Shown in pieces: positions 1 to 64,000 of a DNA stretch of 64,000 bases; the first letter of the stretch is position 1; every line of letters begins with the position of its first letter. Under the pieces are notes generated by a model, which was given only the letters and a program-made list of their open reading frames with translations, had not been told where the DNA came from and ran no database searches. The stretch comes from Mageeibacillus sp. (GTDB lineage Bacteria > Bacillota > Clostridia > Saccharofermentanales > Saccharofermentanaceae), in the NCBI GenBank assembly GCA_022484595.1, contig JAKVLB010000003.1, forward strand, positions 1-64,000, in the 5' to 3' direction. The position numbers and the translations under genes are program-made.

Positions 1-945
1 AGAGGCATCCTTAAGCTCGGCACAGATATAGTAAGTACCGGCTGTCGGGAATGTCACGGTTGCCGCCAGTGAATTCCCGCTGTTTGAATCATAATTTGAA
101 TATACGGCATCTGAGTTTCCGGTTGAGTGAGAATTCCATGAATCCGTCCACCACCAGAGATGTAATCCCGATGCGGACAAGTCGCTAACAGTCTGTCCAT
201 CAGACTTTACAGTGGCAGACAGATCAACAGACTGGCCCGGTGCAACCGTCGCTTCCGTCTTGTTCAACGACAGCGAGTACCCTTTCTCCTCGGAAGAACT
301 GTCTGTAACCGTTACCGTAACATATACAGGATCGACTACATCAGAAGAGGCATCCTTAAGCTCGGCACAGATATAGTAAGTACCGGCTGTCGGGAATGTC
401 ACGGTTGCCGCCAGTGAATTCCCGCTGTTTGAATCATAATTTGAATATACGGCATCTGAGTTTCCGGTTGAATGAGAATTCCATGAATCCGTCCACCACC
501 AGAGATGTAATCCCGATGCGGACAAGTCGCTCACAGTCTGTCCATCAGACTTTACAGTGGCAGACAGATCAACAGACTGGCCCGGTGCAACCGTCGCTTC
601 CGTCTTGTTCAACGACAGCGAGTACCCTTCCTCCTCGGAAGAACTGTCTGTAACCGTTACCGTAACATATACAGGATCGACTACATCAGAAGAGGCATCC
701 TTAAGCTCGGCACAGATATAGTAAGTACCGGCTGTCGGGAATGTCACGGTTGCCGCCAGTGAATTCCCGCTGTTTGAATCATAATTTGAATATACGGCAT
801 CTGAGTTTCCGGTTGAATGAGAATTCCATGAATCCGTCCACCACCAGAGATGTAATCCCGATGCGGACAAGTCGCTTACAGTCTGTCCATCAGACTTTAC
901 AGTGGCGGACAGATCAACAGACTGGCCCGGTGCAACCGTCGCTTC
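1..945 (-). repeat. Tandem 345-bp coding repeats
   Basis: Units begin at 1, 346 and 691, an exact 345-base period (115 codons). The copies differ at only a few positions, for example tcgctaac / tcgctcac / tcgcttac. The third unit diverges near 945, where the unique N-terminal module begins. The array continues past the left edge, so the total copy number is unknown. The low divergence suggests recent duplication or continuing homogenisation. Confidence 0.95.
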
Positions 946-1380
946 TGTCTGGGAGAGCTTTAGGCTATATCCCTCAGATGAAGCCTCCGAAACCGTTATC
1001 TTGGGATATACCTCAGTCAATGTCGACCAGTCTGAGGTTGACATAAGTTTTAGTCTAAGGTTTATGTCTCCACTCGAAGAAAATGTTGCGGAATTTGCCA
1101 AGCCTTCTGATGAATCAAGGGCGCAGTCTCCGGTAGTATTCCACCAGTACAACGCAAGACCGCTGCCTGCAAGATCTGTAACCTGAGTTCCGTCAATTTT
1201 TACCGTTGCTGTAAACTCGGTTTTTTCACCAACCGTTGCTACCGCAGTGTTCAATGATATCTCATAGACCGAGTCAGCACTGACTTCAAAATGCAGACCC
1301 GGTACGCCTGCGGCAATACCCATAATGAGTACGAACACAGTCACAATTGAAATAACCTTTCTTGAGAATAATCGAATCAT
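1..1380 (-). CDS. Secreted repeat protein, partial (C-terminus beyond window)
   Basis: The frame is open from an ATG at 1380 down to base 1 (460 codons) with no stop, so the 3' end lies outside. An AGAGG ribosome site sits 8 bases before the ATG. The N-terminus is a signal peptide (MIRLFSRKV followed by a hydrophobic stretch ending near AAGVPG). A diverged first module (about residues 35-140) is followed by repeats of 115 residues that are nearly identical. Each repeat carries a GLHLWWW motif, a Tyr/Asn/Ser-rich stretch and a TAGTYYICAELKD motif, with a Ser/Glu linker between units. The pattern resembles extracellular Ig-like or carbohydrate-binding beta-sandwich modules. That fold is inferred; binding to a polymer or surface adhesion is possible, but no function is proven. 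Confidence 0.8.
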   Translation of the reverse strand, partial: MIRLFSRKVISIVTVFVLIMGIAAGVPGLHFEVSADSVYEISLNTAVATVGEKTEFTATVKIDGTQVTDLAGSGLALYWWNTTGDCALDSSEGLANSATFSSSGDINLRLKLMSTSDWSTLTEVYPKITVSEASSEGYSLKLSQTEATVAPGQSVDLSATVKSDGQTVSDLSASGLHLWWWTDSWNSHSTGNSDAVYSNYDSNSGNSLAATVTFPTAGTYYICAELKDASSDVVDPVYVTVTVTDSSSEEEGYSLSLNKTEATVAPGQSVDLSATVKSDGQTVSDLSASGLHLWWWTDSWNSHSTGNSDAVYSNYDSNSGNSLAATVTFPTAGTYYICAELKDASSDVVDPVYVTVTVTDSSSEEKGYSLSLNKTEATVAPGQSVDLSATVKSDGQTVSDLSASGLHLWWWTDSWNSHSTGNSDAVYSNYDSNSGNSLAATVTFPTAGTYYICAELKDAS

Positions 1381-1410
1381 AAAACCAACCTCTGATATAG
1401 TGATCTATTC

Positions 1411-1438
1411 TGTTGCATAGCGCAAAACAATTGCGCAA
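1411..1438 (-). promoter_or_regulatory. 5' UTR hairpin of the repeat-protein gene
   Basis: Read on the minus strand, GTTGCGCAA and TTGCGCTATGCAAC form a nested inverted repeat (inner GCGCAA/TTGCGC, outer GTT/AAC) between the inferred transcription start and the ATG at 1380. The palindrome TGCGCA occurs again twice in tandem near 1554-1566. It could affect mRNA stability or bind a protein; the role is unknown. Confidence 0.4.
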
Positions 1439-1457
1439 CCGCTTGTTCTTTAAAAAT

Positions 1458-1487
1458 AGAATAAACCGTTCACGGTTTGTTTATCAA
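1458..1487 (-). promoter_or_regulatory. Promoter with inverted repeat in the spacer
   Basis: On the minus strand there is TTGATA (1487-1482), an 18-base spacer, then TATTCT (1463-1458). The perfect inverted repeat AAACCGT-GA-ACGGTTT (1463-1478) fills almost all of the spacer. An operator in this place suits a repressor or a MerR-like spacer-binding activator. No regulator gene is adjacent. Confidence 0.6.
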
Positions 1488-1575
1488 TCGGCGAAAATAA
1501 TTAAAATTCAAAGATGATTTCGGCTAAATGCACAAAATATTCAGAGTAATTGTTGCGCATTGCGCACATTTTAAA

Positions 1576-1593
1576 CATAAAAGGCCGATTCGG
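1576..1593 (-). terminator. Weak intrinsic terminator-like hairpin
   Basis: Just after the stop at 1597, the minus strand reads GCCGAATCGGC followed by CTTTTATGTTT. The stem is only four to five base pairs with a broken T-run, so this is a tentative terminator for the operon that ends with the large surface protein. Confidence 0.3.
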
Positions 1594-1596
1594 CTG

Positions 1597-4500
1597 TCAG
1601 TCAGAGATATTTACAATAATAAACTCACCCGGCTGAAGCGTATATCGCATGGATCTTATGGCGAATCTTCTCGTTGTAAGCAGTTCTCCGTCAGAAGAAT
1701 AACGCATCACTGAACCTATATCTCCGTGATATTTTGATGAACTGATAAGAAAATTCTGCTGCTGTTCTGAAGGATTGGAAATAAGCATGCAGGCACCTTT
1801 AGGAGCAGTATATGCAGACCATGTAAGACTGCCGGCAAGATTCTCGCTGCTCTGTGAAGAAGCAGGATCAAGCGGTTCTCCGGCTTCGATGTAAAGTTCC
1901 TCATTTAGTGACAGATCGTTGATCTCCTTCATCAGTGACAAAAGATTCCGCATAAAATCCGGATTTGCAAAAACAGCATCAGTTGTATAACCGGAAGGAA
2001 CAAAAGAGGCGTCAGCATCAAACATGTATTCACTGATAAAGTCGGCATTTGAAGACAGAATCATAGAAAGAATCTCACCGGAGTTCATGGTATCCGGGCA
2101 TGAAATGCTGCTCAGATACTCGCCGCTGCCTGCTCCCGAAGCAATATGCGGTACATCATATCTCAGATTTTCCAAAGATGAATCCAGACTGCGGACAAAG
2201 TCACCGGCAGACTCACCACTCTGCAAATCAAAACTGATAGAATGATTGTCTGCGCCTGAAATCATTGTTTTGCCTTCGTATTTCATTCCGTCAATAAACG
2301 TCACCTTATCTCTTATATCCGAATAGTATCCTGACTGTTCAAACATAGCTATCACGCAATCAACGTAGGCCGCCTTTGCCGTATCACTGTCAAAGCAGTT
2401 GTCGTCATCATTGATTTCGATGGTTATTCTGTCAAACTGTCTGCACCACGGCAAAGCCGTGCCGTTGTCGATTCTGCGGCCTCCGTACCCGGAAGACACT
2501 GAACCGCAAAGATATTCAAGAAAATCATCAACATCGGATTGGGACATATAAGGTCCTATAACAAACCACGGTTGTGAATTGCATTTGCTGACAAGTCTTA
2601 AGCTGTCTTCAAGCGAAGTGCAGCAGGACTCCGTTTTGTCAGAAGATAAACAGCCGGGACAAACAGAGTCTTCACTTACGGAGTAGAATCCCGTCTTTGA
2701 GAACCCGCTGTCACCCATTGACAGATTGTTGAGTCTGACAGTCGCAGGCGCGCCGGAAGCAAGCTTCTCTGTGTAAGTATCAGGAATCCCGGCACCGGCA
2801 CATACGTCAGGGCCAAGATAGATATCATCAATAAGGTAAGTACCTGTTCCGTTGAAAGATATACAAAGTCGGACACTGTCATCTCCGGTCATAATATCCG
2901 TAACAGCGAAAACAAAAGAATACTCCTGAAAGCTCGATCCGATATTATCCATGGTAAAGCCTTCAGTACCGAATGTATCACCCTGAATCCACGCCGTAAG
3001 GCTGCCACCAGAGCTGTAGCTCATGGCAGACAGATCCAGTCGGTAAAAAGTGTCTGTTGAAAAATTATCTGCCGAGGTTCCGGTAAGCTTCTGTGACAAA
3101 ACATGATCTCCGTCACCGTTTCCCGCAAGTCTCGCACATGAACCGCTGCCGTCAGAATTTTCAACAGATGTAACGTCAGTATCAGCTCCGCTGATATCCC
3201 AGTTCCCGTATTCAGACGCTATCCAGCCGTCATAACCGGTATCTGTCGCCGCCTCTACAGACGGCACCTGGCCGGTTACGATGCACATATCACCTTCGAT
3301 AACAGAATCCGACTCAATATCACCTTGAACGGAAAGCTCTGAAAGTATACTTGCGCTGTACAGTTTGCCTGAATTCTGGTAAATCAGCTGCCCGTCCTTA
3401 ATGCGGAAAATCCTGTCTATATGTGTATCGTCTGAACTGAACGGAGTAATCTCATCCTTGGCTTCATCTATACAGTAGCTGCTTCCGCCGCTGTCCGTCG
3501 CTATTATTCTTCCTTCGCCGTCAGCTTCCGCTGATAACGGACATATACCGTCATCACTGCAGCAATGAAGCACAGTAATCTCTATATCCGGTTCATATTC
3601 AACCGCATAAATTGTTCCGTCGTCATACAGAACACAGAACTCATTGCCATATCCGGTTATATCCGAAACAATGGCAGATGTCGCAAACGCATCACTTACA
3701 TCTTCAAACACCAGACCGTTTGAAGAGTAATACAGCTTTCCTGAAGCCGTCGACGCCAGAAATCCGGAACTGCAGCATCCAAAATTGCTTATGCCGGAGT
3801 TGTCCGGGATCTGCGAATGAGCCGCTACACCGCCTGATACCGCGAACACTGTGCCGTCAGAATAAGCCGCCGCAAAGCAGTCTCCCGTCGACGCTGTCAT
3901 AGGTCTTACATCCTGAACCGGGTAATCTCCAGCCAAAGTAATCTGAGTAAAATTTCTGCCATCCGTTGAAGAGTAGAATTTCCCTCCGATTGTAACCGCA
4001 TACACTGCATCGTCAGTCGCGGATATTCCGACAATCTCGTCGCCTTCCGGCTCAAATGAAGTGCTCTGTCTGTCTGACGCAATATCGCACAGCAGTTTTC
4101 CATCCGAAGTCAGTGCCATTACCGAGTTCTGAAAAATCAAAGCATCCGTCAGACTGCCGTCACTCCACAGTCCGGGCGAGTCTTCTATAAGACTCTCAGC
4201 TCCGATTCTGGCGGGACTGTATCCTGTAACAACTCCTGAATAACTTTCACTCATAATCCCTGAGCTGTCTATTGACATCACTCTGACTTCATCACCTGCG
4301 ACAGAATCACTGTCATATCCTGCGTTCTCGAATGCATCAGGCTCGAAAAAAAGTGCGTTCTTTTCGCATGCTTCAACAACAAAGCTGTCGCTTGACGACT
4401 GTTTCTCAAATGATGCGTTAGAAATCAGATTTACATTGGGAACGGCATCAAGATTTACACCTATTCCGCCATATCTGTTTCCTGCATCTTTGTCCGTTGC

Positions 4501-4653
4501 TCCCAAAGTAACAAGTGCCGATTTGTAGCTGAATATACCGACCGCCGCCAGAAGCACAAGTGCGGCAAACAGCACCAGCGCGACAACAAGGGCCATGGCC
4601 CTGTATCTTTTCTTGCGTACATCTCCGAATCTGAATAACTCAAGTCTGTTCAT
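1597..4653 (-). CDS. Large membrane-anchored extracellular protein with propeller-like and glycosidase-like regions
   Basis: The chosen ATG at 4653 has AAGGGG upstream and overlaps the CPBP stop by 14 bases, giving 1018 residues; an in-frame ATG at 4707 lies deep inside the upstream gene. One transmembrane helix (about residues 19-41) follows a basic cytoplasmic end, so most of the protein is outside the cell. Residues about 155-430 contain recurring DGT-VFAV, GKLYYSSNG and GKFYSSTDG strands, as in beta-propellers. Residues about 470-620 look like a carbohydrate-binding sandwich ending in YLIDDIYLGPD. The rest resembles a GH51-type barrel and C-terminal sandwich, but EINDDD stands where such enzymes have E-x-N-E, so catalysis is doubtful. 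The fold assignments are inferred by eye. Confidence 0.75.
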   Translation of the reverse strand: MNRLELFRFGDVRKKRYRAMALVVALVLFAALVLLAAVGIFSYKSALVTLGATDKDAGNRYGGIGVNLDAVPNVNLISNASFEKQSSSDSFVVEACEKNALFFEPDAFENAGYDSDSVAGDEVRVMSIDSSGIMSESYSGVVTGYSPARIGAESLIEDSPGLWSDGSLTDALIFQNSVMALTSDGKLLCDIASDRQSTSFEPEGDEIVGISATDDAVYAVTIGGKFYSSTDGRNFTQITLAGDYPVQDVRPMTASTGDCFAAAYSDGTVFAVSGGVAAHSQIPDNSGISNFGCCSSGFLASTASGKLYYSSNGLVFEDVSDAFATSAIVSDITGYGNEFCVLYDDGTIYAVEYEPDIEITVLHCCSDDGICPLSAEADGEGRIIATDSGGSSYCIDEAKDEITPFSSDDTHIDRIFRIKDGQLIYQNSGKLYSASILSELSVQGDIESDSVIEGDMCIVTGQVPSVEAATDTGYDGWIASEYGNWDISGADTDVTSVENSDGSGSCARLAGNGDGDHVLSQKLTGTSADNFSTDTFYRLDLSAMSYSSGGSLTAWIQGDTFGTEGFTMDNIGSSFQEYSFVFAVTDIMTGDDSVRLCISFNGTGTYLIDDIYLGPDVCAGAGIPDTYTEKLASGAPATVRLNNLSMGDSGFSKTGFYSVSEDSVCPGCLSSDKTESCCTSLEDSLRLVSKCNSQPWFVIGPYMSQSDVDDFLEYLCGSVSSGYGGRRIDNGTALPWCRQFDRITIEINDDDNCFDSDTAKAAYVDCVIAMFEQSGYYSDIRDKVTFIDGMKYEGKTMISGADNHSISFDLQSGESAGDFVRSLDSSLENLRYDVPHIASGAGSGEYLSSISCPDTMNSGEILSMILSSNADFISEYMFDADASFVPSGYTTDAVFANPDFMRNLLSLMKEINDLSLNEELYIEAGEPLDPASSQSSENLAGSLTWSAYTAPKGACMLISNPSEQQQNFLISSSKYHGDIGSVMRYSSDGELLTTRRFAIRSMRYTLQPGEFIIVNISD

Positions 4654-5530
4654 CGATACGGGGTGCCCCTTGTTTTCTTTGCCGTGAAATCCTGATGAGC
4701 GCGACAAACGCTATGACAGCAGGTACCATCATTGCTATCATCACAAAAGTAACATTGCGCGAAATTGCATCTGCCGTCTGTGCAGGTATACCGAGATAAT
4801 CGCTGTAGATAATATAATGCAGTGACGAACCGAAAAAGTTGAATACAGAATGAACAACAACCGCTGCCCAGAGGCTCTTCGTATAGTAATAGCAGCATGT
4901 GATCACAAGTCCGCAGACAAAGGCATATCCTATGTGAACAGACAGCCCGTGCATTGCGCCAAAAACTACGGATGCAAGGAAAACCGCAACACCCGGCTTA
5001 AAACCTTTCTCCAGCTCGCCGAATACGGCGCCTCTAAAAATCAATTCCTCTCTTACAGGAATCAGGATAAACATTGAGAGCGTATATAAGACATTATCCC
5101 ATACCGGAACTTTTACGGAATCTACATCGGCATATCTGTCAACAGACTGCGAGTAATCCTTGATTGCGTTCTTAAGTGATTCAAAGTAATCGGATATCAT
5201 TCCGGCAATGCTTAAATAGGTATCCACAAATCCGAGAAGTCCCAGCGCCACAACAATAATCAGGCACAGTTCAAGTGCGGACAGACGTCTTGTCTTTATT
5301 ATTTTACTGCCGCCGCGCCCTGACAGAATATTATAAACAGCAAAAATAATAATCGTGGCAACGGCCGATAATGTCGTACACAGTCCGTTATAAACATCGG
5401 TATCTATCCCCGATATATCGAAAATAAAGTACACAATGAAGTCTGAGAAAATAAACAGACACAAAGCAATTGCGGCACGGAAAACCGATAAAGCACCGCC
5501 TGCAACCTTGCTGAGCTTACTTCTATCCAT
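4640..5530 (-). CDS. CPBP (CAAX/Abi) family intramembrane metalloprotease
   Basis: This is a 296-residue protein with about eight hydrophobic segments. It carries the EExxxR motif (EELIFRG), followed by HGLSVHIGYAF and HSVFNFF, which supply the conserved histidines of the CPBP glutamic/metallo-type membrane proteases. The ATG overlaps the upstream stop by one base (TAATG), so translation is probably coupled. Its substrate is unknown. Family members act in protein processing, bacteriocin immunity or cell-envelope maintenance. The downstream partner is a large membrane-anchored surface protein, which could be a client, but that is only inference. Confidence 0.85.
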   Translation of the reverse strand: MDRSKLSKVAGGALSVFRAAIALCLFIFSDFIVYFIFDISGIDTDVYNGLCTTLSAVATIIIFAVYNILSGRGGSKIIKTRRLSALELCLIIVVALGLLGFVDTYLSIAGMISDYFESLKNAIKDYSQSVDRYADVDSVKVPVWDNVLYTLSMFILIPVREELIFRGAVFGELEKGFKPGVAVFLASVVFGAMHGLSVHIGYAFVCGLVITCCYYYTKSLWAAVVVHSVFNFFGSSLHYIIYSDYLGIPAQTADAISRNVTFVMIAMMVPAVIAFVALIRISRQRKQGAPRIDEQT

Positions 5531-5949
5531 TACTCGCCGCCCTGGGAAACGCCGCTTCGGCTTTGTAAATCAGGTGTTTCCGAACCGTAGTAGCGCCTCA
5601 TGAAATAGACAAATGCCAGTTCAAGCTCCGAATCGTCCTTGATGGAGTAGAACAGCTGCTCACCGTTCTTTGAATACTCCGTTCTCATAATGACAAGCTC
5701 CGGATTCTCATGATTGCCGTCATCAGGCACATAATTATGCATAACGATATATTCCTTCTTCATAAGGAGGAAAGTATCAATAACCGAGAGGTAATAGTCC
5801 TTGTGATTATACGGATCCCTTATCACCACAAGCTCGTCATCTTTGCTGTTGCGAAGATGTTCTCCGGCGAGCTTGGCTCTGCGGTCTGCCTGCAATGCAA
5901 GCTTCTTCCTGAATCCGGCCGGTTTGCCTTTACTCGTCTGATTCTTCAT
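5530..5949 (-). CDS. DUF1292-like protein
   Basis: An open frame extends back to 6021, but the start is better placed at the ATG pair at 5952/5949. That gives about 139 residues and a 20-base overlap with the upstream DUF1292 gene. After a basic N-terminus (KGKPAGFRKK), the central part reads like a second DUF1292 domain: LVVIRDPYNHKDYYL, then ELVIMRTEYSKNGEQLF and SELELAFVYFMRRYYG. It therefore looks like a diverged neighbour or duplicate of the preceding gene. No enzymatic motif is visible and the function is unknown. It lies in the ireB-ruvX operon and its stop overlaps the CPBP start. Confidence 0.65.
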   Translation of the reverse strand: MKNQTSKGKPAGFRKKLALQADRRAKLAGEHLRNSKDDELVVIRDPYNHKDYYLSVIDTFLLMKKEYIVMHNYVPDDGNHENPELVIMRTEYSKNGEQLFYSIKDDSELELAFVYFMRRYYGSETPDLQSRSGVSQGGE

Positions 5950-6274
5950 CATCGTCGCCGTAGAGTTCTTCGCAAAGTTTATCGTAATAATCGTAAACTT
6001 TGTCAACTTCTTCCTCGGCAATAGTCATAAGCATGGAATCTCCGTCCTTGTCGACCGTCTCCATGATGATTGACTCATAATCGTACTCGGGATCATCGGT
6101 AGGCTTAAGCAGAACACAATAGTTCTTGCCTTCAAATTCAAAGGTATCGTCAAGAATAAAATCAATCTTCTCTCCGGTCTCCTCATCTTCCAGAGTAATC
6201 TTACGATCCTCCTCGTCAAGATCAAGCATATTGTCAAGCAATTCGTCATTTGAATTCTCAAATTTGTCACTCAT
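5930..6274 (-). CDS. DUF1292 family protein (YrzB-like)
   Basis: This 114-residue, very acidic protein has the DUF1292 core ITLEDEETGEKIDF, FEFEGKNYCVLL and YDYYDKLCEELYG. The start at 6274 has a good site (AAGGAGA). In Firmicutes, a DUF1292 gene commonly follows ireB and ruvX, as it does here. The family role is not established. The strongly acidic tail (GDDDEESDE) overlaps the start of the next gene. Confidence 0.85.
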   Translation of the reverse strand: MSDKFENSNDELLDNMLDLDEEDRKITLEDEETGEKIDFILDDTFEFEGKNYCVLLKPTDDPEYDYESIIMETVDKDGDSMLMTIAEEEVDKVYDYYDKLCEELYGDDDEESDE

Positions 6275-6316
6275 AAAAGTATCTCCTTAATTTCCGTGAT
6301 GATTGATTATAGCATA

Positions 6317-6754
6317 CTAATTTCTCTTGATGCTGTCGAGATACTCCTGAAGGATAATCTCTGCCGCTACCTGGTCAATAACCTTCTTCTGCTTCTTAGC
6401 GTTGATATTACACTCGTGAAGATACTGAGACGCAATAACCGTAGTGAAACGCTCATCCCTGAATACCGGAGCAATAGCACACCTCTCTTGAAGCTGTCCC
6501 GCAAACACTTCAGCCTTGCACTCTGTCTCAGACTTTGTACCGTCTGTTCTTGACGGCTTGCCGAAAACCAGTGCTATAACATTCATCTCTTTAATAATAT
6601 CGCATATTCTGTTCAGTGCCCATTCAGGATCCGTGCCGTTCCAGTTTACCGTCTCATAACCCGTAGCAAGAATTCTGCTCTCATCTGACAGTGCTATTCC
6701 TATGTGTCTCGTACCGAAATCCACACCCATGACTCTGCCTTTAAGCTGCCCCAT
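6317..6754 (-). CDS. ruvX: RuvX / YqgF-type Holliday junction resolvase homologue
   Basis: The ATG at 6754 has GGAGG five bases upstream, giving 145 residues; an upstream in-frame ATG at 6808 would only add the terminator sequence. The RNase H-like fold is marked by GVDFGTRHIGIALSD (first catalytic Asp), ALVFGKPSRTDGT and FRDERFTTVIA, the family's conserved blocks. YqgF proteins process the 5' end of pre-16S rRNA in E. coli and act as resolvases elsewhere; which role applies here is not shown. It lies between ireB and the DUF1292 gene. Confidence 0.92.
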   Translation of the reverse strand: MGQLKGRVMGVDFGTRHIGIALSDESRILATGYETVNWNGTDPEWALNRICDIIKEMNVIALVFGKPSRTDGTKSETECKAEVFAGQLQERCAIAPVFRDERFTTVIASQYLHECNINAKKQKKVIDQVAAEIILQEYLDSIKRN

Positions 6755-6769
6755 AATAACCTCCGGAAT

Positions 6770-6800
6770 AAAAAAGAAAAACGGCGTAAATACCGCCGTT
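6770..6800 (-). terminator. Intrinsic terminator or attenuator between ireB and ruvX
   Basis: The minus strand reads AACGGCG-GTATTTA-CGCCGTT followed by TTTTTCTTTTTT. The T-run ends only a few bases before the ruvX ribosome site (6760-6764). It should reduce transcription of ruvX and the genes after it relative to ireB. Confidence 0.75.
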
Positions 6801-6820
6801 CCTGCCAAACAAAACGAGAA

Positions 6821-7072
6821 TCAGAGTCTTGAACAATAATCGCTCAGAATAACCTCGAGAAGCTCGTCTCTGTCTATTCTTCTGATAAGACCGCGAGCAC
6901 CCTTGTAATTTGTAATATACGTCGGATCACCGGAGATAAAATAACCTACAAGTTGATTTATGGGATTATATCCCTTCTCCTTGAGCGCATTGAGCACATA
7001 AGTCATAAGTGCCTGAACATCAGCCGTCCTGTCGCCCGATAGATTAAATTTTGCTGTATTGCTGTTATCCAA
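6821..7072 (-). CDS. ireB: IreB family regulatory protein (UPF0297)
   Basis: This 83-residue protein matches the whole length of the IreB/UPF0297 family: NAEV-like start (TADVQALMTYVLNALKEKGYN), NQLVGYFISGDPTYIT and ARGLIRRIDRDELLEVIL. In enterococci, IreB is a small dimer phosphorylated by the PASTA kinase IreK that affects cephalosporin tolerance. Its position before ruvX is the normal Firmicutes arrangement. The 82-base AT-rich gap upstream (7073-7154) probably holds its promoter, but I could not pick a convincing pair of boxes. Confidence 0.92.
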   Translation of the reverse strand: MDNSNTAKFNLSGDRTADVQALMTYVLNALKEKGYNPINQLVGYFISGDPTYITNYKGARGLIRRIDRDELLEVILSDYCSRL

Positions 7073-7154
7073 AACTTCCCTCCGTCGAAACTATCTTTCT
7101 TTGGGTTTAATTTTATCACACATATCTATGAATAATATTAAATATTTATCAAAA

Positions 7155-8462
7155 TTAAGATTCAATTATGCATGAAGCGCCTTCAGTCCCGACAATCGTA
7201 CCGGTAATGATATCTCCCGGCATTGCTTCACGTTTATTCCCGATATAAGTCCTGACATAATTCTCTGAATATCCTTCAGCTCTTCCGTCAGCATTATTAG
7301 CAGGTCTCTTCTCAACCAGCACCCTGACGGTTCTGCCGACCATTGCCGAAGCAAAATCAGAAGAGAGTCTCTCTGACAGTGCAATCATCTTCTGCGCGCG
7401 GGCGCGTCTGACACTCATGTCAAGCTGCGGCATTGATGCTGCCCTCGTACCCTCGCGCTCTGAATACGGGAAAACATGAATCTTTGAGAAAGCCATCCGC
7501 CCGGCAAAAGCATATGATTCAGCGAACTCTTTCTCACTTTCCTGTGGAAATCCTGTGATAATATCGGTAGTAAGTGACATTCCGGGAAACTCACGGCGCA
7601 AAAGTGATACACGCTCTTCATACTGCGCTGTATTGTACCTGCGGTTCATCCTTTCGAGCACAGTATCACTTCCGCTCTGAAGCGACAGATGGAAGTGCGG
7701 GCAAAGGTGACTTACTCCGGAAAGCCCTGATATAAAGGAATCTGTCATAGACATCGGTTCCAGTGAACCGAGCCTTATACGTTCGATACCCGGGATTCTG
7801 TCAATGTCGCCGATAAGCCCGAGAAGTGAAGAAATGTCCTCTCCGCGATCCCTGCCGTAAGAGCATAAATGAATACCTGAAATAATAATCTCTTTGAACC
7901 CTGATTCAGCAAGAAAATTCGCTTCTTCAAGGCAGGACTCCCTGCTGCGGCTTACGACGGAACCTCTTGCGAAAGGAATTACACAGTATGAGCAGAAGTT
8001 GCTGCACCCGTCTTCTATCTTCATGAACGCCCTTGTTCCTTCAGGCGACACAACACAGCCGTAGTCATGGTAGGTATCTGCCTTGGCAAGCGCTGGTCTG
8101 TTGTGCGAAGTCTTGCGGTTATGCTCGCCGTGCTCTGAAATAAATCTCTCAACGAGCTCCGGAACCCTGTTCTTGTCCTGCCTGCTTACAACGATGTCGG
8201 CGTCTACCGTACCCTGGGCGAGTTCTGACGAGCATCCCATTGAGACTATAACGGCAGAAGGGCTGACGCGCGCCATCCGTCTCAAGAGCTGTCGTGATTT
8301 GCGGTCAGCTTCCCCGGTAACAGAGCAGGTATTCACAATAATACAGTCGCTGTCTTCTGCGCGCTCCGCAATAATATGGCCTCTATCAAGAAACAGGCGC
8401 CTCACGGCGTCTGTTTCATATTGATTGACTCTGCATCCTAATGTGAGAAAAAATACCCTCAT
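7155..8462 (-). CDS. mtaB: tRNA t6A37 methylthiotransferase MtaB
   Basis: This 435-residue radical-SAM enzyme adds a methylthio group to t6A at position 37 of tRNAs reading ANN codons. The N-terminal UPF0004 domain starts LGCRVNQYETDA, the variant typical of MtaB, and supplies cluster cysteines (GCR, NTCSVT, GCSSE). The radical-SAM cluster motif is CSNFCSYC with VIPFARG. The TRAM domain forms the C-terminus (about residues 370-435). The ATG overlaps the aspS stop by one base (TAATG), so the gene is translated with aspS from the T-box-controlled transcript. Confidence 0.95.
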   Translation of the reverse strand: MRVFFLTLGCRVNQYETDAVRRLFLDRGHIIAERAEDSDCIIVNTCSVTGEADRKSRQLLRRMARVSPSAVIVSMGCSSELAQGTVDADIVVSRQDKNRVPELVERFISEHGEHNRKTSHNRPALAKADTYHDYGCVVSPEGTRAFMKIEDGCSNFCSYCVIPFARGSVVSRSRESCLEEANFLAESGFKEIIISGIHLCSYGRDRGEDISSLLGLIGDIDRIPGIERIRLGSLEPMSMTDSFISGLSGVSHLCPHFHLSLQSGSDTVLERMNRRYNTAQYEERVSLLRREFPGMSLTTDIITGFPQESEKEFAESYAFAGRMAFSKIHVFPYSEREGTRAASMPQLDMSVRRARAQKMIALSERLSSDFASAMVGRTVRVLVEKRPANNADGRAEGYSENYVRTYIGNKREAMPGDIITGTIVGTEGASCIIES

Positions 8463-10210
8463 TACTGCCTTACCTTGATATGTACCTCACGAAGCTGCTG
8501 CTCGGTAACATCGCCCGGAGCACCGCAAAGAAGATCCTGCGCGTTTCCGTTCATAGGGAACGCAATAACCTCACGGATATTCTCCTCGCCCCTCATTATC
8601 ATTATCATACGGTCCACGCCCGGAGCCATACCGGCATGCGGCGGAGCACCAAACTTAAACGCATTGTACAAGGCTCCGAATCTTCTCTCAAGCTCTTCTT
8701 CCGGGTATCCCGCTATATCAAAGGCCTTCTTCATTATCTCAAGATCGTGGTTGCGTACCGCGCCTGACGACAGTTCAATACCGTTGCAGACAATATCATA
8801 CTGGTATGCGAGAATGTCTTCAGGTTTCTTTGTGTTAAGTGCTTCGAGACCGCCCTGAGGCATTGAAAACGGATTGTGCGTGAAAATATACTTGCGCTCT
8901 TCCTTGTCGTACTCATACATCGGGAAATCATTCACATAACAGAATCTGAAAGCGTTCTTCTCGATAAGGTCAAGACGTCTGCCGAGCTCGTTGCGGATGG
9001 CGCCCGCACACTCGCATGCTCTTGCCTCGCTGTCGGCAATAAAGAAAATGGTGTCTCCCGCTTCAAGACCGGCTATTGTCCTCAGCTCGTCCTTAAATTC
9101 ATCGGGAATAAACTTGTCTATAGGTCCCTTGAACGTATTGTCATCCAACACCTCAAGATATCCGAGGCCAAACATTCCAAGGTCATCCTGCGCGAACTTC
9201 AGCATCTTCTCATGCTGGCCTTTGGAAAGCTTAGTGTGAACATTGATAGCTCTTACAGTCTTTCCGATAAATGCTTTGAAGGTACACTTCGAAAAGAATT
9301 CACTGCAGTCTATTATTCTGAGAGGATTTCTAAGATCCGGCTTGTCGCACCCGAACTCAAGCATAGACTGTTTGTAAGATATTACCGGATATGGAGCTGA
9401 AGTAATTTCCGCGCCCTCCGGAGCAAATTTCTCAAAAGCAGCCGTCAGCACCTCTTCACCTGCGCGGAAAACATCTTCCTGTGTTGCAAATGCCATTTCG
9501 AAATCAAGCTGATAGAACTCTCCAGGAGATCTGTCGGCTCTCGCGTCCTCATCCCTGAAGCATGGCGCGATCTGGAAATACTTGTCGAATCCCGACACCA
9601 TAAGCAGCTGCTTGAACTGCTGCGGCGCCTGCGGAAGCGCGTAGAACTTCCCCTTGAACTTGCGCGAAGGAACAATATAATCTCTCGCGCCTTCAGGTGA
9701 AGAACTGGTAAGAATAGGCGTCTGAATCTCAAGATATCCCATATCAGTCATCTTCTGTCTCAGAAAAGATATTACCTTCGAGCGGAAAATGATGTTGTCC
9801 TTAACCTTCTTGTTTCTCAAATCGAGGAATCTGTACTTAAGCCTTACATCTTCTCTGATTTCTTTGGAAGTCATGATTTCAAAGGGAAGCTGACCATATA
9901 CTTTGCCCAGAACATCCACACTGTGAGCCTCAAGCTCTATTGTTCCTGTTGCAATCTTGTCATTGTAAGTCTCTTCATCCCTTCGCTCAATCATGCCGGA
10001 AATCGAAATGCAGTCTTCCTTGACAAGACCGTCAAGAAGGCTTGTATCTCTCATAACAACCTGCAAAGTGCCGTACATATCTCTCAAATCAATAAATGAC
10101 ACACCGCCGTGATCTCTGATGTTCTCAATCCATCCGGCAACTCTTACCTCTGATCCGACATCTTTCTCACCAAGCTCTCCTACATTTCTGTCCCGAAAAA
10201 TGTTACCCAT
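8462..10210 (-). CDS. aspS: Aspartyl-tRNA synthetase
   Basis: This 582-residue protein has the usual length for bacterial AspRS. It has an N-terminal OB anticodon-binding domain (VRVAGWIENIRDHGGVSFIDLRD), class II motif 2 (FRDEDARADR with the preceding QLLM...), the bacterial GAD insertion domain and motif 3 (GMAPGVDRMIMI). The start at 10210 follows AAAGGA. Expression should respond to uncharged tRNA through the T-box leader directly upstream. Whether the enzyme is discriminating or also charges tRNA-Asn was not judged. Confidence 0.97.
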   Translation of the reverse strand: MGNIFRDRNVGELGEKDVGSEVRVAGWIENIRDHGGVSFIDLRDMYGTLQVVMRDTSLLDGLVKEDCISISGMIERRDEETYNDKIATGTIELEAHSVDVLGKVYGQLPFEIMTSKEIREDVRLKYRFLDLRNKKVKDNIIFRSKVISFLRQKMTDMGYLEIQTPILTSSSPEGARDYIVPSRKFKGKFYALPQAPQQFKQLLMVSGFDKYFQIAPCFRDEDARADRSPGEFYQLDFEMAFATQEDVFRAGEEVLTAAFEKFAPEGAEITSAPYPVISYKQSMLEFGCDKPDLRNPLRIIDCSEFFSKCTFKAFIGKTVRAINVHTKLSKGQHEKMLKFAQDDLGMFGLGYLEVLDDNTFKGPIDKFIPDEFKDELRTIAGLEAGDTIFFIADSEARACECAGAIRNELGRRLDLIEKNAFRFCYVNDFPMYEYDKEERKYIFTHNPFSMPQGGLEALNTKKPEDILAYQYDIVCNGIELSSGAVRNHDLEIMKKAFDIAGYPEEELERRFGALYNAFKFGAPPHAGMAPGVDRMIMIMRGEENIREVIAFPMNGNAQDLLCGAPGDVTEQQLREVHIKVRQ

Positions 10211-10242
10211 AGCTTTTTCCTTTCTTTTTGGCCGTTTGAAAA

Positions 10243-10279
10243 CAAAAAACGTCCTGAACTTCTGATAAAGTTCAGGACG
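10243..10279 (-). terminator. T-box terminator hairpin
   Basis: CGTCCTGAACTT and AAGTTCAGGACG form an 11-12 bp stem with a short loop, followed by six T residues on the minus strand. The left arm (CGTCCT) can instead pair with the AGG of the T-box sequence, which is the expected antiterminator switch. Confidence 0.92.
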
Positions 10280-10461
10280 AACAAGTCAATAACTGTCCGC
10301 GGTGCCACCTGATTTACTCTGCCTTGCGGTGAGTCTCTTTGTGTACTGTAAGTAGCTGCTGAAGCTGTTATTCATCCGGACTCATATTCCGCTTGCTTTC
10401 CAGCCTCGGGCAAGCTCTCTGTGGGTGATATTCCGGACTACTGAATCTTCGTCAACGCCAT
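10243..10461 (-). ncRNA. T-box riboswitch leader of aspS-mtaB
   Basis: The leader between the promoter and aspS contains the canonical T-box core AGGTGGCACCGCGG (about 10298-10311, minus strand), a long stem I with AGTA near its base, and the terminator at 10243-10279. T-boxes bind the tRNA matching the specifier codon and open the downstream gene when it is uncharged. From context this should sense tRNA-Asp; I could not place the GAC/GAT specifier codon with confidence. Confidence 0.93.
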
Positions 10462-10466
10462 TCAAA

Positions 10467-10496
10467 ATAGTACAACATTCGCGGCATTCTTGTCAA
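10467..10496 (-). promoter_or_regulatory. Promoter of the aspS T-box leader
   Basis: On the minus strand there is a consensus TTGACA (10496-10491), an 18-base spacer, and TACTAT (10472-10467). This places the transcript start near 10460, at the beginning of the T-box stem I. Confidence 0.8.
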
Positions 10497-10523
10497 TTGA
10501 AAACTAACCGCAAATACACAGCA

Positions 10524-11648
10524 TTATCCTCTCGGACCGCCGTCCCTGCCGCCTCCAGATTTGTAACCGCCTCTGCCAAAGCCGCCGTGTGAGGACCCGC
10601 CTCTTGAGCCGTAACCTCCGCGATTGCCGCCACGAGAAGAACCGTCTCTTGAACCGTATCCGTCTCTTGAACCGCCTCTGCCAAAGCCGCCGCGTGAAGA
10701 GCCCTCTCTTGATCCGTAACCGCCTCTTGATCCGTAACCGCCGCGATTGCCGCCGCGAGAACCTTCGTCACCTGAACTGCTGTCCCTTGAGCCGAAACCT
10801 CCGTGACTTGAACCGTATCCGCTTCTTGAACCGCCTCTGACAAAGCTGCCATGTGAGGAACCGTCTCTTGAACCGTATCCGCCTCTTGAGGCATAACTGT
10901 CTCTGCCATAACCTGATGACGAACCGTTACTTTCGGAATCTGAACCATTTCCGTCATGGCTATATCTCCCGAATCCGCCCCTTGAACCGCCGTCCCTTGA
11001 GCCGTAGCCTCCACGGTCACCGCGTCCACCTCTGTAACCGCCTCTGGAACCGCCTTCTCTTGAACCGTAGCCGCCGTGGCCTCTGCTATAGCCGCCTCTT
11101 GATCCGTATCCGCCGTCTCGTGAACCGCCGTTTCTTGAACCGTAGCCGCCGCGCGAGGCACCGTAACCGCCTCTGCTGCCTGTCTCTGCTGTATCGCCGG
11201 CACCTTCGGACTTCATAACGTCCGCCGCAGAATCTTCTCCGCCGGAAGCTCTGCTCCCGTCATCGCTGAATCTTCTGTATCCGCCGTCTCTTGCACCGTA
11301 TCCGCCTCTTGAGCCTCCGCGGGAACCATAACCGCCTCTCGAACCGCCGTCCCTTGAACCGTAGCCTCCGCGTCCGCCGCTGTAGCCGCCCCTTGAGCCG
11401 CCTCTCGGACCTCTGTCTCTTGAACCGTAACTGTCTCTTCCGTAGCTGTCATTCTCTGAACCGCGGTCAATGTTCTCATTTCCGTCGTCTTCAGTATTTG
11501 CAGCGCCTTCAGCATCAGCTGACCTGTCATGATTATAACGGTCACCGTTGCCATAGCTTCTGCCGCTGCCGTACCTGCCTCCTGAAACGTTTCTCGAACC
11601 GCTGCCGTAGGAATTACCGCGCTCATATCTTCTGCGTCCGCCGCCTGC
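10524..11648 (-). repeat. Degenerate coding repeats of the RNase R tail
   Basis: About 1.1 kb of short, imperfect GC-rich repeats encode GGYGSRGG-like units. The opposite strand and the other frames are also open for long stretches here because the repeat lacks stop codons; those frames are not genes. Confidence 0.9.
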
Positions 11649-13535
11649 CTTGTCGGGATCAACATCGTCTTCAAGCGCAAAATCAATCCTGTTGAGCTCC
11701 AGATCTACATTATCGACGATAACACTGACCTTCTGTCCGATGTTTATTTCAGTGCCGGAATGAGCACCGGTGGCACAATAATGTCTCTCATCGAAATAGT
11801 AATGATCCTTCAGTGTGCGGAAAGGAACAAAACCCTCTGCTGAACTCGGAAGTATTACAAAGAAACCGGAATCGATGATAGACGATACTCTGCCTTCAAA
11901 ATGCTCTCCAACCTTTCCTGACATAAATTCGCATACCTTGATGTCTACAGAAGCGCGCTCCGCGTCAACAGAGTTGCGTTCCATATCGGAAGACTGGTCA
12001 GCCGCACGGTCAACAAGTCCTCCGAAATGAGCGCGTTTATCCTCATTATGAAGATAACTCTTGATAATCCTGTGAATATAAAGGTCAGGATAACGGCGGA
12101 TAGGACTTGTGAAATGGCAGTAGAATTTTGAAGCAAGTCCGAAATGTCCAAGACATTCAGAACTGTAACGGGCCTTGGCCATGGATCTGAGCAAAAGCTC
12201 ATCAAGAACCGGCTTGGCATCTTCAATCTCAATCGACTCCATAAATCTCATAATGTCAGTCGGCTCAATCTTGCCGTAAAGGCGGCCCATGGCACCGAAT
12301 CTTTTCGCTACTGAAGCAAACCGCGCGAGCTTAATCGGATCCGGATCCTCGTGAACGCGGTAAACAAACGGATAATTCATTGATGCATATGTCCTCGCAA
12401 CGAATTCATTTGCGCAGATCATGAACGATTCGATGATTCCGTGGGTAAAATTGGTCGGATATGGCATTACATCGGCAACAGTGCCGTCTTCATTAAGAAT
12501 AACCTTGGTCTCCGGGAATTCAAACCTCAGAGCGCCGCGCTTCTCGCGCATTGCCTTAAGGATATCCGACAGCTCATGCATCTGCTTCAGCATATCAACA
12601 ATAGGGCCGTACTCGGCAGTATCTCCTTCTGCCGGTTCGGTAAGAATCCTGTAGCACTCGTTATAGCTCATGCGCCTGTCAGACCTTATGACACTCTCAT
12701 AAATCTCACCGTCATAGGTACTGCCCTCACGGTCAACAAGCATTTCGCATGTCAGTGTAAGCCGGTCAACAGCCGGATTAAGACTGCAAAGCCCGTTTGA
12801 AAGCTTGGGCGGAAGCATCGGAATAACTCTGTCTACAAGATAAACCGATGTGGCGCGCTTGAAGGCTTCATCGTCAAGTGGGTTTCCTTCTCTGACATAA
12901 TTTGACACGTCGGCAATATGAACCCATAGCTTGTAATTGCCGTTTGGAAGAATTTCAAGTGAAATTGCATCGTCCAGATCCTTTGCTTCTTCGCCGTCGA
13001 TTGTGATGGTAAGGAGATCTCGAAGGTCATGCCTTCCCGACTTGATTTCTTCCTCAACAGTCTCCGGATCGGGATTTACAGGCAGAGGCTCTACCTCATT
13101 CATGACCGATTCAGGGAAAGACTGTTCAAGACCGTACTGACGAAGCACGGAGAGCATTCTGACATCGTTACTTCCGATGCTGCCGAGGACTTCCTTGATA
13201 TTGCCGCGGCACTTGCCCTTCTCTGCTTCAGGATTCAATACCTCACAGACAACCAGCATGTCAAACGGCGCGCCGTTAAGATGATTATTGTCAATAGCAA
13301 CAGCCCCAAAATTAGTTGTTTTGAAAGTGGCCTCAGGAATGACAACACCGCCGTCTTCCGTCTGGCGAAGCATTCCAACAACCTGATTTGTTACCTGAAG
13401 AGGTCCACGTGGCAGTACATCAGCGAGACACTGGGGACGCTCCGGAGCTTCTTCTCCTGTAGCCTTTATAGCTTTGCTGAACTTTCTGTGAGGTGCGCCT
13501 CTGTATTCTCCGTTATTTCTGTAAAATTGTGTCAT
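10524..13535 (-). CDS. rnr: RNase R (RNB family exoribonuclease) with long RGG/Gly-rich tail
   Basis: The 1003-residue protein has a normal RNase R core and an exceptional tail. Residues about 40-150 form a cold-shock-like OB domain. The RNB domain follows with TIDGEEAKDLDDAIS (active-site aspartates) and HFTSPIRRYPDL. An S1 domain runs from about 545 to 622. From about 630 to 1003 the chain is almost only Gly, Arg, Ser, Tyr, Asp, in GYGSRGG and SRGGYGSRDG-type repeats. The usual N-terminal helix-turn-helix domain is absent. RNase R degrades structured RNA 3' to 5'. RGG tails bind RNA and can drive condensate formation elsewhere; that role is inferred here. It is transcribed from its own extended -10 promoter after the secG terminator. 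Confidence 0.95.
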   Translation of the reverse strand: MTQFYRNNGEYRGAPHRKFSKAIKATGEEAPERPQCLADVLPRGPLQVTNQVVGMLRQTEDGGVVIPEATFKTTNFGAVAIDNNHLNGAPFDMLVVCEVLNPEAEKGKCRGNIKEVLGSIGSNDVRMLSVLRQYGLEQSFPESVMNEVEPLPVNPDPETVEEEIKSGRHDLRDLLTITIDGEEAKDLDDAISLEILPNGNYKLWVHIADVSNYVREGNPLDDEAFKRATSVYLVDRVIPMLPPKLSNGLCSLNPAVDRLTLTCEMLVDREGSTYDGEIYESVIRSDRRMSYNECYRILTEPAEGDTAEYGPIVDMLKQMHELSDILKAMREKRGALRFEFPETKVILNEDGTVADVMPYPTNFTHGIIESFMICANEFVARTYASMNYPFVYRVHEDPDPIKLARFASVAKRFGAMGRLYGKIEPTDIMRFMESIEIEDAKPVLDELLLRSMAKARYSSECLGHFGLASKFYCHFTSPIRRYPDLYIHRIIKSYLHNEDKRAHFGGLVDRAADQSSDMERNSVDAERASVDIKVCEFMSGKVGEHFEGRVSSIIDSGFFVILPSSAEGFVPFRTLKDHYYFDERHYCATGAHSGTEINIGQKVSVIVDNVDLELNRIDFALEDDVDPDKAGGGRRRYERGNSYGSGSRNVSGGRYGSGRSYGNGDRYNHDRSADAEGAANTEDDGNENIDRGSENDSYGRDSYGSRDRGPRGGSRGGYSGGRGGYGSRDGGSRGGYGSRGGSRGGYGARDGGYRRFSDDGSRASGGEDSAADVMKSEGAGDTAETGSRGGYGASRGGYGSRNGGSRDGGYGSRGGYSRGHGGYGSREGGSRGGYRGGRGDRGGYGSRDGGSRGGFGRYSHDGNGSDSESNGSSSGYGRDSYASRGGYGSRDGSSHGSFVRGGSRSGYGSSHGGFGSRDSSSGDEGSRGGNRGGYGSRGGYGSREGSSRGGFGRGGSRDGYGSRDGSSRGGNRGGYGSRGGSSHGGFGRGGYKSGGGRDGGPRG

Positions 13536-13562
13536 AACCCACTGCCCCTTTCATTTTGGCAT

Positions 13563-13571
13563 ATTATAGCA
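13563..13571 (-). promoter_or_regulatory. Extended -10 promoter of rnr
   Basis: The minus strand reads TGCTATAAT (13571-13563), an extended -10 element, directly after the secG terminator and 28 bases before the rnr ATG. There is no good -35 box, as is usual for extended -10 promoters. Confidence 0.6.
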
Positions 13572-13580
13572 TCCTGAAGC

Positions 13581-13619
13581 GAAAAAAAAGCCTCCCGGAA
13601 CTTCTCCCGGAGGCTTTGA
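13581..13619 (-). terminator. Intrinsic terminator after secG
   Basis: The minus strand has AAGCCTCC and GGAGGCTT arms (with a few further pairs inside), followed by eight T residues. It starts about 20 bases after the secG stop and separates secG from rnr. Confidence 0.92.
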
Positions 13620-13640
13620 AGTCAACTTTTTATTTACGTC

Positions 13641-13892
13641 TTACCAATATCTTGCAACTGCCAAATAGAGAACAATGGAAACTACCGCGAAAGCAACACA
13701 GCATATGACGGTCCAGCGCTTGAGCTGTTCTTCAAGAGTCCTGCCCTTCGCCTTACTGTAGTATGAATCTGTCGTAGCACCCGTAACGGCACCAAGTCCC
13801 TGATCATTACCTTCCTGAACAAGGAATAATACAATAATCGCAATAGCGAATAAGATATCAATTATAGAAAGAACTATCTGCAGAGCGCTCAT
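13641..13892 (-). CDS. secG: Preprotein translocase subunit SecG
   Basis: This 83-residue protein has two membrane helices (about residues 3-23 and 57-77) joined by a polar loop containing FLVQEGNDQGLGAVTG, the conserved SecG block. SecG assists the SecYEG channel. GGAGG lies before the ATG. The gene is a single unit with its own promoter and terminator. In Firmicutes secG is often upstream of rnr, as here. Confidence 0.93.
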   Translation of the reverse strand: MSALQIVLSIIDILFAIAIIVLFLVQEGNDQGLGAVTGATTDSYYSKAKGRTLEEQLKRWTVICCVAFAVVSIVLYLAVARYW

Positions 13893-13924
13893 GGTACTGC
13901 CTCCAATCTCAAATTAGCCATTAG

Positions 13925-13953
13925 ATAATAACACACGGCTGTTACTTATGCAA
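13925..13953 (-). promoter_or_regulatory. secG promoter
   Basis: Minus strand TTGCAT (13953-13948), 17-base spacer, TATTAT (13930-13925). It begins inside the last codons of the P-type ATPase gene. Confidence 0.6.
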
Positions 13954-16719
13954 ACTGTTTTTTATAAGCTTATAACACTCACTCGCGGCGAAAGGAATCA
14001 GTGCCAGCGGAATGATCACAACCCACGCAAGCGGGGCAAGCGCAACGTTGTCAAACACGCTGTTAACTCCCGGGATATATATAACCGCAAGGAGCATAAA
14101 AAGCGACAGACCTACCGCCTTGTTCATCATGGGATTAGAGAACAGACCGAGTCTGAATACCGATACAAGCTCAGACCTTGAAGCATACGCTCTGAAAAGT
14201 TCCGCGCATATCAGAGTCGAGAACGCCACTGTTCTCGCAACGTCTATCGGCTGTGCATCAGCTGCTGCAGCATCAAAAAAGAAAGTACTTCCGTTCCTTA
14301 TGCTCATGAACGATGCAAGGAAGGACACCGCTACAGCTATAAATATACCGACAGCCTGAATTGAGATATGCGACATCATTGATTTGTTGATGATCGGCTC
14401 ATTCTTTGGTCTCGGCGGCAGCAACATTATTCCCGGTTCTCCTCGTTCCCTTCCTAAAGCAAGCGCCGGGAAGGAATCAGTTACAAGGTTAAGCCAAAGA
14501 AGCTGAATGGCGGTAAGCGGAGCTGCTATTCCTGGAATAACGGTATTCGGAATCAAAGACAGGAGAAAAATAACAAGTATCTCGCCGATATTGCAGGACA
14601 GAAGGAAAGAAACGAATTTCCTTATATTCGCGTAAATTACTCTTCCCTGTTCAACAGCCTTCACAATTGTGGCGAAGTTGTCGTCCATCAGAATCATATC
14701 AGCAGAATTCTTGGATACATCAGTACCGGTAATTCCCATTGCAACGCCGATATCTGCGGACTTAAGTGCCATGGCGTCGTTAACTCCGTCGCCTGTCATT
14801 GAAGCAATATGTCCGTTGGCGCGAAGAGCAGTCACAATTCTAACCTTATGTTCCGGAGATACACGAGCGTAAACGCTGGTGGTCTCAACAACTTTTCGAA
14901 GTTCTTCATCGCTTAGCTTATCAAGTTCGCTGCCGGAATAAGCATTCATGTGCTTCTCGTCTCTCATCTCGAGGTTATCGGATATCGCAACCGCTGAATC
15001 CTTGTAGTCTCCGGTTATCATAACCGCACGGATGCCTGCCTGTTTACATACTGCAATCGCATCCTTGGCTTCCTTGCGCGCCGGATCAATCATTCCTACA
15101 AGACCAATAAACGTCATGTCGTTCTCATCCGCGAAATCAGCCTTCTTCCCCTCAGGATGCACGTTGTATGCAAATGCCAGAACACGGATGGCCTTGCATG
15201 CAAACTCGTGGTTGGCCTTCTCTATCGTCTTGAGATAATCAACAGTCATAGGCTTCTCGCCGCTCTCATCAAGATAACGCGAGCAACGTGAAAAAATAAT
15301 ATCGGGCGCACCTTTTGTGTAGCTTACCAGTCTGCCTTCAACGACTCCGGCATTATAGGTTGTCATCATCTTGCGGTCAGAGTCGAAAGGAAGCTCCGTA
15401 ATTCTCGGATATTCATGCATTGTCTCTTCCCGGGGCATTTTGCATTTTGTGCCGAGCGTCGTCAGCGCGCCTTCCGTAGGATCTCCTATGCAGGAGTAAC
15501 TCTTGTCCTCGTTTAAGACAATGCTTGCATCGTTACAGAGCACCGCCGATCTTACAAGCGACTTGACTATACTGTCAGTAAGTATCTGTCTGCCTTCAGT
15601 ATCAAGAAGTCTTCCTTCAGGTGAATACCCGTTGCCTTCAACTTCAATCGTCTGTCTGCCGTCGAAAAGAACCTTAACCGTCATCTGATTCTGTGTCAGC
15701 GTACCTGTCTTGTCTGAACATATAACGTCGACACATCCCAGTGTCTCGACCGCGAGAAGACGCTTTACGATAGCGTTGTTCTCGGCCATCTGTGTCATAC
15801 CTACAGAAAGAACTATGGTGACAACAGCCGCAAGGCCTTCCGGAATCGCGGCAACGGCAAGAGATACCGCAGTCATCAGCGCGTCGGTCCATTCTTCTTT
15901 CTGAACAAATATATCAACGATGAGTACGATTATGCATACAGCAATACAAACAATGGCAAGTATCTTGCCAAGCGCATTAAGATTCTTCTGAAGCGGTGTC
16001 TGCTCATTCTTGATGCTTGTAAGTTTGTTGGCAATCTGACCGAGCTCTGTCTGCCTTCCGGTAGCTGTAACAATGCCTCTTGCTCTGCCGTATGTCACGG
16101 CAGTTCCCATAAAAAGCATGTTCTTGCGGTCGCCAACACCTGAATCCTCATCACACACAAGAGACGCATCCTTCTCAACCGGCACCGATTCTCCGGTAAG
16201 CGAAGCTTCTTCAGCCTTAAGCGAGCTTGATTCCACAAGCCTCATATCGGCAGAAATCGCATCGCCTGCGTCTATTGCCACAAGATCTCCGACTACAAGA
16301 TTCTCTGAATCAACCATTACAATCTTGCCGTCTCTGATGACCTTTGTCTGCGGTGAACTCATTTTCTTAAGTGCTGCCAGAGCCTGATCCGCCTTGCCTT
16401 CCTGGTATACACCGAGAACAGCGTTCAGTATGACTATTGCAAGAATTACGAAAACATCTATCCAGCTTGTAAATCCGCCGCCCTCTCTGACAGCCATCAC
16501 GGCTGAAAGTCCCGCCGCAGCTATAAGGATTATTACCATAGCATCCTTGAACTGCTCAAGAAATCTCTTCCACAGCGGTATTTTCTTCTCTTCGCCCAGA
16601 GAATTTGGTCCGTTCTTGACAAGCCTTATCGCTGCCTCCTCTTCGGAAAGCCCGATAACTGCGTTGCTTTCAAGTTCGGCAGCAACCCTGTCTGCTTCTT
16701 TTGCATAAGCTTTATCCAT
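13942..16719 (-). CDS. P-type Ca2+-type (P2) cation ATPase
   Basis: The ATG at 16719 (AGGAGAG upstream) gives 925 residues; the frame open to 16815 lies past the promoter. The N-terminal cation-ATPase domain is followed by the actuator motif TGES, the phosphorylation site DKTGTLT (CSDKTGTLTQN), nucleotide-binding KGAPD and the hinge TGDGVNDA. The TM4 motif AAIPEGL and TM6 NLVTDSFPALALG match SERCA/PMCA-like P2A/P2B calcium exporters, although Na+/K+ or Mn2+ transport cannot be excluded by eye. The protein sits in the cytoplasmic membrane. It is transcribed divergently from a metal-binding lipoprotein, but the two need not share a substrate. Confidence 0.93.
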   Translation of the reverse strand: MDKAYAKEADRVAAELESNAVIGLSEEEAAIRLVKNGPNSLGEEKKIPLWKRFLEQFKDAMVIILIAAAGLSAVMAVREGGGFTSWIDVFVILAIVILNAVLGVYQEGKADQALAALKKMSSPQTKVIRDGKIVMVDSENLVVGDLVAIDAGDAISADMRLVESSSLKAEEASLTGESVPVEKDASLVCDEDSGVGDRKNMLFMGTAVTYGRARGIVTATGRQTELGQIANKLTSIKNEQTPLQKNLNALGKILAIVCIAVCIIVLIVDIFVQKEEWTDALMTAVSLAVAAIPEGLAAVVTIVLSVGMTQMAENNAIVKRLLAVETLGCVDVICSDKTGTLTQNQMTVKVLFDGRQTIEVEGNGYSPEGRLLDTEGRQILTDSIVKSLVRSAVLCNDASIVLNEDKSYSCIGDPTEGALTTLGTKCKMPREETMHEYPRITELPFDSDRKMMTTYNAGVVEGRLVSYTKGAPDIIFSRCSRYLDESGEKPMTVDYLKTIEKANHEFACKAIRVLAFAYNVHPEGKKADFADENDMTFIGLVGMIDPARKEAKDAIAVCKQAGIRAVMITGDYKDSAVAISDNLEMRDEKHMNAYSGSELDKLSDEELRKVVETTSVYARVSPEHKVRIVTALRANGHIASMTGDGVNDAMALKSADIGVAMGITGTDVSKNSADMILMDDNFATIVKAVEQGRVIYANIRKFVSFLLSCNIGEILVIFLLSLIPNTVIPGIAAPLTAIQLLWLNLVTDSFPALALGRERGEPGIMLLPPRPKNEPIINKSMMSHISIQAVGIFIAVAVSFLASFMSIRNGSTFFFDAAAADAQPIDVARTVAFSTLICAELFRAYASRSELVSVFRLGLFSNPMMNKAVGLSLFMLLAVIYIPGVNSVFDNVALAPLAWVVIIPLALIPFAASECYKLIKNSLHK

Positions 16720-16750
16720 AACTGATCTCTCCTTTATAAAATACCCGATA

Positions 16751-16779
16751 ATTATATCTTGATGGATAGATATATTCAA
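16751..16779 (-). promoter_or_regulatory. Promoter of the P-type ATPase
   Basis: Minus strand TTGAAT (16779-16774), 17-base spacer, consensus TATAAT (16756-16751). The start of transcription would be about 25 bases before the ATG at 16719. Confidence 0.75.
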
Positions 16780-16797
16780 TTGCAGCGCAAAACAATA

Positions 16798-16839
16798 TTG
16801 ACAAAACAGTATCATGTGATAAATTGAAAACGATTATCA
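16798..16839 (+). promoter_or_regulatory. Promoter with Fur/Zur-like operator
   Basis: TTGACA (16798-16803), 16-base spacer, TAAATT (16820-16825). Overlapping and just after the -10 is TGAAAAC-G-ATTATCA (16825-16839), which matches the 7-1-7 Fur-family consensus TGATAAT-N-ATTATCA at 12 of 14 positions. The metal-binding product supports a Zur, Fur or Mur-type repressor. Confidence 0.65.
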
Positions 16840-16861
16840 ATTTCAAATACGAGGTGAAACT

Positions 16862-17857
16862 ATGAAGAGAACTATGAAGAGAATGATTGCATTAATGCTG
16901 GCGTTTGCCATGAGTGCGGGGCTTTTCGCCGCCTGCAGCGCAGAAAACACAGTCAGCGATGACGGGAAAATCAGCGTTGTCGCTACTATTTTCCCGGAAT
17001 ACGACTGGGCATCAAACATTATCGGCGATTTGAAGAACAACTACGATCTGACACTTCTTCTGGACAACGGCGTTGATCTGCACAGCTATCAGCCTACAAC
17101 CGAAGACATCATGAAAATCTCAACATGTGACCTGTTTATCTATGTCGGAGGCGAGTCTGACGCCTGGGTCAGCGACGCGCTGACAGAAGCTGTTAACAAG
17201 GACATGAAAGTCATAAACCTTATGGACGTGCTCGGCTCATCGGTTCAGGAAGAAAAAATTGTGCCCGGTATGCAGGAGGAAACCGAAGATTCCGAAGAAT
17301 CACAAGAGACTAACGACATTGAATATGATGAACATGTCTGGCTTTCGCTTCGCAACGCATCAGTAATCTGTGGGGCAATCAAAGACGCGCTTTGTGCCGT
17401 TGATCCGGCAAACGCAGATGTCTACGGCAGCAACTGCGACAGCTACAGGGGCAAACTCGAAGATCTCGATTCAAGATATGCTGAATCAATTTCAGCCGAC
17501 AAATTTGATACCCTTGTTTTCGCAGACAGATTCCCGTTCAGATACCTGACTGACGACTACAATATCAAATACTATGCAGCTTTTGTAGGGTGTTCAGCGG
17601 AGACTGAAGCGGATTTTGCTACGGTTATTTTTCTCGCCGGCAAAATAGACGAGCTCGGACTGGGCTGTATAATGACAATCGACAATTCAGACGGGAAAAT
17701 CGCACAGACAGTTTCCGAGAACGCCGGGACAAAGAACCTTAAAATACTGACTCTTGATTCGATGCAGTCGACAACATCAGAAGATATAAGCTCGGGAACG
17801 ACATATCTGTCGATAATGGAATCTAACCTTGCTGTGCTGAATGAGGCTCTGAATTAG
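16862..17857 (+). CDS. Metal ABC transporter substrate-binding lipoprotein (ZnuA/PsaA family)
   Basis: This 331-residue lipoprotein has the lipobox LFAAC (Cys near residue 25). It follows the cluster 9 metal-binding fold: VVATIFPEYDWASNI at the start, the first ligand in VDLHSYQPT, a second in YDEHVWLSLRNA, and VFADRFPFRYLTDDY where most relatives have a histidine in FxHxAF. The usual His-rich loop is replaced by an acidic one (residues about 135-155, Glu/Asp/Ser-rich). Zn or Mn is likely but not certain. No permease or ATPase lies next to it, so it must work with transporter parts elsewhere. Confidence 0.85.
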   Translation: MKRTMKRMIALMLAFAMSAGLFAACSAENTVSDDGKISVVATIFPEYDWASNIIGDLKNNYDLTLLLDNGVDLHSYQPTTEDIMKISTCDLFIYVGGESDAWVSDALTEAVNKDMKVINLMDVLGSSVQEEKIVPGMQEETEDSEESQETNDIEYDEHVWLSLRNASVICGAIKDALCAVDPANADVYGSNCDSYRGKLEDLDSRYAESISADKFDTLVFADRFPFRYLTDDYNIKYYAAFVGCSAETEADFATVIFLAGKIDELGLGCIMTIDNSDGKIAQTVSENAGTKNLKILTLDSMQSTTSEDISSGTTYLSIMESNLAVLNEALN

Positions 17858-17891
17858 ACATCGTTGACATAAAGGCTGATATAAACAAAAG

Positions 17892-17921
17892 AAAAACCCC
17901 GGGCAGATGCTCGGGGTTTTT
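17892..17921. terminator. Bidirectional intrinsic terminator
   Basis: AAAAACCCCG and CGGGGTTTTT arms with a short GC loop provide a T-run on both strands. It can end the metal-binding lipoprotein gene on the plus strand and the tRNA cluster on the minus strand. Confidence 0.85.
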
Positions 17922-17996
17922 GGTGCCCAGAACCGGAATCGAACCAGTGACACGGGGATTTTCAGTCCCCTGCTCTACCGACTGAGCTATCTGGGC
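17921..17996 (-). tRNA. tRNA-Phe (GAA)
   Basis: This is a 76-base cloverleaf with encoded CCA. The acceptor is GCCCAGA/TCTGGGC and the anticodon loop CTGAAAA has anticodon GAA; the T-loop is GGTTCGATTCC. It is the last gene of a Val-Asp-Phe cluster. Confidence 0.97.
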
Positions 17997-18030
17997 AAAA
18001 AATTGACCGGATCCCGGAAGACCCGGTCAA
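17997..18030 (-). terminator. Terminator-like hairpin between tRNA-Asp and tRNA-Phe
   Basis: The minus strand reads TTGACCGG and CCGGTCAA arms followed by TTTTTT, directly before tRNA-Phe. It looks like a terminator inside the tRNA cluster. A processing hairpin is the alternative. Confidence 0.55.
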
Positions 18031-18035
18031 TAAAT

Positions 18036-18113
18036 TGGCGACGCAGAAGGGGCTCGAACCCTCGACCTCCAGCGTGACAGGCTGGCATTCTAACCAGGCT
18101 GAACTACTGCGCC
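18036..18113 (-). tRNA. tRNA-Asp (GTC)
   Basis: This is a 78-base cloverleaf with encoded CCA. Acceptor GGCGCAG pairs with CTGCGTC (one G-U), and the anticodon arm CCAGCCTGTCACGCTGG shows anticodon GTC. It is the likely ligand of the aspS T-box in this window. Confidence 0.97.
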
Positions 18114-18118
18114 GTCTA

Positions 18119-18194
18119 TGGTGGAAACTACAGGGCTCGAACCTGTGACCCTCTGCTTGTAAGGCAGATGCTCTCCCAGCTGAGCTAAGCTTCC
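18119..18194 (-). tRNA. tRNA-Val (TAC)
   Basis: This is a 76-base cloverleaf with encoded CCA. Acceptor GGAAGCT pairs with AGTTTCC (one G-U), and the anticodon arm CTGCCTTACAAGCAG shows anticodon TAC. It is first in the cluster after a consensus promoter. Confidence 0.97.
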
Positions 18195-18223
18195 GTCACG
18201 TCACTCTCATCAAGTGCGTAGCA

Positions 18224-18253
18224 ATTATAAAACAAACAATTAGGATATGTCAA
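18224..18253 (-). promoter_or_regulatory. Consensus promoter of the tRNA cluster
   Basis: Minus strand TTGACA (18253-18248), 18-base spacer, TATAAT (18229-18224). Both hexamers are perfect consensus, as expected for strong tRNA transcription. It lies just after the stop of the preceding protein gene. Confidence 0.9.
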
Positions 18254-18281
18254 CCCTATTTCGAAATAATTTCACCACATA

Positions 18282-18752
18282 TCAGTTTCTGCTGTAATAC
18301 AGGTAAATATATGCGTTTCCATCGCTTTCCTGGTCGATGATATAGACCACATTCTGCTTATCCTTGCTGTTCAGCGTAGAACCGGCGAGCCAGATAATGG
18401 CTCCGTCAGCAGGATCAGGTTTGACAGTCACATCTGACAGTACCGATTGCTCGTATGTGCTGTATTCATCGGAAGTGAGAAAACCGCCCTCTACTCCGTA
18501 CGCAACAGTGATTTTGTACATATACTGTTCCCAGTAGTTATCATTGACTCTCAGCTTTGCCTCATATGAGACGCGATAAAACAAGCTGCCGTGTTTCTCC
18601 ATCGAAACAACGGTGAGATTATCATCTCCGGCTATGTCAATCAGATTTGTCCTGTTCAGAATAAAATCATTGCGGTCATAGATAAAACCGCCGATCATTG
18701 CCAGAACAAGCACCACTGTCACAATAACAAGTATCTTCTCTTTAAGGGTCAT
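18282..18752 (-). CDS. Hypothetical membrane-anchored protein
   Basis: This 156-residue protein has one N-terminal helix (about residues 7-25, ILVIVTVVLVLAMIGGFIY) and an extracellular part rich in Tyr, Asp and Val. The motif RVSYEAKLRVNDNYWEQYMYKI suggests a small beta-rich domain; there are no cysteines or catalytic motifs. The ATG overlaps the tatD stop by four bases (ATGA), so it belongs to the metG-tatD operon. I do not recognise the family. Confidence 0.75.
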   Translation of the reverse strand: MTLKEKILVIVTVVLVLAMIGGFIYDRNDFILNRTNLIDIAGDDNLTVVSMEKHGSLFYRVSYEAKLRVNDNYWEQYMYKITVAYGVEGGFLTSDEYSTYEQSVLSDVTVKPDPADGAIIWLAGSTLNSKDKQNVVYIIDQESDGNAYIYLYYSRN

Positions 18753-19603
18753 TTTGCCTCCTCAATCTCATATAAGCGGTTCGCATTCTCGTAAGTTATT
18801 CTCGCTATCTCTTCCGTCGCAACATCAAGTATCTGCGCGATTGTACGTGCCACAAACGGCACAAAGCACGGCTCATTGGCAATCCCTCTGTTTGGCTCCG
18901 GCGTAAGATACGGACTGTCTGTCTCAATAACAATTCTTTCTACCGGAACGCTTCGCACCAGTTCGGGAGTCTTTCTGTTGTTCTTGAAAGTAACAGGACC
19001 GTCAATACCTATATAAAAGCCCATCTTAACCATCTCACTCGCGGATTCAGCAGACATTGTACAGCAATGGCACACGCCCGGTGTTTTTCTCAGTCTGCCT
19101 TCCTTATAGAACCGCTTCAGAATGTCAAGACAGTCCTTTGTAGCTTCCCTCGCGTGAATGATAACGGGTATATCGGCATCAAAAGCCAGTTCTAGCTGCT
19201 TTACAAAAACCTCTTTCTGACAATCCTTCGGTGACAGATTGTAAAAGTAATCCAGACCAATCTCACCGAGAGCCTTTATACGCAGATTATTGCGGTCAGA
19301 CAGACATCTGCTCAGGTATTTCTCTGTATTGTCGCCGTAGCTTTCCGATTCATGAGGATGAACGCCTACCGAGCAGAAGAGCTCAACACCCGAAAAAGCG
19401 TTATATTCGCGGCAGATGTCGATTGCCCTTGCACTGGTACATTCGCAATCGGCAGGAACAAGAACGCGCCTGACCCCGGCCTTTGCCGCCCTCGCCAGAA
19501 TATCTTCCGTTGACTCGTTCTCTTCGGCATACCTGTCATCATAAAGATGTGCATGTGTGTCGAAAAAAATCTCATTTCCTTCGTAATATTCAGGGATTCT
19601 CAC
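18749..19603 (-). CDS. tatD: TatD family metal-dependent deoxyribonuclease
   Basis: This 284-residue TIM-barrel hydrolase has the metal-binding DTHAHL near the start, GEIGLDYF, PVIIHAREA, VCHCCT and the terminal IVIETDSPYLTPEP. TatD/YcfH proteins are two-metal nucleases that act in DNA repair and quality control. The gene overlaps metG by four bases. The metG-tatD pair is conserved in many Firmicutes. Confidence 0.95.
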   Translation of the reverse strand: MRIPEYYEGNEIFFDTHAHLYDDRYAEENESTEDILARAAKAGVRRVLVPADCECTSARAIDICREYNAFSGVELFCSVGVHPHESESYGDNTEKYLSRCLSDRNNLRIKALGEIGLDYFYNLSPKDCQKEVFVKQLELAFDADIPVIIHAREATKDCLDILKRFYKEGRLRKTPGVCHCCTMSAESASEMVKMGFYIGIDGPVTFKNNRKTPELVRSVPVERIVIETDSPYLTPEPNRGIANEPCFVPFVARTIAQILDVATEEIARITYENANRLYEIEEAK

Positions 19604-21552
19604 GAGACGTCGGCTCCGGCCCTGATTGAATCGTCAAATTCTATAACACGGTATCTGTCACCGTCTCTCACTGACAGAATCATTCCGTTGCTGTCGTAGC
19701 CCATCATCTTCCGCGGTTCAAGATTTACAATCATTGCAAGAGTCTTTCCTACAAGCTCTTCCGGCTTGTAATACCGGGCGATTCCCGACAAAACCTGTCG
19801 TTCGCCGAAGCCATCGTTGACTTTGAACAGAAGCAGTTTGTCGGATTTCTTGACTTTCTCGCAAGAAATTACCTTCACCGCACGGACATCCAGCGCCGCG
19901 AAATTATCGAACTTTGTAATAGGCTTAAGAGGCTCGGCCGGTGCATCCTCCTCAGGTGTGCAAGGAATCATGGCATCAAGCTCCTCCAGTTCCTTGGCAA
20001 CGTCTATACGCGGGAAAAGAACAGGACCCTTGACTACGGTCACATTTGCGGCAAGCATTCCTACCTTGTCAGCCATAAACCATGTTGTATTCTCATCACA
20101 GGCACCGATCTGCTCATAAATAAGCTTCGCGGTAGCAGGCATAACGGGTGACAGAAGAATTGTGACACGCCTGATGACGTCAAGAAGATTATATAGAACC
20201 GTTGCCAGGCGGGTCTTGTGAGCCTCGTCCTTGGCAAGCGCCCATGGCTCGTTCTCATCAATGTACTTGTTGGCGCGGGCAATTGCACGGAAGATTCTCT
20301 CAAGCGCATCCGAGAAATGCATAGTCTCATAGCTGTCCGAAACAAACTGTGTCAGACCTGACAGCATCGAGAGAAGCTCGTCATCCGACGTGCCGTGTTC
20401 ACGCTCTTCCGGAAGAGTACCATCAAAATACTTTATTGCCATCGCTACGGTTCTGGACACAAGATTGCCGAGATCATTTGCCAGATCAGAATTAATCCTG
20501 TTAAACATCTGCTCATTTGAATACGGAGCATCGGCACCGAACGGCATCTCGCGGAGGAGATGATAGCGGAGAGCATCAGCACCGTAACGCTGGCAGAGCA
20601 TAAACGGGTCAATAACGTTTCCTTTGGACTTGCTCATCTTTCCGCCTGATGCGCCGAAAGTAATCCAGCCGTGTCCGTAAATCTTCTTTGGAAGCGGTTC
20701 ACCCAGAGCCATAAGGATTGCAGGCCAGATAAGCGAATGGAATCTTACAATCTCCTTTGCCATTACATGCATATCGGCAGGCCAGAACTTGTCATAATCG
20801 TCGTATGTATCGTTCATGTAGCCCAGTGCCGAGATATAATTCGTCAGCGCATCAAGCCAGACATATACAATATGCTTGTCATCAAAAGTTACGGGGATTC
20901 CCCACTTGAAGCTCGTTCTGGAGACGCAGAGATCCTGAAGTCCCGGATCGATAAAATTGTTGACCATCTCGTTTACCCTGGACTTCGGGTTAAGAAAATT
21001 GCGATTCTCATCAAGAAGAAGCTCGCGAAGCTGCGGCGCGAACTGCGAGAGTCTGAAGAAATACGCCTCTTCAGAAGCATCCTGAACTTCACGACCGCAG
21101 TCCGGGCACTTGCCGTCGACCAGCTGACTTTCTGTCCAGAAGGATTCGCACGGTGTGCAGTATTTTCCCTTATACTCGCTCTTGTAGATATATCCGTCTT
21201 TATAAAGCTTCTCGAAAATATTCTGAACCGTCTTAACGTGATAATCGTCAGTCGTTCTCACAAATCTGTCATATGTTATTCCGAGCGTATCCCAGAGCTT
21301 CTTGAAATTAGCTACGATACCATCAACATAGGCTTTTGGAGTTACACCCAGCTCCTGTGCCTTCTTCTCAATCTTCTGACCGTGTTCGTCGGTTCCTGTG
21401 AGGAACATTACATCATAGCCCTGCATTCTCTTGGTTCTTGCTATAACGTCGCAGGCAAGTGTCGAATAGCAGTGTCCGATATGCGGATTGCCTGACGGAT
21501 AGTAAATAGGTGTTGTTATATAAAATGTTTTCTTATCGTTAATATCTGCCAT
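19600..21552 (-). CDS. metG: Methionyl-tRNA synthetase
   Basis: The ATG at 21552 (GGAGG five to six bases upstream) gives 650 residues; an in-frame ATG at 21576 lies in the leader. Class I signatures are YPSGNPHIGH and KMSKSKGN. The zinc knuckle region has CTPCESFW and CPDCGREV. A C-terminal EMAP-like tRNA-binding OB domain covers about residues 545-650 (VRAVKVISCEKV...GKTLAMIVNL). It charges initiator and elongator tRNA-Met. It is first in an operon with tatD and a membrane protein, from a promoter overlapping the rsmI stop. Confidence 0.97.
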   Translation of the reverse strand: MADINDKKTFYITTPIYYPSGNPHIGHCYSTLACDVIARTKRMQGYDVMFLTGTDEHGQKIEKKAQELGVTPKAYVDGIVANFKKLWDTLGITYDRFVRTTDDYHVKTVQNIFEKLYKDGYIYKSEYKGKYCTPCESFWTESQLVDGKCPDCGREVQDASEEAYFFRLSQFAPQLRELLLDENRNFLNPKSRVNEMVNNFIDPGLQDLCVSRTSFKWGIPVTFDDKHIVYVWLDALTNYISALGYMNDTYDDYDKFWPADMHVMAKEIVRFHSLIWPAILMALGEPLPKKIYGHGWITFGASGGKMSKSKGNVIDPFMLCQRYGADALRYHLLREMPFGADAPYSNEQMFNRINSDLANDLGNLVSRTVAMAIKYFDGTLPEEREHGTSDDELLSMLSGLTQFVSDSYETMHFSDALERIFRAIARANKYIDENEPWALAKDEAHKTRLATVLYNLLDVIRRVTILLSPVMPATAKLIYEQIGACDENTTWFMADKVGMLAANVTVVKGPVLFPRIDVAKELEELDAMIPCTPEEDAPAEPLKPITKFDNFAALDVRAVKVISCEKVKKSDKLLLFKVNDGFGERQVLSGIARYYKPEELVGKTLAMIVNLEPRKMMGYDSNGMILSVRDGDRYRVIEFDDSIRAGADVS

Positions 21553-21585
21553 GACAGCCTCCAACAGTAAATACATAGTCTGATA

Positions 21586-21614
21586 ATTATAGTTTTTAAG
21601 CCTTCTTATTTCAA
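21586..21614 (-). promoter_or_regulatory. metG promoter
   Basis: Minus strand TTGAAA (21614-21609), 17-base spacer, TATAAT (21591-21586). The -35 box overlaps the rsmI stop codon, so metG can be transcribed separately from rsmI. Confidence 0.75.
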
Positions 21615-22441
21615 GTTAACTCAATTACCCGGTTATACAGTTCCTTTTTGGAAAGTCCGGTAAGTTTTGATGCTACGGCAGCAATATCCTTTGTGGGCAT
21701 ATTCTTTTCTGAAAGAAGTCTTAAAAGCATATCGACATCGAACGGCGCTGCCTTGAGTCCGGCTTCCTTGGACGGCAAAGGTTCAAGACATATTACAAAT
21801 TCTCCGCGCGCCGGATTCTCCAGAAAATATTCTTTAGCCTCGGACACCTTCAGCCTTACAACTTCCTCGTATTTCTTGGTTATCTCACGACAGAATGCTG
21901 CCCTGCTCCCGCCAAAACCCGCTTCTATAAGCTCATCAATGAGTTTGTTCAGGCGATGCGGTGCTTCATATAAAATTATCGTCTCATCGTATTCCTTAAG
22001 CTTCTCAATACGTTTCCGCCTTCTGGAAGCATCCTGCGGGAGGAAAAATTCACAATGACTGTATCGGGTATCAAGTCCTGAAAGAACAAGCGCCGAGAAT
22101 GCCGCGACAGGTCCCGGGATTACAGAGACTTCTATTCCCTCTTCTATCGCAAGCTTCACAAGATCTTCACCCGGGTCGCTTATGGCAGGCATTCCGGCGT
22201 CAGAGACCTGGGCGACGTTAAGGCCGTTCCTCATCATCTCGATAAGCACCGGGCCTTTGGCGGCTTTATTGTGTTCCTGGTAGCAGAATAGTTTGGACTC
22301 AGTAACGCCAATCTGCTTAAGCAGAATTCCTGTTACTCTTGTATCTTCACATGCAATGACGTCGGCGTTCCGAAGCGTCTCAACTGCCCTCGGGGACATA
22401 TCCCCGCAATTTCCGATTGGTGTTCCTACGAGATAAAGCAA
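21611..22441 (-). CDS. rsmI: 16S rRNA 2'-O-methyltransferase RsmI
   Basis: This 276-residue SAM-dependent enzyme methylates the ribose of C1402 in 16S rRNA. The tetrapyrrole-methylase-like fold starts LYLVGTPIGNCGDMSPRA, followed by CEDTRVTGILL, VSDAGMPAISDPGEDLV and VIPGPVAAFSALVLSG. These are the family's diagnostic blocks. The C-terminal part (about residues 230-276) is the small RsmI HTH-like domain. It overlaps the upstream methyltransferase gene by 16 bases. Confidence 0.96.
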   Translation of the reverse strand: MLYLVGTPIGNCGDMSPRAVETLRNADVIACEDTRVTGILLKQIGVTESKLFCYQEHNKAAKGPVLIEMMRNGLNVAQVSDAGMPAISDPGEDLVKLAIEEGIEVSVIPGPVAAFSALVLSGLDTRYSHCEFFLPQDASRRRKRIEKLKEYDETIILYEAPHRLNKLIDELIEAGFGGSRAAFCREITKKYEEVVRLKVSEAKEYFLENPARGEFVICLEPLPSKEAGLKAAPFDVDMLLRLLSEKNMPTKDIAAVASKLTGLSKKELYNRVIELT

Positions 22442-23232
22442 TCTGTGTGTTCCTCCTCGTATATTTTTCGCAAAGCTTCGGTTCTTATAATCCCGCCTTC
22501 TGACGTTCTGCAGTTGAGTACAAGCGGCGGAAGAACTCTGAAATCAGCATTTGGAGCTCCCTTCTTGCCCGCGAGAAGAAAAAGGAAACTGTCTTTGTCT
22601 TCAAGCGAATGTACATTCATAAGCCTTGACGGTGTTATACCGGATTGTCTGAACAGTTCAATGCATTCCGGAAGTCTGTCAGAACTCATGCACATCACGA
22701 CATAGCCGCCAGACGGTCTCACCCTTTTCGCTGCCTGGCCGATAAAGTCTTCGAGAGTGCCCTCTTCATTGAATCTCGCCATCAGCTTTTCTTTGGATTT
22801 AACGTCCGTGTCTGTCTTCGTGCCCCTTGAAGAGCTGAAGAACGGCGGATTCATGAACACTACATCATAACTTATACCTTTAACTTCATCAGGAAGCTGT
22901 CTGATGTCAGCATTGAACGCGCGCACACGAATGCCGGCGTTATTGACTTCAATATTCTTCTTCAAAATTCCGAACGGCTTCGGCATCAGCTCAACGCAAT
23001 CAATTGCGACACCCTGAAGCCTTGCCGCCGTAAGCATCGCACATGACCCTATTCCGCTTCCAAGTTCAAGCATTCTTGTATCTGACTGTCGGGACCGCCT
23101 CACAAAAGAAGCAGCAAACCATGCGAGCAGGACGCTCGCTGTGCCAAGCTTGAACCCTTTGTCTTCCTGATACAATTTGAATCCCGATCGGCCCAAATCA
23201 TCAAGCTTAAGTTTGTCATCAAAATCATTCAT
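22426..23232 (-). CDS. TrmN6-like tRNA1(Val) adenine-N6 methyltransferase
   Basis: The start at 23232 gives 268 residues and the family N-terminus LDDLGRSGFKLYQEDKGFKLG. Upstream in-frame ATGs lie inside the ferredoxin gene and its terminator. The SAM site is LELGSGIGSCAMLTA and the amino-methyltransferase motif is MNPPFF (NPPF). Relatives methylate A37 of tRNA-Val or, in fused forms, glutamine. The -10 box TATAAT ends six bases before the ATG and there is no Shine-Dalgarno sequence, so the mRNA is probably leaderless. It is followed by rsmI, a usual pairing in Firmicutes. Confidence 0.88.
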   Translation of the reverse strand: MNDFDDKLKLDDLGRSGFKLYQEDKGFKLGTASVLLAWFAASFVRRSRQSDTRMLELGSGIGSCAMLTAARLQGVAIDCVELMPKPFGILKKNIEVNNAGIRVRAFNADIRQLPDEVKGISYDVVFMNPPFFSSSRGTKTDTDVKSKEKLMARFNEEGTLEDFIGQAAKRVRPSGGYVVMCMSSDRLPECIELFRQSGITPSRLMNVHSLEDKDSFLFLLAGKKGAPNADFRVLPPLVLNCRTSEGGIIRTEALRKIYEEEHTDCFIS

Positions 23233-23238
23233 TACGTG

Positions 23239-23247
23239 ATTATAGCA
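23239..23247 (-). promoter_or_regulatory. Extended -10 promoter with leaderless start
   Basis: The minus strand reads TGCTATAAT (23247-23239), then six bases, then the ATG at 23232. The transcript would begin at or next to the A of the start codon. Confidence 0.65.
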
Positions 23248-23254
23248 CAATACC

Positions 23255-23291
23255 TGAATAACAAAGGCCGTTCCGAAACGGGAACGGCCTT
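23255..23291 (-). terminator. Intrinsic terminator after ferredoxin
   Basis: AAGGCCGTTCC and GGAACGGCCTT form an 11-bp stem on the minus strand, followed by the imperfect T-run TGTTATT. It lies 27 bases past the ferredoxin stop. Confidence 0.85.
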
Positions 23292-23317
23292 CTTCAATCT
23301 CTTGATTAATCTTACGA

Positions 23318-23488
23318 TCAGCCCTCGGAGATAGCACCTGCAGGGCATGTTGCTTCACAAGCGCCGCATGATACGCAAACATCTGCATCAATGTTGTACT
23401 GAGTGTCTCCCTGGGAAATAGCACCTACGGGGCATCCGTCAGCACAAGAACCACAAGAAAGGCAAGCATCTGAAATTACATAAGCCAT
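23318..23488 (-). CDS. 2[4Fe-4S] ferredoxin
   Basis: This 56-residue protein begins MAYVISDAC and has two clostridial cluster motifs, CLSCGSCADGCP and CVSCGACEATCP, in the classic near-symmetric repeat. It is a small cytoplasmic electron carrier for enzymes such as pyruvate:ferredoxin oxidoreductase or hydrogenase. The ribosome site AGGAGG is very strong and the gene stands alone between a promoter and a terminator, which suggests high expression. Confidence 0.97.
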   Translation of the reverse strand: MAYVISDACLSCGSCADGCPVGAISQGDTQYNIDADVCVSCGACEATCPAGAISEG

Positions 23489-23534
23489 ATATAATTACCT
23501 CCTATTTTGATAACTAATTATCTCTCAATAAATC

Positions 23535-23564
23535 ATATAAGACAAGTAAAAAACGTTCCGTCAA
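23535..23564 (-). promoter_or_regulatory. Candidate ferredoxin promoter
   Basis: Minus strand TTGACG (23564-23559), 18-base spacer, TTATAT (23540-23535). A second pair, TTGTCT-N17-GATAAT, lies slightly downstream; either could be used. Confidence 0.5.
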
Positions 23565-23590
23565 ATTTCTGTTTATCTCCTCAGGGATGT

Positions 23591-24490
23591 TCAGTCGTTA
23601 ACGTTATCGTCAACATCATCGTCACCCGCGGACTCACGGTATCCGCCCTTTCCGGGACAATTGGCGCATCCGCCCTTAAGTTCTGCGTTGAGCGGTTCAA
23701 GTTCCGCCCACGGGAATCTCTCAAGCTCGGTTGATGTCTCGGTGACAAATCTTACACTGACTGTCTCTTCTATATAGTTGACGTCATTTACAGTCCCGAC
23801 TCCGTTTGGAGTACGGATTCTCTTTCCGGGTTCCGGCAGACGGCTGTGAGCGTCGTCATAGGCCTCTTTCTCAAATTGCAGACAGCACATAAGTCTGCCG
23901 CAGGCACCGTTAAGTTTTCCGGGATTGAGAGACAGACCCTGTGAACGTGCGAGTTTAAGGTTTACAGGGGCAAAATGATCCAGAAAAGTGCAGCAGCAGA
24001 GTTCACGCCCGCAGATTCCGATACCTCCGACGAGCTTTGCCTGGTCGCGTGAACCAATCTGACGCAGTTCGATTCTCGTGTGGAATGCATACGCCAGGTC
24101 CTTGACCAGCTCTCTGAAATCCACTCTTCCTTCGGCTGTAAAGAAGAAAATCACCTTATGTCCGTCGAAAGAATAAGTGCAGTCGACAAGATTCATCTCA
24201 AGATCCCTTCTGGCAATAAGTTCTCTGCACTTTACCATTGCTTCCTTCTCTTTGGCGCATTTCTCGTCATATATTCTCAGATCATCTTCGCTTGCAATCG
24301 ATTTTATCGGAATCAGTTCTTCGTCTTTTGACGGTTCGTATTCATAAGGTTCCTCGCAGACATGAGCCAGATCCAGACCCATGTTTGTCTCAACCATAAC
24401 GCTGTCCCCTATGTTAAGGGACATACCGTCGCAGGTAAATCTGTATGCTTTTCCCGCATCGCGAAAACGAACATTTACAACTTTTGTCAT
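23591..24490 (-). CDS. ricT: PSP1 domain protein RicT (YaaT)
   Basis: This 299-residue protein has the PSP1 domain with its conserved cysteine blocks GGIGICGRELCCC and NGACGRLMCCLQFE. RicT forms a complex with RicA and RicF in Bacillus that carries Fe-S clusters and stimulates RNase Y processing and phosphorelay. The tmk-holB-ricT order is the usual Firmicutes arrangement. The acidic C-terminus (DDDVDDNVND) is unremarkable. The ATG overlaps the holB stop (ATGA). Confidence 0.93.
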   Translation of the reverse strand: MTKVVNVRFRDAGKAYRFTCDGMSLNIGDSVMVETNMGLDLAHVCEEPYEYEPSKDEELIPIKSIASEDDLRIYDEKCAKEKEAMVKCRELIARRDLEMNLVDCTYSFDGHKVIFFFTAEGRVDFRELVKDLAYAFHTRIELRQIGSRDQAKLVGGIGICGRELCCCTFLDHFAPVNLKLARSQGLSLNPGKLNGACGRLMCCLQFEKEAYDDAHSRLPEPGKRIRTPNGVGTVNDVNYIEETVSVRFVTETSTELERFPWAELEPLNAELKGGCANCPGKGGYRESAGDDDVDDNVND

Positions 24491-25491
24491 TTCTTTAACT
24501 CCTTACTTATCTTAAGCATCATTGCGCAGCAGGCCCCGTCAAAATTACTGTTTACTTCCAGTGATTTCTTGAAATCAATCAGAGCAGTGACGCACCTGTC
24601 TATGCCGCTTCTGCTGAGCTGCCTGTGTCTGACGGTAAACTTATGTATTTTTTTCGCGTACTCGGTCTTTGACGGCAGGTCAGGGTACACTATGTACTTC
24701 GTCATATCGCCGAAGATCTTTATCATAATCTCCAGAATGAGGTCAACATTCTGCTTGTTATCAGCCAGGAAGGTATTCTCGGTACATAGGATATCGGTCA
24801 GGCTGTCATCTGCCAGCCTCAGAGTGAAATCGGTCACATCACGGTTAAGCCCGATAAAGAAGTCGTCCGCAGACATCATGACAGCACGTCCGGGATTATA
24901 TGAAGACATGGCACATATCATCCTCAGAGTCTCGTCATCGCCTTCGATATTCTTTGACTTAAGAATATTCATTACTTCATCTTCTGTGTACCGGTCAAAC
25001 TTCAGTTCCATAACGCGTGACCTGACTGTCGCAAGAATTCTGTCTGTTCCTGATGCAATCATGATATAGACAACGTCCGACAAAGGTTCCTCTATTGATT
25101 TCAGAAGCGCATTCTGCCCTTCAACAGACACATAATCCAGGTTTATGATAAAAACTTTGTTTCTCGAGAACTGTCTTTTAACCGAAGACTCGGCAACAAT
25201 TCTCTCCCTTATGTCTGACACCTTGACATTCTTCGTGTCATCAGGCTTATCTATTCTGACAATATCCGGAGTCGTAAGCGCATCGTAATAGTGACACGGC
25301 CTGCATTTCCCGCAGGCACCGTCAGTGCCCGGGTTCTCGCACATCAGAGCCTTTGCGAATTCAGAAGCGAAGGAGTGCTTGCCTTTTCCGTCTTCGCCCG
25401 CCAGAAGATATGCTCCGGAGTGCCTTGATACAGCCTCTGACGCAATCAGTGATTTGAGATTCTTTTGTCCAGCAAGACTCGTAAGCGCCAC
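24487..25491 (-). CDS. holB: DNA polymerase III delta' subunit
   Basis: This 334-residue clamp-loader protein has the AAA+ start AGEDGKGKHSFASEFAKAL, zinc-binding cysteines CENPGTDGACGKCRPC, and EGQNALLKSIEEP with the sensor/SRC-like R in TVRSRVMEL. It loads the beta clamp together with DnaX and HolA. It lies one base after tmk and overlaps ricT by four, so the three are one unit. Confidence 0.93.
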   Translation of the reverse strand: MALTSLAGQKNLKSLIASEAVSRHSGAYLLAGEDGKGKHSFASEFAKALMCENPGTDGACGKCRPCHYYDALTTPDIVRIDKPDDTKNVKVSDIRERIVAESSVKRQFSRNKVFIINLDYVSVEGQNALLKSIEEPLSDVVYIMIASGTDRILATVRSRVMELKFDRYTEDEVMNILKSKNIEGDDETLRMICAMSSYNPGRAVMMSADDFFIGLNRDVTDFTLRLADDSLTDILCTENTFLADNKQNVDLILEIMIKIFGDMTKYIVYPDLPSKTEYAKKIHKFTVRHRQLSRSGIDRCVTALIDFKKSLEVNSNFDGACCAMMLKISKELKK

Positions 25492-26112
25492 TTATTCTCT
25501 CTCCGTAATATAACCTTTTATAATATTGAAAATCTCTTCCGGCGTACCCGAAGCATCAACTGTCTTTATTCGCTGAGATGCTTTTGCCGCTTCAAGATAA
25601 CCGCCTCTGACCTTATTCTGAAAATCTCTTCCGAGAAGCTCAATCCTGTCATCTTCAATTGCCCTTGACCTGCGTCTTTTGAATGATTCGTCAACACTGA
25701 TATCAAGGAAAAACGTCAAATCCGGTTCAAGTCCGCCGGCTGCCATCCTGTTAAGACCGTTTACGAGATCCGTACCGAGATTCCTGGCAACGCCCTGATA
25801 CGCATAAGTTGAATCAAAGAACCTGTCGCAAATAACATATCTGCCCTCACAAAGAGCCGGCCTGATTCTCTCGCTTACAATCTGCGCCCTTGCGGCCTCG
25901 AAAAGCAGCAGCTCTGCAACCGTAGACATTCCGTCGTTCTCCTTGTCAAGCAGAATCGTGCGAATCTTCTCGCCTACCGGAGTTCCGCCCGGTTCCCGCA
26001 CAAGAACAAAATCCGCTTTGCGCTTCTCAAGCCAGTCAGTCAGAAGACCTATCTGTGTACTCTTGCCGCACCCGTCGATTCCTTCAAATGTTATGAACAA
26101 GCCTCTGTCCAT
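25492..26112 (-). CDS. tmk: Thymidylate kinase
   Basis: This 206-residue kinase converts dTMP to dTDP. It has the P-loop FEGIDGCGKSTQ, the DR(Y/F/H) nucleotide-binding motif in VICDRFFDSTYAYQG, and a lid with RRRSRAIEDD. The start MDRGLFITFEGID is the family's normal one. It is downstream of the Arg-rich protein with only a one-base gap. Confidence 0.96.
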   Translation of the reverse strand: MDRGLFITFEGIDGCGKSTQIGLLTDWLEKRKADFVLVREPGGTPVGEKIRTILLDKENDGMSTVAELLLFEAARAQIVSERIRPALCEGRYVICDRFFDSTYAYQGVARNLGTDLVNGLNRMAAGGLEPDLTFFLDISVDESFKRRRSRAIEDDRIELLGRDFQNKVRGGYLEAAKASQRIKTVDASGTPEEIFNIIKGYITERE

Positions 26113-26113
26113 A

Positions 26114-26656
26114 TCAGCTGAGATTGACGTTCTTCATTGAAGCTATTTCCAGATAAATCTCTTTGGTAATTCTCGCATTATCACTTCTTATATCATCGAC
26201 AGTCTCTTCACGCTTCTTAATGACGCGTATAGGCTTGTCCTCGCGTGGAGCTCTGTTGTCTCTGCGTCTGCGGTTGGAATTACCTCCGTTATCATTTCTG
26301 TAAGGCTGCTTTGCACGGCCATCGCGATTCTCGCGCGACTGCTGCCCTTCGCGGCTCTCGCGGTTTTCGCGCGGCTGCTGCCCTTCACGGTTATCGCGGT
26401 TCTCGCGCGGCTGCTGGCCTTCGCGGTTCTCACGGTTCTCGCGCGGCTGCTGGCCTTCGCGGTTCTCACGGACTGTACGCTTTTCTCCGCCTTCGTCATT
26501 TCTTCTCCTGCCGTCACCGCCGCCGTTACCGTTGCCGTAATTACGTCTTCTGCGGTTATTGCCGTTACGGTTATAATTGTTGCGATTGCCGGATGAAGCA
26601 TTGTTCTCCGTCTTTGGCGCCGTTGGCTGCCGCGATGCACTGTTATTCTCTGCCAT
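26114..26656 (-). CDS. Arg/Asn/Glu-rich low-complexity repeat protein
   Basis: The ATG at 26656 has GGAGG six bases upstream, giving 180 residues. The first half is an Asn/Arg/Gly-rich disordered stretch (NRNNYNRNGNNRRRRNYGNG). Residues about 64-112 are four 12-residue units of the type REGQQPRENREN. The last 45 residues (DKPIRVIKKREETVDDIRSD onward) are ordinary and may fold. The composition suggests nucleic-acid binding, which is inference. It has its own promoter and leads the tmk-holB-ricT operon. I do not recognise a family. Confidence 0.75.
   Translation of the reverse strand: MAENNSASRQPTAPKTENNASSGNRNNYNRNGNNRRRRNYGNGNGGGDGRRRNDEGGEKRTVRENREGQQPRENRENREGQQPRENRDNREGQQPRENRESREGQQSRENRDGRAKQPYRNDNGGNSNRRRRDNRAPREDKPIRVIKKREETVDDIRSDNARITKEIYLEIASMKNVNLS
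26312..26470 (-). repeat. 36-bp coding repeats (12-residue units)
   Basis: Four imperfect units encode REGQQPRENREN, REGQQPRENRDN, REGQQPRENRES and REGQQSRENRDG. The DNA copies are close enough that slippage or recombination could change the number. Confidence 0.85.
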
Positions 26657-26699
26657 GAAATCCTCCATGTATATCGGTATGAAAATACTTTAACGTCTT

Positions 26700-26728
26700 A
26701 TTATAAACTTCGAACCCGGATAACTCAA
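26700..26728 (-). promoter_or_regulatory. Promoter of the Arg-rich protein-tmk-holB-ricT operon
   Basis: Minus strand TTGAGT (26728-26723), 17-base spacer, TATAAT (26705-26700). The -35 overlaps the folK stop codon at 26725, separating this unit from the folate genes. Confidence 0.75.
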
Positions 26729-27195
26729 ATAAAAGGTCCTATACGCCTTACCATCTTATCCGTCGGGATCTCACCTTCATAATCGCAGAGCTCGGACATC
26801 GGAAGCAGCACGAAAGCGCGCTCCTTCCATCTTGGATGAGGAACGGTAAGCCGTTCGTCACTTATAACCTTTTCTCCGAACTTAATTATATCTATGTCAA
26901 TGGTTCTAGGTCCCCAATGAACAAGTCTTTCCCTGTGAAGCGAATTCTCGACGCTCTGCGTAAAATCCAGAAGCTCGTGCGGATCATAATCTGTATAGAA
27001 ACTGACACATGTGTTTATAAACATCGGCTGGTTCTCATAACCGACAGGTTCGGTCTCATACAGTCCCGCGCGCTTAAGTCCTGATATATGCCCGTTATCT
27101 TCAATAATACTCACTGCTTCGGATATGGTTTTTTCCCTCTCTCCGATATTGCTTCCGAGTGACAGTATGCAAAACTCTTTATCTCTCACGTTCAA
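26725..27195 (-). CDS. folK: 6-hydroxymethyl-7,8-dihydropterin pyrophosphokinase
   Basis: This 156-residue HPPK starts FCILSLGSNIGERE. It contains YETEPVGYENQPMFINTC and the family signature WGPRTIDIDII followed by VPHPRWKERAFVLLP. It makes the pyrophosphate ester used by FolP. The first 17 bases overlap folB. It is last in the folE-folP-folB-folK series. Confidence 0.96.
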   Translation of the reverse strand: MNVRDKEFCILSLGSNIGEREKTISEAVSIIEDNGHISGLKRAGLYETEPVGYENQPMFINTCVSFYTDYDPHELLDFTQSVENSLHRERLVHWGPRTIDIDIIKFGEKVISDERLTVPHPRWKERAFVLLPMSELCDYEGEIPTDKMVRRIGPFI

Positions 27196-27538
27196 CAGTT
27201 ACCTCCATAGCATCGAAAACACCGTCAATCGGTGCCTGCGGCTTACTCACGGTAACGACGGTCCTTACACATTCCGGACTGATGCTAAGCACGGCGTCAG
27301 CAACCCTCTGCGCCAGATGTTCTATAAGATTACTGCGGTCATCACACACCGTGTTCTTAATGATATCGTAGGCCATCGCATAATTGACTGTATCTTCAAG
27401 TCTGTCTGTCTCGCTGCCGGATATTCTGTTGAAGATAATTTCAACAGTAACCATAAAATTCTGTCCGTGAAGCTTCTCCTCCGGCAGGCAGCCTGTATGC
27501 GCATAGAAGCACATATTCTTAAGTACTATCTTATCCAT
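27179..27538 (-). CDS. folB: Dihydroneopterin aldolase
   Basis: This 119-residue protein starts DKIVLKNMCFYAHTGCLPEEK. It contains the catalytic Tyr-Ala-His (FYAHTG) and later Lys region (VSKPQAPI), plus NLIEHLAQRVADAV. It cleaves dihydroneopterin to the FolK substrate. It lies 14 bases after folP and overlaps folK. Confidence 0.95.
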   Translation of the reverse strand: MDKIVLKNMCFYAHTGCLPEEKLHGQNFMVTVEIIFNRISGSETDRLEDTVNYAMAYDIIKNTVCDDRSNLIEHLAQRVADAVLSISPECVRTVVTVSKPQAPIDGVFDAMEVTVERER

Positions 27539-27552
27539 ATGATTCCCTTCGG

Positions 27553-28401
27553 TTAGTTTCCGTTGAGTGCGGCATCTGTTGCCCTGACTTCATGAACACG
27601 TACGACAGACGCTCCCGCCATCGCTCCGGCCAGGGCAAGTCCTATCGAAACACTGTCAATGTTCTGCTGCGTCTCACTCTGCTGCATCAGAACTTTTGCA
27701 ATTCTCTTGCGCGAAGCACCGTAACATACAGGATATCTGCCGCCAAACCCGATATCGTCAAGTATTGATGTAAGTACAAGGTCCTGCTGCCTCGACGTAC
27801 CGAAACCGATTCCCGGATCAGTCATTATCCTGTCGTCACTTATTCCGGCACGATGTGCCAGCTCAATACTGCGTGTCAGGAAATCCAGAGCACTCTTCCG
27901 TACATCGCAATCGGGTTTATTCTCAATGCCGCCTTCAAGCCTGCTGTTATACATGACAATTACGCCAGCGCCGTATTTAGCGATAACATCTGCCATTGCA
28001 GAATCTTTCTGGAGACCCGTAATATCGTTTATTATATCGGCTCCTGCGGCGAGAGCAGCTTCTGCGACCTCACTCTTGTATGTATCAACCGATATCACAA
28101 TATCACTTCTGCTTCTTATGGCTTTTATAACCGGAACTACACGCGCCAGCTCTTCTGAAGTGCTGACCGGCTCCGCGCCCGGGCGCGTCGACTCACCTCC
28201 GACATCAATAATGTCGGCGCCTTCCGATTCCATTTGAGTTGCGTGATACAGTGCTTCGTCCGGAGAAGTATATAAACCGCCGTCCGAGAATGAATCAGGA
28301 GTAACATTCAGTATTCCCATTATCAGTATTCTGTCACGGATATTAAGGCTCCTGTCGCGGCATTTATACATTCCTGTGAATCTACCGTTAGTGTCTGTCA
28401 T
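27553..28401 (-). CDS. folP: Dihydropteroate synthase
   Basis: This 282-residue enzyme joins p-aminobenzoate to the pterin pyrophosphate. The signature MGILNVTPDSFSDGG is followed by GADIIDVGGESTRPGA, NDITGL, DPGIGFG and CYGASRKRI, all typical. The start at 28401 leaves three bases after the folE stop, so translation is probably coupled. It is the target of sulfonamides in this family. Confidence 0.96.
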   Translation of the reverse strand: MTDTNGRFTGMYKCRDRSLNIRDRILIMGILNVTPDSFSDGGLYTSPDEALYHATQMESEGADIIDVGGESTRPGAEPVSTSEELARVVPVIKAIRSRSDIVISVDTYKSEVAEAALAAGADIINDITGLQKDSAMADVIAKYGAGVIVMYNSRLEGGIENKPDCDVRKSALDFLTRSIELAHRAGISDDRIMTDPGIGFGTSRQQDLVLTSILDDIGFGGRYPVCYGASRKRIAKVLMQQSETQQNIDSVSIGLALAGAMAGASVVRVHEVRATDAALNGN

Positions 28402-28404
28402 AAA

Positions 28405-29028
28405 TCAGGTTCCAATCCTCTGTCTGTTAATTAGCGCAAGCGCTTCGTTTCTTGTTCTCGCGTCTGTCCGGCATCCGCCGCGCATGGCTGAAGTCACAGT
28501 CTTCGAACCGGGCTTTCTTATTCCGCGCATCGTCATGCAAAGATGTTCGGCTTCAATAATGACGCATACTGATCTCGCATCTACGGACTCGATAATCTTA
28601 TCTGCAATCTCTGATGTCAGGCGTTCCTGAAGCTGAGGTTTGCGCGACAGTGTATCTACAATTCTCGCGACCTTTGACAGTCCGAGAATTCTGCCGTCTC
28701 TCGGAACATATACGACATGCGCTTTTCCGTGAAAAGGCAGAAGATGATGTTCGCACATAGAATAGAAAGGAATATCCCCTATCAGAATCATCTCATCATT
28801 GCCCTCCTCATGGAAAACCTTGATGTCTTTGGACACGTCATGATGAAGCCCGGAAAAAACCTCTGCGTACATTCTTGCAACACGCTGAGGTGTCTCAACA
28901 AGACCTTCCCTGTCAGGATCCTCACCGATTGCCTCAAGGATATCTCTTACAGCATGTTCAATCTTTGGCAAATCCATATGCTCTCTGCTCTCCTGCGGTA
29001 TGGAATTGTCATTTTGATAATCGTACAT
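28405..29028 (-). CDS. folE: GTP cyclohydrolase I
   Basis: This 207-residue enzyme catalyses the first step of folate synthesis, GTP to dihydroneopterin triphosphate. Zinc and active-site residues are in [15 protein letters not shown] and in [33 protein letters not shown] is the usual core helix region. It begins 13 bases after the AraC gene, so the folate series may be co-transcribed with that regulator. Confidence 0.97.
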
Positions 29029-29041
29029 TTATTTACCTCTT

Positions 29042-30037
29042 TTATTTTGAATGCATTTTTCTGTATTCCATCGGCGTCATTCCCATGAGTTTTCTGAACG
29101 CGACATTAAATCTCTGAGGAGAAGAAAAGCCGGACTGAACAGCTATACTTGAGACTTTAATTTCATTGTTCTCAAGCAGCTCACAAGCCTTGTCAATACG
29201 CTTCTGCATCAGATAATTCATAGGACTTATAGACAGCTCATCACGAAAAGCTCGCGTAAAATAGCCCTGACTCAAGAATACGTACTGCGCCGCTTCGGCA
29301 ACAGTTATGCCGCGCTCGAAGTTATCATCCATATACTGCTTGGCAATAAGCACAAGTTCCTTGGCTTTGCCGTTCTTGACCCTGAGACTCTCCTCCCACT
29401 CATTGCGCATCGCTCTTGCAAGATGAATCATCAGTTCAACCGTCAGAGTGTGAATCATAAAGTCCTTGGAATATTTACTGTTTGCCATCTCATCCACGAT
29501 TCGCTCGGCAAGAATGGATATCTCCTTCTTCTCGCTTCCGGTGACAACGAAATAAGGCTGACGCGTAATCTCGTTGTCCTCAGTAACGCCGAGATCTGCG
29601 AACTGGAGGAAGTTCTCCAGAGGAATCTGAGCCATTGATCCCGGAATCATCACGCTCGGTCCCGCAGCATTGTTACGGACCGAACCCTTCTGTGAGTTCG
29701 CACCTTCTCTCGCACTGCAAAGATCTTCAGTATCGTGAACAAAACCGAAATAAAGGTTGAACATGTCTGCCTTACGGGACTTGATTATTAGCTTATGTCT
29801 TGTGAGCGGCCGGATAATAAGAATTTTACCCTTGTCGAGTGTTATTGTCTCGCCGTTTATTGAAGCTTCGATTTTGCCTTCACGCAGATACAGAAGTTCA
29901 TGTGAATTATGATAGCTCATATCGGGCAGAGAAGCGCCGGTATCATAGATATGCTCGATACCCTCTATCACAACCGGAATTGATCCGGAAGCCGATATAA
30001 CGTCATCTTCAATTGCAGGCAAAAGTTTGTTAAACAT
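29042..30037 (-). CDS. AraC family transcriptional regulator
   Basis: The ATG at 30037 has GGAGGAG directly upstream, giving 331 residues. The N-terminal cupin-like sensor (about residues 15-100, SYHNSHELLYLREGKIEASING) is followed by a central linker and the C-terminal double helix-turn-helix (FLSQGYFTRAFRDELSISP and GFSSPQRFNVAFRKLMGMTP). These regulators usually sense a sugar or derivative. It follows the esterase-like gene, so a carbohydrate link is likely; control of the downstream fol genes would be unusual. Confidence 0.93.
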   Translation of the reverse strand: MFNKLLPAIEDDVISASGSIPVVIEGIEHIYDTGASLPDMSYHNSHELLYLREGKIEASINGETITLDKGKILIIRPLTRHKLIIKSRKADMFNLYFGFVHDTEDLCSAREGANSQKGSVRNNAAGPSVMIPGSMAQIPLENFLQFADLGVTEDNEITRQPYFVVTGSEKKEISILAERIVDEMANSKYSKDFMIHTLTVELMIHLARAMRNEWEESLRVKNGKAKELVLIAKQYMDDNFERGITVAEAAQYVFLSQGYFTRAFRDELSISPMNYLMQKRIDKACELLENNEIKVSSIAVQSGFSSPQRFNVAFRKLMGMTPMEYRKMHSK

Positions 30038-30053
30038 ATCTCCTCCGTCAGCC

Positions 30054-32321
30054 TTATACAAAGTTAATGCTGTCTATGTATATCTCACCGTTACGGTCGG
30101 TATCCTCAACGTATATCTTAAGACTGTCAAGCCTGATTGGCAGATCGCCTTCCATATCAAGTGTCAAAGTCTGCCAGGTAAGCTGCTGCTTTATATCGCA
30201 GCTTCCAAAACCTTCAACAATAAGCCTCTTGTGCTTCTGTTCCGGATTGAACACTGTAAGCGCGATCCTTGAACGGCCGTAGATTTCTATGGGCGCGAAA
30301 AGCGATGCATACTCGAGACACGGTTCAAATCCGTACAGAGACTTATCCGTCTCGTATCTGATGCGAAGCGACGCGCTTCCCGTCAGCTTATGCATATTGT
30401 CCGTTGATATCACGCCGTTGCCTTTGAAAGTTCTGTAAATCTGAAGAACCTCGAATTCCGACTCAGGCGTTCTTTTTCCGACAAACTCAAGACTGTCACA
30501 GTGTGTGAAGCTCAAATCCGGGCAGAAATACGCCGGATCCCTGTCAAATCTGAACGGCAGTATGGGAAGGTCTTCACCGTTCTTGAGATTAGCATCGTGA
30601 GGAAACGGAGTGAACCCGTAAGTAATACTCACCGGTTCTTCAATATCGTCTCTCCAGACCATAACACACATTCCGTAAAGACTCTTGGCATGAGCCGGAT
30701 AGAATATTCTGTTCTCTCCTGCGATTGCAAATCCGGTGATCTCACTGGTAGCATCCGTCGCCTTGAGTCCGCTGCTCAGGTTGCTGAAACGTATTATCCG
30801 CTTGTTTCCGGCAATCTCAACATCGTTAGGCTCAGGAGAAGATTTCGACATCTTGGGCGAGAAATGGATACCGAGCGCAATGGTTGCAAGTCGAGTTCCC
30901 AGTGTATAGCTGATTGTCTTGTCAGGAAGAAGCAGGTCATGCAGGCTGACAATTCCGGAAGGCATCGTAAGGAGCCTTGTAAACGCGACAATATTCTCAT
31001 TGAATTCGAGCACACCGTATGGCGAGTCAAAATCTACATCTCCCGGATGCATGGCGGCGAAAAGCACCGACGGCATAAGTTCATCCTCAAATACCGCCTT
31101 TGGCTCAAAATTCTCCGCAAGAGTTGTCATAAGCCCCATAAGCAGAAGATCATACCTGTCAAATTCAAGCTCGCCCCCGTTAGGCGAGAAACAGAAGCCT
31201 CTCACCGGCATGCCTTTAAGCGGATATAATTTGTTCCTGTAAAGAGTCGACATACGGTACTTCGGTACTATGTAATTTCTGTCGTCATCGTCCCTGCTGT
31301 TCTTCTCTTTCCTGACGGCAGACTTATCTTCAAGCATGCCGAAATCAAGCTGCTGCGCGCTGGAGATCACATTGCTGATGTTCTTCTCTTTCCTTGCATT
31401 TGAAAGGGATGAGCTCCCGGATATAGGAAAATCAATATCAAGCGGCTTATCGGCATCGTCAGCATCGCCCCTGAGCTTTCTCAGTTCATCGGCCTTGCCT
31501 ATATCTATGTCTCCGGAAGCATTGATATCCTTTATTTCTTTCTCCAGATTTACGGCTTCGCTGCGGCGTCTGTCGATTGCAAGCAGATTGTCATATCCCT
31601 TTGCATCAAGGTACAGACCCATGCTAATAAGATTGTCCTTCAGTGCTTCAAGGCGGTCTACCGCATCGGTTGATATCCAGTTGATTATAGTGGATTCCTC
31701 ATAGGACAAATCAACAACACCTATCGGGTATGAGATCTGATCACTCAGAGAATAGGCAAAAGAGAACGCCGAGGAAGACACTTCGGCCAGCTCCTTCGTG
31801 TCCGTTACTTTAACCCAGGACGCGCCGGTATAATTTTTCTTGCATTCAGCGGCATATATCTTCTCATCATCTTCAAGCCCGTTTCTTACAGGTGAATAGA
31901 ACCTCAGATAGTTCATAACGCGGCGCTTGAGCGGAGCCTTTGTGGCATTTGCCTCCTTCATAGGAACCGAAAGAAAGTCAGAGCCCAGAAAAACCCAGAC
32001 ATCACCGCACCTTATGTCAGTAAGCACAGTGGTATCATTAAGACATTTAAAGGTGAAAGTATAGGCGTCGCCGGAAGCCTTGTATGCGGGCATATTGAAA
32101 ACAAAATCACCTTTTGCGGAAGTAGTGGCTTCAAGACTTAAAATCACGCCATAGTCGGTATCGAGTTTTGATACCTTTCTCCCGTCAGTCGGATCCTTGG
32201 TAACCTCGAAAGTAATCGTCGCACTCGGAGACGCACTTCCTCTGATGGTGAGTGCCACTCCCTGTTGGAAAACTCCCTTGCTTCCAAGCCAGCTGGGTAA
32301 AACAATATGATTAATCTGCAT
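30054..32321 (-). CDS. Sialate O-acetylesterase-like protein lacking catalytic motifs
   Basis: This 755-residue protein starts at ATG 32321 (AGAGG upstream). It follows the layout of sialate/xylan O-acetylesterases (SASA): FQQGVALTIRGSASP at the start, GDVWV, YPIGVVDLSYEESTIINWIS, and late TLGTRLATIALG, ITGFAIAGENRIFYPA and LPILPFRFD. But the nucleophile block GQSNM reads GSDFL, the WYQGE block reads CFSPNGGE, and the D-x-H-P block reads LLLP. A charged insert (about residues 235-370) splits the domain, and a C-terminal sandwich ends TDRNGEIYIDSINFV. No signal peptide is seen. It is probably a non-catalytic relative. Confidence 0.75.
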   Translation of the reverse strand: MQINHIVLPSWLGSKGVFQQGVALTIRGSASPSATITFEVTKDPTDGRKVSKLDTDYGVILSLEATTSAKGDFVFNMPAYKASGDAYTFTFKCLNDTTVLTDIRCGDVWVFLGSDFLSVPMKEANATKAPLKRRVMNYLRFYSPVRNGLEDDEKIYAAECKKNYTGASWVKVTDTKELAEVSSSAFSFAYSLSDQISYPIGVVDLSYEESTIINWISTDAVDRLEALKDNLISMGLYLDAKGYDNLLAIDRRRSEAVNLEKEIKDINASGDIDIGKADELRKLRGDADDADKPLDIDFPISGSSSLSNARKEKNISNVISSAQQLDFGMLEDKSAVRKEKNSRDDDDRNYIVPKYRMSTLYRNKLYPLKGMPVRGFCFSPNGGELEFDRYDLLLMGLMTTLAENFEPKAVFEDELMPSVLFAAMHPGDVDFDSPYGVLEFNENIVAFTRLLTMPSGIVSLHDLLLPDKTISYTLGTRLATIALGIHFSPKMSKSSPEPNDVEIAGNKRIIRFSNLSSGLKATDATSEITGFAIAGENRIFYPAHAKSLYGMCVMVWRDDIEEPVSITYGFTPFPHDANLKNGEDLPILPFRFDRDPAYFCPDLSFTHCDSLEFVGKRTPESEFEVLQIYRTFKGNGVISTDNMHKLTGSASLRIRYETDKSLYGFEPCLEYASLFAPIEIYGRSRIALTVFNPEQKHKRLIVEGFGSCDIKQQLTWQTLTLDMEGDLPIRLDSLKIYVEDTDRNGEIYIDSINFV

Positions 32322-32363
32322 CAAAATGACCTCTCTTGATAATAAAACAGCTTATATTATACA

Positions 32364-33143
32364 TCAGACCTCGGCTACAATTACTCTAATTCCCCTGTCA
32401 CGACAACTTTGAAGTATATTACAATCAGCTCCCGAATCAGTGATAAGATAATCTATCTTATCCGTCTCTATAAAATTCGAAGTGGAATCGACTCCGACCT
32501 TGGTGGAATCAACCAGTGCAACGATGTTTTTCGCGCGTTCCGCACACATTCTCTTGAGCTCAAGCTCATAGAAATTGTTGCCGGTAAGCCCGGAACTGAT
32601 TGAAAAGCCGTTACCCGAGACGAAGTAAAAATCGGCCGAAAGCCTCCCCAGCATCTCCTTGCTGGATACACCTTCAATCGCGCCGGAATGCGGTCTCAGC
32701 ATGCCTCCGAGTATTATTATGGTCTTGAAGTTGTTATATCTCTGAAGTTCCATCGCGGTATGTATACCGTTTGTAACGACTGTAACGTCCTTGGCATTCT
32801 TGAGATAAGGTATCATGTGGTACGTTGTTGAGCTTGCATCCATAAGAATCGAGTCGCCGCTTCCGACAAGCCCGGCAGCCATTTGCCCGATTGCAGATTT
32901 GAGGTTGACATGTGTTATGGCGCGTACCATGTAATTCTCTCCGGCAGTCGGCTGCTTTGTCTTGGCGGGAAGCTTTATACCGCCGTGATATCGGATTATG
33001 ACGCCCTCATGTTCAAGTTCTCTTATATCTGCACGAATAGTCGCGCCCGTAACACCGAGTCTGTCAGACAGATCAACGGTATTGATTTCCTTCTGGCTCT
33101 CGAGAATGTCGAGAATCTGTTTTCTTCTATCAGGATTGTTCAT
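32364..33143 (-). CDS. DeoR/GlpR family transcriptional regulator
   Basis: This 259-residue protein has the N-terminal helix-turn-helix of the family (RRKQILDILESQKEINTVDLSDRLGV without a break, then GATIRADIRELEHEG). The C-terminal sugar-phosphate sensing domain has DASSTTYHMIPYL, VVTNGIHTAMEL, LGGMLR and ALVDSTKVG. It normally represses a sugar gene set and is released by a phosphorylated intermediate. The ATG is six bases after the -10 box, so its mRNA looks leaderless. The large inverted repeat in its promoter suggests autoregulation. Confidence 0.93.
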   Translation of the reverse strand: MNNPDRRKQILDILESQKEINTVDLSDRLGVTGATIRADIRELEHEGVIIRYHGGIKLPAKTKQPTAGENYMVRAITHVNLKSAIGQMAAGLVGSGDSILMDASSTTYHMIPYLKNAKDVTVVTNGIHTAMELQRYNNFKTIIILGGMLRPHSGAIEGVSSKEMLGRLSADFYFVSGNGFSISSGLTGNNFYELELKRMCAERAKNIVALVDSTKVGVDSTSNFIETDKIDYLITDSGADCNILQSCRDRGIRVIVAEV

Positions 33144-33149
33144 AGAAGA

Positions 33150-33194
33150 ATATTATCAAGTGAAAATCAGGGTGTCAATGTGATTTTCATTTGA
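33150..33194 (-). promoter_or_regulatory. deoR-type gene promoter with 14-bp inverted repeat operator
   Basis: Minus strand TTGACA (33178-33173), 17-base spacer, TAATAT (33155-33150). TCAAATGAAAATCA (minus strand, 33194-33181) and TGATTTTCACTTGA (33169-33156) form a 13-of-14 inverted repeat around the -35 with an 11-base gap, a likely autoregulatory operator. Confidence 0.75.
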
Positions 33195-33223
33195 TTATTA
33201 ATCCGTCATCAACCGGTTCTCTG

Positions 33224-34861
33224 TCATATTCCATAAATTTCATTATAATCATCGAGACTCTCGTTCAGATCAATCTTCCCCGCCAGGTCTGATCTCATCC
33301 ATACCATGATTCCCGACTTGACATAGGTCATCTTGTAAAAGACCTTAGACACATTGCAGTAAACAAGCACATAGTCATTGTCGGAAATACCGAGTCTGTC
33401 GAGCATCAGCTTAAGATTCTCCTCTCCGTTTACCGTTACAATAAAGTCAGGTGCCCCGTAAGAACTCCAGCGCCTTATATTGTCATCGCAGCTGTGCCGG
33501 TCCTCATTCTGAAGAAACGGATATGTCCTGCCGTCTATCAGGTTATAACAGACCTCCCGCCCGGCACAGGCATTCAGCGAATTTACAAAATAAGCCGAAC
33601 TGATTATATACGGCGACTGGACATCCCACCCGGAAAGAAAGCTGCAGTCTTCAAGACTGTTGACTTCTATCCACCGGTCAAGCCCTGCACCGTCTGAATA
33701 ATCTGAACTTATCTCGGTATAACACGACACAGAAGACCACATAAGTGCCATCACAAGCGAGAATGAGAGCAGCAGATAATTGAGGTAACCGTGCTGAGCT
33801 TCGTCCCCTTCTTCAAGAATCCACATAATGTATACTCCCAGGAAATACAAGACGGCATAATGATGGAACAGCATGTAGTATGCTCCTGCGAGCGCGAAAA
33901 ACACCACCGGCAGAACAGCTTGGATAAGCTTCTTTCTTCGCACCGCATATACAATGAAAGAACTCCAGACAGCAACCGAAATAACCGAAGATACTGCCGC
34001 TTCAAGAGGTGTAAGCACAACATTCCTGATCAGAACCGCAGGGTCTATGAAGCTGGTGAAAGTTATTTCCGAAGGCAGAAACAGTATTATTTTTAATAGC
34101 GTCTTCATATACTGAAAAATATCCGTACTTGCGCCCAGGAGTATATCTCTGGCAGGAATTATAAGAGAGATCATTGAGAGCGCGAATACCAGAAGAGCTG
34201 TCATTGACAGAAGTATCTTTATGTTATTCCTGATTGCAGTAAACGGTGAGGTCTTCCTCTCTTTTGTAATAAGTTCAATAATCCAGGCTATGGCAATTGA
34301 ACCGGCAATCGCGATGCCGAAAAGGTGCGTAACGCACATTAGTGCCAGAACAGCGCAGTATCTGACAGGATGAGCATTTCTTTTCTCGTGCAGAGACGCA
34401 GCGAGAAACAGAGCCAGTGCCAGAAGCATATAAGGTCTGCAAAGAACCTCCGTCTGCATGAAGAAATACGTGAACGGAAGCAGCGTAAGAGTTGTATTCC
34501 TGAACGGAGCTTTGAATTCAAGTACAAAAATCGCCGCAAAATCAGTTACAAGATGGAGAAACTCAACTGAAGGCTTGAACGGAAGATTGAGTTTTGCGGG
34601 AATGCTGTATGTAAGACAGATTAACGGAATGTGTCCTTCATAGTGTGGGATAAGGAAAATCATATCGCGGTATGAGGCATTTCGGGCAATCAGCCATGCC
34701 TCAGCTTCATCATTACCGGGCTCGTGGAAAATAAGCAGCGCGATGCAGAAAAGCATCGCGACGGCAGTAACCGCGGCAGAGACATTCTTCCGCGGCAGGG
34801 CATTGTACCTCTTTATATGCGTTATTGCCATTCTGCTGAGCTCACTATCCATACGGTTCAT
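33224..34861 (-). CDS. GT-C-like polytopic membrane protein (DEAxAW/EGHxP family)
   Basis: This 545-residue protein has about 10-12 membrane helices. In the first outer loop it has FHEPGNDEAEAWLIARNASY, then IPHYEGHIPLI, the same landmarks as in the two relatives at 34862 and 52807. An acidic pair in the first loop is characteristic of GT-C lipid-sugar-dependent glycosyltransferases, so transfer of a sugar to a surface polymer or protein is likely but unproven. The C-terminal soluble part carries DRLGISDNDYVLVYCNVSK. The ATG follows the upstream stop with no gap. Confidence 0.75.
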   Translation of the reverse strand: MNRMDSELSRMAITHIKRYNALPRKNVSAAVTAVAMLFCIALLIFHEPGNDEAEAWLIARNASYRDMIFLIPHYEGHIPLICLTYSIPAKLNLPFKPSVEFLHLVTDFAAIFVLEFKAPFRNTTLTLLPFTYFFMQTEVLCRPYMLLALALFLAASLHEKRNAHPVRYCAVLALMCVTHLFGIAIAGSIAIAWIIELITKERKTSPFTAIRNNIKILLSMTALLVFALSMISLIIPARDILLGASTDIFQYMKTLLKIILFLPSEITFTSFIDPAVLIRNVVLTPLEAAVSSVISVAVWSSFIVYAVRRKKLIQAVLPVVFFALAGAYYMLFHHYAVLYFLGVYIMWILEEGDEAQHGYLNYLLLSFSLVMALMWSSVSCYTEISSDYSDGAGLDRWIEVNSLEDCSFLSGWDVQSPYIISSAYFVNSLNACAGREVCYNLIDGRTYPFLQNEDRHSCDDNIRRWSSYGAPDFIVTVNGEENLKLMLDRLGISDNDYVLVYCNVSKVFYKMTYVKSGIMVWMRSDLAGKIDLNESLDDYNEIYGI

Positions 34862-36505
34862 TTATGTCACCCCGTATATCTCGTTATAATCCGACAGCTC
34901 CGGAGTAATGCCAAGCGTGTCAGCCAGATCTTTTCTGAGCCATACAAAATCTCCGAACTTTTCATAGGTTGTCTTGTAGAAGGCTCTGCCGGCCCGGCAG
35001 TAGACAAGCACATAATCATTGTCGATTCCGAGTTCATCTGTCACCGCCATGAGATTGTCTTCTCCGTTGCCGGTAATTATCATGTCCGGAGTACCCATAC
35101 CGGCCCACTTCTGAATCTGTTCCGAAGACTGCTCCGGCGTATTGCAGCGCCATATTATATACGGCCTGTCATTGACAAGATTATAGCAAAGCGGTCTTCC
35201 CATGTAGGCGTTGATCGAATTTGTCACATACTCGTCAGAAGTAAAGTTGCCGTCTGTGACATCCCATGCACCGAGGCACCTAAGGTTCTGAAGATTGTTC
35301 TCTACAATCCACTCCGCGACACTTTTGCCCGCGTCATAATCAGATGTGATTTCGGTAAATACCGCGAACATTGACCATCCGGAGGATATCAGAACAATAA
35401 GGGCAAAAACGGCACCGTTGATAAGTCTGCAGGACAGGGATGTGCGATGTGCAGAGCCGTTTTTTTCGGCGCCGCTGCAAATCCAGACCGAGTACACAAA
35501 AAGCATGAACAGAAAAGCAAAGTGGTAGCTGAAAATGTAGTAAGCTCCGACAAGCGAAAATGTCGCAATCGGTATAAGGCAGGCGGCCAGACGCTTTCGC
35601 ACGGCACAGTATCTTATAAGGCTCACCCAGATCAGACCGGAAAGAATGAATGAGACTGATGTCCGGAACAAAGATATCTGTGACGTCTGAAAAGATACCC
35701 CCGGTGAAATGAAATTTGTGAACAGTACTTCTGAAGGTATGTATATCAGGAACTTTATGAGTGTTACCGGATAACTCTGACTGCCATCCCTGCTCGACAG
35801 GTATATATCCTTCGCCGGGATTATAAGAGACACCACAGCGGCGGCAAAGACAGCCAGAACCGCAAGACACAGCAGTCTGCGACGATTGGAGGTAAATAGT
35901 CTTGATCCCGACGCGATGACCCACTCAAGCGCGATTCCGCCGGCAATCACTATTCCGTACAGATGCGTCATACACATCAGCATCAGAGTAAGAGTATACC
36001 TGACAGGCATTTCATCACGTCTGTTATATAGAACCGCAGCCATAAAAACAGTAGCTATAAGAAGGATGTACGGCCTTGCAAGAAGCGCCGGATGCAGAAA
36101 AAAGTACATAAACGGAAGAACAATCCTCACGATGTTCGGGAAAGGTGACCGGAATTCAATCAGATACACCGCTGCAAAGACAGACAGCAGATGGAGCACT
36201 GTCATCACGGGCTTCGCTGGAAGACCGAGCTTTGCCGGAATACTGTAGATCAGATACAGAAAAGGAATATGCCCTTCATAGTGAGGAAGATAGAAAAGCA
36301 TGTCGCTGTAGCTCGCGTATCTTGCTATAAGCCATGCCTGTGCCTCGTCACAGCACAGCTCGTGGAAACACAGCAATATGAGATAGAAAACCATCGCGGT
36401 CACTGTCACAGTAACATTCACACATCTTCGATCATACCTGTTTACTTTCCTTACAAACCGCGCAAAAAAAGTATCGTTAATTTCACCTGCTAATCTGTTG
36501 TCCAT
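34862..36505 (-). CDS. GT-C-like polytopic membrane protein, paralogue
   Basis: This 547-residue protein is collinear with its downstream neighbour: FHELCCDEAQAWLIARYASY, LPHYEGHIPFL, SIPAKLGLPAKP and a C-terminal DELGIDNDYVLVYCRAGRAFYKTTY. The pair looks like a tandem duplication that has since diverged. About 10-12 membrane helices are visible, with the conserved acidic loop outside. It starts 13 bases after the M15 peptidase gene, which suggests a shared cell-wall role. Confidence 0.75.
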   Translation of the reverse strand: MDNRLAGEINDTFFARFVRKVNRYDRRCVNVTVTVTAMVFYLILLCFHELCCDEAQAWLIARYASYSDMLFYLPHYEGHIPFLYLIYSIPAKLGLPAKPVMTVLHLLSVFAAVYLIEFRSPFPNIVRIVLPFMYFFLHPALLARPYILLIATVFMAAVLYNRRDEMPVRYTLTLMLMCMTHLYGIVIAGGIALEWVIASGSRLFTSNRRRLLCLAVLAVFAAAVVSLIIPAKDIYLSSRDGSQSYPVTLIKFLIYIPSEVLFTNFISPGVSFQTSQISLFRTSVSFILSGLIWVSLIRYCAVRKRLAACLIPIATFSLVGAYYIFSYHFAFLFMLFVYSVWICSGAEKNGSAHRTSLSCRLINGAVFALIVLISSGWSMFAVFTEITSDYDAGKSVAEWIVENNLQNLRCLGAWDVTDGNFTSDEYVTNSINAYMGRPLCYNLVNDRPYIIWRCNTPEQSSEQIQKWAGMGTPDMIITGNGEDNLMAVTDELGIDNDYVLVYCRAGRAFYKTTYEKFGDFVWLRKDLADTLGITPELSDYNEIYGVT

Positions 36506-36518
36506 TCTTACCCGCCGC

Positions 36519-37499
36519 TTATCCGCTTATTTGAAAATGTTGATAATCTTTTGGAGATGACCATGAACCGCCCCAGGTCCAGCCATGCTCCGTAAATAAC
36601 CGATATGCCCCGTCGCTGTCCGTAATAGCATGAGGCAACGATCTGTCTTCTGAATATTCTGCCGCATTGTCGTGCGAATACCTGACAGTGCCGTCATCTG
36701 CTATTGTAACATAAGGATTCTGCTGCGGGTTTATGTCTATTGCAAGCCCCAAAGCGTGCTTCGACAGATGTGAAGATCCCGTTGCCGCCCTGTAGCAGAA
36801 CGCTGAAGTGTTGTTATGATCTATTGAATTGTAGTCACTGCCTGATGCATCGCCGGTCCAGTAATCATCTATAAGGTGCATCTTCTCAATCTCATAACGG
36901 TCTTCAAACAGCGTCTCGAAAATACTGATTACATCATCACTGACACTCTTGTTTACAATCAGCTCCCCCACCTGGCATTCCCCGTTGAAATTAACGTGAA
37001 GCATCTTGATATACCGCAGCTCCGACAGGGCAATATCGTCATTGTCCACAAATGATTTTCCGATTATTCTGTTGTAGACGTCATCATTCTTCTCAATAGA
37101 AACAGAAGTGAAGTACAGGTTGAGATTGCTTTCATCTATTCTTCCGGAATCTATTACTTCTCCGGCATCGTAACCGGAAAGATTCTCAAGATACTGCGAT
37201 GAAGGCTCAGGTACCGGCGTAGGTGTAAGGGTTGCAGTCGGCAGCGGCGTTGCCGTCGGTGCCAAAACAGGTTCCGGTGATGTCTCGAGGGACTGTTTAA
37301 GAGACTGATCAGATGCGGTTACTGATGATATTCCGATGACTTCATTTCCATTGGAATCATCTTCGTCTGCATGATTTCTGCCGTATTCGCGCAAAGCCAG
37401 AGCAAAGATACCGCCTGCCAGTACCGCTATACCCAAATAAGCTGCAGCAACGGTCAGGATTCTCTTTTTTCTCGCTCGCTCTCTCGCCCTGCTCTTCAT
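36519..37499 (-). CDS. Membrane-anchored M15-type D-Ala-D-Ala carboxypeptidase-like protein
   Basis: The 326-residue protein has a basic start, one membrane helix (about residues 13-35) and a Pro/Thr linker (TPTPVPEP). The C-terminal peptidase domain has the zinc motif SSHLSKHALGLAIDI and the late histidine in KDYQHFQ, as in the Peptidase M15 subgroup with endolysin- and VanY-like members. It should cut D-Ala-containing peptidoglycan stem peptides outside the membrane. Neighbours on both sides are polytopic glycopolymer-type membrane proteins. Confidence 0.85.
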   Translation of the reverse strand: MKSRARERARKKRILTVAAAYLGIAVLAGGIFALALREYGRNHADEDDSNGNEVIGISSVTASDQSLKQSLETSPEPVLAPTATPLPTATLTPTPVPEPSSQYLENLSGYDAGEVIDSGRIDESNLNLYFTSVSIEKNDDVYNRIIGKSFVDNDDIALSELRYIKMLHVNFNGECQVGELIVNKSVSDDVISIFETLFEDRYEIEKMHLIDDYWTGDASGSDYNSIDHNNTSAFCYRAATGSSHLSKHALGLAIDINPQQNPYVTIADDGTVRYSHDNAAEYSEDRSLPHAITDSDGAYRLFTEHGWTWGGSWSSPKDYQHFQISG

Positions 37500-37512
37500 A
37501 AATCGTCCTCAG

Positions 37513-40116
37513 TCAAAAACTCTCTTCATCTCTGCGCCGCCACAGATAATAGCCGGTTACTGCGGCTGTTCCCAGTAAAACTCCCGCAATGCTCACCGCA
37601 ACAGCAGCCTTTATCCCCGGTATCTCATAACTGAATACTATATCATTGTCACCGCTGTCAAGATTTATCACCTGATACGCTCCGCAAAGATCCTGTGTCT
37701 CAATCATTTTCCCGTTGAGAGTGACCGTAAATCCGCGGTCCTTCGGAAGCATAATCACAAGCTTTTCCCCTGACTTGCAGTCGTGCGCCTCAATATGAAA
37801 GTTCGAACTGTCTTCAATTGAGAACTGTACCGCGCGGCCCTGTAATTTCGCTGCGGCGCTCATAAGCGCCGATTCATCAAGTACATAAAACTTCGGATGC
37901 ATACCGGTCTCAGAATCAACGCTGACCGATGCGCTCGCACTGTCAGTCGGTATCATAAACACCGTCGGCGCGAGAAAACAGTTATAATCTGTCTCATATA
38001 CCCCGTTAACACTCAGTTTTCTCGTCTCCTGATCGTCGAAAACGATGTTACCGTATAAGGCGTCGCCTCCGTCCGGCACTTGAACCGTATAAGTCGTCAC
38101 ACCGCCGCTTACGCTTGTTTCATAGTCGCAGGCCTTATAAACACGGCATTTGTCTCCGGTCATGGCACTGTACATGCTGTTGGTATACTCAAACGGGTCT
38201 GAACTGTCTTCAGGCTCGTCAATATCGTAATCAGCAATAAAACCGCACGGCAGACAGTAAGGATTGAGATATACATTCTTTCCGGTTGCATAATCCGTAA
38301 GCTTCTCGTATTGCGGAATATCATAATCGGAAAGAACATACCTGACTCCAAGCAGCGAATCGGCCGCAGCTACGGAAGCTCTTGTGATTGTCAGGGTATC
38401 GCTCGCGAAAGGATAACCCAGTTTCGACAGATATTGTCCCTGTTCCTCCTGCGGCGCGGAAACAAACGAAGATATTGAACTGAACCCGAAGGCGAGCGCT
38501 TCATTGTATTCTGCAGTCAGATTAAGACCTATGGCTGTCCGGTTTGAAGTCTGGGAGATACGGTAAAAATCACCGTCACCTTCAAGACCGTCGCAGTAAT
38601 CCGCAAGAGAAGTCTCCCGGCTCACATAGCCGGCAAGCTCTGTGGCATTCGAAACAGAGTACAGTTCCAGCAGTATAACCGAACTGAGACAGAATTCAAA
38701 CGCCGTCAACAAAGCGCACAAAGTGAGCGCAACGCCCTCAAATCTCCTTTTGTTCTCTTTTCCGAAGCAGCAGTATACCGTGACTGCAAAGCAAAGAATC
38801 AGCGCCGAACCGCAAATAATGCAGCCGGCTGTTCCTTCTGACGAGGTCTCATAATTCCAGATCTGAAGCTGCGCGGCCGATACGCCGGATATGTTAAGCA
38901 GCGCACCGGCGATTATAAATGACAGAGCGCAAAGCATCACTTTCATAAAGGAAGTTTCCGATTCTCCGAGGTAATACTGAGCTGCGATAAAAACGAGAAC
39001 AAAAACGCCAAGGTAACTGTAGCGATACCAGAATGACTCCACATTTCTGAATATTGAGAACAATAACACGAGCGGCTCCCAGAAAAACATCAGAACCGTA
39101 AATGCAAGAAGAATGCCGGATATGATTTTCGTGCGCACGGAAGCCTTGCCGCACACAAAAAACAGCATTACTCCCATAAGGACGAAGCTGCCGCAGTAAA
39201 GCGAAACAGAACCCTTAAGGCTGATGAGCCCCGGACCGTAATTGGAAATCACACTCAACGGATTGCCGATAAAGCCTGAAGATATAGAGGAGAAAAGGTC
39301 GGTTGTTCCGTGAGTTCTTCCGGACAGCATATAAAGCGAAGGAATAAGGATAACCCCGGAAATCATCACCGCACTCAGCATGCCTGCGGCATAACAAAGC
39401 AGTGATTTGAATAATTTCCTGCCGCCGGCCTGAAACCATTCCGCAATAAACCAGAATACGGTAAAAATGCAGTTTATGACACCTGTATACCAGCCGAATA
39501 TAAGACTCATTGATACCGACACTATAAGAACACAGGGTCTGCCCTTTATCGCGCGGCTTACTCCAAGCGCAATAAGCGGAAGAAGGCACGCGCCGTCAAG
39601 CCACATTATATTGCTCGACTGAGAAACGAAATACTGGCTCATGGCATATGATACCGCAAGCATCACAACAACCACGCAGTGCTTCCTGCCGGAAGATTCT
39701 GCAGGGAACCTAAGACCTGCGAACAGTGCCATGAAGAAAGCTGCGAGTCCGGACTTGATCAGAAACATCACATCGAAACATGTCATCATATCGCCCTTGT
39801 CAAACAACGCCACAAGAAGCATCAGAGGCGAGGCCAGATAATAAGCGAATACAGCGTAGCAGGATCCGCCCAAAGACTTGCCAAAGGTGTAATCTATTGA
39901 ATTTCTGCCTGCCAGGACATCCTTGTAATACATCAGAAGATCAATATACTGCGAATCACCATCCCTGTATGTCAGAGACCTGTCGCCAAAAGGCGCTATT
40001 CCGGAAATCTTGAAAATGACGCTGTATATCGCAGCAACAGCCAGTAAAGATATCACCGCTAAAGCGACAACCCTCTTTACGGCCGACTTTCCCTCTATCG
40101 AAAAGCTCCCCATCAT
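37513..40116 (-). CDS. YfhO family membrane protein
   Basis: The ATG at 40116 (or 40113) has AAGGTGG upstream and gives 867 residues; the frame open to 40212 crosses a hairpin. About 12 helices in the first two thirds follow the YfhO pattern, with PFGDRSLTYRDGDSQYIDLL in the first outer loop and FGKSLGGSCYAVFAYYLASP next. The outer C-terminal domain reads VSVDSETGMHPKFYVLDE and a last helix anchors it. Some YfhO proteins are GT-C-type enzymes needed for glycosylation of lipoteichoic acid; that function is likely but not shown here. Confidence 0.88.
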   Translation of the reverse strand: MMGSFSIEGKSAVKRVVALAVISLLAVAAIYSVIFKISGIAPFGDRSLTYRDGDSQYIDLLMYYKDVLAGRNSIDYTFGKSLGGSCYAVFAYYLASPLMLLVALFDKGDMMTCFDVMFLIKSGLAAFFMALFAGLRFPAESSGRKHCVVVVMLAVSYAMSQYFVSQSSNIMWLDGACLLPLIALGVSRAIKGRPCVLIVSVSMSLIFGWYTGVINCIFTVFWFIAEWFQAGGRKLFKSLLCYAAGMLSAVMISGVILIPSLYMLSGRTHGTTDLFSSISSGFIGNPLSVISNYGPGLISLKGSVSLYCGSFVLMGVMLFFVCGKASVRTKIISGILLAFTVLMFFWEPLVLLFSIFRNVESFWYRYSYLGVFVLVFIAAQYYLGESETSFMKVMLCALSFIIAGALLNISGVSAAQLQIWNYETSSEGTAGCIICGSALILCFAVTVYCCFGKENKRRFEGVALTLCALLTAFEFCLSSVILLELYSVSNATELAGYVSRETSLADYCDGLEGDGDFYRISQTSNRTAIGLNLTAEYNEALAFGFSSISSFVSAPQEEQGQYLSKLGYPFASDTLTITRASVAAADSLLGVRYVLSDYDIPQYEKLTDYATGKNVYLNPYCLPCGFIADYDIDEPEDSSDPFEYTNSMYSAMTGDKCRVYKACDYETSVSGGVTTYTVQVPDGGDALYGNIVFDDQETRKLSVNGVYETDYNCFLAPTVFMIPTDSASASVSVDSETGMHPKFYVLDESALMSAAAKLQGRAVQFSIEDSSNFHIEAHDCKSGEKLVIMLPKDRGFTVTLNGKMIETQDLCGAYQVINLDSGDNDIVFSYEIPGIKAAVAVSIAGVLLGTAAVTGYYLWRRRDEESF

Positions 40117-40152
40117 ACCCGATATCCACCTTATTTTTAATGTATTAGGCAC

Positions 40153-40161
40153 AGTATAACA
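40153..40161 (-). promoter_or_regulatory. Extended -10 promoter of the YfhO-M15-GT-C operon
   Basis: The minus strand reads TGTTATACT, an extended -10 element, 37 bases before the ATG at 40116 and just after a long hairpin. Confidence 0.5.
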
Positions 40162-40208
40162 CAATGCCGCCCCTAAGCTCGGGAAATCCCAAGCCTGGGG
40201 GCGGCAAT
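40162..40208 (-). terminator. Long GC-rich hairpin between two operons
   Basis: GCCGCCCC (40166-40173) pairs with GGGGCGGC (40198-40205), with an imperfect inner stem AAGCTCGGG / CCCAAGCCT. It follows the stop of the heptad-repeat lipoprotein (40242). No T-run follows on the minus strand, so classic intrinsic termination is uncertain. Confidence 0.5.
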
Positions 40209-40241
40209 GCAAAGAGAGTAGCGCAACGGGCGCTTTTTGGA

Positions 40242-42470
40242 TTATGTATTCTTAAATACGAACACTGTCGAACATTCAACGTCTGAAGGCGTGCCTGCGA
40301 AAGAGTCATAGTCGGCTGAGTATGATTTGAGCGCATTGATTCTTCCTGACAGAGGTTCAATGTTATCATTTATCAGGGATGTAATTTTTGTAACCGCCTC
40401 GTCATTGAACTCATTAAGCCCGTCACTCAAAGCCTGCGCACCGTCCAGAAGTTTTGCGGTTCCGTCAGCGAGAGTTTTTGATCCGTCTGAAACAGAAGAT
40501 GCTCCGGAAGCCACCGTTCCGGCACCGCCGGCAAGCGATTTGGCACCGCTGGCAAGAGTCTGCGCACCGGCACTTAGTCTGTTGGCACCGCTTACCAGAC
40601 TTGACGAACCTGAAGCAAGTGAAGCTGTTCCTTCGGAAAGTGTCGCAGCACCGGTATTGAGCTGGCTTACTGCTGTGGCAAGATTGCCTGCTCCGGTCGC
40701 CAGCTGAGGAAGGCTCGACTTAAGCTGAGCTACACCGCTTGCTACCTGATTTACACCTGCCGTGTAATCAGAAATGCCGTTCTTAAGTGTTGCGGCACCG
40801 TCTGAAAGGGCGCTAACATTTGCAGCTACGGTAGGAAGAGCCTGGATTGCCGTATTGATGCCCGAATAGCTGTTATAAAGGCCTGTAACTCCCGTTGCAA
40901 GACCGCTGTATGCTCTGATTACTCCGATAAGCTGAGCCTGATACTGAGCATTAACCGCGGGGTCAGCGTTGAAGGTCGTACCTGAAATAAGTGCCTCAAG
41001 AGCCGCTTCCTGCTGTGATGTCATACCTATAGGCGCGACAGCATTCGTGTACATGTTATTAATTGCGCCAAGAACATTTGCAGAGCCCTGGGCAAGTGCT
41101 GTCGTCTGCATCGAGTTCATCGCCTGATTGAGCTGTGAGAGACCGTTTGCTATAGTTGAAGCGCCGTTATTAAGAGTATCGTTTTTCGATGTGAGAGTCG
41201 ACATTCCGTCTGATATCTGGCTTACGCCTGTCTGTAAAGCTTCTACACCGGTCTGCAGTTCAGGAAGCTTGCCTGCAAGCTGCGTGAGTCCGTCTTTCAG
41301 AGCCGCTGCACCGCTGTTGACCTGTGATATTCCGTTATTCAGTGTCTGTGAACCGCTCAGAAGAGTGCTTGCGCCGGAAGCGACACTCGAAGATCCTTCA
41401 GAGAGACTTGCGGCACCGCTTGCAAGAGTACTGGCTCCGTCTGACAGTCTGCCCGCGCCGTCACTGAGTTCTGACGCGCCGTCGTTCAATGTCTCGGCAC
41501 CGTCACACAAGTCAGACGCACCGTCAGTCAACTGCGACATACCGTCAGTCATATCATCTGCCTTGTCACTGAGCGAATCTGTGTCTAAATCAAAATCGGA
41601 ATCACTGAGGTCAAGCTTCTTGGCAACTGTCATAGAAGTAATCTCGTCGCAATCCGTTACATCGCATTCAACTACCAAACTTTCAGGAATATCAATTGAT
41701 GCGATGGTATCGTCAAGACTGTCGTCATCGCTCTCGTCCTGTGCGGTTGTCTTAAGGGAGTCAAGGTCAAGACTCTCTTCAAGTCCGGGGAAACCGACAC
41801 CCATAACAACTGTATGTTCTCCGTCGTTGACGGCTTCACCGTTGTCTACAGTCACATTTGTAACTTTAGTGCTGTCGAGCAGCATACCTGTCGACATGAC
41901 AAAAGGCATATAAACTGTATATTTCTCACCGTTGTCATCGGTATATTCTTCGGACATATTGTTGGTGTAGTCAATCGTTATCACGAGGTGACCCGACTTG
42001 CCTTCAAGATCGGCGCCTGTAATAGCTTCACCGTCAAGCGTATATGAGACATCAACATCAACCGGAGCCTGCTCAGTTGTAGTACCGCTGTAATATACGT
42101 CGCCTCCGTCAGTACTCCATGTCAGCTGACCGTCGCCATTGTCAGTCAGAGTGGAATTTCCCCTGACCACTTCAATATCGCTGAGATTTGCAATATCATC
42201 AAGGCTTGCGGCACCGTCACTGTTCTTAAGCCAATCCGAAACAATCGTCTCGGTTGTCTCATTATCCTTCTTGATGATATAGACTGTCTCGTTCTTGCCG
42301 GCAGAGTCACTGTGTTCCGGAGCCGCCAGAGTCTGTGCCTGCGTAATGTTTGTCTTAAGCTCGGCATCTTCGGTCTTCGCTTCAGTTGCCTGATTGCATC
42401 CTGCGAAAAGCACCGCCAGCATTGACGCGCTTGCCGTAATGGCCGTAATTTTCTTCATTCTCTCTTTCAT
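40242..42470 (-). CDS. Heptad-repeat (xxxLxxG) lipoprotein, YhgE/Pip-like, partner of MMPL transporter
   Basis: The 742-residue protein has a lipobox (LFAGC, Cys about 25). A beta-rich N-terminal part (about 60-300) is followed from about 305 by long runs of heptads such as LSDGAGRLSDGASTLASGA, the TIGR03057-type XXXLXXG repeat, interrupted near 430-520 by an Ala/Gln-rich helix region. The C-terminus ends ECSTVFVFKNT. In YhgE/Pip proteins such repeats lie between membrane segments; here no membrane helix is seen, so it is a surface-anchored rod. It starts 22 bases after the MMPL gene and probably works with it. Confidence 0.85.
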   Translation of the reverse strand: MKERMKKITAITASASMLAVLFAGCNQATEAKTEDAELKTNITQAQTLAAPEHSDSAGKNETVYIIKKDNETTETIVSDWLKNSDGAASLDDIANLSDIEVVRGNSTLTDNGDGQLTWSTDGGDVYYSGTTTEQAPVDVDVSYTLDGEAITGADLEGKSGHLVITIDYTNNMSEEYTDDNGEKYTVYMPFVMSTGMLLDSTKVTNVTVDNGEAVNDGEHTVVMGVGFPGLEESLDLDSLKTTAQDESDDDSLDDTIASIDIPESLVVECDVTDCDEITSMTVAKKLDLSDSDFDLDTDSLSDKADDMTDGMSQLTDGASDLCDGAETLNDGASELSDGAGRLSDGASTLASGAASLSEGSSSVASGASTLLSGSQTLNNGISQVNSGAAALKDGLTQLAGKLPELQTGVEALQTGVSQISDGMSTLTSKNDTLNNGASTIANGLSQLNQAMNSMQTTALAQGSANVLGAINNMYTNAVAPIGMTSQQEAALEALISGTTFNADPAVNAQYQAQLIGVIRAYSGLATGVTGLYNSYSGINTAIQALPTVAANVSALSDGAATLKNGISDYTAGVNQVASGVAQLKSSLPQLATGAGNLATAVSQLNTGAATLSEGTASLASGSSSLVSGANRLSAGAQTLASGAKSLAGGAGTVASGASSVSDGSKTLADGTAKLLDGAQALSDGLNEFNDEAVTKITSLINDNIEPLSGRINALKSYSADYDSFAGTPSDVECSTVFVFKNT

Positions 42471-42491
42471 ATTAACTTACCATCCTTTCTT

Positions 42492-44585
42492 TTAGCCCTG
42501 AACTCTGTTCTTTTTTGTAAGGCCGCGCATTCCCAGCGTGGTTCTGATTATTACTCCGTCGAAAATAAGCAGCAGCGCGGGCAGCAGCGTAATGACAATT
42601 ACCATCGAGAGCAGCGCACCTCTTGCGAGAAGCAGACAGATTGAACCAATCAGGTCGATATTTGAGTAAACTGCACATCCGATTGTCGCTGCGAAGAAAC
42701 CGAGTGCAGATGAGAATATCGAGTTGACCGACGTCTCAACCGCCACCTTGACCGCTTCCTTCCTCGACTTGCCTGCGATTCTCTCGACCTTGTATCTGTT
42801 TGTCAGAAGAATGGCATAGTCGATTGTTGCGCCGAGCTGAATCGTTCCGACGCATATTGATGCGATAAACGGAAGCGTAGCGCCGGTATAGTACGCCAGA
42901 CTCATATTCACATAAATTGCAAGTTCAACTACTGCAACAAGTATTATCGGCAGAGTGATTGACTTGAGCACGAAGAATATCAGGAGGAAAATAGCGCCGA
43001 TTGATACAGCAGATACGACCTTGAAGTCATGATCTGTAATATCTATCAGGTCCTTTGTTGCAGGTGCTTCACCGATAAACATTGAACCCTTGTCGTATGA
43101 CTTGATGATATTGTTGATCTCGGTACACTGTTCGTTTATCTCATCGGTTGCCACCTGATATGACGACGACACGATAAGAAGTTTGTAATTGTCAGATATA
43201 AGGTCATCTGTCAGTTCAGATGGTACAACCGCACTGGGAACAAGCGACCCTTCGACCGAATCGAGTCCGATAGCGAAATTAACGCCATCAACATTTTCGA
43301 TGTCAGACAGCATTGACTTCGTATCCTTTGCCGAGAGTTTGCTGTCAACAAGAATCATTGATACCGAACTTATGTCGTAATTGTCCTCAAGCTCTTTATT
43401 CGCCTGAACCGACTGTAAGTTGTCAGGAAGACTGTTGTCGAGCTTGTAATAGACTTTTACTCTGTTGTTGCCGTATATTGCCGGTATCCACAGCAGCAGA
43501 AGAAAAATGGCGACCGGAATATATGCCTTGTCAAGGAAAACCCCGAGGCCTCTGCTTGGAAGCTTAACGGTTCTGTGATGTGATTTCTCAATGGCACGAT
43601 CGAAAATAAGTATCAGCGAAGGAAGAATTGTAATACATCCTACTACGCCGAACAGAACACCCTTTGCCATTACAATACCCATGTCAAGTCCAAGTGTGAA
43701 TGTCATGAAGCACATTGCGAGGAAGCCGGCTATGGTTGTCAGAGAAGAACCTGCGACAGAAGTGATAGTCGCGGCAATTGCGTGGGCCATTGCCTCCTTT
43801 TTATCAGGATAGAGAACCTTGTGTTCAACGTAGCTGTGATAGAGGAATATCGAATAATCCATAGTAACGCCCAGCTGCAATATCGCGACAAGTGACATCG
43901 TTATGAATGATATCTCTCCGGTAACAAAATTACTTCCGAGGTTATATATGATTGTCATCCCGATATCTACAAGAAACAGAATCGGTACGATAAACGAATC
44001 CATCGTCAGCATGAGAACTATCAATGCCAGGACTACGGCAATTACCGTGTATATCGGCGTCTGTTCCTGAACGAGGTTCTTTGTGTCGGTAACCACTGCA
44101 GCCATGCTCGACAGCATACATTGCTCACCTGCCACCTCCCTGATTTTTGTAATTGCATCCATCGTCTCATCGGACGAGCTCGTGCTGTCAAAGAAAATAA
44201 ACATCAGACAGCCTTTTCCATCCTTTGAATAGAAGACATCCCTGACTTCATCCGGAAGCATCTCTTCAGGTACGGTACCTTCAGTAATCGCATTGTAGCA
44301 GATTACATCCGCCACATGGTCTACTGCTTCGACCTTCTCCTTCATCTCAATCTGCTCTGCGGAATTGAGCCCATCGCATACAAATATTCCGTATGCGCCT
44401 TTTCCGAAATCCTTGAGAAGAATGTCCTGACCCTTCATCGTCTCGATGTTGTCCGGCAGATAGTAGAGAATATCGTAGTTAATACGCGTGTTGAGATATC
44501 CGATTACCGAAGGAATCAGAAGTAATACACTCAGCACCAGTATTACATAGCGAAACTTTACTATGCCCTTTCCAAACTTTAGCAT
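42492..44585 (-). CDS. MMPL/RND superfamily transporter
   Basis: The ATG at 44585 has GAGGTGG upstream, giving 697 residues. It has twelve membrane helices in the RND layout: helix 1, a large outer loop, helices 2-6, then the same again. Marks are DYSIFLYHSYVEHK and DYAILLTNRYKVER after helix 4 and helix 10, and two porter-loop domains (about residues 35-190 and 390-540). MMPL proteins move lipids, peptides or hydrophobic drugs out of the cell. It is encoded next to a heptad-repeat lipoprotein and divergently from a TetR gene whose product probably represses it. Confidence 0.92.
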   Translation of the reverse strand: MLKFGKGIVKFRYVILVLSVLLLIPSVIGYLNTRINYDILYYLPDNIETMKGQDILLKDFGKGAYGIFVCDGLNSAEQIEMKEKVEAVDHVADVICYNAITEGTVPEEMLPDEVRDVFYSKDGKGCLMFIFFDSTSSSDETMDAITKIREVAGEQCMLSSMAAVVTDTKNLVQEQTPIYTVIAVVLALIVLMLTMDSFIVPILFLVDIGMTIIYNLGSNFVTGEISFITMSLVAILQLGVTMDYSIFLYHSYVEHKVLYPDKKEAMAHAIAATITSVAGSSLTTIAGFLAMCFMTFTLGLDMGIVMAKGVLFGVVGCITILPSLILIFDRAIEKSHHRTVKLPSRGLGVFLDKAYIPVAIFLLLLWIPAIYGNNRVKVYYKLDNSLPDNLQSVQANKELEDNYDISSVSMILVDSKLSAKDTKSMLSDIENVDGVNFAIGLDSVEGSLVPSAVVPSELTDDLISDNYKLLIVSSSYQVATDEINEQCTEINNIIKSYDKGSMFIGEAPATKDLIDITDHDFKVVSAVSIGAIFLLIFFVLKSITLPIILVAVVELAIYVNMSLAYYTGATLPFIASICVGTIQLGATIDYAILLTNRYKVERIAGKSRKEAVKVAVETSVNSIFSSALGFFAATIGCAVYSNIDLIGSICLLLARGALLSMVIVITLLPALLLIFDGVIIRTTLGMRGLTKKNRVQG

Positions 44586-44617
44586 TTGATCCACCTCTCT
44601 TTGCATGGTGTTCTTTT

Positions 44618-44704
44618 TGACCGATAGTCATTTTTATGCTTGTGAATATATCACTTTTTGACTACAAGTCAATATTTTTTCGGTAAATTCTTGACCTAAA
44701 GTCA
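44618..44704. promoter_or_regulatory. Three TGAC-N5-GTCA operator sites
   Basis: The inverted repeat TGAC-N5-GTCA occurs at 44618-44630 (TGACCGATAGTCA), 44659-44671 (TGACTACAAGTCA) and 44692-44704 (TGACCTAAAGTCA), flanked by T- and A-rich runs. The second lies in the -35 of the MMPL promoter and the third in the -35 of the tetR promoter. They are strong candidates for binding the divergent TetR protein. Confidence 0.85.
44645..44672 (-). promoter_or_regulatory. Promoter of the MMPL-lipoprotein operon
   Basis: Minus strand TTGACT (44672-44667), 16-base spacer, TATATT (44650-44645). The -35 is part of operator 2, and operator 1 lies just past the start point. Confidence 0.75.
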
Positions 44705-44719
44705 AAAAATGTATATATT
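44691..44719 (+). promoter_or_regulatory. tetR promoter
   Basis: TTGACC (44691-44696), 17-base spacer, TATATT (44714-44719). Operator 3 covers the -35, which fits autorepression. Confidence 0.75.
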
Positions 44720-44751
44720 GATGGAAATGAAGTTATCGAGGTGACATAAAA

Positions 44752-45363
44752 TTGGGCAAAGCTGAAGAAAACAAACAGCATAAGCGCAATTCGCTTCTGA
44801 CGCAGTCTTATAACCTGTTCACTACAAAAGGCATCTCTGATACCTCAATATCTGATATTGCCAGCAAAGCCGGTGTCGCCAAGGGAACCTTTTACTTTTA
44901 CTTCAAAGACAAACAGGACATAATCAATTACCTTATCGCCCGTAAATCGGAAGGTCTTCTTGTCAAAGCGATAGATAATCTTAAGGTTGCCGTTCAGACC
45001 AATCCCGAGCTTCCTGTTGAAGAGAAAATAATAATCCTCGCCGACAGCATCATAACGGATCTGTCTAAAGACCCGAAGCTCGTCAAATTTCTTAACCGCA
45101 ACCTGAATCTTGGTTTCTATGTCAAGGCATATATGGATGAATCGCTCATAACCACTGTAAATGTCCAGGAAGAATACGCGAAAATCATCAACTCCTGCGG
45201 CGACAAATGGCGTGACGACAAACTCATGCTGTACACGATAATTGAGTTCATAAGCTCTACAGTACACTCAATAATAGTGGATAAACTTCCATGTGACCTC
45301 AACGAGTACAAACCATATCTGTTTGACAGCATCAGAGCAATTGTGAATGTCTACAAGATATAA
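44752..45363 (+). CDS. TetR family transcriptional regulator
   Basis: This 203-residue protein starts from a TTG codon at 44752 with GAGGTGAC upstream; the nearer ATGs lead to a stop. The N-terminal helix-turn-helix reads GISDTSISDIASKAGVAKGT followed by FYFYFKDKQDI, the classic TetR block. The all-helical C-terminal ligand domain is not specific. Divergence from the MMPL transporter and the shared operator sites suggest it represses that operon and itself until a substrate of the pump binds. The TTG start would keep its level low. Confidence 0.92.
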   Translation: MGKAEENKQHKRNSLLTQSYNLFTTKGISDTSISDIASKAGVAKGTFYFYFKDKQDIINYLIARKSEGLLVKAIDNLKVAVQTNPELPVEEKIIILADSIITDLSKDPKLVKFLNRNLNLGFYVKAYMDESLITTVNVQEEYAKIINSCGDKWRDDKLMLYTIIEFISSTVHSIIVDKLPCDLNEYKPYLFDSIRAIVNVYKI

Positions 45364-45375
45364 TTTAATAAAGCT

Positions 45376-45663
45376 ATGAAGAAACTGACCGGCAAACTGC
45401 TTATTGACCTTTTGTTTCACATTACCGGTAACTGTATACTTGTTGCCTTATCACAGTCGGTTAATGTTATTTCTCACAAATCAGCTTTTCTAATAGAATT
45501 GTGTATTGTTTTGCTGCTTCAGATACCGGCTTATTCCATATATAAGACACATCCGTTTAGCGAAAAGCACACAATGTACAAGGTATGGTACTGGTTAGTT
45601 TCTCTTATTTTTACAGCGACAACAGCATGGTTTTGGATGTATGAAGCAGTCGGTCCGTTATAG
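45376..45663 (+). CDS. Small hypothetical membrane protein
   Basis: This 95-residue protein has three hydrophobic segments (about residues 10-28, 37-55, 70-92) and no recognisable motif. It starts 12 bases after the tetR stop on the same strand and would be co-transcribed. The ribosome site is poor (no clear GGAGG), so the gene is less certain. A role with the regulator or transporter is only a guess from position. Confidence 0.5.
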   Translation: MKKLTGKLLIDLLFHITGNCILVALSQSVNVISHKSAFLIELCIVLLLQIPAYSIYKTHPFSEKHTMYKVWYWLVSLIFTATTAWFWMYEAVGPL

Positions 45664-45682
45664 GTCATTAATCAGCAATTCC

Positions 45683-45738
45683 CGGAGAACATAAGACTCG
45701 GACATGCCTGATAAGCTTGTCGTTCTCCCCAAGATAAC
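45683..45738. other. Imperfect inverted repeat in a 142-base gap
   Basis: GGAGAACATAAG and CTTGTCGTTCTCC form an imperfect stem with a loop of about 20 bases, without a T-run. I see no gene in 45664-45805 apart from this and the terminator after it. Confidence 0.35.
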
Positions 45739-45746
45739 GTTAAGAG

Positions 45747-45787
45747 CAAAAAAAACGCTTCCTGCATAATGCAGGAAGCGTCTTTTG
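45747..45787. terminator. Bidirectional intrinsic terminator
   Basis: ACGCTTCCTGCAT and TGCAGGAAGCGT arms are flanked by eight A residues on the left and TCTTTTG on the right. It works best for the minus-strand lipoprotein gene (stop at 45806) and can also end the tetR transcript. Confidence 0.9.
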
Positions 45788-45805
45788 TTCAAATTGCGGT
45801 TAAAT

Positions 45806-46657
45806 TTACTCTGCTGTTACAGAAATAATATGCGGATTAACGCCCTCATACCAGTAAAGGAAGCCTTCCATGTCAACCTTCTGACCGACCTTGAGTGCCT
45901 TGACTGCCTTGTAAACATCAGAATCAGATCCGGTGAGATATGACTCTACAGTAAATGTATATGTCTGTCCGTTATATGATACCTTGAAGTAAAGATCGTC
46001 GCCCTCGCTTCCGGAACCATCATAATTGTAAAGGAATGCTGCACCGGAATCATCGGCTGCTTCAACTGTCATACCTGTGAAAGATACCAGCATGTTCTGT
46101 GAGTTGATAAGGTCATCGGATGCAAGAAGATCTGTTACGTCAACAGGCTCAGCGATATAGTTGCCGTCTTCAATCTCATATGTAGCATCAGTAATCTCAA
46201 TCTCACCGGACCACTCGGACTTATAGCCGGTAACCTTGATCTTTGTACCCTCTGTAAGAAGAGCATACTCATCTTCTGAGCATGGCATGTTGTAAAGGAA
46301 ATAAGCTCCGTCTGCATCCTGAGTGTAGAAAGTTGCAACGCCTACGCCTTCATTCTCCCACCATCCCTGCTTTGCCTGGATGTATGTCTCAACAGTAACC
46401 TGTGAGTCAAGTTCAGCTGCGCTGTACTCGGCATATGTCATTACGCCTTCGCCCTTCTCTTCGTCAGCTCCGGAAATAGTAGGTGCTGCCGTTGATCCTT
46501 CCGAAGCTGCAACAGACTCAGCTGTTGACGCCGCGCAGGAAACCTCGCTTGACTCTGATGCGGATGACTCCGCTGTCTTACCTGAACAGCCTGTCATTGA
46601 CATAACCATAGATGCCGCAAGAGCTGCCGCCACTAAAGTATTGATTGACTTCTTCAT
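45806..46657 (-). CDS. Lipoprotein with predicted OB-like domains
   Basis: This 283-residue lipoprotein has the lipobox MSMTGC (Cys about 24) and a Ser/Ala/Glu-rich linker to about residue 70. Two related beta-rich segments follow, with ATFYTQDADGAYFLYNMPC plus GTKIKVTGYKSEW in the first and AFLYNYDGSGSEGDDLYFKV plus GQKVDMEGFLYWYEG in the second. Such repeats look like OB folds. No enzymatic motif is visible. The promoter region (46718-46745) contains an inverted repeat. The function is unknown. Confidence 0.75.
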   Translation of the reverse strand: MKKSINTLVAAALAASMVMSMTGCSGKTAESSASESSEVSCAASTAESVAASEGSTAAPTISGADEEKGEGVMTYAEYSAAELDSQVTVETYIQAKQGWWENEGVGVATFYTQDADGAYFLYNMPCSEDEYALLTEGTKIKVTGYKSEWSGEIEITDATYEIEDGNYIAEPVDVTDLLASDDLINSQNMLVSFTGMTVEAADDSGAAFLYNYDGSGSEGDDLYFKVSYNGQTYTFTVESYLTGSDSDVYKAVKALKVGQKVDMEGFLYWYEGVNPHIISVTAE

Positions 46658-46680
46658 AATAAATTCTCCTTAAAAGAACT

Positions 46681-46745
46681 GCTTTCAGAATTGAAAGCGT
46701 TATTGTGTGTGCTTATTGCACTAAAGTAATTATAATACTTTGTGC
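46681..46745 (-). promoter_or_regulatory. Inverted repeats around the lipoprotein promoter
   Basis: GCTTTCA-GAAT-TGAAAGC (46681-46698) and GCACTAAAGTA / TACTTTGTGC (46718-46745, one-base bulge) flank and enclose a minus-strand TATAAT (46734-46729). They may be operators or mRNA structures. No clear -35 was found. Confidence 0.4.
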
Positions 46746-46760
46746 TTTTTTACAATAGAA

Positions 46761-48368
46761 TCAATCCGGCCTTTTCTTTTTCGCAAACTGCACGATAAAA
46801 TACACGATTATTCCCATCCAGCTTGCACCTATGCACAAAATCAGCAATTTGGACGCGACAGGAAGCTCACCAAGCTGAGACTGAGAATCCTTGCTTGCTC
46901 CGCCGTACTGGTCTAACTTGTACAGCGACTCGACATCACTGTAAAGCTTATTCATATAGTCATCATCAATAGTCTCATGCCGCCTGGTAGACTTGGCGAC
47001 ATTCTCAATCAGCTGTCCGGCAGCATTGCGAAGTGCCGTAGAACCGTTGAACACCGGAGTTGTAAATGTATTCTGCATGTTGCCGAGCAGTAGTTCGGCC
47101 GCGGCAATCTTGACATCATAATGCTCGTCGGCGTCCTCACCCGCACGCGCAAGATAATCCTTATACTGACTGCTCTCCTGCGCTTTGGTTGTCACCGGAA
47201 CATACCCTTCTGTCGAAGAATACGCTATCTGCACATCGTTCGTAAGCATATACTGCGCGAAAAGCCATGAGGCCATAACCTCCTGCGGGTCGTCCTTGTT
47301 GAATATGCAGATGGACGGGCCCTGCGATATCATCTTGGGGTCAGACGTATCATATTGCGGAATCGGTCTCACTACCGTTTCAAAATTAACAATATCATTC
47401 TCATGAATATCAGACAGAGGCGCCGAGGAGCCCATCCATGTAGCTCCGGCAGTAGAGTCAACTGCAAAAACGCATTCGCCGGCATTGAAGAAATTACCCG
47501 GATACCCGGATATCTTGAAAGTTGAGAACGCACCTGTCGCGACATGACCGGATATTGTATAAAGATCTGATTCTGTAGTATCGTTGAATAATGATATGTT
47601 ACCGCTGTCATCGGAATAACCCGCGCCCTGCTGCTTTAACATCGATATCAGCATATTGTCTGTGGACTTGTATATGAACGGTATCATTATGTCTTTGCCG
47701 TTAAGCGCATAGGTTCCGTCATTATTTTTGGCAAGAGCGGCTTCGGACACCTCCCAGACGTAATCCCATGTTACAACATCAGGAATGTCATAGCCTAACG
47801 CATTTACATAATCCTTGTTTATGTAAAGAGCTTCCGTCGATCGCATAAACGGCAGCGCGTAGCAGCTGCCTCCAAGTCTGCATTCATCGAGAAATTCCGG
47901 AACAATCTCGTCAGACCCTGGAGAATCAAACGCTACCTCGCTTCCGCCAAGGCCGTAGCGCGGATCTTCCATAAGTCCGTCGAGCGGAACGACGACATTG
48001 TCTCCGGTCATATAGGTTGCAATATGATCCGGATAAGTGATGCAGACATTGGGCGTTGTTCCGGTCGAGATGTTTGTTATGACATCGTTATATATCTTGT
48101 TATAGTCCGTATACAGCCTCATATTTACGGTAATATTCGGATATAAGGCTTCAAAATCGGCAATAGCCTGATTGTAAATCTGCGTCTGTGTCTTATTGGT
48201 ATCATTCTTGGCCCAGAAAACTATATCGTAATGGCGTCCTGTATCAAATTCATCAGGTATAACAAATTCATTCGTCTGGCGCGAGCCGTGGCAGCCTGAA
48301 AGCAATACTGCGGTAACGGTCATCATGACTGCAGGAAGAAGAGAACCCGGATTTCTTAACTTTATCAT
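46761..48368 (-). CDS. Sugar ABC transporter substrate-binding lipoprotein with C-terminal membrane helix
   Basis: The ATG at 48368 overlaps the permease stop by four bases (ATGA), has GGGAGGGG upstream, and gives 535 residues. Lipobox LLSGC lies near residue 24. The family 1 solute-binding fold is seen in YDIVFWAKNDTNKTQTQIYN, FEALYPNITVNM, CYALPFMRSTEALYINKDY and QYMLTNDVQIAYSS. Unusually, the C-terminus has a hydrophobic helix (LLILCIGASWMGIIVYFIVQF) and a basic end (AKKKRPD), so the protein may be anchored at both ends. It belongs with the ATPase and two permeases upstream; an oligosaccharide substrate is likely. Confidence 0.9.
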   Translation of the reverse strand: MIKLRNPGSLLPAVMMTVTAVLLSGCHGSRQTNEFVIPDEFDTGRHYDIVFWAKNDTNKTQTQIYNQAIADFEALYPNITVNMRLYTDYNKIYNDVITNISTGTTPNVCITYPDHIATYMTGDNVVVPLDGLMEDPRYGLGGSEVAFDSPGSDEIVPEFLDECRLGGSCYALPFMRSTEALYINKDYVNALGYDIPDVVTWDYVWEVSEAALAKNNDGTYALNGKDIMIPFIYKSTDNMLISMLKQQGAGYSDDSGNISLFNDTTESDLYTISGHVATGAFSTFKISGYPGNFFNAGECVFAVDSTAGATWMGSSAPLSDIHENDIVNFETVVRPIPQYDTSDPKMISQGPSICIFNKDDPQEVMASWLFAQYMLTNDVQIAYSSTEGYVPVTTKAQESSQYKDYLARAGEDADEHYDVKIAAAELLLGNMQNTFTTPVFNGSTALRNAAGQLIENVAKSTRRHETIDDDYMNKLYSDVESLYKLDQYGGASKDSQSQLGELPVASKLLILCIGASWMGIIVYFIVQFAKKKRPD

Positions 48369-49240
48369 CCTTTTGTCCCCTCCCTTGATATTCCTTCCAT
48401 AATTCTGTTGCGAAAAACCAGAAACAGGATAACAAGCGGAATTGACACCACCACAACGGCTGCCATCATCGCAGGAATATTCTCCCTTCCGAAGCCGTTC
48501 TCCCGTATCTCCTGTATGCCGTTCGACACCAGAAAGTAGTTTGGATCGTCGGTTATTAGCCTTGGCCAGACATATGAATTCCAGCACTCTATAACTTTAA
48601 GAATTATGACGGTAATTACAGTAGGTCTGCATATCGGTACAAGAACTTTAAAAAGATATCTGAGATCCGATGTTCCGTCTATTTTTGCCGCATAGTAAAG
48701 CTCGTCGGGAACCTGTTCAAAGTTTTCTTTGAGAAGATATATATAAAACACCGACGTGACCGACGGAAGAATCAGTCCGGTAAAGGTGTTGCGCAGATTC
48801 ATATCAGTAATCGTAACAAAATTCGTTATTATCACCAGCTCGTTAGGTATCATCATAAGCGCGAGAAAGGCGACAAACATTATGTTCTTTCCTTTAAAAT
48901 CAAGTCTCGCGAATGCGTATGCGGCAAAAACAATTACCATAAGCATAAGCGCAGTCGTCAAAGTCGTAAAAACGACAGTGTTAATGAAATATTTCGCAAG
49001 CGGCACCTGCGTAAACGCGTCAACATAATTCCGGAAGGTCGGATCACTGCAGTAAAATTTAGGAAGGTGCTCCCCCATATAGCTGGCATAGCTTTTGAAT
49101 GATGTAAGTATCATCCAGTAGAACGGAAACAATACTATTACTGCCCAGATACCGAGAAAAATATACATAATCGTCCTGACTGCGTGTTTTCTCACCGAAG
49201 TTCCTGTTCCGATTGCTGTTCTGCTCATATGTCTATACAT
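48365..49240 (-). CDS. Carbohydrate ABC transporter permease (MalG type)
   Basis: This 291-residue protein has six membrane helices and the EAA loop EQVPDELYYAAKIDGTSDLR that docks to the ATPase. Start 49240 follows GGAGG. FPFYWMILTSFKS and MMIPNELVIITNFV are usual for MalG-like subunits. It pairs with the permease encoded just upstream. Confidence 0.94.
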   Translation of the reverse strand: MYRHMSRTAIGTGTSVRKHAVRTIMYIFLGIWAVIVLFPFYWMILTSFKSYASYMGEHLPKFYCSDPTFRNYVDAFTQVPLAKYFINTVVFTTLTTALMLMVIVFAAYAFARLDFKGKNIMFVAFLALMMIPNELVIITNFVTITDMNLRNTFTGLILPSVTSVFYIYLLKENFEQVPDELYYAAKIDGTSDLRYLFKVLVPICRPTVITVIILKVIECWNSYVWPRLITDDPNYFLVSNGIQEIRENGFGRENIPAMMAAVVVVSIPLVILFLVFRNRIMEGISREGTKG

Positions 49241-49250
49241 ACACGCCTCC

Positions 49251-50168
49251 TCAGTTATATGCTTTCCTGCGGCTTACAATCAGATTGACGACCGTAATGG
49301 TCAATACAATCGCGAAAAGAATTATTGCCGCGGACGATGCATATGACGGGTAGCCGCCGCCATCGCCGTAAAGCATGTCATAGACATAACCGACGATTGT
49401 ATTCATTCCCGCCGCATTGAGATTTGTTCCGAAGATGGCGACAACATCGCTGTAGGCCTTGAAGGCACCGATAAATCCGGTGATGACCAGATAGAAAATC
49501 ATTGGAGATATCATGGGCAGTGTAATCTTTGTAAAGGTTCGAAACGGAGACGTCCCGTCAATTTTCGCTGCCTTGTAATACACAGGATTTACCGAGGCCA
49601 GGGCACTTGTCAGAATAAGTATCTTGAACGGCATTACAATCCAGATGACATAAACGCACAGAACAAGCATCTTCGCCCAGTAAGGACCGCTTATGAAGTC
49701 AACGGCGTTCCAGCCGAAAGACTCGATAATAAGGTTCACCAGACCATCGGTATATTCTGTTTTCTGAAACAGAATCATAAACACAAGACCGACCGCAAGC
49801 GTATTGGTCACATACGGAAGGAAAAACACAGTTCTGAACAGCTTCTGCAAAAACTTTACTGAACTCAGCGCGAGCGATATGAGAAGTGACAGTCCTGTAG
49901 AAACCGGAACCGTAATTATCACAAGAATCAAGGTATTGGCTATCGCCTGAAGAAAATACCTGTCCCTTAGTACGTACCCGTAGTTATAGCTCCCCACACC
50001 GAAATAGCTCTGTGATGCCGAATTGTAGCCTTCCTCAAATGAATAGACAAATACATCAATCAAGGGGTAAACCATAAACGCGCCCAGAAAGATCATGGCA
50101 GGCAGCAGATAAAGCCAGCCGTGGAGCGTACCTTTGATTCCTTTGCCGGTAACACCGCTCTTAGTCAT
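49251..50168 (-). CDS. Carbohydrate ABC transporter permease (MalF type)
   Basis: This 305-residue protein has six membrane helices, the start LYLLPAMIFLGAFMVYPLID and the EAA loop ASVNPVYYKAAKIDGTSPFR. It overlaps the ATPase gene by eight bases and is followed at ten bases by the second permease. In this subfamily one MalF and one MalG subunit form the channel. Confidence 0.94.
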   Translation of the reverse strand: MTKSGVTGKGIKGTLHGWLYLLPAMIFLGAFMVYPLIDVFVYSFEEGYNSASQSYFGVGSYNYGYVLRDRYFLQAIANTLILVIITVPVSTGLSLLISLALSSVKFLQKLFRTVFFLPYVTNTLAVGLVFMILFQKTEYTDGLVNLIIESFGWNAVDFISGPYWAKMLVLCVYVIWIVMPFKILILTSALASVNPVYYKAAKIDGTSPFRTFTKITLPMISPMIFYLVITGFIGAFKAYSDVVAIFGTNLNAAGMNTIVGYVYDMLYGDGGGYPSYASSAAIILFAIVLTITVVNLIVSRRKAYN

Positions 50169-51255
50169 AATATATTCTCGCTTCGGTATCTTTGTCGAAA
50201 ATAAGTGTTTTTCCGCGTTTCAGATTGAATCTGACCGTTCCGGAATCCCTGTCTATCACGTTCTCCGCTGAAATAATCGCGCGGACATTCACTCCGGTCA
50301 TATCCGGATGTGTTGAAACAACGCTGGTGTCTCTTCCCATGACTTCGATCCCGACGAGCTTCATCGACAAGTCACCCGAGCTGTCAGGAACAAAGCCTTC
50401 AGGCCTCACCCCCACATAGACCTTCCCGTCTCGGGCGCTGACTCTGTCCATAACAGCCTCATCGCCGATATACAGCTTTGAATGTTCTATATGACCTTCG
50501 AAGACATTGATTGCAGGCGTCCCGAGAAATCTGGCTACAAACAGATTTACCGGGTCGTCATAGACCGTCTGGGGTTTATCCATCTGCTGAAAAACGCCGT
50601 CTCTCATGACCACAATAAGATCCGAGATGCTCATCGCCTCTTCCTGATCGTGTGTGACAAATATAGTAGTTATTCCGGTGGCCTTCTGTATTCTTCTTAT
50701 CTCTTCCCTGGTCTGAAGCCTCAGTCTTGCATCGAGATTTGACAGCGGTTCATCCATAAGAAGCACCTTTGGCATCTTTACCAGTGCCCTCGCAATTGCG
50801 ACTCTTTGCTGCTGACCGCCGCTCATTTCTCCCGGCTTCCTGTCAAGAAGGTATTCAATCTGGACAAGCTTTGCGACCTGAAGTGCCTTGTCCATCCGTT
50901 CGGCTTTGGTTAATTTCGCCTCACCAGTAAGATTCTCGAGAGGAAACGTAATGTTCTGTCTTACCGTAAGGTGCGGATAGAGAGCGTAATTCTGGAAAAC
51001 AAGCCCTACACCTCTTTCCTCGGCGGGAATGCCGGTGACATCGTCTTCTCCGAAATAAACCTTTCCCGAAGATGGATTCTCAAGACCGCAGATCATATAA
51101 AGAAGCGTGCTCTTGCCGCAGCCTGAAGGTCCCAGAAGTCCGATGAGCAGGCCGTCCGGAATCGAGAAATCAAAATCCGATACCGCGACCACCTGAGTGT
51201 TTTTCTTATCCCTGCCGGGAAAGACCTTGGTCAAATGTTCAAGTCTGACGTTCAT
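50161..51255 (-). CDS. Sugar ABC transporter ATPase (MsmK/UgpC type)
   Basis: This 364-residue ATPase has the Walker A GPSGCGKST, signature MSGGQQQRVAIARALV, Walker B VLLMDEPLSNLDA and H-loop VTHDQEEA, followed by a C-terminal TOBE/regulatory domain (about residues 240-364, VYVGVRPEGF). This type can serve several sugar transporters. It is first in the order ATPase, MalF, MalG, binding protein. A TATAAT near 51285-51290 is a weakly supported promoter. Confidence 0.95.
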   Translation of the reverse strand: MNVRLEHLTKVFPGRDKKNTQVVAVSDFDFSIPDGLLIGLLGPSGCGKSTLLYMICGLENPSSGKVYFGEDDVTGIPAEERGVGLVFQNYALYPHLTVRQNITFPLENLTGEAKLTKAERMDKALQVAKLVQIEYLLDRKPGEMSGGQQQRVAIARALVKMPKVLLMDEPLSNLDARLRLQTREEIRRIQKATGITTIFVTHDQEEAMSISDLIVVMRDGVFQQMDKPQTVYDDPVNLFVARFLGTPAINVFEGHIEHSKLYIGDEAVMDRVSARDGKVYVGVRPEGFVPDSSGDLSMKLVGIEVMGRDTSVVSTHPDMTGVNVRAIISAENVIDRDSGTVRFNLKRGKTLIFDKDTEARIYYD

Positions 51256-51289
51256 AAACCGTGCCCCTTGATTCTGTAATGTAGCTCAA

Positions 51290-52807
51290 TTATACCGCCT
51301 GAGCATAAATTATGTATTTTCCGCTTGTAAATACCGTTTCATAGTTATTGTCAGCAATAAATTCTTTAAGCTGCCGCTCTGCCGGAAAACCGTGAATGAC
51401 AATCATCACAGGATTATCCGCTTCGAGATCTGCTATATATTCATTCATAATCTCCGGCTTTACCCATTCCGGCGGAATCTGGTAGGAATATCTTGAAGCC
51501 GACAGCCGGCCGGTTGCATTATATATTGCATCTTCATTGCCCCATACGGTTATCCTGTCATCCTGTCCGGAATTGTCCCTGATATACTGCACTACAGCAC
51601 AGTAATCACCGTATTGATCGGCCTCCTCGCCATTGACAGCAGTATCGGCAATGTATATCCAGTTGATAACTCCGAGCTGAAGGATAAGAAACAGAACAAC
51701 AGTGATTTTAAGACAGGCGACCGGGAACTTCTTTGATTCATATCCCAGCAGCATACTTAACGGATATACGGAAATAGGTATAAGGATAATAGCGTAACGC
51801 AGATACCGGTATCCCGGAAGACAGACAACTGCCACAGAAGAAATCATATAAAGGAAATAAGCGATATTCCATAATCTCACGGAACTTCTGCAGGCCATGA
51901 CTGTGCCGGCTATTATAAGAACTGCCGACACAATCACAAGCGGCATCCGCAATGTCTCGGACAGAAGACTCTCCTGCGAGTACGCGACCGCTGCACTGTG
52001 ATTTGAAGAATACATTGAGTTAAAGACAATATATTGATTGTAAAATTCTCTTAACGCACCGTTCAGTCCAAGCCATAAGATTACAGGAACCGCGACAATC
52101 GCAAATCCGGCTGTGAATTTTCCGGCAAATTCAGGAATCTTGCGGCTCTCGCGGGCGCATATAAGCTTTATGAGGACAAAAACCGAGAAAACTGCCCAAA
52201 GTGCGATCAAATTAAGCTTGACAAGCGCCGTTGCCGCCAACATGGCGCCGCACAGAATCAGCCGTCGTGTGTTTATTTTACCGTTGATAAAATAATCGGC
52301 ATAGATATAAACCGCCCATATCTGAAAAGGCAGGCAGTATTCCTCCGTCATATTTCCGCCGTTAAAATAAAGAGCCGCAAGTGACAATGCTATCGAAGTC
52401 GTGACAAGACTTCCGATTCTGCCGCACGACAGGCGGGACAGTCTGTATAAACCTGCCGATGATACAATCCACGAGGCAAGTTCAACTGCCCATATTCCAT
52501 GTTTTTCGCTTATAAAGAGACCTGCATACTCCAGAAGATAGAGCAGCGGCCCTTTATGGTCAAAAGTATCCTTATACGGCATCAGTCCCCGCTTCAAAAT
52601 ATTACCTACGTAGATAAAGACTGAAGAATCCTGTCCGGGCACGGCGTTCGAGACGAAAGGATTGAGCGGCGACATCATTGATATTGCAAAAGCCATCAGC
52701 GGCAGCAGAATAAGCACAGCAGCCTTGCTCACTTCTTCGTAAGTATGACTCTCTGTGATTCTTCGGGCCTCACAGCGGCAATCGTCATATAGTTTTCCGC
52801 AAATCAT
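51290..52807 (-). CDS. GT-C-type membrane glycosyltransferase-like protein
   Basis: The ATG at 52807 overlaps the upstream stop by one base; a GTG at 52810 is an alternative. It has 505 residues and about 10-12 helices, with DSSVFIYVGNILKRGLMPY then DTFDHKGPLLYLLEYAGL in the first outer loop. The D...DHKGP pattern is common in PMT_2/GT39-like bacterial proteins that take sugar from a polyprenyl carrier. A soluble C-terminal part starts near VQYIRDNSGQDDRITVWGNED. Product and acceptor are not known. It forms an operon with the related gene upstream. Confidence 0.82.
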   Translation of the reverse strand: MICGKLYDDCRCEARRITESHTYEEVSKAAVLILLPLMAFAISMMSPLNPFVSNAVPGQDSSVFIYVGNILKRGLMPYKDTFDHKGPLLYLLEYAGLFISEKHGIWAVELASWIVSSAGLYRLSRLSCGRIGSLVTTSIALSLAALYFNGGNMTEEYCLPFQIWAVYIYADYFINGKINTRRLILCGAMLAATALVKLNLIALWAVFSVFVLIKLICARESRKIPEFAGKFTAGFAIVAVPVILWLGLNGALREFYNQYIVFNSMYSSNHSAAVAYSQESLLSETLRMPLVIVSAVLIIAGTVMACRSSVRLWNIAYFLYMISSVAVVCLPGYRYLRYAIILIPISVYPLSMLLGYESKKFPVACLKITVVLFLILQLGVINWIYIADTAVNGEEADQYGDYCAVVQYIRDNSGQDDRITVWGNEDAIYNATGRLSASRYSYQIPPEWVKPEIMNEYIADLEADNPVMIVIHGFPAERQLKEFIADNNYETVFTSGKYIIYAQAV

Positions 52808-54255
52808 CACTTCAAATCCTCAATTCTAAAAATAGCAAACCCCTCAGAAATCAGATAGTCATCCGGGCTCCTGTAGACTTCTTCATATCCTTTGCCTTTG
52901 AGATATTCCTCTGTATCCTGACTGGATGTAATGAAGTAACCGTTCTGCGGAAGCGATACATCATCCTTTTCAAAAGACTTCAAATGGACTAATTTGTTCC
53001 AGTCGACATATGAGAAGCTCTCACCCCTGCACTTGAACCGCTTAAAGTTATCGCAGTAAGGAAGGATCGAGCTTGCCTCAGGTTCGTCGTTTGTCCATAT
53101 CTCTGTTCCGGCCGGGACATTCATATTGATCCAGCGGGCTGCATCCTCGGCATATGAATATGTGCAGCTGACATCCGAAGATGCCAGAACCATGCCATGG
53201 AAACCGATAGCAACGAGCAGCACCGTGAATCCCGTTGTCAGAACAAAAGACCGCCTGCTTTTCGCGAGCTGTCTGTCATAGGCGATTATCATCATTCCCC
53301 ATGAGATCACGACAGGACAGATTGCGATTTTCTGGTTAGTCAGCATCGGATAGACATAAACACTGATAACATTCAGAGTCAGAGAGCTGACGACCATTAT
53401 CGCGCACGCGATTCTCGTCTCTGCCTTTGCTTTAAGCATTGCAAGAACGATTACACCCAGCATGGCAAATGAAAGAATAAGAATAACAACAAGTCCTGTA
53501 TTGCTGAAAGTCCCGAAAAGCTTCCCTCCAAACACAATAAGTGAAGTGAATACGGAATAATCCTCGTTTGTTTTGCTGATCTTTCCCGTAGTAGGCAGAA
53601 GCTGCGCGAGGAGAAGAAGTGCGCTCGTCAGCGGACACAGCAGCGGACAGAGTTTTCTTATCAGTCTTCCCTCACGGATGCCGTCGCAAAGCTGTTCTGC
53701 CGCAAACCACACACTGAGCAGAAAAGCCATGACAATCATAAACAGATGTGTCTGGATAAGAAGCGCGATTGTGAGCGCATACAGGTACGGCCTCTTCTTG
53801 CGGTTCGGGAAAGCCCACACGTTAAGGAACAGTGCCAGCGGAATCAGCGCGTAGCACCTCGCTATCACCGCGAAAAAGTAGAACAGTGCCTGACTGAACA
53901 CTATCGCGACATTGGTATATACGGGAAGCGGCGATTTGAACAGAACTATCCATGCAGCGAAAGAACATATGGCAAGCGAAATAACATTCTGAACAAATAT
54001 CGGCGCGCCGAGCTTTATCCACGGGAAACAAAGCAGCAGCCAAAGGCACGAATGGCCTTCGACATGCATCTGCGCCAGCAGCTGACCGAGGCTCAAATCC
54101 CTGCACAGAAGGTATGACTGGGCCTCATCTCTCCATGGCTCATGACAGTACACCAGAACAGCATTAATCGCTATATAGACAAATAAAACAGCGTACATCA
54201 GCCAACGTGAAGTATTCTTGTCTGACTTTGACTTCAATCTATTTTCCATTCTCAT
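52807..54255 (-). CDS. GT-C-like polytopic membrane protein (HEPWRDEAQ type)
   Basis: The ATG at 54255 (GGTGG seven bases upstream) gives 482 residues. CHEPWRDEAQSYLLCRDLS and MHVEGHSCLWLLL in the first outer loop match the family of the proteins at 33224 and 34862, but this copy is more divergent. About 10 helices and a soluble end (ISEGFAIFRIEDL) are seen. The role in sugar transfer to a surface polymer is inferred. A possible promoter TTGATT-N18-TAGAAT lies in the AT-rich gap upstream. Confidence 0.78.
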   Translation of the reverse strand: MRMENRLKSKSDKNTSRWLMYAVLFVYIAINAVLVYCHEPWRDEAQSYLLCRDLSLGQLLAQMHVEGHSCLWLLLCFPWIKLGAPIFVQNVISLAICSFAAWIVLFKSPLPVYTNVAIVFSQALFYFFAVIARCYALIPLALFLNVWAFPNRKKRPYLYALTIALLIQTHLFMIVMAFLLSVWFAAEQLCDGIREGRLIRKLCPLLCPLTSALLLLAQLLPTTGKISKTNEDYSVFTSLIVFGGKLFGTFSNTGLVVILILSFAMLGVIVLAMLKAKAETRIACAIMVVSSLTLNVISVYVYPMLTNQKIAICPVVISWGMMIIAYDRQLAKSRRSFVLTTGFTVLLVAIGFHGMVLASSDVSCTYSYAEDAARWINMNVPAGTEIWTNDEPEASSILPYCDNFKRFKCRGESFSYVDWNKLVHLKSFEKDDVSLPQNGYFITSSQDTEEYLKGKGYEEVYRSPDDYLISEGFAIFRIEDLK

Positions 54256-54332
54256 AATATCCACCAGCAACAAACAGCAATGTATATTATTCTAATGCAT
54301 AATACAAAATTAAATCAAGAAACAATTACAGC

Positions 54333-55418
54333 TCAAAGCTTCATATATCCGTCTTTTATCCATCCGAGCTTTCTCATGATCTCACTGAACAGAAGTGACA
54401 GCAAAGCCGGAGCTATAAGACACACGACAACCATTCCGATCCAGGCGGCAGTTCCGAGCGTTCCTGACTCCGTCATGGCGGAGAAACAGCCTATAGGTCC
54501 AACAAGACCGCATGTTCCCATTCCCGCAGAAACTCCGTTACACTCAAGCTTAAATAACATGGTAGCCATAGGTCCCGTTACTGCCGAAGCAAGAGTCGCG
54601 GGTATCCAGATCTGAGGGTGTCTGCATATATTGGGCATCTGGAGCATTGATGTTCCTATGCCCTGAGATACCACGCCGCCCCACTTGTTATCACGGAACG
54701 ATGCGATTGCAAAGCCGACCATCTGGGCGCAGCAGCCGGCGAGAGCCGCGCCGCCCGCAATTCCGGCAATACCGATTGAAGCACATATGGCCGCGCTTGA
54801 TATCGGAAGTGTAAGGATGATTCCGACCACAACCGACACGATGATGCCCATCTCGAACGGATGAAGCGTCGTAGCGAGGTTGATGAATTCGCCGAGCCAG
54901 TTCATGGCCACGGCAATAGCCGGACATGTAAGATAAGCGACAAGATATCCGACGCCGAGTGTGACTACAGGTGTAACGAGAATATCTACTTTGGTCTCTT
55001 TAGAAACAAATTTCCCGAATTCCACCGCGAAAATCACAGCGACAAAAACTCCGAGAGGCCCTGCTGCATAAGGCTGTCCCGGATATGCGTTAGCGAAATA
55101 ACCCACTGCCGCAGAACATGCCATTACAAGCATCGGAGCCTTGAGAGCCGACGCGATTCCGACACCTATAGCCGCACCTGTAATGAGCGAAGCCATTTTG
55201 CCGGCACTGCCAAGGAAATGTGCCATAGTGACAAGAACACCGATATTGGTCATTCCAAGATACTTCGCAATTGTAGAAAGTATGGTTCCGATAAGGAGCG
55301 AAGCAAACAGACCCTGTGCCATGCCGCCCATCGCGTCTACAAAATACACCTTTGCGGAAATATTGATATTCTTCTTGTCAAGAAAGCTCTTAAGTGCGTT
55401 TTTCTTATCAGTTGACAT
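54333..55418 (-). CDS. PTS EIIC-like membrane protein (PfoR superfamily)
   Basis: The ATG at 55418 has GAGGGG upstream and gives 361 residues. Roughly ten Gly/Ala-rich helices are visible: YFVDAMGGMAQGLFASLLIG near the start, GLGVFVAV-like segments, and NICRHPQIWIPATLASAVTG and ECNGVSAGMGTCGLVGPIG near the end. This matches the PTS_EIIC_2 / PfoR group, whose members are transporters of uncertain substrate or regulators. No EIIA or EIIB domain is adjacent. Confidence 0.87.
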   Translation of the reverse strand: MSTDKKNALKSFLDKKNINISAKVYFVDAMGGMAQGLFASLLIGTILSTIAKYLGMTNIGVLVTMAHFLGSAGKMASLITGAAIGVGIASALKAPMLVMACSAAVGYFANAYPGQPYAAGPLGVFVAVIFAVEFGKFVSKETKVDILVTPVVTLGVGYLVAYLTCPAIAVAMNWLGEFINLATTLHPFEMGIIVSVVVGIILTLPISSAAICASIGIAGIAGGAALAGCCAQMVGFAIASFRDNKWGGVVSQGIGTSMLQMPNICRHPQIWIPATLASAVTGPMATMLFKLECNGVSAGMGTCGLVGPIGCFSAMTESGTLGTAAWIGMVVVCLIAPALLSLLFSEIMRKLGWIKDGYMKL

Positions 55419-55484
55419 ATTTGTACCCCTCGTCAATTATAATTGAATGAATGTTATCATATTGAATATATCACTGCAATTTAT

Positions 55485-56279
55485 TCATTTGCACAAATTC
55501 CAAAGTTTACTCTCTCTCCTTTTGTACCCGGTCACATCAAATCCGAAGATATCAGATATTCTGCCGGTTGCCACCATGTCATTTATCGAACCGTCATAAG
55601 CGACAATTCCTTTATCAAGTGCTATGACACGTTCAAGACAAAGCGAGGCCTGCCCCAAATCGTGCATTACGGCAATGACTGTATTATGCACGGAAGCGCC
55701 GGCTAATTCAGTCGTTCCGGAAGCCCACTCATTGAGGTAATCGGTAAGTTCTGAATTATGCCTCACATCAAGGTTGTTTTCAGGCTCATCAAGCAGCATA
55801 AACGGTGTCTGCTGGGCAAAAGCTCTCGCAAGAAAAGTTCTCTGAAGCTGGCCGCCTGACAATTCATTGAGTGCACGGTATCTGAGCTCATACACACCGC
55901 ACCGGTTCATGGCCTCAGCCGCTATCTTTCTGTCCTCACTTCCCGGAGAAGCAAGCAGACCCGTCATATGAGAATACCTTCCCAGCATAACCGTCTGCTC
56001 AACTGTATAGTCAAAATATGTCTCGCCGTTCTGAGGCATGTAAGACACAACAGATGCCAGTTCTTTACGCCTTATGCTTCCGGAATCAGATGTACCGTAA
56101 GTAACCCTTCCGTCAAAAGGAAGAAGTCTTGCGATAACACGAAGCAGAGTTGTCTTACCGGATCCGTTTGTTCCCGCAACAAGTACGCGCTCACCCTCAC
56201 TTATTTTCAGGCTGATGCTGTCAAGCACCGGCGTAAAGCCATAACCCGCCGTTACATTTTCGAGCACTATGTCCATCAT
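55485..56279 (-). CDS. FecE/BtuD-type ABC transporter ATPase
   Basis: This 264-residue ATPase has Walker A VAGTNGSGKTTLL, signature LSGGQLQRTFLARAF, Walker B FMLLDEPENNLD and H-loop VMHDLGQA. It begins four bases inside the permease gene. It powers uptake of a metal chelate such as cobalamin, haem or a siderophore. Position next to B12-dependent metH makes cobalamin plausible, but no sequence feature proves it. Confidence 0.93.
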   Translation of the reverse strand: MMDIVLENVTAGYGFTPVLDSISLKISEGERVLVAGTNGSGKTTLLRVIARLLPFDGRVTYGTSDSGSIRRKELASVVSYMPQNGETYFDYTVEQTVMLGRYSHMTGLLASPGSEDRKIAAEAMNRCGVYELRYRALNELSGGQLQRTFLARAFAQQTPFMLLDEPENNLDVRHNSELTDYLNEWASGTTELAGASVHNTVIAVMHDLGQASLCLERVIALDKGIVAYDGSINDMVATGRISDIFGFDVTGYKRRESKLWNLCK

Positions 56280-57307
56280 GAATGCCTTCTTTCCCTAAGA
56301 AACACATATGCGAAAAAAGGCGCCCCCACAAGTGCCGTAACCGCGCCGACAGGTATTTCACGCGGACTTATCACGGTTCTTGCCAGAAGATCACAAAGCG
56401 CCATAAAAGCGCCCCCGTATACAAAAGACATCGGTATGACAATACGGCTGTCAGGACCGAAAATCCGTCTCACGGCATGCGGAGCAGCAAGGTCGACAAA
56501 ACCTATGACACCCGTGAAAGCCACCGACACACCTGTCAATACAGAACTTACAACTATCATGATTATCTTCATCTTTCGTGAATCAACACCGATTGAGCTC
56601 GCCTGTTCATCACCGAAGCTCATGATATTGAGTTCTCTCGCAAAACAGATCAGAATCAGCGTGCCGGCAAGGCATACCGGAAAAAGAATCGCCACATGAG
56701 TCCATGTGCGGGACGAAAATGACCCCGTCATCCACATCCACAGCTGTTTGTAGTGATCCGGATATATTGTCGCCAGAAGATTCATTACTCCGGTCACGAA
56801 CAGCGAAACAATCATACCTATAAGGATAACCGTCGTATTGCTTACTGCCCTGTCAATGCGCATGGAAAGAACCAGTACAATGCCGACAGTCAGCAATCCC
56901 ATAACAAAGCCGGCAACTGGAAGGCATGCCTGAGAATAAAAAGGCAGCGATGCCGAGAATATGATCACAAGTGCCGCACCGAGCGATGCTCCGGAAGATA
57001 TACCAAGAGTATAAGAAGATGCAAGCGGATTCTGAAGAAGCGACTGCATTACGGCTCCGCTCACGGAAAGCGCACCTCCGACAAGAAAAGCCGTAAGAGC
57101 TCGCGGAACTCTGATAGTCCAGAAAATTGAGTCAGTCATAGGCGCCACATTTCCGGGATTATTTCCGGTAACATGGCTCCAGATAATCTTTATAAGGTCG
57201 CTGAGACTAATATAAACGCTTCCGGCCCTGATACAGAGTGCCAGCACAGCAATGCAGCCAACGACAGACGCGATTATGCAGACTTTTCCGGTTGCTTTGC
57301 TTCTCAT
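56276..57307 (-). CDS. FecCD/BtuC-type ABC transporter permease
   Basis: This 343-residue protein has about ten helices. It carries the FecCD landmarks RVPRALTAFLVGGALSVSGA, QSLLQNPLASSYTLGISSGA and GFVDLAAPHAVRRIFGPDSR. It overlaps the binding-protein gene upstream and the ATPase gene downstream by four bases each, so the three are one tightly packed unit. Confidence 0.95.
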   Translation of the reverse strand: MRSKATGKVCIIASVVGCIAVLALCIRAGSVYISLSDLIKIIWSHVTGNNPGNVAPMTDSIFWTIRVPRALTAFLVGGALSVSGAVMQSLLQNPLASSYTLGISSGASLGAALVIIFSASLPFYSQACLPVAGFVMGLLTVGIVLVLSMRIDRAVSNTTVILIGMIVSLFVTGVMNLLATIYPDHYKQLWMWMTGSFSSRTWTHVAILFPVCLAGTLILICFARELNIMSFGDEQASSIGVDSRKMKIIMIVVSSVLTGVSVAFTGVIGFVDLAAPHAVRRIFGPDSRIVIPMSFVYGGAFMALCDLLARTVISPREIPVGAVTALVGAPFFAYVFLRERRHS

Positions 57308-58350
57308 GATGCCTGTTCGGTTGTTGCAGAATCATCTGACGGATAAACGACGTTTTCCCACTCAGCCACAGCATCCGCAATATGATTGTTTGGTCTCGAA
57401 CACAGATTGGCATCGACATAATAGACGGCGCCGTTTGCAACAGCCGTGACGTTCTCCCAGCCTTCAAGGTTCTCTATCTCAGAAACCGGGTCATCAACCC
57501 AGTTCACATTGGTAATAATAACATCAGGATTCATGGCTATTGCATCCTCAACAGAAATAGCAAGCCACCCCTCCTGATCTGCGCAGACATTGTCAGCTCC
57601 AATCACATCCAGCATATCGCTCATATATGTTCCGTTTCCGAATGTATATATAGTCGGAGCTTCCGCTGTCGGGATACTCATCATAAACAGAACAGTCTTT
57701 GTCTCATCAAAAGAAGCAGTTTCCTCCGCAACCTCATCTATCGCCTCCTGCATGTTGATTACAAGCTGCTTCGCCTCGCTGTCTTTTCCGATACAGTCTC
57801 CGATGAACGTCAGATCGCTGTAAATATCATCAATGGACGCGCTCGTCGGAATGTCAACAACGCATACTCCGCTGTCAATAAGCGGCTGGAAAGAATTTGT
57901 GCCGCCGTAAGAGCTCATGCCTGAAGCAAAAACAATATCCGGTTCAAGTGCCGCTATGGCCTCATTATCCGGATTCATCATATCGAACTGGGTAACATCA
58001 GGATTAAGGTCCTCCAGGAAATCAGCTGAATTTGTGTCAATCCCCACTATCTTATCCGACATTCCGAGTTCAATCAGAACCTGAGTGGTTGACGGTGACA
58101 TAGATACTATTCTGCTTATTTCACCGGGAACTGTTATCGGATTGCCTGCCCGGTCTTCCGTCGGAAGAACTGACTGTCCGGAAACAGCCGATTCAAGGCT
58201 TTGCTCAGAACAAGCCGAAGCATCACTAATATCTGTCGATAGACTTGGCTCTGTCTCTGACTTCACTGAGTTACCGCACCCGGAAAAAAATACCGCAATC
58301 ATTGCGATGCACACCAGAATCACTGCACTTGTCCTGAATTTATTATACAT
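57304..58350 (-). CDS. Iron-complex/cobalamin-type ABC substrate-binding lipoprotein
   Basis: The ATG at 58350 has GGAGG seven bases upstream, giving 348 residues. Lipobox FFSGC is near residue 25. The class III (BtuF/FhuD) fold is seen in ITVPGEISRIVSMSPSTTQV, LIELGMSDKIVGIDTN, EPDIVFASGMSSYGG and, near the end, VYYVDANLCSRPNNHIADAV. The ligand is probably cobalamin or a ferric chelate. It is divergent from metF, 109 bases apart; I found no cobalamin riboswitch in that gap. Confidence 0.9.
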   Translation of the reverse strand: MYNKFRTSAVILVCIAMIAVFFSGCGNSVKSETEPSLSTDISDASACSEQSLESAVSGQSVLPTEDRAGNPITVPGEISRIVSMSPSTTQVLIELGMSDKIVGIDTNSADFLEDLNPDVTQFDMMNPDNEAIAALEPDIVFASGMSSYGGTNSFQPLIDSGVCVVDIPTSASIDDIYSDLTFIGDCIGKDSEAKQLVINMQEAIDEVAEETASFDETKTVLFMMSIPTAEAPTIYTFGNGTYMSDMLDVIGADNVCADQEGWLAISVEDAIAMNPDVIITNVNWVDDPVSEIENLEGWENVTAVANGAVYYVDANLCSRPNNHIADAVAEWENVVYPSDDSATTEQAS

Positions 58351-58459
58351 TTCAATCCTCCAAATCAGATAATGACTGTAAATTTGCAATCCGATTATAA
58401 TACATAAATCCGTAATGATGTATAATTATACAAATTTATGCAATCAAGAGGAACAGCCA

Positions 58460-59323
58460 ATGAAAATCAGCGAAATTCTTGCGCAGGACAAACCAACCAT
58501 TTCTTTCGAGGTGTTTCCGCCAAAACAGGCATCCGGTCTTGAAACCGTAAAAGCTGCGGCCGGAGCGATTGCAGCACTGACTCCGTCATTTATGAGCGTC
58601 ACCTACGGCGCGGCAGGTTCTACTTCAAAGCTTACCGTTGAGGTAGCCTCAGACATCAAGAATCTTCACGGTGTCTCCGTCATGCCCCATCTCACTTGCG
58701 TCGCTTCCACCAGAGAACACGTGTCTGATATCCTGACTCAGATCAGGGAGAACGGCATTGACAATGTCATGGCATTGAGAGGCGATATTCCTCAGGATGG
58801 CATTGTGTGTCATGATTACACACATGCTTCAGACCTTGTGGCTGACATCAGATCACAGGCACCGGATATTTGTATCGGAGGAGCGTGCTACCCCGAAGGT
58901 CATATTGAAAGCCCCAACAAAAATCTTGACATTGACTATCTCAAGCTCAAGGTTGACGCCGGCTGCGACTTTCTGACAACGCAGATGTTTTTCGACAACA
59001 ATATTTTCTACAATTTTCTGTACCGCATAAAGGACAAGGGAATAACGGTTCCTGTCCTTCCCGGAGTAATGCCGGTGACAACCGCCAGACAGCTGTCAAG
59101 ATCAGTTGCGCTTTCCGGAACAAATGTGCCTGAGCGTTTTCGCGCCATCGTCGACAAATTCGGGTCAGACCCGGATGCCATGAGAAGAGCAGGAATAATC
59201 TATGCCTCAGAGCAGATAATTGATCTCATTGCCAACGGAGTCAACCACATACATGTCTACTCAATGAACAAACCGGATGTGGCAGGCGAGATACTCACAA
59301 ACCTTAAAGAGATTCTGGGGTAA
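58460..59323 (+). CDS. metF: 5,10-methylenetetrahydrofolate reductase
   Basis: The ATG at 58460 (AGAGGAAC upstream) gives 287 residues. The TIM barrel starts ISFEVFPPKQ, with NVMALRGDIPQDG, GGACYPEGHIESP and FLTTQMFFDN, all conserved around FAD and folate. It makes 5-methyl-THF for MetH, encoded two genes downstream. In clostridia this type may also use ferredoxin or an electron-transfer subunit, but no MetV is adjacent. Confidence 0.95.
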   Translation: MKISEILAQDKPTISFEVFPPKQASGLETVKAAAGAIAALTPSFMSVTYGAAGSTSKLTVEVASDIKNLHGVSVMPHLTCVASTREHVSDILTQIRENGIDNVMALRGDIPQDGIVCHDYTHASDLVADIRSQAPDICIGGACYPEGHIESPNKNLDIDYLKLKVDAGCDFLTTQMFFDNNIFYNFLYRIKDKGITVPVLPGVMPVTTARQLSRSVALSGTNVPERFRAIVDKFGSDPDAMRRAGIIYASEQIIDLIANGVNHIHVYSMNKPDVAGEILTNLKEILG

Positions 59324-59329
59324 GTACAT

Positions 59330-60034
59330 ATGCCGCTTGGAGTTACAATTCCGTTCAGCGAGGCTATGCGTTACATGGGCAGCCACAACGGGGTATCAAA
59401 ATCTGATACAACCGTGAAGCTTATGACGGAAGCAATCCGGTCACTTGAGTTGTATTCAAGTCCGAAATATGTCTCCCGTGAATTCACTTTGAATACCGGG
59501 GCCGGAAATGATATGGATTCCGTAATATCACTCGGAAGTTTCTCTGTCAGAAGCGTGTCGCTTGCACGCAATCTCAAAGGCTGCACAAGAGCGGTGCTTT
59601 TCGCCGCGACAATTGGTCCGCAGGCAGACAGGCTCTGCAAGCGCGCGCAGCTGACATCAATGGCACAGGCAGCCTGCTATCAGGCTGCAGGGGCAGCGGC
59701 AATTGAAGCCCTGTGCGATTACATTAACAGCAATATTACCCGTGATTACAAGGCAGACGGATTCTTCACAAGGCCGCGCTTTTCTCCGGGCTACGGCGAC
59801 GTATCTCTTGAACACCAGAAGGACTGGTTCAGAGAACTGGACATAACCAGGAACTGCGGAATCGAGCTCACTGATTCACTTCTTATGATTCCGACAAAAT
59901 CAGTTACGGCAATAATCGGACTGTCTCCGGATGACAGAGAAAGCTGCAGTCTCAGTCAAAGCGACATGACCGCCTGCGACCTTTGCGATAACTCTTCAAC
60001 ATGCGCTTTTACCAGAAAGGAACAGAACATATGA
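59330..60034 (+). CDS. Stand-alone methionine synthase reactivation-domain protein
   Basis: This 234-residue protein corresponds to the C-terminal activation domain of E. coli MetH. Key evidence is RPRFSPGYGDVSLEHQKD (SAM-binding RxSPGYG motif) and the context. A Cys-rich end (CDLCDNSSTCAF) is also present. It would bind SAM and reactivate oxidised cob(II)alamin in the separate MetH. It lies six bases after metF and overlaps metH by four (ATGA). Confidence 0.92.
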   Translation: MPLGVTIPFSEAMRYMGSHNGVSKSDTTVKLMTEAIRSLELYSSPKYVSREFTLNTGAGNDMDSVISLGSFSVRSVSLARNLKGCTRAVLFAATIGPQADRLCKRAQLTSMAQAACYQAAGAAAIEALCDYINSNITRDYKADGFFTRPRFSPGYGDVSLEHQKDWFRELDITRNCGIELTDSLLMIPTKSVTAIIGLSPDDRESCSLSQSDMTACDLCDNSSTCAFTRKEQNI

Positions 60035-62448
60035 CACTCAGTGAAAGACTCGGCAAGGAATGGATTTTCTGCGACGGTGGAACCGGAACGCTGATGCAGC
60101 AGATGGGGCTCAAGGGCGGAGAACTGCCTGAAAGCTGGAACATCACCCATCCGGACGACATCAGAATGCTCGCCAGAGGATACTTTGACGCAGGGTGTAA
60201 CATTGTTAACGCTAATACTTTCGGCGCAAACAGGCTCAAATTTGATAATCCGGAAGATATTATCCGGACAGGCGTCAGGCTCTGCCGTGAAGCCAGGCAC
60301 GAAGCCGGACGCGACGATGATGCGTATGTGGCGGTTGACATCGGTCCAACCGGAAAACTTCTTGAACCGATGGGCGACCTTCCTTTCAATGAAGCCGTCA
60401 ATATCTTCAAAGAAATGATTTCTGCAGGCGTTAACGAAGGATGCGATCTGGTTCTTATTGAGACAATGAGTGACTCATACGAAGCAAAAGCAGCAGTCCT
60501 TGCGGCAAAGGAATGCTGCTCACTTCCGGTTATCGTGACTCTGGTTTTCGATGAGACCGGAAGACTTCTGACCGGCGGCACCGTCAGGTCAAGTGTGGCA
60601 ATGCTTGAAGGTCTCCACATAGACGCAATAGGCATTAACTGCGGTTTCGGACCACGCCAGATGATTCCTATTGTGAAACAGTTGACTGAAGCCAGTTCAC
60701 TGCCGATTGTTGTAAATCCAAACGCCGGGCTTCCCAGATGCACCGACGGCGTAACTTACTATGACATCGGACCTGAAGAATTCAGTGATGTTATGGAAGA
60801 GATTGCCTCTATGGGCGTACATGTCATGGGAGGCTGCTGCGGAACAACACCTGAACATATTTCACAAATGATCAAACGTGTTAACAGGCTGCCTTTTATC
60901 CCGCCTGTAATAAAACACACTACTGTAGTAACCAGCTTTTCGAAAGCGGTTGATATCGGCAGATCGCCCGTAGTTATCGGTGAGCGAATCAATCCAACCG
61001 GAAAGAAACGCTTTAAACAGGCCTTAAGGGACAACGATATTGACTATATTCTCACCGAAGGACTCAATCAGGAGAACTCCGGGGCCGATATTCTTGATGT
61101 TAATGTGGGACTGCCGGAAATTGATGAGCCTTCAATGATGCAAAACGTCGTACTTCAGCTTCAGGGCGTAACAACTCTCCCTCTCCAGCTTGACAGCACC
61201 AATATTGAGGCTCTTGAACTTGGAATGCGTATTTACAACGGCAAACCGATGATTAATTCGGTAAACGGAAAACTTGAGTCAATAGAAGCCGTCATGCCCC
61301 TCGTAGCCAAATACGGAGGCGTTCTTGTCGGTCTTCCGCTTGATGAGACAGGAATACCGCCGACATCAGACGGCCGCATAGAGATTGCGCGAAAAATATA
61401 CGAAGCCGCTGAAAAATACGGAATCTCACGCGACGACATCGTTATTGACGGTCTCGCCATGACAATCTCATCCGACGCAGGATCGGCCCTCGTAACTCTC
61501 GATACAATCAGACAGATACGTGATATTCTCCACGGACACTCAATTCTAGGTGTATCCAATATTTCATTCGGACTACCGGCGCGCGAACTGATTAACTCTC
61601 ATTTCCTTACTATGGCAATGCAGAACGGTCTGTCCTGCGCAATAATAAACCCCGTTAACGACCACATGATGGCTTCAGTCAGAGCCTTCAAAGCCCTTAC
61701 ATGCCTCGACTCCCAATGTCTTGAATTCATATCACAATACAGTGAATATAAATCAGACGGAACATTCGGCGGTGCTATCAGCGGAAGGGTACAGACCGGC
61801 ATATCCGGCAAGTCAGACACCACCGACCTGCCTCTGGGCCTGGCAATCGAGCGCGGCATCACAGGCCGCGCCAAAGAAGCGATGCAGGAAAGAATAGACG
61901 CCGGAGATGAGCCGCTTGACACTATTAATTCCGAACTAATTCCGGCACTCGACAAGGTAGGCAAAGGCTTCGAAGCCGGAACCATCTTTCTTCCACAGCT
62001 GCTGATGAGTGCAGACGCGGCAAAAGCGGCATTCGATGTAGTGAAGCTTTCAATGGCAGGCAGACCTCGCCGGGTACGCGGACGTGTCATCCTTGCAACC
62101 GTAAAGGGCGACATACATGATATCGGCAAAAACATAGTAAAAGTAATGCTTGAGAACTACGGATATGAAGTAATCGATCTCGGCAAGGATGTATCGCCTG
62201 AAGTAATTGTCAGTACAGCAATAGAACAAAATATAGAAGTGGTAGGACTGTCTGCCCTTATGACAACTACCGTCGTCTCAATGGAGAAGACAATAAAGCT
62301 ACTTCGCGAAAAGAAGCCCGGAACAAAAGTCGTAGTCGGTGGAGCCGTTATGACACAGGAATATTCAGATCAGATAGGTGCCGACGCATACGCAAGCGAC
62401 GCAATGGCAACAGTCAGGTACTGCGATTCTGTGTTTGCTGATAATTAA
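60031..62448 (+). CDS. metH: Cobalamin-dependent methionine synthase without activation domain
   Basis: The ATG at 60031 (AAAGGAAC upstream) gives 805 residues, against about 1200 in E. coli. The homocysteine domain begins DGGTGTLMQQMG and has zinc cysteines in GINCGFG and GGCCGTTPEH. The pterin domain starts VIGERINPTGKKRF. The cap and B12 domains end the protein, with DIHDIGKN supplying the histidine ligand to cobalt. The missing reactivation domain is encoded by the gene just upstream. With metF this is a complete folate-to-methionine methyl route. Confidence 0.96.
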   Translation: MTLSERLGKEWIFCDGGTGTLMQQMGLKGGELPESWNITHPDDIRMLARGYFDAGCNIVNANTFGANRLKFDNPEDIIRTGVRLCREARHEAGRDDDAYVAVDIGPTGKLLEPMGDLPFNEAVNIFKEMISAGVNEGCDLVLIETMSDSYEAKAAVLAAKECCSLPVIVTLVFDETGRLLTGGTVRSSVAMLEGLHIDAIGINCGFGPRQMIPIVKQLTEASSLPIVVNPNAGLPRCTDGVTYYDIGPEEFSDVMEEIASMGVHVMGGCCGTTPEHISQMIKRVNRLPFIPPVIKHTTVVTSFSKAVDIGRSPVVIGERINPTGKKRFKQALRDNDIDYILTEGLNQENSGADILDVNVGLPEIDEPSMMQNVVLQLQGVTTLPLQLDSTNIEALELGMRIYNGKPMINSVNGKLESIEAVMPLVAKYGGVLVGLPLDETGIPPTSDGRIEIARKIYEAAEKYGISRDDIVIDGLAMTISSDAGSALVTLDTIRQIRDILHGHSILGVSNISFGLPARELINSHFLTMAMQNGLSCAIINPVNDHMMASVRAFKALTCLDSQCLEFISQYSEYKSDGTFGGAISGRVQTGISGKSDTTDLPLGLAIERGITGRAKEAMQERIDAGDEPLDTINSELIPALDKVGKGFEAGTIFLPQLLMSADAAKAAFDVVKLSMAGRPRRVRGRVILATVKGDIHDIGKNIVKVMLENYGYEVIDLGKDVSPEVIVSTAIEQNIEVVGLSALMTTTVVSMEKTIKLLREKKPGTKVVVGGAVMTQEYSDQIGADAYASDAMATVRYCDSVFADN

Positions 62449-62465
62449 CAAGTCATGGTAAATTA

Positions 62466-62519
62466 GATCGTACGGAGGGCGCAGCATCTGAATGGCCAGC
62501 TGCGCCACCTCCGTCGATC
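62466..62519. terminator. Long hairpin between converging metH and GH3 genes
   Basis: GATCG/CGATC, CGGAGG/CCTCCG and GCGCAGC/GCTGCGC pair in register to form a long, slightly bulged stem with an 11-13 base loop. There is no T-run on either side, so it may end both transcripts in another way or be a protected palindrome. Confidence 0.5.
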
Positions 62520-62528
62520 AGGCAAAAA

Positions 62529-64000
62529 TCAGACAGGAATGGTTATACTATGTTTATTCGTGAGCTCATAAGTTCTCTTATCAGGCTGACCAAATCCGAC
62601 GTAAAGCTCAACGGTACCGTCGGCAGGCTTCATTTTGCCGGCATCATCAACCAGAATAAAAGCACCTGAAGGAACATCTATTGTAAACTCACACTCAGAA
62701 CCAGCCTCAAGCTTGATTCTTCTGAATGCAACAAGTCTTGAATTCAAGACTTCATCTTTATCATCTATAGCTTTTGCATATACCTGCAAAACTTCTGATA
62801 TATCACAATCACTCTTGTTTGTTACAGTTACACTGAGCTTGATTCCGTTCTCTATCACATCGGATCGCCCGGAAGAAGACACTGCCTTGACAGATTCAAT
62901 CCTGATATCGCCATATGTCAGACCAAAACCAAACGGATACAAAGGATCCTGCTCAAGGAACCTATAGGTTCTGCCCTTCATCGAGTAATCCGTAAAATCA
63001 GGAAGACTTTCAATACTCTTATAGATTGTAACAGGGAGCTTGCCTGAAGGATTGACATTACCGAAAATAACATCTCCGATTGAGCTTCCACCGCATTCAC
63101 CCGGATACCACGCCTGCATAATTGCTGAAGAATGTTCAGACAACAGGTTAAGATCCATCGCACTGCCGGCCATAACTACAACTACTAACGGTTTCCCGCT
63201 TTGTATCGCACAATCTATGAGCTTCTGCTGCGGCTTCGGGAAAGACATGTCAGGCTTGTCTCCGGATGCAAACTGGTTGCCTTCATCTCCTTCTTCACCT
63301 TCAAGAGTCTCATCAAGACCGATGCAGAGAATTACCACATCAGATCTCTCCATTACAGCTCTTGCTTCCGCAAGTCTGTTATACTCACGGGACAGAAAAT
63401 CCGGCTTCTCTCTTCCAAGATCACAGCCTTCCGAGTATAGAATTCTGATATCATCACCGGCAGCTGCTCTAATACCTTCAATAGCAGTAATATATTCTGA
63501 TGCCGTTCCGTAGTAATTACCCATCAAAGCGCGTCTGCTGTCAGCATTTGGACCGATCACAGAAATAACCTTTGTCTTCTCACGGCTAATCGGAAGGATT
63601 CCGTCATTCTTAAGCAAAACTATACTCTCGTCAGCAGCTTTCTTGGAAAGAGCTACGTGTTCCTTAGTCTCGACATCAAGGTAATTGAGATTATCATATT
63701 CAGTGTCTTCAAACATCCCCAGCATATATCTGGTTGTAAACAGCCGAACTGCAGACTCACGGATAACATCCTCAGACACCAAACCCTTGTTGAAAGCCTT
63801 CATTATATAAGCATACGTACAGCCGCAATTAAGATCACAGCCTTTATTAAGTGCCAGTGCAGCACTCTCTTCAGGCTTGTTCGTTATCTTGTGATGCTCG
63901 TGAAAATCACGTATTGCCCAGCAATCAGAAACGAAATGTCCTTCGAAGCCCCATTCGTCACGAATTATATCCTTGATATAAGAATGTGCGCAGCATGGTT
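62529..64000 (-). CDS. Glycoside hydrolase family 3 beta-glycosidase, partial (N-terminus beyond window)
   Basis: The frame is open to the right edge; the first complete codon ends at 63998, so only the C-terminal about 490 residues are present. RDEWGFEGHFVSDCWAIRDF carries the GH3 nucleophile Asp (SDCWAI). The second domain has SKKAADESIVLLKNDGILPI and VISVIGPNADSRRALMGNY. GLDETLEGEEGDEGNQF holds the likely acid/base Glu, and a fibronectin-like end (about residues 62529-62960) has FGFGLTYGDI then the sandwich. The likely substrate is beta-glucosides or beta-xylosides. No signal peptide can be judged because the start is missing. Confidence 0.93.
   Translation of the reverse strand, partial: PCCAHSYIKDIIRDEWGFEGHFVSDCWAIRDFHEHHKITNKPEESAALALNKGCDLNCGCTYAYIMKAFNKGLVSEDVIRESAVRLFTTRYMLGMFEDTEYDNLNYLDVETKEHVALSKKAADESIVLLKNDGILPISREKTKVISVIGPNADSRRALMGNYYGTASEYITAIEGIRAAAGDDIRILYSEGCDLGREKPDFLSREYNRLAEARAVMERSDVVILCIGLDETLEGEEGDEGNQFASGDKPDMSFPKPQQKLIDCAIQSGKPLVVVVMAGSAMDLNLLSEHSSAIMQAWYPGECGGSSIGDVIFGNVNPSGKLPVTIYKSIESLPDFTDYSMKGRTYRFLEQDPLYPFGFGLTYGDIRIESVKAVSSSGRSDVIENGIKLSVTVTNKSDCDISEVLQVYAKAIDDKDEVLNSRLVAFRRIKLEAGSECEFTIDVPSGAFILVDDAGKMKPADGTVELYVGFGQPDKRTYELTNKHSITIPV

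Follow-up and report, generated by a model that had tools for sequence, protein, structure and literature searches.

Is an RNase R that carries 381 residues of RGG-rich sequence behind its catalytic core a new kind of system, or is it an extreme form of a known element? And what might the extra sequence do? The question is raised by a gene in a 64,000-nucleotide stretch of a Mageeibacillus sp. genome (contig JAKVLB010000003.1), which we analysed whole and refer to as the window. The initial annotation of this DNA described an RNase R core that lacks the usual HTH domain and ends in a very long RGG/Gly-Arg-Ser tail, and it proposed that the tail might concentrate the enzyme in an RNA-degradation body. 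The gene is laid out as follows.

10524..13535, reverse strand: RNase R gene, 1003 amino acids, ATG start (open reading frame, Pfam and NCBIfam)
13434..13535, reverse strand: N-terminal leader, residues 1-34, where HTH and CSD1 would be (pLDDT and start of the TIGR02063 match)
13113..13301, reverse strand: CSD2 cold-shock domain, residues 79-141 (Pfam PF17876)
12048..13034, reverse strand: catalytic RNB domain, residues 168-496 (Pfam PF00773, 372.9 bits)
11676..11915, reverse strand: S1 domain, residues 541-620 (Pfam PF00575)
10527..11669, reverse strand: predicted-disordered RGG/GYGSR tail, residues 623-1003 (composition and AlphaFold2)

We count the tail from residue 623, the end of the aligned core, which gives 381 residues. 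(The interval 10524-11648 holds residues 630-1003, or 374 residues, and the stop codon.)

The core is that of an RNase R, as had been proposed. The protein scores 634.2 bits against the NCBIfam model for RNase R (TIGR02063), above the curated equivalog cut-off of 597.85; its score against the RNase II model (TIGR02062) is 174.1 bits, well under the cut-off of 641.9. CSD2 lies N-terminal of the RNB domain and S1 lies C-terminal of it (Pfam), which is the order found in bacterial RNase R (TIGR02063 and the structures from B. subtilis, 8CDU; E. coli, 5XGU; and Mycoplasma genitalium, 7DIC). Asp180, Asp186, Asp188, and Asp189 are invariant in 23 aligned sequences, this one included, and an alignment finds them in B. 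subtilis RNase R as well. We take these four residues to be the catalytic metal ligands of the family. AlphaFold2 gives the core a mostly confident fold, and we predict from the sequence that the enzyme is catalytically intact. It is the sole RNB-domain match in the 1.92-Mb genome (E <= 0.001). Besides the four aspartates, it shares with the three structurally characterized proteins a basic unstructured C-terminal extension. It differs from them in lacking HTH and CSD1, and in that its extension is 381 residues long, nearly free of lysine, and rich in RGG and GYGSR. The closest named records are metagenome-assembled genomes labelled Saccharofermentans, Mageeibacillus, Clostridiales, Clostridia, or Ruminococcaceae, many of them from rumen or faeces; these records do not support an origin among the Lachnospiraceae.

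The absence of HTH had been noticed in the initial annotation, rightly, but this understates the case: CSD1 (Pfam OB_RNB) is missing too, and the loss extends to nearly the whole family. In the studied protein, the match to TIGR02063 begins at profile position 136 of 711, and leader residues 1-31 have pLDDT below 50. In nearly every complete RNase R listed for the family, the match likewise starts only at about positions 133-160 of this profile. OB_RNB was found in 0 of 3 relatives (L002, L020, and L024), versus 2 of 2 proteins from outside (L032 and L139). Because of these profile starts and the lack of OB_RNB in all three relatives, we conclude from the sequences that the loss of HTH and CSD1 is probably old and common to nearly the whole family. 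As a family trait, the absence of HTH says nothing special about this protein. There are some exceptions. The match in G025 extends up to profile position 92 with no stop, matches in G020, G065, and G070 reach positions 60-73 through stop codons only, and G111 has a separate short fragment (on contig C210) that matches positions 3-120. Also, two genomes from another genus of the family (G087 and G088) have longer open frames upstream of the RNase R core. There (L099, 189-2405, and L100, 770-2809), leaders rich in Lys, Ser, Gly, and Arg replace HTH and CSD1, with no domain recognisable by reading; basic low-complexity character can occur at the N-terminus of RNase R, too. HTH and CSD1, which contact the 30S in B. 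subtilis RNase R, are usual but not obligatory features of these enzymes. In B. subtilis, the 30S anchor of RNase R is probably HTH (PMC10901742), and a review describes some RNase R homologs with rudimentary accessory domains (PMC12320835).

The tail consists of 131 Gly, 66 Ser, 58 Arg, 32 Asp, 29 Tyr, 13 Ala, 13 Asn, 3 Lys, and further residues, and its motifs are far more frequent than composition would give. It holds 24 RGG (2000 composition shuffles: mean 6.8, maximum 17), 12 G[YF]GSR (same number of shuffles: mean 0.11, maximum 2), 25 GSR (again 2000 shuffles: mean 3.5, maximum 12), and 25 [GS][YF][GS] (composition shuffles: mean 9.4, maximum 18). In the AlphaFold2 model, residues 628-1003 all have pLDDT below 50, and there is no secondary structure past residue 630. 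In other words, RGG motifs are clustered above chance in a predicted-disordered region, as in RGG-motif tails. The tail is also predicted to be unstructured and is rich in arginine, like the K/R-rich C-terminal region of RNase R, though lysine is nearly absent. There are 35 aromatic residues, at a median spacing of 9. The 44 acidic versus 61 basic residues leave a net charge of +17, which is modest for the length, and these charges form no blocks beyond chance (59% of 5000 shuffles are at least as blocky).

The combination of RGG and [G/S]Y[G/S] motifs with Arg/Tyr stickers is characteristic of eukaryotic FUS-type low-complexity regions, and the tail resembles the Gly-Arg-Tyr repeats of animal RNA-granule proteins. 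We do not claim common descent. Unlike the FUS-type regions, the tail is joined to an exoribonuclease, and a search of the PDB with the tail returned only one FUS peptide, at a non-significant E = 3.5. Within the genome, the tail search returned only the tail itself. At the DNA level, the pattern GG[YF]G[S-like][R-like] occurs at 17 sites in the genome, of which 11 are in the tail and 6 are scattered singly (reversed control: 0). A looser pattern was uninformative, with 33 sites versus 49 for its reversed control.

How unusual is this tail among close relatives? Core matches were found in 82 of the 85 genomes of the genus (3 had none). One of these proteins is cut off (G071) and another is split over contigs (G035), which leaves 80 readable ends. 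The studied tail is the longest of the 80: the other 79 range from 1 to 208 amino acids, with a median of 55 and quartiles of 34.5 and 70. These tails occupy the same position and are mostly rich in Gly, Arg, Lys, and Ser, and 34 of the 79 contain at least one RGG. They differ from the studied tail, with its 35 aromatics and 24 RGG, in having few aromatics (18 at most, in G044) and about as much lysine as arginine. The ratio K/(K+R) is 0.05 in the studied tail, versus a median of 0.47 in the 76 other genus tails of at least 20 amino acids. The counts include the 112-residue tail of G020 and the 26-residue tail of G070 as they stand; G070 may be frameshifted. (In G020, locus L079, the frame appears to change near the end of the tail, which gives a hydrophobic last stretch.) Two matches with no open frame across them (L033 and L034) and two truncated ones (L029 and L030) were left out. 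Outside the genus, 10 of the family's 30 genomes were included.

In a quick maximum-likelihood tree, the studied protein groups with six relatives whose tails are 26-60 amino acids long (SH-aLRT 89). The tree comes from a quick search without bootstrap, with 88 of 90 rows (G059 and G066, represented by a C-terminal piece only, were excluded), and the studied protein is among its long branches. Two tails exceed 150 amino acids, and on this tree they need two separate changes. The second longest tail, with 208 amino acids (G044, locus L078), lies elsewhere on the tree, is made of different, lysine-rich repeats of Lys, Gly, Phe, and Glu, and apparently grew independently.

We also looked for long tails beyond the genus. 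In a sample of the phylum, 101 of 159 genomes, the studied one among them, have a match at E <= 1e-60. From the other 100 we read 20 tails: all 19 with an open frame of 775 or more, and G492. Six of these 20 tails are 156-245 amino acids long, so the longest is shorter than the studied tail. One family (f100) has tails of 198-245 amino acids with 3-6 RGG in 3 of 3 sampled members (L139, L140, and L141). They are rich in Gly, Arg, and Lys, and resemble the studied tail in Gly/Arg richness and RGG. But they are 9-15% lysine and at most 1% tyrosine, they do not have the GYGSR repeat, and their cores match the profile from position 3. (All three cover the profile from HTH to S1 and share the motif FGSGKGGY.) Another long tail from the phylum (G538) is rich in Lys and Arg and has 2 RGG. 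As far as these sequences tell, long basic RGG-bearing tails arose in other RNase R lineages too. Nevertheless, none of the 79 genus tails and 20 phylum tails that we read is equally long, Tyr-rich, or Lys-poor.

Searching with the tail itself gave only the tail's own match, both in the class (1 of 291 genomes at E <= 1e-5) and in the genus (1 of 85 genomes at E <= 0.01), so no donor of the tail is visible. A caveat is that the genus search misses short or diverged tails, including the short RGG tails of the relatives. Among the papers listed by a literature search, titles and the beginnings of abstracts did not mention an RGG-tailed RNase R, which is no proof of absence because the subscription literature lies mostly outside the scope of that search. 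The term RGG occurs 0 times in a 2025 review of RNase R (PMC12320835).

The initial annotation knew of no RGG tail of this length in described bacterial RNase R, and the length is indeed extreme. The kind of tail is less exceptional, since a basic tail is standard in RNase R and RGG occurs in 34 of the 79 other genus tails and in all sampled members of f100. Compared with these sequences, the tail is best read as an extreme, Lys-poor, Tyr-rich enlargement of a known RNase R element. It is the far end of a natural series of tail lengths rather than a new kind of system.

This series bears on an element of RNase R that is poorly understood. A K/R-rich unstructured C-terminal region distinguishes RNase R from RNase II (PMC12320835). 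The E. coli enzyme needs its K-rich domain to engage tmRNA-rescued ribosomes, and work cited in the same paper ties it to RNA affinity and to the degradation of structured RNA (PMC3949413). Yet the K/R tail gives no density in the B. subtilis 30S complex (PMC10901742), and the review concludes that the K/R tail plays no universal part in binding ribosomes (PMC12320835). A genus with tails of 1-381 residues on a conserved core, in a family without HTH and CSD1, offers a ready-made series in which to study tail function. It is suited to asking whether an Arg/Tyr-rich tail alters RNA capture or causes condensation.

What might the enlarged tail do? We give about an even chance to the proposal that the basic tail was enlarged into an Arg/Tyr-rich disordered arm, which would give this exonuclease, devoid of HTH and CSD1, a multivalent RNA tether. 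Duplication of GYGSR/RGG-type units within a short basic C-terminal tail would have produced the 381-residue arm. Ancestry from a basic tail is suggested because the 79 other genus tails have a median of 55 amino acids, 34 of them have RGG, and the six relatives that group with the studied protein have short basic tails of 26-60 amino acids. The arm would be a tether of low specificity that captures structured RNA or ribosomal particles and holds them near the exonuclease channel. It would take over part of the anchoring that is done elsewhere by HTH, CSD1, and the K/R tail, and it may also cluster where the local concentration of RNA is high. The RNA- and ribosome-anchoring roles of the K-rich domain in E. 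coli and of HTH in B. subtilis support this proposal. A tail is not needed to make up for the lack of HTH, because some HTH-less relatives have a tail of only 1 amino acid (G029 and G049 in the genus and G093, G097, and G101 in the family). Several points count against a tether: the missing 30S density in B. subtilis and the lack of a universal role in ribosome binding (PMC10901742 and PMC12320835, as above), a net charge of only +17 over 381 residues, and the presence of the tail in one genome only.

An alternative that we consider rather unlikely, if quite conceivable, is that RNase R, by virtue of its tail, scaffolds an RNA-degradation condensate, which would be held together by Arg-Tyr stickers and RNA and would concentrate enzyme and substrate. 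The 58 arginines, the 35 aromatics, and the low K/(K+R) relative to the genus all fit this idea: phase separation of disordered regions is promoted more by Arg than by Lys and, in polar surroundings, more by Tyr than by Phe, with Tyr acting as a strong sticker (PMC12677899). There is also a precedent in Caulobacter, where the scaffold region of RNase E forms BR-bodies (PMC7509114). RNase E, too, is a ribonuclease whose C-terminal region is long and disordered, but it is a different enzyme, and the likeness to it lies in general layout rather than in a comparison of tails. However, the charges of the studied tail are no more blocky than chance, searches of the genome with the tail and with a DNA pattern found no second protein with such a tail that could share an RGG body, and RNase R is low in abundance in B. 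subtilis (PMC10901742). The condensate proposed in the initial annotation is thus favoured by the Arg- and Tyr-rich, Lys-poor composition, but a tether that does not condense accounts for the data equally well.

A bolder form of the condensate proposal, which we consider unlikely, is that a bacterial 3'-5' exoribonuclease came to carry a FUS-like Arg/Tyr scaffold of its own, so that the nuclease itself would nucleate an RNA-degradation condensate in a lineage without the anchoring domains HTH and CSD1. The repeated growth of RNase R tails would then be a route to RNA bodies.

It is also unlikely, in our view, that the tail is a near-neutral expansion, in which slippage or unequal recombination lengthened an already disordered, rapidly evolving tail, and the result was tolerated without a new function. 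Within the genus, tails change length very readily (1-208 amino acids in 79 genes), and the two tails above 150 amino acids need separate changes on the tree and have different repeat units. Exact DNA repeats in the studied tail reach 24 bp, near the upper limit of what synonymous shuffling gives (5 of 200 shuffles have one as long). The tail also favours the codons AGA, TCA, TAC, and GAC more strongly than the core does, which fits copying from one founder unit. On the other hand, lysine has nearly been lost and tyrosine gained relative to the genus. Only in the RNase R frame do the repeats vary more at synonymous than at non-synonymous sites, which is a mild objection, and the order of motifs is far above composition shuffles, though copies of a founder unit would give the same.

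Much less probable is that the tail is an enlarged docking arm for SmpB-tmRNA and still serves non-stop mRNA decay as the K-rich domain does in E. coli. The genome does encode SmpB, and SmpB is bound by the S1 domain and K/R region of E. coli RNase R (PMC12320835). But the E. coli determinants are E740-K741 and K749-K750, within residues 735-750 (PMC3949413), and the studied tail has just 3 lysines in 381 residues.

All these proposals take the tail to be real, and several observations bear on this. No stop interrupts its reading frame, and its GC3 of 0.483 is close to the 0.471 of the core. Comparison of the tail repeats gives pN/pS values of 0.44-0.56 in the RNase R frame versus 0.94-1.48 in the two other forward frames. 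(These values come from DNA-similar 12-codon segments within the tail, which overlap and are non-independent, so they indicate a direction and are not a formal test.) The tail looks coding, because it has no stop, its GC3 is core-like, and pN/pS is low in the RNase R frame only. The genome is in 12 contigs and is 99% complete. An assembly error in the repeat, which had been raised as a concern, is unlikely, because the longest exact repeat of 24 bp is shorter than any usual read length and because synonymous codons differ between the repeat units. A false tail, from misassembly or a frameshift, is very improbable: the DNA is of low complexity, a second forward frame is nearly open (1 stop), and the relative G020 seems to shift frame within its tail, but the exact repeats are short, GC3 equals that of the core and pN/pS is below 0.6 in the RNase R frame alone, and the relatives' tails are rich in Gly, Arg, Lys, and Ser in the frame of the core. 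Variation at third positions in the GYGSR units was dropped as evidence of selection, as the units were chosen by their amino acids. Other open frames lie beside or opposite the tail (10493-11203 and 11213-11686 on the reverse strand, 10589-11695 on the forward strand). These long overlapping frames are probably by-products of the tail's low-complexity composition.

Two features flank the gene.

10250..10279, reverse strand: terminator-like hairpin of 13 pairs followed by a T-run, 245 bp past the stop codon (a weak candidate, by consensus match only)
13641..13892, reverse strand: upstream open reading frame of 83 amino acids, SecG-like by reading of its translation (open reading frame list)

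Terminator-like sites are slightly more frequent in the region than in shuffled sequence (5 versus a mean of 3.3), and promoter-like sites show no excess there (3 versus a mean of 3.9). The gene order secG-rnr occurs in Firmicutes.
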